NCBI GenBank assembly: GCA_014859735.1 | Contig: JACUTR010000008.1 | Coordinates: 1 to 32,824 of the forward strand | Length of the DNA: 32,824 bases | Direction: 5' to 3' | Source: Candidatus Methanophagales archaeon | GTDB lineage: Archaea; Halobacteriota; Syntropharchaeia; Alkanophagales; Methanospirareceae | Part shown: positions 1-32,824 of the stretch, one piece after another | Layout: the number at the start of each line of letters is the position of its first letter | Numbering within the stretch: the first letter of the stretch is position 1 | Translations under genes and position numbers: made by a program | The notes under the pieces: generated by a model | Told to the model about the DNA's origin: nothing | The model's database searches: none | Seen by the model: the letters and a program-made list of their open reading frames with translations, nothing else

Positions 1-135
1 CGAAGTTTCATGTATGAACGGTGATTTCCAAGCTATTGTGAATTCCGCATCCTTTAGATAATAAAACAGGCTAACTCCTGCAATGGCCACTATGGCAATT
101 GCCAAAATCCCAAAAAGTAATTTTTTATTCATCAT
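1..135 (-). CDS. N-terminus of a secreted/membrane protein, cut by the window edge
   Basis: Reverse-strand reading from 135 or 132 gives (M)MNKKLLFGILAIAIVAIAGVSLFYYLKDAEFTIAWKSPFIHET, a signal-anchor nearly identical to that of the 143-1543 protein. Confidence 0.75.
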   Translation of the reverse strand, partial: MMNKKLLFGILAIAIVAIAGVSLFYYLKDAEFTIAWKSPFIHETS

Positions 136-142
136 TTCTTTA

Positions 143-1543
143 TCATTTCCTCTTTCTTAAATATGCAACTGCTAACAATACAGCGATCGTGAATACTGCC
201 TCAAATCCAGGAACCAGTGCCGATGGTGCAGAGCGTGTGACATTCATTGTTTTACATTTTACACCAACTGCACCGTCTGAGGTAATTACCGTCAATTTTA
301 CCGTATAATTCCCCTCTGAGGCGTATGCATGACGAACTACTTCACCATAGCCTTTGCTTCCATCACCAAAATCCCATTCATACGACGATACATTTCCTAA
401 CCAGCCATCTTCTAAAGAAGCATTGAATATTATCATCTGATTTACGTGATAACTCTCTGCAGATGGCTCCAAGTTTAAAGAGATGCAGTACGGATTAATT
501 TCCTTTTTCTTTTCGGGAATTTCAGCCTCTCTGTATATCTTATCAATTCGTTCTAAGATCTCTTTTGCTGCTGGTGTAGCAGTTTCTGGTTCTGGAAATG
601 TAGGAGGTCTCACTTTTAATCTTAGTGTTTTATTCAATGGTATGCATGAAATTTTTGTGCCACCACCAATAGGATCAAATACACAGTCCATATGGTCCCT
701 GATAAGTTGGTCACTCACATTAACTGTGTAATCACTATATTCACTAAGATTTGAGAAAAGCTCTAAAAGGGCATTGACTTCCTCTTTTGGGATATATCCT
801 TCTTTAATTACTATTTCTTTATGGTCAGGATAGTAATGGTCACTATAACACGTAACCTTTCCATCATCAAATATAACCATCCATCTCTCTCCTTCAAATA
901 CAGTCGAATTCGCCGAAATAACAGGTTTGGATTTTTGAAACTTTTTATCCATTAATCTGTTGATTTCATCAATCCAAGTTTTATCTAACTCATCACTTTC
1001 CTCTTGCTGTATTGCCCAGCAACTCCAACCTTCGAATGAGTCAATTAAAACATGCGCTTCTAAACCTTCATCTAAATTGTCTTCCAAGATAAAGAGGGGA
1101 CTTTTAACATTTTCCAAAATTCTGTAGCCGTTTTCATCATATTTAACGTTCGACTGATAAGGTTCAATCCATTGACTGATTGTAATTTGCTCCGGGTGTC
1201 TGAACCTCATTTCTATTACTCTGTCATTTTCCTTTATCTCGTGAATATCTTCTTCGCTAAATGCACATTTTGCCTGAAGGTTTAACCTGTGAAGAGTTTG
1301 AAAAAGGAAGTTGCTTAAATCCGAGTTCTCACCGGCTACAAACTGCTCTGTGTCGTTCTCCCATAGGAAAACGCTTTCTGTCATCAGTTGCCAGGCCGGA
1401 GGGAGAGGCGTAATTTCGATGTCCGCAGCGGCACAGACAGAAAAATCATTTATTCCACAATTCAAAACAACTAAACTAACTCCTGCAATGGCTACTATGG
1501 CAATTGCCAAAATCCCAAAAAGTAATTTTTTATTCTTCATCAT
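143..1543 (-). CDS. Secreted PKD-domain protein with PGF-CTERM-like C-terminal sorting signal
   Basis: N-terminal signal MMKNKKLLFGILAIAIVAIAGVSL; PKD motif YEWDFGDGSKGYGEVVRHAYASEGNYTVKLTV; C-terminal VPGFEAVFTIAVLLAVAYLRKRK. Confidence 0.88.
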   Translation of the reverse strand: MMKNKKLLFGILAIAIVAIAGVSLVVLNCGINDFSVCAAADIEITPLPPAWQLMTESVFLWENDTEQFVAGENSDLSNFLFQTLHRLNLQAKCAFSEEDIHEIKENDRVIEMRFRHPEQITISQWIEPYQSNVKYDENGYRILENVKSPLFILEDNLDEGLEAHVLIDSFEGWSCWAIQQEESDELDKTWIDEINRLMDKKFQKSKPVISANSTVFEGERWMVIFDDGKVTCYSDHYYPDHKEIVIKEGYIPKEEVNALLELFSNLSEYSDYTVNVSDQLIRDHMDCVFDPIGGGTKISCIPLNKTLRLKVRPPTFPEPETATPAAKEILERIDKIYREAEIPEKKKEINPYCISLNLEPSAESYHVNQMIIFNASLEDGWLGNVSSYEWDFGDGSKGYGEVVRHAYASEGNYTVKLTVITSDGAVGVKCKTMNVTRSAPSALVPGFEAVFTIAVLLAVAYLRKRK

Positions 1544-1548
1544 AATCT

Positions 1549-1779
1549 TTATCTCTTTCTCCGGTATTTATCAATTACAAATCCAACCGTGGCACCGATT
1601 AGTGCTCCGAAAATTGCTGATAAGAATAACCCGTAATAAACCCCGAAAGAGTATAAAGATGGAGTTGGAGGAATAAAACTCACAATTGCCCTTCCACCAT
1701 ACCACCATAGAAGAGGAATATACGAACTTATAAGCCCAAAAACTGCTCCAATTATCGCACCTGCTTTCCATTTTTTCAT
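1549..1779 (-). CDS. Small membrane protein, MKKWKxGAIIGA family
   Basis: MKKWKAGAIIGAVFGL...FGALIGATVGFVIDKYRRKR; paralogous to 4742-5197 and 5202-5522; two hydrophobic segments. Confidence 0.75.
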   Translation of the reverse strand: MKKWKAGAIIGAVFGLISSYIPLLWWYGGRAIVSFIPPTPSLYSFGVYYGLFLSAIFGALIGATVGFVIDKYRRKR

Positions 1780-1825
1780 TATAATTTATTATACCTCCTT
1801 TCTTTTAAAATGGCCAATTTCCACC

Positions 1826-3448
1826 CTATGGTGGTGGTATTTCACTCACACATCCGACAAAAAGCTCAATACGCTCAATATCCTCTCTATACTTCAAGTG
1901 CAGCTCGAAATCCCCTGTTTGTCCACTCTTAACATAAGGAGCAATAATGCCACATACAGGACCTGGGTCAATACTGTGCCCAATCTGCTCCCCTTCCGAA
2001 TTAAAAGCATGTGCAGCCATGCAGATGTAATAATCTCTATCGTACTCATTTTTGATAGTTCCGGTGATTACAATACCAAGATCCCCTACGTTAGCTGCAT
2101 TAGGAGGGCAAATATCATTTAGTTCTATAAAACAATATTTTAAACGAGAATCGTTCAAAAGTATTTGGGATTTGTTCCCCCTGTAAGTGAAGTATTCACC
2201 GGGTTGTGGTGTTAAATGTGGGATGTCCGTCATCGTAGGCACTTCTTTGGCAGGTTCTAGAATTTCTTCAATCCCATAATGTCCGCAAAATACTCGAATA
2301 TCTCCTTCTGACCATTTTCTTAGATATATCCTTACTTTTTTATCTTCATAGGGCGTAAAATTATATGGAGCTCTTACTGAAACATTAATTTGAAGCATAT
2401 CTGCCACCTTTTCTTTTACCAGAAGCGGCTTTCCCTTGAAATATCCATCAATTGTTAGATAAACATAACTATAAATGCCCTTTTCCATATCGGCTTTTTC
2501 ATCAACTTTTTCAACAGTTCCATCGATTATATAATCTGATGTTTCAATCAGGTAAGATTTATTGAAACATTCTCTTGCTATGGGTCCAGCCTCAATACCT
2601 ACGATTATTTTATCTTTTGCGGCAATTTCTTTTGATTTCATCTCAGCGAGTATTCTATTTATCCCTTCAATCCAGTTTTTATCTAATTCATTACTGTCTT
2701 TTTGTTGTATTGCCCAGCAACCCCACATTCTACCGCAGGCAAATTCACACTCATCTTTTGTTTTGAACGGCACGATTTCAGAATCATAATAGCAACCAAA
2801 TACAGCACTGCAACCATATTCATCGCTAAACACATAACCAACACTTCCTTCGCAAGGTCCTAATTTTTCTATGTCTTCTTGAGTTATTTCCCAAGAGCAT
2901 TTTTCATCTCTTTCTTTCCTTTCACTTCCAACTAAAATATGACCCTCTAATCCTCTATCTTGATTGTCCTCCAAAATAAACAAAGCAGTTTTAACATTCT
3001 CCAAGATTCTGTATCCTTTCTCATCAACTGGGATATGATATCTTTCTTCTGGTTCAACCCATTGTGAGGTTGTAATATCTATCGGTTTTTTGAAAATTAA
3101 CTCTGCAGCCCTGTCATTTTGTTTTATTTCTTGAATGTCTTCTTCACTAAGAACACATTTTGCTTGCAAATTCAGTTCATGAAGTTTGCGAGTAAGCAAA
3201 CTTGCTATTCCAATTCCTTCTTCACTTTTAGGATCAATGAGTTCTTGTCTGAAATATGGGAGATCTCTACCACTTTCATAGAAGACAATTTCTTCAACCA
3301 TTTCTTTAGTTGGCTCTACTTCATTTGGGGTCGATTTAAAAGCATCGTCCGATAGAAAAACAATGTAGCCCACTGTTCCTATGAGGGCAACCACTAAAGC
3401 TAAACTCACTACTACTAAACCAAGTCCATGCATTTCTTTCCTTTTCAT
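1826..3448 (-). CDS. Secreted/membrane-anchored multidomain protein with a cysteine-rich Kunitz-like insertion
   Basis: Signal-anchor MKRKEMHGLGLVVVSLALVVALIGTVGYIVF; domain shared with the 143-1543 protein (LNLQAKC.LSEEDI.EIK.NDR ... GYRILENVK..LFILEDN); start overlaps the upstream gene's stop (ATGA). Confidence 0.85.
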   Translation of the reverse strand: MKRKEMHGLGLVVVSLALVVALIGTVGYIVFLSDDAFKSTPNEVEPTKEMVEEIVFYESGRDLPYFRQELIDPKSEEGIGIASLLTRKLHELNLQAKCVLSEEDIQEIKQNDRAAELIFKKPIDITTSQWVEPEERYHIPVDEKGYRILENVKTALFILEDNQDRGLEGHILVGSERKERDEKCSWEITQEDIEKLGPCEGSVGYVFSDEYGCSAVFGCYYDSEIVPFKTKDECEFACGRMWGCWAIQQKDSNELDKNWIEGINRILAEMKSKEIAAKDKIIVGIEAGPIARECFNKSYLIETSDYIIDGTVEKVDEKADMEKGIYSYVYLTIDGYFKGKPLLVKEKVADMLQINVSVRAPYNFTPYEDKKVRIYLRKWSEGDIRVFCGHYGIEEILEPAKEVPTMTDIPHLTPQPGEYFTYRGNKSQILLNDSRLKYCFIELNDICPPNAANVGDLGIVITGTIKNEYDRDYYICMAAHAFNSEGEQIGHSIDPGPVCGIIAPYVKSGQTGDFELHLKYREDIERIELFVGCVSEIPPP

Positions 3449-4725
3449 TTCTTTAAAACAAAACCCACAATTCCTACTATCAACGCAATTATGATAATAA
3501 CACCAACAATAAGAGCCTTTTCATGGTAAGCAACAGTCACGCCGAAAGGTAATTGATTATAAGGAACAGGTACACCGCTAGGAACTTCATCAGGTAATAA
3601 CCCTATTGGAAAACCACCACAATCAATACCCGCTCTTACCATATACATCCCCGTTTCTTCTGACATCTCTTCTGTAATTCCCTGCACCCACTCCCCCTTA
3701 AAGTATCTAATCTTTGAGTTCCAGCCAGCAGTTCCTTTATCTGCCACTTTTGCTATTCCATGTAAATCATTATCAGTTAAACCGCAGATTACCTTATTAT
3801 TTCGTAACCACTCTAATTCAGTTCGTAATGCTAATCCCCAATCAAAAGTATCTAAGTCAATATCTATGGCTGGTTCTAAATCAACATCTTCTCTGGTTTC
3901 AGTTTTTATTTTTGCCTGATTTAAAAAATCGGGACTAAGCCCGTAAGCTTCAAGTACATTCTTAAATTCTTCTCCTAATTCAGGGGTTAAAGTGCTTTGA
4001 TTTCTAACACGAATAGAAAAACCGGCAAAACTTTTTCCCTTTTCACCTTCCTCGTCACCATCTCCCTCTTCTTCAATATCACTAATACTCCAAACAGCAA
4101 TATCAATGTTTTCCTTTATAACTTGGCTTTTAAGATAACCCGCTTGAAATTTACCTTCAACCTGGTAACCCAAAGATTCAAGATAATCTTGATTAACTTC
4201 CTGAGTAATTGGTGGTAGACCGTCTAAATCAATTTTTATCTCAGGATAAGAACTTTTAACAAACTTTGTTGGCACCTGTATTTTAACATTCAAATATTTT
4301 TGACCTTCCCATTCTTCTTCCATTAAAGCAACTGCAATATCTTTATTGTAATGAGACCGGTAAATTATGGCGTTAGTTTCTATATAATCTTCAAAGGAAG
4401 GTTCTGTTCTTTTTGGCTTTTCTTCACCTTCTTCTTCTATTGTTATTACTTCTATAGGTTTTGGGATAACTTCTTCTCTATGCACCTCTTCAACAACATC
4501 ATCGGGACTTCCTTCTTTCTCCTTCTCTATAACTGTAACATCTTTTGATTGTTTTATCCCGCTTAAGTCATAAGTTATAGAAGGTTTGTTTAAAGCTACT
4601 CCGGTGGCAAAACTGTCCGTCGGATTAAAACAAGCCATGCCTATATTCGAAAAAATTAGCAGGCTAAAGATTAGCAAAAAACTCAGTCCAAATATTTTAC
4701 TTTTGTTCTTTATTATTTCATTCAT
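3445..4725 (-). CDS. Secreted protein with C-terminal transmembrane anchor, unknown function
   Basis: N-terminal hydrophobic signal IFGLSFLLIFSLLIFSNIGMAC, C-terminal TM ALIVGVIIIIALIVGIVGFVLKK; coupled to the downstream gene by ATGA overlap. Confidence 0.82.
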   Translation of the reverse strand: MNEIIKNKSKIFGLSFLLIFSLLIFSNIGMACFNPTDSFATGVALNKPSITYDLSGIKQSKDVTVIEKEKEGSPDDVVEEVHREEVIPKPIEVITIEEEGEEKPKRTEPSFEDYIETNAIIYRSHYNKDIAVALMEEEWEGQKYLNVKIQVPTKFVKSSYPEIKIDLDGLPPITQEVNQDYLESLGYQVEGKFQAGYLKSQVIKENIDIAVWSISDIEEEGDGDEEGEKGKSFAGFSIRVRNQSTLTPELGEEFKNVLEAYGLSPDFLNQAKIKTETREDVDLEPAIDIDLDTFDWGLALRTELEWLRNNKVICGLTDNDLHGIAKVADKGTAGWNSKIRYFKGEWVQGITEEMSEETGMYMVRAGIDCGGFPIGLLPDEVPSGVPVPYNQLPFGVTVAYHEKALIVGVIIIIALIVGIVGFVLKK

Positions 4726-4741
4726 GTTTTCTTACCCCTCT

Positions 4742-5197
4742 TTATAAGTGACGAAGATACCAAAATACAAAAATCAGAAAAAACCCCGTGATTCCTGCCA
4801 AAGCACCTATTTTCAAGTCTTTTTTGATTTTCATTATAGTTATCTCTTGTCCTTTGTATTTGCCACTCAAATATCCAATTCCCGCACCCATCAGTGCCCC
4901 AATCCCTGACCACGTTACCACGATAAGCATCACTAACAGTTTCATACCTGCATTAGAAGAAGAAAAAAGTTTGTGGACTGTAATGGACGACAGACCAAAA
5001 ATACCGAAAAGCGTCTCGATGATAAACCAAAAAACCGAAGGCGCTGATGCCGCTTCACAGAATATCGGTGCTAATACGGTATCAAAACTGCTCTGCTTAC
5101 CAGCAACAGTGAAAAGTATGTAGAATAGAGGGCATGAGATAGTATAAAACGCCCCTATAATTGCTCCAACTATCGCACCAATTTTCCATTTCTTCAT
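4742..5197 (-). CDS. Membrane protein, MKKWKxGAIIGA family with extra C-terminal TM
   Basis: Likely start at internal Met (MKKWKIGAIVGAIIGAF...ALMGAGIGYLSGKYKG); track ORF begins at 5242. Confidence 0.72.
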   Translation of the reverse strand: MKKWKIGAIVGAIIGAFYTISCPLFYILFTVAGKQSSFDTVLAPIFCEAASAPSVFWFIIETLFGIFGLSSITVHKLFSSSNAGMKLLVMLIVVTWSGIGALMGAGIGYLSGKYKGQEITIMKIKKDLKIGALAGITGFFLIFVFWYLRHL

Positions 5198-5201
5198 CGT
5201 A

Positions 5202-5522
5202 TCATCTCCTGTATTTATCAATAAAATATCCAACTCCAGCACCGATTAAGGCCCCATGAACTGGATATAGGAGCAAAACAAACGAATCGGGAAAGGAGAT
5301 AGTTGGAAATATGGAATTCAATACGGAGAGCATTGTTCCAACACTCCAGAAAAGTGAGAAGAAAGCAATCATGCCAATCGGGGCTAGAGCATAGATGTAA
5401 TCGGGAGGAGGCGTTTCGCCCGGCATGAGCATCCCCATTCGCCACATCACCGTGGGAATGAATATAGCCCCTAACAAACCCCAAATTGCGCCGATTATCG
5501 CACCTAATTTCCATTTTTTCAT
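5202..5522 (-). CDS. Small membrane protein, MKKWKxGAIIGA family
   Basis: MKKWKLGAIIGAIWGLLGAIF...HGALIGAGVGYFIDKYRR; track ORF starts at 5537. Confidence 0.75.
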   Translation of the reverse strand: MKKWKLGAIIGAIWGLLGAIFIPTVMWRMGMLMPGETPPPDYIYALAPIGMIAFFSLFWSVGTMLSVLNSIFPTISFPDSFVLLLYPVHGALIGAGVGYFIDKYRR

Positions 5523-5529
5523 TGTATTT

Positions 5530-6624
5530 TCATTCATAATAATCCAAATATACCCTTAATGTCCTATTTTCCAACTCCAGATACTCTCCCCATTTCTTAG
5601 CAACATTTTCAGAAATCGCAGCGGGTGACCACCTAATATAAACCCATTTAATTTCCCTCAATTCAACATTATGTTTGTTAAGAATCTCTTTTGCCTCTTC
5701 TAACGATGCTTCCCCCTCAAGGAAGATTATGTAAATACCCTCTTTCTCTTTTACATCGCCCTCGGTGTAATAGAGAGTTCTGTTCAATTCTTGGAATCCA
5801 TCATTGTAGAGGAATTTCACATCGTCTACTCTGCTTTTTGGGATTTCAACATAATATTTTTGTGACATCCAATCAATGTATTTCCAACTGTAATTAATGG
5901 AATCAAAATCAATTTTCCTGAGAGTGGAATTTATCTCACCTTGTTCCGCATCTTGCGCAAAAGCAACTATTAGCCCACCGACAGACCTCGTCTCTTCTTC
6001 CGAAAGTAATTTTTCATAAGCATAATACCCTGAAACAAATGCCCTGCTGATAATCTTGCCATCTTTCTCTATCTTGAGCATCCACGCCTCTCCACTACAA
6101 CACCCTGTATCATCATAAACATAAATTGGCTCAGATACTACCGCATCTCTATATTTATCAGTTATATTTTTTGCTATTTCTTTTGCTTCTTCAATAGTGC
6201 TTATAGTTACCGTAGAAGGGCAGTTATCTACATTATGCGGGTCATAGTAGGGGGAATATAAACAGCCCATACAGCCATATCTCGGGATTTTTTCATTCAT
6301 TTTCACATCAATGAAGCCTATAACTTTTTCGTTTAGAACTACCGGGACTTTCCAGTAAAAGGGCTTTTCATCAACGGTTCTCACAAGAGAAGGCGTGCCA
6401 ACCATAGCTTTTGGATCCCTCCATAATTCTTCACATTCAACGGGTTCTGTTTGTGCTTTAACTTCATTGAATTTTGATTCCGCAATTTCTTTCGCTTGCT
6501 CTTGTGATAATTTTAAATCCTCGTCCGATTGAAAAACAATGTAGCCCACTGTTCCTATGAGAGCAACCACTAAAGCTAAACTCACTACTACTAAACCAAG
6601 TCCATGCATTTCTTTCCTTTTCAT
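5530..6624 (-). CDS. Membrane-anchored secreted protein with PepSY-like repeats
   Basis: Signal-anchor nearly identical to 1826-3448; LSQEQAKEIAESKFNEV and TISTIEEAKEIAKNI segments resemble PepSY-type repeats; ATGA overlap with 6621-7517. Confidence 0.78.
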   Translation of the reverse strand: MKRKEMHGLGLVVVSLALVVALIGTVGYIVFQSDEDLKLSQEQAKEIAESKFNEVKAQTEPVECEELWRDPKAMVGTPSLVRTVDEKPFYWKVPVVLNEKVIGFIDVKMNEKIPRYGCMGCLYSPYYDPHNVDNCPSTVTISTIEEAKEIAKNITDKYRDAVVSEPIYVYDDTGCCSGEAWMLKIEKDGKIISRAFVSGYYAYEKLLSEEETRSVGGLIVAFAQDAEQGEINSTLRKIDFDSINYSWKYIDWMSQKYYVEIPKSRVDDVKFLYNDGFQELNRTLYYTEGDVKEKEGIYIIFLEGEASLEEAKEILNKHNVELREIKWVYIRWSPAAISENVAKKWGEYLELENRTLRVYLDYYE

Positions 6625-7517
6625 TTACTCTTCCCCTTCCGCAATCTTGGCATCACCTTTGCTTTGACGAACCACGCGATCCCCACCAGAATTAATAGTG
6701 GCAAGGCGTATCCAACGAGAATTATGAGTCCCCGTATCACTGATACGAAGGCTTCAAAGGCATCGCGAAAAGCATCCCGGATGCCCCAGCTATGCGTTAT
6801 CGGCTCCGGTTCGTACAATGAAACGGAGATCGTTGCAAGCTCCACACGGTTCTCAAGATAGTTTATCCTACCGATAAGTCGTTCGATATCATTCCGCACA
6901 CGCTCCAACTCACGTTCAACGTCTAGAACGTCCTCGACATCCTCAGCTATATCCAGAATCTCCAGTAACCTCTTCTCCTGCCGCTCGGAATTGTTAAGCC
7001 TCGCCGTCAAATCAATATACTCTTCCGTAACGTCTTCTCCCGAGATGTGTTTTGATTTAACAGTACCAATCTGCTCTATTTCTGCGATAACCGGCAGAAA
7101 CTCATGCGTTGGCACCCTGAGTGCAATATCACCCCTCTTACGACCTGTGTCGGTAACATACGAGTAAGAATCAGAAACAAAACCACCCGAACGTTCTACT
7201 ATAAGGATGAGTGCGTCAGAACTTGCTTGGAAGTCCTCTACTTCTATACTTAATGAAGCCCGTTGGATTATTTTCCGCTCTGTATTCGTATTAGTATATT
7301 GAGATTCCGGTGTTTCTCTTCCTACCGGCGTAGGTATCGGTGTAGGCATTACTGCCGGCGTAGGTATTGCTGCTGGAAATCCTTTACCTCCCCATACATC
7401 CTCATCAGAATATTCAATCTGCCCCTTTAACTCTGATAATGAAGAGGCGAAAAAACCTGCTGACGCTGCTAATACGCAGAGCACAATGACAGCCGCTATT
7501 TTTGTATATTTCTCCAT
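6621..7517 (-). CDS. DUF4349-like membrane protein
   Basis: RKIIQRASLSIEVEDFQASSDALILIVERSGGFVSDSYSYVTDTGRKRGDIALRVP...; coiled-coil then VELATISVSLYEPEP and a C-terminal TM, typical of DUF4349. Confidence 0.85.
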   Translation of the reverse strand: MEKYTKIAAVIVLCVLAASAGFFASSLSELKGQIEYSDEDVWGGKGFPAAIPTPAVMPTPIPTPVGRETPESQYTNTNTERKIIQRASLSIEVEDFQASSDALILIVERSGGFVSDSYSYVTDTGRKRGDIALRVPTHEFLPVIAEIEQIGTVKSKHISGEDVTEEYIDLTARLNNSERQEKRLLEILDIAEDVEDVLDVERELERVRNDIERLIGRINYLENRVELATISVSLYEPEPITHSWGIRDAFRDAFEAFVSVIRGLIILVGYALPLLILVGIAWFVKAKVMPRLRKGKSK

Positions 7518-7549
7518 CTTTATTACCTACAAATCCTGTTTCTTTTTTT

Positions 7550-7562
7550 AACATTTATAAGA
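7550..7562 (-). promoter_or_regulatory. Candidate TATA box/promoter for the DUF4349-led minus-strand block
   Basis: Reverse strand reads CTTATAAATG about 35-45 nt upstream of the 7517 start. Confidence 0.45.
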
Positions 7563-7627
7563 TTTTCGATGACTACGAACCAAGTTGAAGTAATAAAAGA
7601 CGGAAAAGGTAAATTTTGGATACCTTT

Positions 7628-9238
7628 TCATTTCCTCCTTCTTAAGAGATATGCAACTGCTAACAATCCAGCGATTGGGAATATAGCCTCAAATCCTGGA
7701 ACTGCTGGAGTTGGTGTGGGACTATATATGGGGCATGTTATTATACGCATTGTTCTGTATTTTTCAGCTGCACCTATTTCAACCCCTCCTCTTTTACTAC
7801 TCACCCTCAATTTTACCTCATAATCACCTGGTGAAGAGTATGAATGATGGACTTTTTCACCATAGCCCTTACTTCCGTCGCCAAAATCCCATTCTACTGT
7901 ATAATTTTCAGGTAAAGAGTACGAGAAATGAGCTGTTTCACATAGGCTTTTACTCCTATTAATTAACCCTGAAGGTAGCCACTCTAGGGAAGCATTGAAT
8001 GTTATTATCTGATTCACACAATAGCTCTCCACAAAAGGCTCAATGTTTAAAGAGAAGCTGTAAGGGTTAACAATCTCTTCTCTTATCTCAGTAATCTCTG
8101 CATCTCTAAATATCCTATCAATTCTTTTCACAATTTCCTTTACCGTTGGCGTAGCCGTTTCTTGTTCGGGAAATAAAAATGATATTTTTAGTGTTTTATT
8201 TAGGGGTATGCACGAAATCTTTTGTCTATGGTAGTCACGGATAAGTAGCTCACTTAAGTTAACTGTATACTCGCTATATTCACTAAGATTTGAGAAAAGT
8301 TCTAAAAGAGCATCAACTTCTTCTCTTGAAATGTATCCTTCTTTAATTACTATTTCTTTATAGTCAGGATAGTAATGGTCACTGTAACCTATAACCTTCC
8401 CATCATCAAGTATCCTCATCCATCTCTCCCCTTCAAACACGGTTGAATTCACCAAAATAATGGGTTTTTGAATGGTAGAATTAATTTCGGGCGCAAACGG
8501 AGGTGGTGGTGGAATTGACTTTAGGGCGGATAATATCTTAACAACCTCTTTACTCTCTAAATTCACGTATATATTTATAAATCGAAGGAGTTCTGGATCA
8601 GAGTTTACGGTTATACTAACCGCCGGATATGCGAGGAAAGGACACTTTCCTTCATAGCATGTTTTCCAAGGGGGGCCACTCAGAACCCTCTGAACCCCCA
8701 CATCCTTTATCTCATAGTGTTTACCACCTATCATATCCAACACCTCGGGATTGGTTAGAGCTATTCTCAATACCTCATCCTTTTGTTCATCCGTCAAAGA
8801 AGCTAATTTTAGATCGAAATCAAAACCATATACTTTCTCCTGAATCACATCCACAGATACTTCAAGGGTAATCCCAAGAACCCATGGTAGTTCCTGCTCC
8901 TTAGTGAGGATATAAACCAAGCAAGGACGAATGCCTTCGTATCCGGTAGACTGAGGAGGACGTGGAGGAAGAGGAACAGGAACTACTTCGTAGACCTCGT
9001 ACCCATTATCCAGCCATTCCTGCACCTCAAGGTCGCTTATAGCCAATTCAATTGCTTTTAACTTTTCCTCTTCTGTTAGCGGCTGCACATCCGAATAAGG
9101 AGGGATGGGTATCGGTGGTTGTGGCTCAATTTGAGCCGACTCAGAAGTTTCATTGGGTGAAAAAACGGTGTAGCCTATCGTCCCTAAGATGGCTACTCCT
9201 AAAATTAAACCTGTTACTGTTAACCAAACTTTTTTCAT
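7628..9238 (-). CDS. Secreted PKD-domain protein with PGF-CTERM and two N-terminal PepSY-like repeats
   Basis: LTEEEKLKAIELAISDLEVQEWLDNGYEVYEV and LTDEQKDEVLRIALTNPEVLDMIGGKHYEIKDV internal repeats; PKD VEWDFGDGSKGYGEKVHHSYSSPGDYEVKLRV; C-terminus VPGFEAIFPIAGLLAVAYLLRRRK. Confidence 0.88.
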   Translation of the reverse strand: MKKVWLTVTGLILGVAILGTIGYTVFSPNETSESAQIEPQPPIPIPPYSDVQPLTEEEKLKAIELAISDLEVQEWLDNGYEVYEVVPVPLPPRPPQSTGYEGIRPCLVYILTKEQELPWVLGITLEVSVDVIQEKVYGFDFDLKLASLTDEQKDEVLRIALTNPEVLDMIGGKHYEIKDVGVQRVLSGPPWKTCYEGKCPFLAYPAVSITVNSDPELLRFINIYVNLESKEVVKILSALKSIPPPPPFAPEINSTIQKPIILVNSTVFEGERWMRILDDGKVIGYSDHYYPDYKEIVIKEGYISREEVDALLELFSNLSEYSEYTVNLSELLIRDYHRQKISCIPLNKTLKISFLFPEQETATPTVKEIVKRIDRIFRDAEITEIREEIVNPYSFSLNIEPFVESYCVNQIITFNASLEWLPSGLINRSKSLCETAHFSYSLPENYTVEWDFGDGSKGYGEKVHHSYSSPGDYEVKLRVSSKRGGVEIGAAEKYRTMRIITCPIYSPTPTPAVPGFEAIFPIAGLLAVAYLLRRRK

Positions 9239-9304
9239 CTCTGACTTCCCTCTTCTTTCTTCTATTTTACCTTTAGTGCAATTAACTATACCTAATATTT
9301 ATTT

Positions 9305-9772
9305 ATGAAGATGAAAATCCGTAACGCCCTCACGGAAGATTTCGAATTTATATTGGATTTAACTCGCCGGAATATGGAAAGAATCGTTACAGAAGAATGG
9401 AATGCTGATTGGGAAAAGGACATTGAACCTAACTTCGTAAAATTGTGGGAAATGCAAGGAGAAAAGAAGATTATTGAGGTAGATAATCGCCGTGTCGGTT
9501 ATTTTTGGTTTGAGCAACATCCTGAGAAGAAGGAAATTTTTATCAACTCGATCCAAATAGTTGAGCAATTCCAGAGAAAGGGTGTAGGAACCGAGGTCAT
9601 AGACGGGCTTCTCAAAGAAGCGATGAATCATAATTTAGAATTCATCAGGGGCATGGTTCAAAAGACTAACATCCATGCGAAGAAATTCTTTGAGAAGAGC
9701 AGGTTTAAATTCATTGAGGAAACAAAAAGTGGAATACTAATCGAAAGGGGATTAAAAGAAAACACCCGATGA
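9305..9772 (+). CDS. GNAT-family N-acetyltransferase
   Basis: IRNALTEDFEFILDLTRRNM ... SIQIVEQFQRKGVGTEVIDGLL ... NIHAKKFFEKSRFKFIEE, with the acetyl-CoA binding Q-x-x-G-x-G/A pattern. Confidence 0.87.
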   Translation: MKMKIRNALTEDFEFILDLTRRNMERIVTEEWNADWEKDIEPNFVKLWEMQGEKKIIEVDNRRVGYFWFEQHPEKKEIFINSIQIVEQFQRKGVGTEVIDGLLKEAMNHNLEFIRGMVQKTNIHAKKFFEKSRFKFIEETKSGILIERGLKENTR

Positions 9773-10770
9773 TCAAAATCAATAAGCCGTTAGAAAGATG
9801 CAAATTGGAAAAAACCCCTGCTTTTACCGATCCACGATATGGATGTGCACCAGAAGCGCGCTCTATACGTGAGCATCTCGAAAGAGGTGTGGTAACTATA
9901 GACAAGCCTGCGGGGCCAACATCCCATGAAGTTGTTGCGTGGGTAACTGATATCCTGAAGATAGACAAGGCGGCGCATACCGGAACACTTGACCCAAAGG
10001 TTACCGGAGTGCTGCTTGTCTTGCTCGGGGCGGCAACGAAGTTAGCTGATACGTTTCTTGGCGATAAGGAGTATGTGTGCGTGATGAAACTGCATCGGGA
10101 GGTGGACGAGGATAAACTGAGAAAGGTAAGCGAGGAATTTGTGGGCAGGATCTATCAAAGACCGCCATTGAAGTCCGCGGTCAAAAGGCAGATAAGGATA
10201 AGAACCGTGCACTTCATCGAGATACAAGAGATAGAGGGTCAGAATGTCTTGATGAAAGTAGGTTGTGAAGCAGGAACGTACATAAGAATGCTGTGCCATC
10301 ATATCGGGCTCGCGTTGGGGGTAGGTGCGCACATGTCACAGTTGAGGAGGACGAAATCGTTTCCCTTCGATGAGGACACTCTCATCCCGTTACAAGACTT
10401 GAAAGATGCGTATGTCTCTTTAGAGGAAGGAGATGAGAGCCTTCTACGGAGACTCATCATGCCAATGGAATACGCGTTAGGGCACCTACGAGCGATAATT
10501 CTAAAGGATAGTGCGGTTGATGCGATCTGTCATGGTGCGGATCTTACCGCGCCCGGGATTACAAGGATAGAAGAAGGAATAAATAGAGGAAATCCCGTGG
10601 TACTATATACCTTAAAAGGGGAAGCGGTGGGCATCGGCGAAGCAACGATGAACTCGGAAGATATCTACCGAGCTGAACGGGGTATATGTGTAGAGACGAT
10701 GAAAGTATTTATGAAGCCAGGGACATATCCAAAGGGGTGGAAGAGGAGAGCCGAGGTGGCTGAGTGGTAA
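9769..10770 (+). CDS. cbf5: tRNA/rRNA pseudouridine synthase Cbf5 (TruB family)
   Basis: GVVTIDKPAGPTSHEVVAWV, HTGTLDPKVTGVLLVLLGAATK, YVCVMKLHREV, RTKSFPF; PUA-like C-terminus; next to rps13. Confidence 0.96.
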   Translation: MIKINKPLERCKLEKTPAFTDPRYGCAPEARSIREHLERGVVTIDKPAGPTSHEVVAWVTDILKIDKAAHTGTLDPKVTGVLLVLLGAATKLADTFLGDKEYVCVMKLHREVDEDKLRKVSEEFVGRIYQRPPLKSAVKRQIRIRTVHFIEIQEIEGQNVLMKVGCEAGTYIRMLCHHIGLALGVGAHMSQLRRTKSFPFDEDTLIPLQDLKDAYVSLEEGDESLLRRLIMPMEYALGHLRAIILKDSAVDAICHGADLTAPGITRIEEGINRGNPVVLYTLKGEAVGIGEATMNSEDIYRAERGICVETMKVFMKPGTYPKGWKRRAEVAEW

Positions 10771-10853
10771 GGCGCAGGCCTGGAGCTCGTGAGACTAGAC
10801 TAGATAGCCTGTGTTCCGCAAGGAACTCAAGGGTTCAAATCCCTTCCTCGGCG
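10750..10853 (+). tRNA. tRNA-Ser(GGA) with a 20-nt intron at 10786-10805 (position 37/38)
   Basis: Acceptor GCCGAGG/CCTCGGC + G discriminator; anticodon stem CAGGC/GCCTG; long variable arm GTTCC-GCAA-GGAAC; T arm AAGGG TTCAAAT CCCTT; loop CTGGAG+intron+A; BHB-like CUGG/CUAG helix between 3-nt bulges AGC and AUA. Confidence 0.93.
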
Positions 10854-10862
10854 AAACAACAC

Positions 10863-10887
10863 TTTTTCTTTTTAGGAAAAAGAAAAA
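10863..10887 (+). terminator. Perfect 11-bp hairpin (TTTTTCTTTTT-AGG-AAAAAGAAAAA) between tRNA-Ser and rps13
   Basis: Exact inverted repeat with a 3-nt loop; terminator or leader structure. Confidence 0.45.
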
Positions 10888-10897
10888 TACAAGAAAA

Positions 10898-11416
10898 ATG
10901 GGTGAAGAAGAGAAGAGGAGAGAAGAGGAAGAGGAAGAGAAAAAGAGGGAATTCAAGCATATTGTCAGGATTTTGGATACTGACTTAGAGGGTAAACGGA
11001 GCATAGCCTATTCGCTCTGTGGGGTAAAAGGAATAGGTAGGAGAGTAGCGAATGTAATTGCTCTCTCTTCTGGGCTCGATCCGCGGGTAAAAATGGGCGA
11101 GCTCTCCGGTGGTGAAATAGAGCGGCTAAAGAGTGCTATCAGCAGTGCAGAGAAGCGATTGCCGCAGTGGATGCTGAACCGGAGAAAGGATTTACTGAGT
11201 GGAGAGGACCGGCATATAATGGGATCAGACCTCTTAGTAAACTTACGGGAGGACATCAATCTGCTGCGTAAGATAAGGTCGTATCGGGGCATAAGGCATG
11301 AGAGGGGACTGAAAGTGAGGGGTCAACGAACAAAATCAACGGGACGAAAAGGAGCGGTAGTAGGAGTAATAAGAAAGAAGCAATTAGCAGCAGCAAGGGC
11401 TGGGACGAAGAGATAG
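10898..11416 (+). CDS. rps13: 30S ribosomal protein S13
   Basis: FKHIVRILDTDLEGKRSIAYSLCGVKGIGRRVANVI ... RGIRHERGLKVRGQRTKSTGRKG; start at MGEEEKRREEEE rather than the ORF-track start. Confidence 0.97.
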   Translation: MGEEEKRREEEEEEKKREFKHIVRILDTDLEGKRSIAYSLCGVKGIGRRVANVIALSSGLDPRVKMGELSGGEIERLKSAISSAEKRLPQWMLNRRKDLLSGEDRHIMGSDLLVNLREDINLLRKIRSYRGIRHERGLKVRGQRTKSTGRKGAVVGVIRKKQLAAARAGTKR

Positions 11417-11430
11417 ATGAGGTAGATAAA

Positions 11431-11931
11431 ATGGGTCATCCAAAGAGAAGGGGGAAGAGATACGAGAAGCCAAGAAGGCCGTGGGAGATGAAGAGGATAA
11501 AGGAGGAGAAAGAGCTAACCGAGATGTATGGACTCAAGAACAAGAGAGAGATATGGAAAGCCGCGAGCATCATAATAAAATACCGGAGGGAAATAAGAGC
11601 GATTTTAGCGGAGATAGCAGGGATGAAGCCCACAGAGCATACACTGCGAAAGCAAGAAGCCATCTTAGCGGCCTTAAGAAGGCGGGGTATATTGAAGGAG
11701 ACGAGTTTGAGGTTAGAAGATGTTCTGGCGCTGAGGATAGATGATATCCTGGAAAGGAGGCTACAGACAAGGGTATACAAAAAGGGGCTGTCTAATTCGT
11801 TAAAACATGCCCGGCAGCTCATCGTTCACGGTCATATCGCGGTTAATGGAAGAAGGGTCACCATTCCCTCTTATATCATTGATATTGAGGAGGAAGGGAA
11901 GATAGGCTACTATGAGAAAGGAGAGTTTTGA
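11431..11931 (+). CDS. rps4: 30S ribosomal protein S4
   Basis: MGHPKRRGKRYEKPRRPWE; S4 domain RLQTRVYKKGLSNSLKHARQLIVHGHIAVNGRRVTIPSYII. Confidence 0.97.
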   Translation: MGHPKRRGKRYEKPRRPWEMKRIKEEKELTEMYGLKNKREIWKAASIIIKYRREIRAILAEIAGMKPTEHTLRKQEAILAALRRRGILKETSLRLEDVLALRIDDILERRLQTRVYKKGLSNSLKHARQLIVHGHIAVNGRRVTIPSYIIDIEEEGKIGYYEKGEF

Positions 11932-11934
11932 AAA

Positions 11935-12324
11935 ATGACGGGAGAGAGATGGGCAATGGCGCATATATTCTCTTCGTTTAATAACACCGTTATCACGATT
12001 ACTGATATGACCGGTGCAGAGACGATTGCACGAGCTTCTGGCGGGATGATCGCAAAAGCGGACCGTGATGAGAGCTCTCCTTATACCGCGATGCTGATGG
12101 CAACGCAACTTGCGGAGCGATTAAAAGAACGGGAGATAACGGGTATACATGTGAGAGTAAAGGCAGCAGCAGGGCGTAAATCGAGGACCACTGCTCCCGG
12201 CGCACAGGCGGCGATAAGGGCCTTTGCGCGCGCAGGGCTGCGAATAGGGAGAATAGAGGATGTGACGCCGATACCACATGACGGCACCAAGCGCCCCGGT
12301 GGGAAGAGAGGGAGAAGAGTTTAA
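11935..12324 (+). CDS. rps11: 30S ribosomal protein S11
   Basis: [38 protein letters not shown] ... [25 protein letters not shown]. Confidence 0.97.
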
Positions 12325-12325
12325 C

Positions 12326-12498
12326 TCTCAAACTTTAGGAAAGTTTGATCAAAATGCTTCGCTGTCATTTAAGAAAGTTTGATCAACAAACTAAGCCCTT
12401 ACAGGGCTTGCGGGGTCAACGGGGCGGAGCCCCGTTATTTAGAAAAAGTTTGATCAAAAAGCTGCGCAAGCTTTGCGGGAACTTCAGGAAAGTTTGAA
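12326..12498 (+). repeat. rps11-rpoD intergenic region with three AAAGTTTGATCAA copies, a fourth partial copy and GC-rich palindromes
   Basis: AAAGTTTGATCAA at 12340, 12374 and 12445, truncated AAAGTTTGA at 12489; stem-loops AAGCCCTTACAGGGCTT and AACGGGGCGGAGCCCCGTT. Confidence 0.85.
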
Positions 12499-13155
12499 AT
12501 GGAAGTAAAAATAGTGGCACGTGGGGAAAATGAAGTGGAATTCATGCTTTCAGGTATGAAACCGCGGTTTGCAAATGCACTGAGGAGGGCAATGATTGCC
12601 GAAGTGCCCAAGCTCGCGATTGATGAAGTAGCGATTCATGAGAATACCTCGCTGTTATATGATGAGCAATTAGCGCTGCGGTTAGCTTTGATACCGTTGA
12701 AAACCGACCTGAGCGCCTTTAGTCCCGATGAACAGGTTTCTCTGACGTTAGAGGCGATAAGCCCGGAAAGGGAGGGGTATACGATGGTTTATTCGAAGGA
12801 GCTCATCTCTTCTGATCCCAAAGTGGAAGCTGCTTTTGAGAATATACCCGTGGTGAAGCTGATTTCAGCGGAGCGGGAGATCGGAGGTATCAAATCGATC
12901 GCGAAACAAAAGATTTCTCTCGAAGCGATAGCAAGGCTCGGCAGGGGTAAAGAACATGCGAAATGGCAGCCCGTTACGGTCTGCAGTTACAAAGACGTAG
13001 CAGACGAAGAAGGACCCACGAAGACGTTACTTTTCACCGTTGAGAGTGATGGCTCTTTGCCGGTGGATGAGATCGTAGTAGAAGCGGCGAGGATACTGCG
13101 AGAGAAATGTGAGAGCGTGGTGGAGGAGCTCACAGGGAATAAATTGCAACTATGA
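12499..13155 (+). CDS. rpoD: DNA-directed RNA polymerase subunit D (Rpo3)
   Basis: RFANALRRAMIAEVPKLAIDEVAIHENTSLLYDEQLALRLALIPL ... ARLGRGKEHAKWQPVTVCSYK. Confidence 0.96.
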   Translation: MEVKIVARGENEVEFMLSGMKPRFANALRRAMIAEVPKLAIDEVAIHENTSLLYDEQLALRLALIPLKTDLSAFSPDEQVSLTLEAISPEREGYTMVYSKELISSDPKVEAAFENIPVVKLISAEREIGGIKSIAKQKISLEAIARLGRGKEHAKWQPVTVCSYKDVADEEGPTKTLLFTVESDGSLPVDEIVVEAARILREKCESVVEELTGNKLQL

Positions 13156-13900
13156 AATTGCCGTAAAGGATAGAACTAACAAAACCAGCGGTGACGAAGA
13201 GCATAAAAGGTAAATCAGGTGTAACCCATACTTCTTCGCCGATCTTACCCGCAGCGGCATAACGGTTGAGTTTTTCTCGCACCTCGTTGTCTATCTCCAC
13301 ACCGCCGAAAAGGACCGTTCTCTCCACGTTGCCCGCTTTCTCCTCATACCAATGGACTAATCTCGTATGCTTTACCTTCGAAAGCGCATCAACAGGTAGT
13401 CGATACCCAATGAACAGGTATCTGCGATCTTTTCTCAGCTCGTTGGGGCGTAAATTTGAGAGATTATAAAAAAACAGGGTGAGTGGAACGATGAGCGAGA
13501 GGATGGTTGCGTTTAAAAGCGTGGAGAGTGCAAAAGGAAGAGGTGTGAATCCCGTGTTAAGGGATAGAGAAAGGGGGAAGTGATGCGAAAAGAAGTGGAT
13601 AGGAGGATGTGCGGGAATGAGCAAGGAAATGCAGATGAGCGATTTTGCATCCGCACCACCGAAAAGGTGTAATCTAAAGAAGAGATAAGCGAGTGCAGAG
13701 GTAAAAAGGAGGGAGAAGGTCAAGAGGATGAGGAACGGTATGCGATGGATGAAGAGGTTATACGAGGCGAACGGAATTCCCACCGCGATCATGAGCAGCC
13801 AAAGCCTGTTGGTTACGCTTCTGTTTTTGAGATCCCTCCAAGAGGCATAAATCAGGCAGGAAAAACAAAATACCACAATGAGGATATTTGATTCGACCAT
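13130..13900 (-). CDS. A24-family prepilin peptidase (FlaK/PibD/TadV-like)
   Basis: SWRDLKNRSVTNRLW and GGADAKSLI motifs (catalytic Asp pair) in a multi-TM protein. Confidence 0.85.
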   Translation of the reverse strand: MVESNILIVVFCFSCLIYASWRDLKNRSVTNRLWLLMIAVGIPFASYNLFIHRIPFLILLTFSLLFTSALAYLFFRLHLFGGADAKSLICISLLIPAHPPIHFFSHHFPLSLSLNTGFTPLPFALSTLLNATILSLIVPLTLFFYNLSNLRPNELRKDRRYLFIGYRLPVDALSKVKHTRLVHWYEEKAGNVERTVLFGGVEIDNEVREKLNRYAAAGKIGEEVWVTPDLPFMLFVTAGFVSSILYGNFIVAIYSL

Positions 13901-13923
13901 CTCTTACTCATCTTACGAAGGTA

Positions 13924-14610
13924 TCAGAGGAGAACCTTACTCATCTTCCACGTTGCTTCAAAATCTCTTCTCAGATTCTTTATGCACTCCTCTTCGTGTA
14001 GATACAGTATACCAATATAGAGGGGCTCCTCTTCGTCCCGTGCTAATAATTTCTTGCCATCCATCGCCACCGTATCGTCAATTATAAAACTTTTGCCCGT
14101 TCTGCTTATGCTGGGGGTGTATCTGATCTCAATATCCTCTTTGTACTTATTTCTGAGCGCTTTCGCTTCTTCTATCTCTTCTATCTCCTCCTCGCCACCA
14201 AAGATCATCCTTATCTTCGACCCGCTCTTTATCCTCTCCTCGTAATATCGTCTATACGGCTCTTCTAAAACCCCGAGCCCGCTGAGCATCATTGATAGAG
14301 CATCCACCTTCACTTCTCTTCCTGCTATAATGCTCGCCATATAGGAAACAATCCACTTACGGCTACAATGAAGCGTTATGCGCCCTTTTTCTAGTTTTAG
14401 CCCATATTTCCCATAGTTATCCTCATATACTCTGTAAAAATCCTCGACTTGTTTCTCCCGTACCGAAAAATCGTCAGGCTCATAGAGCTCTCTTAGATAC
14501 TCCTCATGCTCCTCAAAGAGTATCCTGGGGTGCACCGGTATCTGCTCATTCTGCACAAGCAGAGGTGATTGGTTTCGTCCTGATTCTGGGTATTCTTCTT
14601 TCCGCATCAA
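13924..14610 (-). CDS. Conserved hypothetical cytosolic protein; true start probably downstream of 14610
   Basis: Long ORF with normal composition; N-terminal 16-18 codons are antisense to the hydrophobic core of the 14565 ORF; an internal GTG (VQNEQIPVHPRIL) near 14555 is a plausible start. Confidence 0.6.
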   Translation of the reverse strand: MMRKEEYPESGRNQSPLLVQNEQIPVHPRILFEEHEEYLRELYEPDDFSVREKQVEDFYRVYEDNYGKYGLKLEKGRITLHCSRKWIVSYMASIIAGREVKVDALSMMLSGLGVLEEPYRRYYEERIKSGSKIRMIFGGEEEIEEIEEAKALRNKYKEDIEIRYTPSISRTGKSFIIDDTVAMDGKKLLARDEEEPLYIGILYLHEEECIKNLRRDFEATWKMSKVLL

Positions 14611-16658
14611 CCATTTATCTCGCCATTCAAATCCCGGAATGGACGGGGGATTATGAAGCTCAACATACCGCTGAGGTCGCCGGTGACTTCTCAGAACTGA
14701 AGGTGCTCATTGAGGGGATCAAAGGGGAGCGTTTTGAGCGAACGACAACCGTAAAAATGAGTCCTGAAAAAGTCCCTATCTTTGGCGTCGCCCCGCCGGG
14801 CTCAAATCTGGTCTTCAATCCGGGAGCGGAGAAATTCGAGCTCATCGTCCCCGGTGAGGGAGGTGATGGCGGAAGCGGCAATTGGACGATACCTAATTCG
14901 GGATTCACCGATTATTATGACGCAGGTAACTCTAATAAAGTGGATGTCTCCTCTGGCGAGGTAAAGCTTTCATTGCGTGCCGCTGAAAATCTCATGTTAG
15001 ATAATGAGTATAGAGCGTTGCCAGGGGGCACCTATTACTACGACCAGGTTCTCATCAAAAATAATAGCACGTTAGCCATTAATCCCGCGGGATCGGGAGT
15101 TTTGAGAATCTACGCCAATAACATCACGGTAGATTCGAGCTCAAAAATAAGCGCCGATGGATGTGGGGCTCCGGGTGGTGACAGTGACAAAATAGGTTAT
15201 GGTGCAGGTTACGGGAACCCTGGAACTGGTGATGGGGGAGGCGGTGGTGCGGGCTACGGTGGAAACGGTGGAGACGGTGGTTATTATAACGTTGGACCTG
15301 GCGGAGCAGGAGGGGTGGCATACGGGGATGCGATCTCCGAGACGATAGCAATGGGTTCAGGTGGAGGAGGAGGTGCCTCAGGATCGGGCGGATCGGGCGG
15401 ACGCGGTGGAACAGGTGGTGGGGGCATCTGGCTGGATGCCGAGCAAATAACCATCGAGGGCAGCATCTCTGCCAACGGTGAAGCTGGTAAGAGTGGCACT
15501 GGCAGGTCTGCAGGCGGTGGAGGAGGAGGCAGTGGAGGCGGCATCCTGATACGGGGAAAAGATGTTACCATCTCAGGCACGCTCTCTGCCAACGGTAGTA
15601 ATGGAGGAGATGGCTATAAGACATCTCCTTATTTTGGAGGTGGAGGTGGAGGTGGAAGCGGCGGACGGATCAAAGTATTCCATGAATCTGCTCTTAGTGA
15701 TCCAGCGTGGTCGGTGGATGGCGGGACAGGTGGATCCTTGGATGGGTCTGGAAAGGGAAACCCCGGAGAGAATGGTTCCACCGCGAGGATTCCAAGCATG
15801 TACCAGGCGAACCCCCCGCAGACCATTTATTATTCATCCGGTTACTTCGTTTCCACGGTCTATGATACGGGAAATGAGAGTGTACGGTATGGCGAGATGA
15901 TGTGGGACGCTACGTTGAACGGTCAAGAGCTTGTTATGAAGGTCAGAACAGACTGGAATGAAAGCATGGTGTATGCAACTCCCTGGGATGACTGCCCCGG
16001 GCTCTCGTCGAAGAATGGGGAGAACAACATTGAGTTGCGGGGTGTGAGCTCGGTATCACCGGTTGCCCATCGCTACATTCAGTTTCGTGCGGAATGGTCA
16101 ACTGACGATACCAGTAAGACACCTCTTTTGCACGGGTTCAACATCAATTATTCCTTCCCGGCCCAGACTCCTCTTCTGGCAAACGCCTCCGGGAGCATCA
16201 CCTTCAACTCCAACTACCTCTACTATCCCAACCAGAAGATTGTGTACGAGCACGGTGCGGTGATTAAGTCTCAAAAGGAAGGCGGATTTATGCTCCAGGA
16301 ACCTCCTCTTACGATCACCAACAAGAGCGGCATCCCGGCACTGAGAATTTCTATGGTCGAGTTAACCGGTGCGAACTATTCGTACTCCGGTGCAACGGCG
16401 ACATCGGTGAAGAACAGTTACAAAGACTACGATCTGCTCGCCGACTGTTTGAGATACCCTAATTTGAGTATCAACCTCACCACTGAGTATCCTATTGTCT
16501 GGGGTAGCTGGTTTACCAGGGAGTTTGAAGAATCAGGATTTGACGGTTCTTTTTATGATCTCACGGTTACGGCAGAAAAGGTGGTGGTCAACGTGTATGG
16601 CTCTGAGCAGGGAGTCGAGTTGTATCTGGAGAAGACCGGGGTTGAAGTGAAGCTCTAA
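14565..16658 (+). CDS. Glycine-rich surface protein with a type IV pilin-like N-terminal hydrophobic segment
   Basis: (AE)VIGFVLILGILLSASTIYLAIQIPEW resembles archaeal pilin-like cores; central Gly-rich tract (GGGGGAGYGGNGGDGG...); C-terminal domain repeated downstream. Confidence 0.82.
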   Translation: MIGFVLILGILLSASTIYLAIQIPEWTGDYEAQHTAEVAGDFSELKVLIEGIKGERFERTTTVKMSPEKVPIFGVAPPGSNLVFNPGAEKFELIVPGEGGDGGSGNWTIPNSGFTDYYDAGNSNKVDVSSGEVKLSLRAAENLMLDNEYRALPGGTYYYDQVLIKNNSTLAINPAGSGVLRIYANNITVDSSSKISADGCGAPGGDSDKIGYGAGYGNPGTGDGGGGGAGYGGNGGDGGYYNVGPGGAGGVAYGDAISETIAMGSGGGGGASGSGGSGGRGGTGGGGIWLDAEQITIEGSISANGEAGKSGTGRSAGGGGGGSGGGILIRGKDVTISGTLSANGSNGGDGYKTSPYFGGGGGGGSGGRIKVFHESALSDPAWSVDGGTGGSLDGSGKGNPGENGSTARIPSMYQANPPQTIYYSSGYFVSTVYDTGNESVRYGEMMWDATLNGQELVMKVRTDWNESMVYATPWDDCPGLSSKNGENNIELRGVSSVSPVAHRYIQFRAEWSTDDTSKTPLLHGFNINYSFPAQTPLLANASGSITFNSNYLYYPNQKIVYEHGAVIKSQKEGGFMLQEPPLTITNKSGIPALRISMVELTGANYSYSGATATSVKNSYKDYDLLADCLRYPNLSINLTTEYPIVWGSWFTREFEESGFDGSFYDLTVTAEKVVVNVYGSEQGVELYLEKTGVEVKL

Positions 16659-16750
16659 GTATCGAGTTGCAAAAGGTTTTTTTTAAAAAAGAAGAAAAAA
16701 AGGAAAAAATTAAAAGAGGAAAAAACTTCTCTTACACTTTTAGTTATCTC

Positions 16751-18079
16751 TTACTTTTTTCCGCCCTTGCCGCTGTCACTGTTTTTTCCGGCCTTGCCGC
16801 TGTCACTGTCATGGTTACTGTTTTTTCCGGCCTTGCCGCTGTCACTGTTTTTTCTGACTTCGCCGCTGTCACTGTCACTGTTTTTTCCGCCCTTGTCAAT
16901 TACTCTTATCGTGTCACTGCCTTCAAATTCAGTTTCATCAGTTTTTCCGGTTACTGTTATATCCACCTCTTCTCCTACTTCGAGTATTTCTGTTACCTCA
17001 GACCTGTCGAATTTGACCATGAGACGGCCGTCGTCTTGGACTTCTCCCCACTCGGCACCAACAGATTTCCCATCATATAGAAGTTGAACACTCTCAATAT
17101 CGATGTCCCCAACGACGTACCCATCCGACAGTTCGATGATGTAGGCTGTTATCCACTTTCCTTTGCTCTTGAGGTTGAGTGTCTCTGGCTCGATAACGAC
17201 AGTAGCTGGTATTGGGCCAATAGCTAGTACTTCCGCAGGCGATGTGGGATTATCAACAGGGCCAATGGGATAAGGTTCTCCAAACCAGAATGTCATGGTG
17301 ATCTCCCATGCTGCTTCTGGTCCTGGTTTGAGCTCACCTATGTTGTATTGCAAGCCAACTGCCACATCTCCCGTCATGCTAGTTACACCATTGAGCTCTC
17401 CATCCTGGTCGCCAGTCAACATCATGGTATCATACACATCTATACCATGGTTGCTGGAACGGTTACTGCCGGTGAAGCCGTTTTTGAAGTACCCTTGATC
17501 TTCGACCCAAACAAAGTCATTCTCTGGGTCGTACCAGGCGTTGTCATTATCTCCATAGGGGTAATACGGAATATCATAATCTACCAGCTCAAAGAACCTC
17601 ACACCGGTAAGTGTCTCAGACCCGGTGTTCGTCAGCGTGTAGGATATCGTGAAGTAGCGTTCACTCCCGCTTGGAATGTAAACAGTTCTCCTTACTTCTA
17701 TATTACCATCAGGAGTTTCAAGTATCGCAGTCGTATCAGGGTCGTTGTAATCCATTCCAAAATAGTCGATTACCTGAAAATCATAGGACCTGTGAATGCC
17801 GTCATCATACCATATACTGTAGATTTCCAGCGTACAACTTAGTTGTCCATCACCCTTATATAACCAAAAATTATCGGGATTATCGCTTCCTGTCCCCGTC
17901 TCACCAATATATAGTTCCAGGAGCTCATTGCCGCCATGGTATCCCGTTGTATCTTCCGCACTCACGGTTGCCACTGTCACAGCCAAAACGCACGCTATCA
18001 TCGCCACGACCAAAATCGTTACGATTGGCTTCCGTGTATCATTTTTCGTATTGTTATTATCCATTTTTCTCTTTCTCAC
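16751..18079 (-). CDS. Secreted protein with low-complexity SGKAGKNSDS repeat tail
   Basis: Signal PIVTILVVAMIACVLAVTVATVSA; C-terminus GGKNSDSDSGEVRKNSDSGKAGKNSNHDSDSGKAGKNSDSGKGGKK. Confidence 0.82.
   Translation of the reverse strand: MRKRKMDNNNTKNDTRKPIVTILVVAMIACVLAVTVATVSAEDTTGYHGGNELLELYIGETGTGSDNPDNFWLYKGDGQLSCTLEIYSIWYDDGIHRSYDFQVIDYFGMDYNDPDTTAILETPDGNIEVRRTVYIPSGSERYFTISYTLTNTGSETLTGVRFFELVDYDIPYYPYGDNDNAWYDPENDFVWVEDQGYFKNGFTGSNRSSNHGIDVYDTMMLTGDQDGELNGVTSMTGDVAVGLQYNIGELKPGPEAAWEITMTFWFGEPYPIGPVDNPTSPAEVLAIGPIPATVVIEPETLNLKSKGKWITAYIIELSDGYVVGDIDIESVQLLYDGKSVGAEWGEVQDDGRLMVKFDRSEVTEILEVGEEVDITVTGKTDETEFEGSDTIRVIDKGGKNSDSDSGEVRKNSDSGKAGKNSNHDSDSGKAGKNSDSGKGGKK
16757..16900 (-). 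repeat. Minisatellite within the C-terminal coding region
   Basis: Recurring unit like ttttttccggccttgccgctgtcactg, encoding SGKAGKNSD. Confidence 0.8.
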
Positions 18080-18323
18080 CTCCTATTTCCTTAAATCAAT
18101 GTACATGGACAATACATATAAGATTTTCCTATAGTAACAAAATATTTACATAATTAGACAAAAAATTCTGAAGATCTGAAAAATAATTTGTGCACCTTGT
18201 GACCCGAACTTCAAATGAGGCGATTTTTTTTATAACTGAACGAGATACGATAGATAAAGTGAGCGTGGCGGGGAACCGGTGGTGATAAGAAGCAACGTGG
18301 TGGAAAAAACTTCTGACTGATTT

Positions 18324-18890
18324 TACTATCCATCCGGTTACTTCGTTTCCAGCGTGCATGATGCGGGAAGTGAGAGCGTAGCTTATGGCGAGATGACCTG
18401 GGACGCTACGGTGAATAGTGAGCTTGTTCTGAAGGTCAGAACAGACTGGACTGGAAGCATGGCGTCTGCAACTCCCTGGGCTGAATGCCCCGGGCTCTCG
18501 TCGACTGATGGGGAGAACAGAATTGGGTTGGCGGGTGTAAGCTCTGTCTCACCGGTGGCACATCGCTACATTCAGTTTCGCGCGGAGTTGTCAACCGATG
18601 ATGAGACTGAGACACCTCGGCTCACAACGACGACCTCGGTGAAGAGCACTTACAAAGACTACGATTTGCTCGCAGCCAATTTGAGATACCCTAACTTGAC
18701 GATCAACCTCACGACTGAGTATCCTTCCGTCTGGGGTAACTGGTTTACTAAGGAGTTTGAAGCATCAGGATTGGACGGTTCTTATTATGATATCAGTGTT
18801 ACAGATAAAAATGTGGAGGTCAACTTGTATGGATATGAGCAAGGAATGGGGTTGTATCTGGAGAAGACCGAGGTTGAGGTGGAGATATAA
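18324..18890 (+). pseudogene. Truncated, internally deleted copy of the C-terminal region of the 14565-16658 surface protein
   Basis: YYPSGYFVSSVHDAGSESVAYGEMTWDATVN... aligns with YYSSGYFVSTVYDTGNESVRYGEMMWDATLN...; in-frame TGA at 18318 just before the homology; TPRLTTTTSVKS joins two segments about 90 aa apart in the full copy. Confidence 0.85.
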
Positions 18891-18984
18891 GTAATTGCTC
18901 AATAAGGAGCGAAAAATCCTAAGTATAAAGGGATTTTGAAAGCGAAAGTCAGTTCCGAGGAACTAAATGAATTATTTTTAAAAA

Positions 18985-19650
18985 TTAACATTTCAACATC
19001 CCTTTTATCTCTTCAACATCTTTGCTTAATATCTCATATTTCGCTCTCAATTCCTTCATCTCTTCCCTTAGCCCGGTTACAATGATTAATGCATCCTTTA
19101 TTTCGACTATGTCTTCTCTTATTACACCTATGTCCGCACTCACACCTCTTAGAATCTCTACTGTTGTATCCTGCTTCTCAATCATTATATCCTGCTTCTC
19201 AATCATTATATCCTGCTTCTCAATGATCGTGCTTGTATCTTCCTTCACGCCTTTCAATATCTCTATTGTCTGGTTTTGTTTCTCAATCGTCTCCTTTTGT
19301 GCCTGGTGTAACTTTATCATCTCACCCCTTGCTAAATCTAACCTTTCACCTAACTCATCGGTTATGTCTCCTCGCTTGACTTCGAAGTATTCAAACTCAC
19401 CGGTAGGCTCTTCAAAGGTTACATCCAATTCTTCAACCGATATGGGGTCTTCTTCGATTTTGATTTGTTCTATAAAGCTCTCGAGGTTTTCCTTTTCTCC
19501 CTCTGCAATTATCCTTACATCATAAGGTCTGATGTTTTCTACAAATCCCGCTATCTTTAACTTTCTTGCTATTCTGAACACTACACCCCTGTAACCCACT
19601 CCTTGAACTTCTCCTTTTACAAGGATGTTTGCCCGCACCATCTTATTCAT
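18985..19650 (-). CDS. Acylphosphatase-like domain fused to a long coiled coil
   Basis: MVRANILVKGEVQGVGYRGVVFRIARKLKIAGFVENI...IIAEGE (acylphosphatase G-x-VQGVGxR motif) then IEKQDIMIEKQDIMIEKQD coiled coil. Confidence 0.87.
   Translation of the reverse strand: MNKMVRANILVKGEVQGVGYRGVVFRIARKLKIAGFVENIRPYDVRIIAEGEKENLESFIEQIKIEEDPISVEELDVTFEEPTGEFEYFEVKRGDITDELGERLDLARGEMIKLHQAQKETIEKQNQTIEILKGVKEDTSTIIEKQDIMIEKQDIMIEKQDTTVEILRGVSADIGVIREDIVEIKDALIIVTGLREEMKELRAKYEILSKDVEEIKGMLKC
19170..19240 (-). repeat. In-frame 21-bp tandem repeat (atcctgcttctcaatcattat), about three units
   Basis: Three consecutive copies encode EKQDIMI repeats in the coiled coil. Confidence 0.9.
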
Positions 19651-19718
19651 TTAACTACACTTCTTATGTTTAACGTCATCATATAAATATAGGTAGGATA
19701 GGAGGAGGTGTGAGGGAG

Positions 19719-20003
19719 ATGCCGAAAACAAGAACAATCGAGGTTGTGTATGAGGATGGAGTGTTTAAGCCGCTGGAGAAGGTGGAACTGGAGGAGGGGG
19801 TGAAAATGGAGATAGAAATTAAGAAGGAAAAGAAGATTTTAGATAAACATGAAAAAACAAGGGAAATTTTAGGTAAATTGAATACGTTTAAACCTATCAG
19901 TTTAAAGCCAGAAAAACTGGAGGAAATTTATATTGAATCCCGTCGTTATTGGTTCATCAGTTTTTATAGAAGCCATTCTGTATTCGAAGAGAGAACCTCT
20001 TGA
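19719..20003 (+). CDS. AF2212-like putative antitoxin with an atypical C-terminus
   Basis: RTIEVVYEDGVFKPLEKVELEEGVKMEIEIKKE is the AF2212/DUF104 pattern; C-terminus overlaps the PIN-like ORF in another frame. Confidence 0.72.
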   Translation: MPKTRTIEVVYEDGVFKPLEKVELEEGVKMEIEIKKEKKILDKHEKTREILGKLNTFKPISLKPEKLEEIYIESRRYWFISFYRSHSVFEERTS

Positions 20004-20202
20004 AAGGATAATTTCAGGTTATGATGCCTTCGCACCTGTTAATGTTCTCGAAGAAACGCTCTTTAAGACAATAATTGGGATTGTTGGAGAAAATATAAAG
20101 AATGAAAACTTTTTCCAGATAAAAAAGGCTTGGATTAAAGGCATTGGAAAAGGAGAGGTCGAGAATAGATTTAATGTGATTTTAGAACTTATTAAGAATT
20201 AA
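19933..20202 (+). pseudogene. Truncated PIN-domain-like toxin remnant
   Basis: (TTG start) MNPVVIGSSVFIEAIL resembles a PIN N-terminus with the expected Asp read as Gly (GGT at 19951); only 89 aa, ending where surface-gene homology starts. Confidence 0.6.
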
Positions 20203-20647
20203 TTACCTCTACTATCCCAACCAGGAGATTGTCTACGAGCACGGCGCGGTGATTAAGTATCAAAGTGAGGGAGGATTTATGCTTCAAGAACCTCCTATTA
20301 CGATCAGCAACAAGAGTGGCATCCCGGCACTAAGAGTTTCTCTGGTCGATTTGACCGGTGCAAACTATTCGTACTCCGGTGCAACGACGACCTCGGTGAA
20401 GAGCACTTACAAAGACTACGATCTGCTCGCAGCCAATTTGAGATACCCTAATTTGACTATCAATCTCACCACTGAGTATCCTTCCGTCTGGCGTGATTGG
20501 TTTAATACGACGTTGAAAGAATCAGGATTGGACAGCTCTTTTTATACCGTCAGTGTTACAGCTAATAAGGTGCAGGTCAGGCTTGAGGGAAAAGGGGAAG
20601 GTGTTGAGTTGTATCTGGAGAAGACCGGGGTTGAGGTGAAGCTATAA
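20203..20647 (+). pseudogene. Second truncated copy of the surface protein C-terminus
   Basis: YLYYPNQEIVYEHGAVIKYQSEGGFMLQEPPITISNKSGIPALRVSLVDLTGANYSYSGATTTSVKSTYKDYDLL... aligns with residues of the 14565-16658 protein; no own N-terminus. Confidence 0.87.
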
Positions 20648-20659
20648 GTAACGAATTGC

Positions 20660-20728
20660 AAAATGCTAAGCCCTTTACAAGGGCTTGCGGGGGCACGGGC
20701 GGAGCCCACGATGTGTAATCGTGTGGTT
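20660..20728. repeat. Dispersed GC-rich palindromic element with terminal TGTGTAATCGTGTGGTT motif
   Basis: CTAAGCCCTTTACAAGGGCTTGCGGGG resembles 12391-12415; TGTGTAATCGTGTGGTT also at 28897 and a variant at 30410. Confidence 0.75.
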
Positions 20729-21664
20729 CTAAATCGGCATGAACTTCAAGACCGCAAAGAGTCCAAATGCTGCTGATGCTAACACCACGGCATGTCTTAA
20801 TCCCACAATAACTTTACCTTCCCCTAACTTCCCTGCTACTAATCCCGAACAAATTCCCTGGATAACGCCACAATGGAAGAAGAGCATCTTCAGCATTTCC
20901 ACATTCACTCCTCTGATCATTACACCTCCCCTCCCACCTGCTCCCGCTTCCGCAACTGCCTCTCCCGCTTCCACCATCGTCGGTATAAACGAGTGGTACA
21001 GTACCAATAAGACGCCTAAGAAGACAAAGAAGGTGACGTAGCAAACCATTACATAAGGGCTCATATCCGCGATTCTTCTCTTCTCCAGCGATTTCAATTC
21101 CATCACGTCATCCGCAGCGATCTTAAGTACTACTCCTACCTCTCCTCCGGTCCGGTAGCCTTCTATGATCATTTCGATCGAACGTTTTATTATTCGTGTG
21201 GGATACCGCTTTGCAAACATCCTCAGTGCATCCTCGAAAGGGACACCCCAGGTGAGCTGTGTGGCAATCCTCCTCATCCCCTCGGTAAGCACCCCATATT
21301 CTCCTTCCGAGGTAAGCGTAACGGCATCTATCAGTGAGAGCCCTGCTCTCTTTGCTTGTGCAAGGTCACGAAGCAAGTCCGGAAATGCATCTTCAGCCTT
21401 CCTTATCCTCTTCTGCTCACTGTAAATATAATGTGCGGGTGGAACAAACGCCACGATACCTGCTAAGATGTATGCATCATACGGTGCGACAAACTCCAAC
21501 CCGTAGATATACGAGATAAGCATGAGACATCCCGCAAGAGCGCTCGATAGGTAGCCCAATCGTACCGGTTTTTCTCTGATGACCTCCATAGGCTCTCTGA
21601 AGAATTGTATCAGGATTTTCTTTCTCGTTCTTCTTTCCAGCGTCTCCAGAATCTCATCCTGCAT
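20729..21664 (-). CDS. TadC/FlaJ-like type IV pilus membrane protein (half)
   Basis: T2SSF-type segment DLLRDLAQAKRAGLSLIDAVTLTSEGEYGVLTEGMRRIATQLTWGVPFEDALRMFAKRYPTRIIKRSIEMIIEGYRTGGEVG. Confidence 0.83.
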   Translation of the reverse strand: MQDEILETLERRTRKKILIQFFREPMEVIREKPVRLGYLSSALAGCLMLISYIYGLEFVAPYDAYILAGIVAFVPPAHYIYSEQKRIRKAEDAFPDLLRDLAQAKRAGLSLIDAVTLTSEGEYGVLTEGMRRIATQLTWGVPFEDALRMFAKRYPTRIIKRSIEMIIEGYRTGGEVGVVLKIAADDVMELKSLEKRRIADMSPYVMVCYVTFFVFLGVLLVLYHSFIPTMVEAGEAVAEAGAGGRGGVMIRGVNVEMLKMLFFHCGVIQGICSGLVAGKLGEGKVIVGLRHAVVLASAAFGLFAVLKFMPI

Positions 21665-21682
21665 TTTTCTTCTCGTACACCC

Positions 21683-22564
21683 TCACGAATACAGATCAAT
21701 CAAAAAGATAAATCCCGCAGAGCCAAGCGGAATGATGATATACACAATCGCAGCAAGTAGAGAGAGAGAAGCTGTGCCGAGGAAGCACATTATCGACATC
21801 ACTACCATAATCAGGAGCGGTGCTGCAACCAGTCCTACCACATAAAATTCAGCAAACAAGCCCAGCATCGTGATAAAATCACCGTATTTCCTCCTCCTCT
21901 CTTCCATATACATCGTTGCTGCATTAATGAAGTAGGGCCCCATTTCACCACCGGTGAGTGCGGTTGTTACTGCTCCCTGCAAGAACGACCTCATCTGTTG
22001 GGAAGCGGTTACCGTTGCCAGGTTTCGTAGTGCGGTGATGAAATCAAGTCCAAGCAATTCTACATCGCGCACTATCTGTTTCGCTTCCATGCTTACCTCG
22101 CCGTAGTTTCCCTCCATCTCTGAGAGCTTCTTGAATATCTCATAAGGAATCACCCCAATGGAAGCCATCGAAGAGATATAACCGATAGCATAAGGGAGAA
22201 ACGCTTCTATCTTCCCTCTCCTTTCCCATGCCTTTATGTTCGGTAAGCAATAAAAGCCGAAGAAAACAGAAAAGAAGGCGAGTAGTATACCCGCAGGAAT
22301 GAGCATGAAATCTAGTAAGTCAAAAGAAGAAGAGAAGTCAACTTCGAGTATCAAAGAGAGCATGAGTTTCATGAGTAAATAGATAAAGAGGACACAAATC
22401 GCCCCTATAAGGGAATAAAAAAGAGCAGTTGAGAGCCATCTCTCCACGGGAACGTATATCCTCGCTCTTATAAGATTCTCTCGTACTGAATCGAATTTCG
22501 CTCTTCTCCTCCTGAAATACTCGCCGAATATACCATATGCGATCTCATTTATATCCGCGTTCAT
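21683..22564 (-). CDS. TadB/FlaJ-like type IV pilus membrane protein (half)
   Basis: LPYAIGYISSMASIGVIPYEIFKKLSEMEGNYGEVSMEAKQIVRDVELLGLDFITALRNLATVTASQQMRSFLQGAVTTALTGGEMGPYF; adjacent to the other half and the ATPase. Confidence 0.83.
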   Translation of the reverse strand: MNADINEIAYGIFGEYFRRRRAKFDSVRENLIRARIYVPVERWLSTALFYSLIGAICVLFIYLLMKLMLSLILEVDFSSSFDLLDFMLIPAGILLAFFSVFFGFYCLPNIKAWERRGKIEAFLPYAIGYISSMASIGVIPYEIFKKLSEMEGNYGEVSMEAKQIVRDVELLGLDFITALRNLATVTASQQMRSFLQGAVTTALTGGEMGPYFINAATMYMEERRRKYGDFITMLGLFAEFYVVGLVAAPLLIMVVMSIMCFLGTASLSLLAAIVYIIIPLGSAGFIFLIDLYS

Positions 22565-24122
22565 CCCTAATCCTCTTCTCCACCGCTTCCGGGTTTATAC
22601 TATACTCAAATATAATCTTACTGAGCGACTCGAAGTCATTCATGCCTCTCTTTCTCATCCACTCCAGAATTCTCACCCTGCGTGCGAACTCCTCTGACAA
22701 TTCATGCTCGCTCAGATTAAGCTTATCCATTATCTCGGCAAAGACGTTCGATTCTTTCTTGAACACAAATTCATCCGGCCGCCAGCTGAACAGTTCGTTC
22801 GTTTTTAACGTTTCATTATCAAAATCAACACCCGTTACTTCCATGATTTGAGTGCATCTCCTCACTCTTTTATTCTTCACTTTCACCGACCTCTGGATCG
22901 GTATGATGTCCAGGCTATCAAGCAGCATCAGAGGGATATCAATTGGAGGCTTTGTCAACCGTTTCACTACCGCATCTGCGGAATCGGCGTGAACTGTTGA
23001 CAACGTGATGTGTCCGGTCGCCATCGCTTGGAAAAGTGTATACGCTTCTCTTCCTCTCACTTCACCCACCAAAATGTATTCGGGCCGTTGTCTGAGCGCA
23101 GTTCTGAGCAAATCGAACATCTCTATTGAACGCCCTCCTTCTTCTGCCTCCCGGGTAACTGCTGGAATCCAATTCTGGTGCATTAGATTTATCTCTCTCG
23201 TGTCTTCGATGGATACGATTTTACTTTCGGGGGGTATGAACATAGAGACAGCGTTTAAAACCGTTGTTTTCCCCGAGGCGGTCCCACCAGAGATAAGAAT
23301 ATTAGAGCCATTTCCTACCGCCATCCAGAGATAGGCAATCATTTCCACGGAGAACGTCCCGTAATCTATGAGCTCGATCGGCGTAATAGGTATCTCCTTA
23401 AACTTCCGTATGGTAAATGTCGAGCCTCTCGTTGTCACCTCGTGTCCGATGCTCAATTGTAATCGATCTTTGGTGGGGAGAGAAGCATCTAAGAGTGGTT
23501 TTGCCATCGAGATGTGCCTGCCTGCTCGCTGTGCCAATTTATAAATCATCGCATCTAATTCTGGCTTAGCAAATTGTACATTCGTTTCTATCGAGCCGTA
23601 TTTTCGATGATACACGTATAGGGGGATTCCAGGACCATCAGCAGAGATGTCCTCCGCCATTTTATCATTTATAATCGGGTCTAACTTCCCGTATCCAATG
23701 AAATCCCTCCTTACGTAATACATCATCGTATCCAGTCTCTCAGGGCTTATTTCCATGGATAAATCACCAACCAGCGCTTCTACCTTCTCCCTCAGGAATT
23801 CATCTGGTTCAGTAACACGGGCGAAACTCACGTCTATCGTCTCGTAGAGGTGGTTTTTTATCTCCTTTAATAACTCTCTCTCACCGCTCGAGAGGTTCGG
23901 CTCCACAACTTCGTAAAGAGGAGGCGAAGAGTTTATAATTCTGATAGCTGCATAAGGTTCGTTAACGGCATAGCGCTCTATCTCTCGACCTCTCGTCTCG
24001 TTCTCTTCCCTCGCTTCCGGGACCTGGAGCTCTCCCTTCTCTTCACGTTCTTCCTTCCTCTCTTCTTTTCCCCTGGTCCCTCGTCGTAGAATTCTCTTCC
24101 AATCTTCTTTCACGTATATCAA
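22545..24122 (-). CDS. Type II/IV secretion (pilus assembly) ATPase, GspE/TadA/FlaI superfamily
   Basis: ILISGGTASGKTTVLNAVSMFIP (Walker A), IVSIEDTREINL, ALRQRPEYILVGEVRGREAYTLFQAMATGHITLSTVHA. Confidence 0.94.
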   Translation of the reverse strand: MIYVKEDWKRILRRGTRGKEERKEEREEKGELQVPEAREENETRGREIERYAVNEPYAAIRIINSSPPLYEVVEPNLSSGERELLKEIKNHLYETIDVSFARVTEPDEFLREKVEALVGDLSMEISPERLDTMMYYVRRDFIGYGKLDPIINDKMAEDISADGPGIPLYVYHRKYGSIETNVQFAKPELDAMIYKLAQRAGRHISMAKPLLDASLPTKDRLQLSIGHEVTTRGSTFTIRKFKEIPITPIELIDYGTFSVEMIAYLWMAVGNGSNILISGGTASGKTTVLNAVSMFIPPESKIVSIEDTREINLMHQNWIPAVTREAEEGGRSIEMFDLLRTALRQRPEYILVGEVRGREAYTLFQAMATGHITLSTVHADSADAVVKRLTKPPIDIPLMLLDSLDIIPIQRSVKVKNKRVRRCTQIMEVTGVDFDNETLKTNELFSWRPDEFVFKKESNVFAEIMDKLNLSEHELSEEFARRVRILEWMRKRGMNDFESLSKIIFEYSINPEAVEKRIRDERGYK

Positions 24123-24194
24123 TTGTCCATTTCATAATTACAGCAGTAAAAATGTATCGATATCTTCAAAAAAAGTTTAAAAATTATAAAAAAA

Positions 24195-24206
24195 AATTTT
24201 ATATAC
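24195..24206 (-). promoter_or_regulatory. Candidate TATA box for the minus-strand ATPase gene, next to a 12-bp palindrome at 24211-24222
   Basis: Reverse strand GGGGTATATAAAATTT downstream of CTGCTCGAGCAG. Confidence 0.45.
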
Positions 24207-24225
24207 CCCTCTGCTCGAGCAGTGC

Positions 24226-25602
24226 TCACACAAAAGGAGTGAACTTCAACTGGTGATATCCTTCCTCTCCTTTCTCTTCACCCGCATCCACGCGCAAGGG
24301 TGCGATATTATAGATGACCGTGTGCGGCTTAACGCCGTAAAGATTAAGCGTGCCGTTGAGTGGTATGAAGCGGAGATGAACATCAGCCATCTCACAGATC
24401 TCGTTCTTTAACTTCGCAGAAGGTTTCAAAACACCTACTAAAACATCATTTGTCGTTCTCGCCCAGGACACCACCTCTGTAAGCGTTTCCCTTACCTCAT
24501 CCTCTGAGTAAATATTCAGACTGGTTAAACCCAGTACGTGCAATATCGGTTTTTTTAGCCCCTTATAAATCTCAAAGTAGTTATCCAAGTAATTCTTTAC
24601 GGACGGGACTTCTCTACCGAACTGGGTTTCACTTTCTGAAGCAGTAGGTATCCTCAAGTTTTTATCAAGCATGTCTTCGCGCACATAATCCAGAAGAAGC
24701 TTCTTCACCGAGGAGAAATAAGAGCCATCCTCTGGTATGTATATAACGCCACAGTCGTTGAGCAAGAAATCGGAGATGGTGTGGAATAAAATGGGTCTGT
24801 AACCCCAACTTATGCTATCATCCGATATTTCTAATAAGACAAAGCCCCCCTTCGGATAGCCACCAACTATCGTATCCAGATCCTCTATTCCCGTAGAATA
24901 ATTTCCAAAAAGGAGTTCTTTTTCCTTGATTACCTTGTGCCTCCCGCTCCCTAATTCGGTGGCGGGGGTTATGAAATGGGTGAACTTCCCCTCTTCCAGG
25001 GTAAAGGGATAGTTACCACGGGGAACCTGAAGCCCTCTCAACTTATCTATAAACACTTTCCGCACGATTCTATTATCCCTCTGCTCTTTCTCTAACCTTA
25101 AAATACCGTCAACGAGATAATCCAGTCTCTTCTCACCGGTATATTCACTTATCAAGATTAAATGTGTTCTCGTCTTTCGAGCGATATCGAGCATAGAGGT
25201 TTCAAGCTTTTCTACGCTCTGTGTTTCTTTTCCTATCTGAAACGAGACGGCATCCCAGCTGTCTATGATAAGAATCGTAACGTTCTCTTCTGCAACAACG
25301 CTGTAAACAGATCTCAAGAAGCTTGTCAGGTCCTCGTAGAGCACTTGGGCCTCAGCTTCTGAAAATTCAGACTGAGTGGCGTCAATAACATTCTTCCGAG
25401 GAACTTGTTCTTCCAGTCCCGGGAACTGTTTATACAGTGCGGTCGGGTCGATACGAGTTGAGATATAAACGCCTTTCGTATCTCCATTGCATACTCTTTG
25501 GAGCAGCGTTATCGCATAGGTTGTCTTCCCAGTTCCAGGAGCTCCTTTAAGCAAGAGGGTATAACCCTCCATCAACTTAAGTGCGCTTTCTACTTCGTGC
25601 AT
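24226..25602 (-). CDS. GvpD/KaiC-like P-loop ATPase with a degenerate second RecA-like half
   Basis: GYTLLLKGAPGTGKTTYAITLLQRV, ILIIDSWDAV, RIVRKVFIDKLRGLQVPRGNYPFTLEEG; second half STGIEDLDTIVGGYPKGGFVLLEISDD lacks Walker A. Confidence 0.78.
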   Translation of the reverse strand: MHEVESALKLMEGYTLLLKGAPGTGKTTYAITLLQRVCNGDTKGVYISTRIDPTALYKQFPGLEEQVPRKNVIDATQSEFSEAEAQVLYEDLTSFLRSVYSVVAEENVTILIIDSWDAVSFQIGKETQSVEKLETSMLDIARKTRTHLILISEYTGEKRLDYLVDGILRLEKEQRDNRIVRKVFIDKLRGLQVPRGNYPFTLEEGKFTHFITPATELGSGRHKVIKEKELLFGNYSTGIEDLDTIVGGYPKGGFVLLEISDDSISWGYRPILFHTISDFLLNDCGVIYIPEDGSYFSSVKKLLLDYVREDMLDKNLRIPTASESETQFGREVPSVKNYLDNYFEIYKGLKKPILHVLGLTSLNIYSEDEVRETLTEVVSWARTTNDVLVGVLKPSAKLKNEICEMADVHLRFIPLNGTLNLYGVKPHTVIYNIAPLRVDAGEEKGEEGYHQLKFTPFV

Positions 25603-25638
25603 GATTGATCTCCCTCCACATTCTTCTCATCTTCTATC

Positions 25639-25651
25639 TTTTATAAATATT
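25639..25651 (-). promoter_or_regulatory. Candidate TATA box for the GvpD/KaiC-like gene
   Basis: Reverse strand ATATTTATAAAAG about 40 nt upstream of the 25602 start; palindrome TTAAAAAATTTTTTAA farther upstream. Confidence 0.45.
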
Positions 25652-25734
25652 TGCAACAGTTAAAAAATTTTTTAATGATATATATATATACGATTGTTTT
25701 TTTTCCATTTTGCATGGTGCACCTACCTGGGTAC

Positions 25735-26082
25735 TTACGACTTAGCTCCTGTTCTTGAAGCCGCTTCCGCCGTCCTTTTCGCTATGATCTCCTCTATGCT
25801 TCTCTTCTCTTTTACACTTCGCACCGTATCGATGAAATTGAAGAGCGTCGCGGTATACGGGCTCTTCTCATTAATCCTTATCACACGCGATTTCCCGATG
25901 TCCAGTTCAGTGATTATACCTGCAGTTACGAGGTCAGAAATAGCTTTTCTGACGGTCACGTGGCTCTTCTCCAGGGTGTCTGCGAGTTTAGTGATGTTCG
26001 TGAAGTACCCCGGGTTATCGTAAAACAGGAGTATTATCTCAAGATGTGTGCTACCTCCAAATATCTTTTCTAATATATCCAT
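25735..26082 (-). CDS. Winged-helix transcriptional regulator
   Basis: HLEIILLFYDNPGYFTNITKLADTLEKSHVTVRKAISDLVTAGIITELDIGKSRVIRINE. Confidence 0.83.
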   Translation of the reverse strand: MDILEKIFGGSTHLEIILLFYDNPGYFTNITKLADTLEKSHVTVRKAISDLVTAGIITELDIGKSRVIRINEKSPYTATLFNFIDTVRSVKEKRSIEEIIAKRTAEAASRTGAKS

Positions 26083-26150
26083 ATATTAATTAGTTTACTT
26101 CACAATACTATATAAATAACTATCCAATTTTTACTATCCTGGTGCCACCA

Positions 26151-26474
26151 TCATGCGCGCTCGATTCTCTTCTCTATTATCTCCCCTATGCTCTTGTTCT
26201 CTTTTAAACTGCGCATAGAATGGATGAAAGTGAAGAGCGCTTTGGTATACGCGCAGTTCTCGTTTATCTTGATCACCCGTGACTTCCCGATATCCAATTC
26301 GCTCAATATCCCTGCCTCGATGAGGTCGGAAACGACTTTTCTGACGGTCACGTGGCTCTTATCAAGTATCTTTGCGAGCCCCGTGATATTGTTGAAGTAG
26401 CCGCCGTTGTTGTAGAAGAGGAGTATAAGCTTAATATGTGTATTATTTCCAAATATCTTCTCCAAGGTTTCCAT
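26151..26474 (-). CDS. Winged-helix transcriptional regulator, paralog of 25735-26082
   Basis: HIKLILLFYNNGGYFNNITGLAKILDKSHVTVRKVVSDLIEAGILSELDIGKSRVIKINE. Confidence 0.83.
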   Translation of the reverse strand: METLEKIFGNNTHIKLILLFYNNGGYFNNITGLAKILDKSHVTVRKVVSDLIEAGILSELDIGKSRVIKINENCAYTKALFTFIHSMRSLKENKSIGEIIEKRIERA

Positions 26475-26730
26475 CGCTGCTCACCTATTATTAAATATAC
26501 CATATATATTTTTCGATGTGATGAAAAAAATTTATAATGGTTCTCAAAAAGTATTTTAAATGTATGCCAGAAATAGTGAAAACATTGGGTAATTGGAGGA
26601 TATATGCATACGTCCAAGAACTTGTCGTTCGATCCCGGCTTGATAATTCGTAGCGGTGCGTTGTATTCCATTTTAAATTATTTTCAAAAAATATTCATAT
26701 ATTCGCAAAAATAGTTGCAAATATCGGAGC

Positions 26731-26740
26731 CTTTAAATAT
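26731..26740 (+). promoter_or_regulatory. Candidate TATA box for the archaellin operon
   Basis: CTTTAAATAT about 25-50 nt upstream of the archaellin starts, followed by AGGAGGTGA. Confidence 0.5.
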
Positions 26741-26783
26741 AGATAATTAAAACTTTTATAATCAGGAGGTGAAAAAAGGAAAA

Positions 26784-27443
26784 GTGAAACAAGAAAGAAA
26801 ATCGTTACGCAAAGATACAAGGGGGTTCACTGGTCTGGAGGCCGCAATCGTGCTGACCGCATTCGTTGTGGTAGCCGCGGTCTTCTCATACATGGTGCTG
26901 GGCGCAGGGTTCTTCAGCACGGAGAAAGCAAAGGCGGTCGTGCATACCGGCGTTGAGCAAACGACTTCTTCGGTTGAACTCGCTGGCAATGTGATTGGAC
27001 ATGCAGATTCGGAGGAGTGTAATGGACTACGGAATGTAACGCTTTACTTACAGTTAACCGCAGGTAGGACTCCGGTGGACATGAACAAGCTGGGAATTGC
27101 CTATACGGACAAATACGTGTATAATGGGAGTCTTGTTCATAGTGATGATACTGCCTACGACCCTCAACATGTGAACACAGACAATGTCACTGCTCCTGGA
27201 ACATGGGACTATGCCTTTGTGCCAGATCAAACAGGTAACCCGGGAAACGGTAATAACATGCTCGATGCAGATGAGAAAGTCAAGGTGTTTATCTGGCTAC
27301 CAGCAGAGGTCGGAGATGGCCTGGGATACGTTACAGTTTATAACTGGTTCCAGGTAGAAGTGAAACCGGAGAAGGGTGGAAGTATCGCGATAAAGAAAAC
27401 AGTGCCAGGAGCTATTGACGATGTGATGATACTGTATAGCTAG
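26784..27443 (+). CDS. flaB: Archaellin (archaeal flagellin) 1
   Basis: RGFTGLEAAIVLTAFVVVAAVFSYMVLGAGFFSTEKAKAVVHTGVEQ; class III signal; GTG at 26784 better spaced from GGAGG than the 26769 start. Confidence 0.93.
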   Translation: MKQERKSLRKDTRGFTGLEAAIVLTAFVVVAAVFSYMVLGAGFFSTEKAKAVVHTGVEQTTSSVELAGNVIGHADSEECNGLRNVTLYLQLTAGRTPVDMNKLGIAYTDKYVYNGSLVHSDDTAYDPQHVNTDNVTAPGTWDYAFVPDQTGNPGNGNNMLDADEKVKVFIWLPAEVGDGLGYVTVYNWFQVEVKPEKGGSIAIKKTVPGAIDDVMILYS

Positions 27444-27456
27444 CGGAGAGGTAAAA

Positions 27457-28035
27457 ATGAAAGAAGAAAGAGCAAAAAGCATTTTTAGGGACAGAAAAGG
27501 GTTCACGGGGTTGGAGGCGGCAATCGTGCTGACTGCATTCGTGGTCGTCGCTGCGGTCTTCTCATACATGGTGCTGGGCGCAGGGTTCTTCAGCACGGAG
27601 AAAGCAAAGGCGGTCGTGCATACCGGTGTGGAGTCCGCAACTTCTTCCGCAGAACTCGTTGGCGATGTTATCGGAATAGGTGATGGCACTGAGATAACAA
27701 CGATAAACTTCACCATACAGTTGACTGCGGGTCAAAACCCGGTAGACCTCAATAAATCAGTCATCTCGTTCACGAATAAAAGTATCCACAACGAATCGGT
27801 GACGTGGACTTACACAGTGTATCAAGAAGTAGGAAGTAGCAACAATCTGCTGGAAGCGAACGAAAAGGCGGAGATTATGGTTTATCTTGCTGGAGTGGAT
27901 GATGCCGGACTAGTAACAGGACTCGGCACGTATAATAAGTTCACGCTGGAGTTCAAGCCGGAATTAGGAGGAACGCTGCCTATTATAAGGACAACGCCTG
28001 GTGCACTTTATAATGTGACGAGACTGTACAGCTGA
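27457..28035 (+). CDS. flaB: Archaellin 2
   Basis: KGFTGLEAAIVLTAFVVVAAVFSYMVLGAGFFSTEKAKAVVHTGVESATSSAELVGDVIG. Confidence 0.94.
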   Translation: MKEERAKSIFRDRKGFTGLEAAIVLTAFVVVAAVFSYMVLGAGFFSTEKAKAVVHTGVESATSSAELVGDVIGIGDGTEITTINFTIQLTAGQNPVDLNKSVISFTNKSIHNESVTWTYTVYQEVGSSNNLLEANEKAEIMVYLAGVDDAGLVTGLGTYNKFTLEFKPELGGTLPIIRTTPGALYNVTRLYS

Positions 28036-28746
28036 GTGGAGATGATGAAAAAAATGAAGACGAGAAGAGGAATAGTAAAGGACGAGAAAGGGTTCACCGG
28101 TCTGGAAGCTGCAATTGTTCTCACTGCATTCATCGTTGTTGCTGCAGTCTTCTCATACATGGTGCTGGGCGCGGGTTTCTTCAGCACGGAAAAGGCAAAG
28201 GCGGTCGTGCACACGGGCGTGGAGAAGGCGACTTCCTCCGCAGAGGTCGCTGGCGATGTTATCGGGCATGGATGGCAGTACAATAACACAGGTACAAACT
28301 GGACCTGGTATTATTATTACAACTATTCAGATAGCGGTGGTCACACTCTGGATTCGACGAATCTCACGGTTGTGGAGTTCCAGGTACAACTCACTGCCGG
28401 GCAGAGTGCGATGGACATGAACAAAGTGGTGATCTCCTATAGTGACAGCGATACATACGTGCCAGAGTTAACCTATGCAAGCGGTGTTAATGCAAGTAAA
28501 GCCAATTTTTCAATGACTTCAACGACTGGAAGCTGGAACTACACCCTGGCAACTACTACTGAGATGGGTAAAGTAAACATGCTCGACCCGAACGAGAAGA
28601 TGACCGTTATCGTTGGTCTACCTGACTACGGTGTAACAGCGGGCAAGAGTTTCAAGATAGACTTCAAGCCAGCGCTGGGCGGTACAATCACCATATCGAA
28701 GACCGCACCCGGTGCCATAGACAAGACGATGCTGCTCACGTCGTAG
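28036..28746 (+). CDS. flaB: Archaellin 3
   Basis: KGFTGLEAAIVLTAFIVVAAVFSYMVLGAGFFSTEKAKAVVHTGVEKATSSAEVAGDVIG. Confidence 0.94.
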   Translation: MEMMKKMKTRRGIVKDEKGFTGLEAAIVLTAFIVVAAVFSYMVLGAGFFSTEKAKAVVHTGVEKATSSAEVAGDVIGHGWQYNNTGTNWTWYYYYNYSDSGGHTLDSTNLTVVEFQVQLTAGQSAMDMNKVVISYSDSDTYVPELTYASGVNASKANFSMTSTTGSWNYTLATTTEMGKVNMLDPNEKMTVIVGLPDYGVTAGKSFKIDFKPALGGTITISKTAPGAIDKTMLLTS

Positions 28747-28772
28747 CGTATGAACCCAAAAGCGAAAAGATA

Positions 28773-28796
28773 GAGGGTTTTTTTATTTTTTACCCT
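28773..28796 (+). terminator. Candidate terminator hairpin after the archaellin genes
   Basis: GAGGGT-TTTTTTATTTTTT-ACCCTC stem with T-rich loop. Confidence 0.5.
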
Positions 28797-28933
28797 CACA
28801 CTTTCTTTCTTTTTTACAAGAAAACGATGCCGGATACAGGATGCTGGATACAAGATAAAGGTTTGACTTGTATCTTCACATTTTCTCGCGGGAATCTGTG
28901 TAATCGTGTGGTTATAAAAAGAAGAAGTGCAAA

Positions 28934-29647
28934 ATGGAGCTGATAGACCGGATAAATGCATTGGAAGGCGAAATAAAACTGGTGAAGAGTGAGGTAAAGA
29001 AGGTTCTCGTCGACTTATGCGAGATGATGAACACTACAGAAAACCCATTTGCTCATTTGGAACAGTTTCGACTGGGAGGTGGAGGCGTTGACGAGGAGCG
29101 ACTGAAGAAGCTGGAAGGGGCGGTGGAAGAATTGAAGGAATTTGGTGGAGGAGAGGGAATAGATGAAGAGAGGATAGGAAAATTGGAGGAGGCTATGGAA
29201 CAATTAAAGGAAATGGGGAAGAATTTGGAAGCTGCTCTAGAGAAGCTGGCGGAAACAGAGAAACGGTCGGGGAAACCGCTCATTCACAATCAGGCGGCTT
29301 CAGAATCCGAATTGAATGAAATCGGAATGGGAGCCGGAGAGAGATATGGAACCGGAACAGTTGACACGATTACCATTGCACAACTCGTTCAATGGGCGGA
29401 CACCACACTTAATCGTGTCGGGATGGAGAAGTTAAATCAGGTCGTCGAGTTGTATGAACTCACCGGTCGTATCTCAAAAGAGATGAAGGATACCATCTTC
29501 AAAATCGCAGAGCTCCCTGATGCAGTCCTAAGCACGGAGAAAGAGCACATCGAGACGAAACACTGCATCATCGCACTTTGTGAATTAGACCGGATTATCA
29601 CCGGTCGGCATCAGGATCTGTTCGTGCTTCTAAAGGACCTCTGTTAA
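28934..29647 (+). CDS. Archaellum accessory protein, FlaC/D/E-like
   Basis: N-terminal coiled coil; C-terminal TIAQLVQWADTTLNRVGMEKLNQVVELYELTGRISKEMKDTIFKIAEL typical of the FlaD/E domain. Confidence 0.88.
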   Translation: MELIDRINALEGEIKLVKSEVKKVLVDLCEMMNTTENPFAHLEQFRLGGGGVDEERLKKLEGAVEELKEFGGGEGIDEERIGKLEEAMEQLKEMGKNLEAALEKLAETEKRSGKPLIHNQAASESELNEIGMGAGERYGTGTVDTITIAQLVQWADTTLNRVGMEKLNQVVELYELTGRISKEMKDTIFKIAELPDAVLSTEKEHIETKHCIIALCELDRIITGRHQDLFVLLKDLC

Positions 29648-29649
29648 GA

Positions 29650-29791
29650 AATCCCAATGGCAAATACTACCAAATCCCAAGTAAATCCCAATTTCAAAAT
29701 CCCAACGCTTACCGGCGTAATTTCCAAATCCCAACTGCCAAATCCCAAAAATTTGGTAGTATTGGTATGTATTGGGATTTGGGATTTTCCA
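29650..29791. repeat. Palindromic intergenic element, copy A (upstream of flaG)
   Basis: tcccaatggcaaatactaccaaatcccaagtaaatccca ... tttggtagtattggtatgtattgggatttgggattttcc; ends are inverted and shared with copy B. Confidence 0.9.
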
Positions 29792-29823
29792 GGAGATACA
29801 AATACAGGAACGAGGATGTAAAG

Positions 29824-30312
29824 ATGTCAGAAACGGCGATTACCACTGCGATAATAACCATTGCTTGTGTGATCTGTGCAGGCATGCTCATCAGCGCAAT
29901 ATACCCCGCGATGCATCGCGCTACATCGTCCGTTATCTCAACAAGTGAAAAACTCGGCGAACGAATTGAAACGTCCATTGATATCATTGCAGAAGCGACG
30001 AACGATACGTCGCAGCACGCATACATCTGGGTAAAAAACATCGGAGCTTCGGAAATACCGCAGGTAGAAAACTCCGATGTCTTCTTCGGTAAGATAAACG
30101 AGTTTCAACGAATTCCTTTCAATTCAAGTCCGTCAGCACCAGCTCCATGCTGGAGTTACGTTATCGAAAACGACGATGGTAACCAGAGATGGGACGTGGG
30201 CGAAACGCTCAAGATAACCATAAACTCCTCTACACCCCTCACCTCCGGCAACTATTACGTTAAAATCATCCTTTATAACGGGGTATCAGCTGAAGATAAG
30301 TTCTCTATATAA
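29824..30312 (+). CDS. flaG: Archaellum stator-type protein FlaG (ArlG)
   Basis: MSETAITTAIITIACVICAGMLISAIYPAMHRATSSV with class-III-like hydrophobic N-terminus; position in operon. Confidence 0.85.
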   Translation: MSETAITTAIITIACVICAGMLISAIYPAMHRATSSVISTSEKLGERIETSIDIIAEATNDTSQHAYIWVKNIGASEIPQVENSDVFFGKINEFQRIPFNSSPSAPAPCWSYVIENDDGNQRWDVGETLKITINSSTPLTSGNYYVKIILYNGVSAEDKFSI

Positions 30313-30451
30313 AACCACAAGACACTTTTTATTTTTTACAAAAAGAAAACCTGTGCTAAAAGAAAAATCTTGTTTCTTTGGTCAAGCTTTCTTTTCCAAA
30401 GAAAGGTTGTGTGTAATCTGGTGGTTATAAAAGAAGAGAAGGAGGAAAAAA

Positions 30452-30997
30452 ATGGGATTCGGGACTATATTTGCTACGCTCGCCATGGTCGTGATTATCG
30501 GTATCTCCTCTTACCTCTTCACGACAGGTGCTCTCTTCACCATGGATACGTTATCCGACTCGCTCAAGAAGATCAATGAAATAGATAATGCGCGCCTTAA
30601 AACAGAAATAGAGATAGGAAATGTCTCGGTCACAACGACCGGCAACTATAGCATAATAAATCTCACGCTTAATAATACCGGCGCAACGAAGATATTAAAT
30701 TCGGATTTTGAGCATATGGATATCTTCCTCTGCTATCATAACGATACGGGGGCAGGAACTATCACCATCCACCGGCGGATACCTTATAATGATACGAATT
30801 ATAATAGCAGTGCATTGCAGGATAACGAATGGACCGTGGTGAACATCACACCGGATTTAATAAATCCTGGAATATTTGACCCTGATGAGCAGATGAAAAT
30901 CGTGATACAAGTTGAACCAGCGATAAACAGCACCATCCAGAACTGGTTAAAAGTAGTCACCCCAAATGGCGTTTTTGACGCCAAATATTTCGAATAA
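30452..30997 (+). CDS. flaF: Archaellum protein FlaF (ArlF)
   Basis: MGFGTIFATLAMVVIIGISSYLFTTGALFTMDTLSDSLKK; position between flaG and flaH. Confidence 0.83.
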   Translation: MGFGTIFATLAMVVIIGISSYLFTTGALFTMDTLSDSLKKINEIDNARLKTEIEIGNVSVTTTGNYSIINLTLNNTGATKILNSDFEHMDIFLCYHNDTGAGTITIHRRIPYNDTNYNSSALQDNEWTVVNITPDLINPGIFDPDEQMKIVIQVEPAINSTIQNWLKVVTPNGVFDAKYFE

Positions 30998-31126
30998 TTT
31001 TATCACTATCTTTTAATTAACGTACTAATCTTTCAATTAAAATACTCATCTCGTCCAATTAAAATACTCATAGTTTTCAAAAAAGTCTCAGTCAACAAAA
31101 GATTTTTATTCCTCCTCAGGCAAATC

Positions 31127-31888
31127 ATGAGTAATACGATGGGAAAAGAAAAGGCTGGGGACTCTGAAGAAATAAGAATCACTTCTGCGTATGACAGTAA
31201 AGAGATAATTACCAGCGGAAACCGGGAGATGGACAAGAAGATGGGAGGGGGAATACCTGTTGGCTCGCTTACTCTTATCGAGGGTTCAAATGATACCGGG
31301 AAAAGTGTGTTAACCCAACAACTGATGTGGGGAGGACTACAGCAGGGTTTTACCTTTGCTACGTATACCACGGAAAACACCATAAAAAGCCTGTTGAAAC
31401 AAATGGACAGTTTATCACTGGACATATCTGATTATTTCGTGTTCGGGAAGCTAAAAATGTATCCTATTCATATGGAGGGCATAAAATGGGCTAATGACGT
31501 TCCTTTTCTCGATTACATCACCGCTGACGTCAAAGCGAAGCATTCGGAGGTCATACTCATCGATTCTCTTACCGTTTTCGTCTCTGACGCTTCAGATAAC
31601 GATGTCCTCAATTTCTTTGCGTCTTGTAAAAATATATGCGATTCCGGCAAGACGATCCTGATAACTGCGCACACGTTTGCATTCGGTGAGGAAGTGCTGA
31701 CGAGAGTGAGGTCAATATGTGATGCGCACCTCAGCCTGAGAAAAGAAGAGGTGGGAGATAGACTGCTAAGAACAATGGAGGTTGCAAAGATACGAGGTGC
31801 TCAGAGGACTACGGGAAATGTAATCGCCTTTGAAGTCGAGCCAGCATTTGGATTGCGAATAATTCCCGTCTCCAGAACAAAAGCATGA
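31127..31888 (+). CDS. flaH: Archaellum ATPase regulator FlaH (ArlH, KaiC-like)
   Basis: SGNREMDKKMGGGIPVGSLTLIEGSNDTGKSVLTQQLMWGGLQQGFTFATYTTENT; EVILIDSLTVFV. Confidence 0.95.
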   Translation: MSNTMGKEKAGDSEEIRITSAYDSKEIITSGNREMDKKMGGGIPVGSLTLIEGSNDTGKSVLTQQLMWGGLQQGFTFATYTTENTIKSLLKQMDSLSLDISDYFVFGKLKMYPIHMEGIKWANDVPFLDYITADVKAKHSEVILIDSLTVFVSDASDNDVLNFFASCKNICDSGKTILITAHTFAFGEEVLTRVRSICDAHLSLRKEEVGDRLLRTMEVAKIRGAQRTTGNVIAFEVEPAFGLRIIPVSRTKA

Positions 31889-31906
31889 GGAGGTGATAAA
31901 ATGAGA

Positions 31907-32180
31907 ACTCCCAATGTCAAATACTACCAAATCCCAAGTAAATCCCATCCACCAAATCCCAGCGCACAAGGCGTAATTTCTCACTTTAGCGAGTTTGGTA
32001 ATAGTGGGATTTGGAATTTGTTTGGTAGTGTGGGGCTCTGCCCCATCATGGGCTCCGCCCATGCCCCCGCATCGTGGGCTCCGCCCACGTCCCCGAAAAC
32101 CCTGAAAGGGTTTACCGGAGGGGCTTACCCGCAAGCCCTGCAAGGGCTTATTGGTATGTATTTGGATTTGGGATTTTCTA
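31907..32180. repeat. Palindromic intergenic element, copy B (upstream of flaI), with nested palindromes inside
   Basis: tcccaatgtcaaatactaccaaatcccaagtaaatccca ... ttggtatgtatttggatttgggattttc; inside: ggggctctgcccc, atgggctccgcccat, cgtgggctccgcccacg, aaccctgaaagggttt, aagccctgcaagggctt. Confidence 0.9.
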
Positions 32181-32187
32181 AGACGAA

Positions 32188-32824
32188 ATGCCAGACATAA
32201 AATTGCCGTTTGAGTATAATAAACTCGAGATTACTGAAGACTCTGACCTGACGCAGAGTGGGTTATACCAGATATTGCCCTTTGAGAGTAAGAACCAGGT
32301 TGAGGAAAGCAAACACGTTCTCTGGTATTTACAAAGGGTTCATTTAGATGCCGTTGGGACACCAAAGTTCTATCCGAAACTTTCAAGGAAAATGAAAGAG
32401 ATAAAGCGTCCAAATTTAATCTATCCCGTAAATCAAGAGATATCCGTGCATATCTGCTATGATAAAGAGGATGCGAGACCCTATTACATTCCTATTGAGC
32501 CTTTTCTATTCAATAACTTTGATAGTTTGGTTGCAGAGGTAGAGAAAAAAATATCGGTATTAGTAGATAAATATGAGGAGCCGAAAAACGCAGAGCAGAA
32601 GAAGGCTGTCCTTGAGAGCTGCATAGATGCGGTATGCGAAATAAAAACAGGATCAAATGGTGGGAATGGTAAGTGGAATGGTAATGGACAGGATAAATTC
32701 CTGAAGTTTGTATCTAAGCTCTGGAACGATAATGGAAATGGTGAAAAGCTATCCGTCACTCTTTTTGAGCTCAAAGCGATAAAATACCTTATGATAAGGG
32801 ATAAAGTGGGATTGGGCATTTTGG
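32188..32824 (+). CDS. flaI: Archaellum motor ATPase FlaI (ArlI), N-terminal part; runs off the window
   Basis: Open frame from ATG 32188: MPDIKLPFEYNKLEITEDSDLTQSGLYQILPFESKNQVEESKHVLWYLQRVHLDAVGTPKFYPKLSRKMKEIKRPNLIYPVNQEISVHICYDKEDARPYYIPIEP...; FlaI-like N-terminal domain right after flaH; absent from the ORF track because it has no stop in the window. Confidence 0.85.
   Translation, partial: MPDIKLPFEYNKLEITEDSDLTQSGLYQILPFESKNQVEESKHVLWYLQRVHLDAVGTPKFYPKLSRKMKEIKRPNLIYPVNQEISVHICYDKEDARPYYIPIEPFLFNNFDSLVAEVEKKISVLVDKYEEPKNAEQKKAVLESCIDAVCEIKTGSNGGNGKWNGNGQDKFLKFVSKLWNDNGNGEKLSVTLFELKAIKYLMIRDKVGLGIL

Follow-up and report, generated by a model that had tools for sequence, protein, structure and literature searches.

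The cluster gene and its insert

The window analysed here is the whole of a 32,824-nucleotide contig (C125) from a Candidatus Methanophagales genome of 1.68 Mb that is 93.8% complete. From 143 to 9238, next to housekeeping genes, its minus strand carries a run of genes whose products are secreted or anchored (PKD, PGF-CTERM, DUF4349 and heavy-Cys). One open reading frame of this run (1826–3448, minus strand) encodes a protein of 540 residues that is probably extracytoplasmic and membrane-anchored. Its N-terminus is a hydrophobic anchor, recognised by inspection of the sequence; after this come a central domain that contains an insert and separate C-terminal modules. The protein, C-terminal modules included, has no Pfam match, and its central and C-terminal parts are found separately in homologs. 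Two genes of the run have a 117-nt start, encoding a signal or anchor, that is 96% identical (3334–3450 and 6510–6626), but their bodies are different, which suggests that genes of the cluster have reused the anchor segment.

The insert comprises about residues 176–241 (2726–2923, minus strand), as the paralog and the insert-less homologs run straight through the site. In alignment with homologs it is immediately preceded by the host strand HILVGS (2924–2941, minus strand) and immediately followed by the conserved strand WGCWAIQQ (2702–2725, minus strand). The paralog, a protein of 466 residues (143–1543, minus strand) for which the domain search finds a PKD domain and a PGF-CTERM anchor, has the same central domain without the insert. 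Its insertion site reads HVLIDSFEGWSCWAIQQ, and that of other insert-less homologs HILVGHEVGYSCWAIQQ or HILVGHRVEGRIGYSCWAI; in the paralog and in the homologs of L037–L040, HVLIDS or HILVGH is joined directly to the CWAI strand, with a short loop at the position of the insert. The AlphaFold model of the host protein likewise places the insert between two strands, in a domain mostly at pLDDT 60–83. The earlier note had described a discrete insertion, and the shared flanks in the alignment of the paralog and insert-less homologs support it.

The same host domain carries extra cysteine-rich stretches elsewhere, N-terminally in L006 and L007 and C-terminally in L040 (CNEDNDCVSVKSGCCGC...; CGWSTYGNCSSDSDCITGGC...). 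On two contigs labelled Diapherotrites (L037) and Micrarchaeota (L038), the host protein lacks the insert and has about 50% identity with its ANME-1 counterpart, through either transfer or misbinning.

A divergent six-cysteine domain

The insert holds a Kunitz-like domain (residues 183–239; 2732–2902, minus strand), supported by profile comparison with the PDB, hhalign, shuffles and homologs. Its six cysteines, at residues 184, 199, 213, 219, 234 and 238, stand in Kunitz order with a GPC motif and a C-x3-C ending, spaced C-14-C-13-C-5-C-14-C-3-C. The cysteines and spacings listed in the earlier note were correct, with the first spacing, 14, omitted from the list; this spacing is longer than that of BPTI (8), as had been remarked. 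Aligned with BPTI, APP-KPI and the archaeal Kunitz domain, G-P-C-E at residues 197–200 (2849–2860, minus strand) is the counterpart of BPTI G12-P13-C14-K15, and the P1 position is Glu.

Searched as a single sequence, the window domain has no Pfam match and finds nothing meaningful in the PDB, and NCBIfam holds no family for it. Matches to picornavirus VP3 in the single-sequence search were set aside as chance matches. In a search with PF00014, which had been suggested as a check, the window domain has no match, but three of the six known members of the group match at E = 0.0031, 0.0037 and 0.022, all below the gathering cut-off of 21 bits, the best relative reaching 18.1 bits. Because the window domain and all its relatives score below the gathering score, we regard it as a divergent variant.

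Among the PDB matches listed for a profile of the six domains, 60 of 60 are Kunitz proteins, the best being the APP Kunitz domain (E = 3e-4). When the variants, as a set, are compared by hhalign with BPTI, APP-KPI and the archaeal Kunitz domain, the probability is 97% (P = 4e-11). Shuffles with the cysteines fixed reached the true score in 1/2000 cases for the window domain and in 0/2000 for each of the other five members. In the alignment, GPC, the G-Y-x-F strand, the Gly before C4, P-F and C-x3-C fall opposite the corresponding Kunitz features. The first strand is one residue shorter and two residues are lost before the Gly; some copies have also lost one residue at the turn. Overall, the hairpin region of the variants is up to four residues shorter and the C1–C2 loop six residues longer. 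Two members, L007 and L011, are intermediates, closer to the canonical hairpin length and with a higher Kunitz score. We are confident that the segment is a divergent, compact domain of the Kunitz/BPTI lineage.

Homologous domains and selection

A search of related genomes, also suggested in the earlier note, yielded five more homologous domains in three other genomes of the archaeal family. Six copies are thus present in four genomes, one of which holds three, and no further one turned up outside the family among 394 genomes sampled from the whole phylum. Searches of viral contigs revealed no relatives of either the window domain or the Kunitz-Kazal protein described below. At least three types of host protein carry the copies: the central-domain protein, a heavy-Cys protein (L011) and one whose N-terminal part is different (L012). 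The second of these, a TIGR04292-like protein (L011:538–2094, plus strand), resembles a TIGR04292-type protein of the window (3445–4725, minus strand) that is without the domain.

All six aligned domains retain Gly-Pro, the Gly before C4, PF and C5-x3-C6, and GPCE, with Glu at P1, is found in five of the six, which are approximately 50–75% identical overall. The dN/dS of the window domain is approximately 0.15 against its closest copy and 0.32 against the next, values that are rough because synonymous changes are close to saturation. Given five homologous domains in three genomes and a dN/dS of approximately 0.15, the six-cysteine segment is not a chance occurrence; purifying selection indicates that the domain is in use.

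Canonical Kunitz and Kazal domains in the same family

A PF00014 search of the phylum found two complete domains above the cut-off (60.9 bits), both in this archaeal family, and when the family genomes were searched with the variant profile, the canonical Kunitz domain was the best non-variant match (E = 5e-6). It has Arg at P1 and begins a lipoprotein-like protein with a lipobox-like N-terminus, in which one Kunitz domain is followed by six Kazal domains (L013:550–1881, minus strand); the frame of the second such gene is interrupted (L014:706–1899, minus strand). Kazal domains are present in 5 of 51 family genomes. Other weak PF00014 matches in the phylum (L015–L022) look like chance, being partial, containing stops or lying inside unrelated proteins. 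The canonical Kunitz and Kazal domains show that archaea of this family possess classical inhibitor modules, and since relatives carry a textbook Kunitz domain, the Kunitz inhibitor fold is at home in ANME-1-family archaea.

Fold and disulfides

The domain most likely folds with the BPTI disulfides C1–C6, C2–C4 and C3–C5. One homolog bears on the second of these: in L008, C2 is replaced by Phe (GPC to GPF) and C4 by Ser (GC to GS), and C1, C3, C5 and C6 are kept. The C2–C4 pair is C14–C38 in BPTI, and the joint loss, although a single case, fits a C2–C4 bridge, which predicts that the two are lost as a pair. The other pairings, and the fold in detail, we infer from the Kunitz relationship. AlphaFold models of the domain, made from alignments of 4 and 10 rows that left out two homologs known only from the genome search, reach pLDDT 45–49; with so few sequences they are too uncertain to count as support for the fold. 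At this low confidence (pLDDT 49) the predicted order is H-E-E-(E)-H, matching the helix-strand-strand-helix order of Kunitz domains, and the top two Foldseek matches of this model are Kunitz proteins, at the non-significant E values of 0.37 and 1.4.

Inhibitor or binding module

As a loop insertion between two β-strands of a membrane-anchored, extracytoplasmic ANME-1 protein, the domain would present its Gly-Pro-Cys-Glu loop outward, as the substrate-like loop of a protease inhibitor. Glu at P1 is ill suited to trypsin-like and chymotrypsin-like targets and would fit a Glu-specific protease, and the putative target would be a serine protease able to take Glu in this position. The source genome encodes one HtrA-like S1 protein and two subtilases as candidate targets, and we found no evidence linking them to the domain. 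That the domain truly inhibits a protease has a little under an even chance, and the joint explanation, a Kunitz-lineage loop insertion with BPTI disulfides and Glu-P1 protease inhibition, has slightly better than an even one.

We put inhibition first, with a role in binding or spacing, free of inhibition, almost as likely. Several animal Kunitz domains are non-inhibitory, and a Kunitz-derived domain acting at the cell surface as a binding or spacer module braced by disulfides is a serious possibility. Glu at P1, the shortened hairpin beside the inhibitory loop, the insertion as a loop within a larger host domain and the occurrence in different host proteins would all suit such a module, as would L008, which has lost both the C14–C38-equivalent bridge and the P1 Glu. 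Such a role is harder to reconcile with the retention of GPCE in five of six homologs despite their overall divergence, with the Gly before C4 in all six, and with the canonical inhibitor domains of family relatives.

Both roles concern a domain of Kunitz descent, and convergence of cysteine spacing in an unrelated six-cysteine domain is an improbable source of the resemblance. Four of the five loop spacings are unlike those of BPTI and the window protein is without a Pfam match, as convergence would allow; but the score exceeds that of cysteine-fixed shuffles, the best PDB matches of the profile (the 60 listed) are exclusively Kunitz, C2 and C4 are lost as a pair in one homolog, and the intermediates L007 and L011, with a more canonical hairpin length, score higher. 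Together with the hhalign comparison, the PF00014 matches of relatives and the canonical domains of the family, this upholds the Kunitz/BPTI relationship proposed in the earlier note.

The archaeal origin claimed there also stands. We consider the sequence archaeal because the relatives of the host protein in named collections are mostly Methanophagales (ANME-1) and Methanosarcinales records, and because, in our reading, the contig encodes archaeal ribosomal proteins, RNA polymerase subunit D and components of the archaellum. Metagenome-assembled genomes are fragmentary, but contaminating eukaryotic sequence or an assembly artefact has a negligible probability, with the insert in one reading frame with the host protein, homologs of the host domain in named Methanophagales genomes, a homologous insert in independent archaeal genomes, and the genes just named on the same contig.

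Significance

Kunitz domains are regarded as chiefly animal protease inhibitors. In the openly accessible papers covered by our search, we found no report of an archaeal Kunitz domain. Finding a divergent, selected subfamily beside canonical Kunitz and Kazal domains in a single archaeal family brings methane-oxidising archaea into inhibitor biology, and suggests that these organisms encounter or control proteolysis outside their cells in sediment consortia. The variants are also short, natural Kunitz scaffolds whose P1 residue is unusual. On a more speculative reading, on balance unlikely, ANME-1 archaea would have evolved a compact Kunitz subfamily of their own with Glu at P1, which would have spread by insertion into several different surface proteins and would inhibit acid-specific proteases of neighbours or of their own consortium; if true, it would constitute a previously undescribed archaeal inhibitor lineage.

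Comparison with known Kunitz domains

The Kunitz/BPTI domain (Pfam PF00014, MEROPS inhibitor family I2) is exemplified by BPTI and the APP Kunitz domain. The variant shares with it the cysteine order, GPC, the aromatic G-Y-x-F strand, the Gly before C4, P/N-F-x-(S/T), the C-x3-C ending and profile homology. It differs in its Glu at P1 and in its score below the Pfam cut-off, and the spacings of the window domain depart from those of BPTI between C1 and C2 (14 versus 8), C2 and C3 (13 versus 15), C3 and C4 (5 versus 7) and C4 and C5 (14 versus 12). The canonical domain of L013 and L014 is the nearer counterpart in one motif, its VPFHT being close to the VPFKT of the variant. Unlike the variant, however, it has near-canonical spacing and Arg at P1, and is N-terminal in a six-Kazal protein with a lipobox-like start. 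KABP1 of Acinetobacter, described as the first bacterial Kunitz-domain peptide (PMC11511053), is, like the variant, a prokaryotic Kunitz domain, but it is bacterial, has Arg at P1 and is a reported inhibitor of coagulation proteases (PMC11511053).
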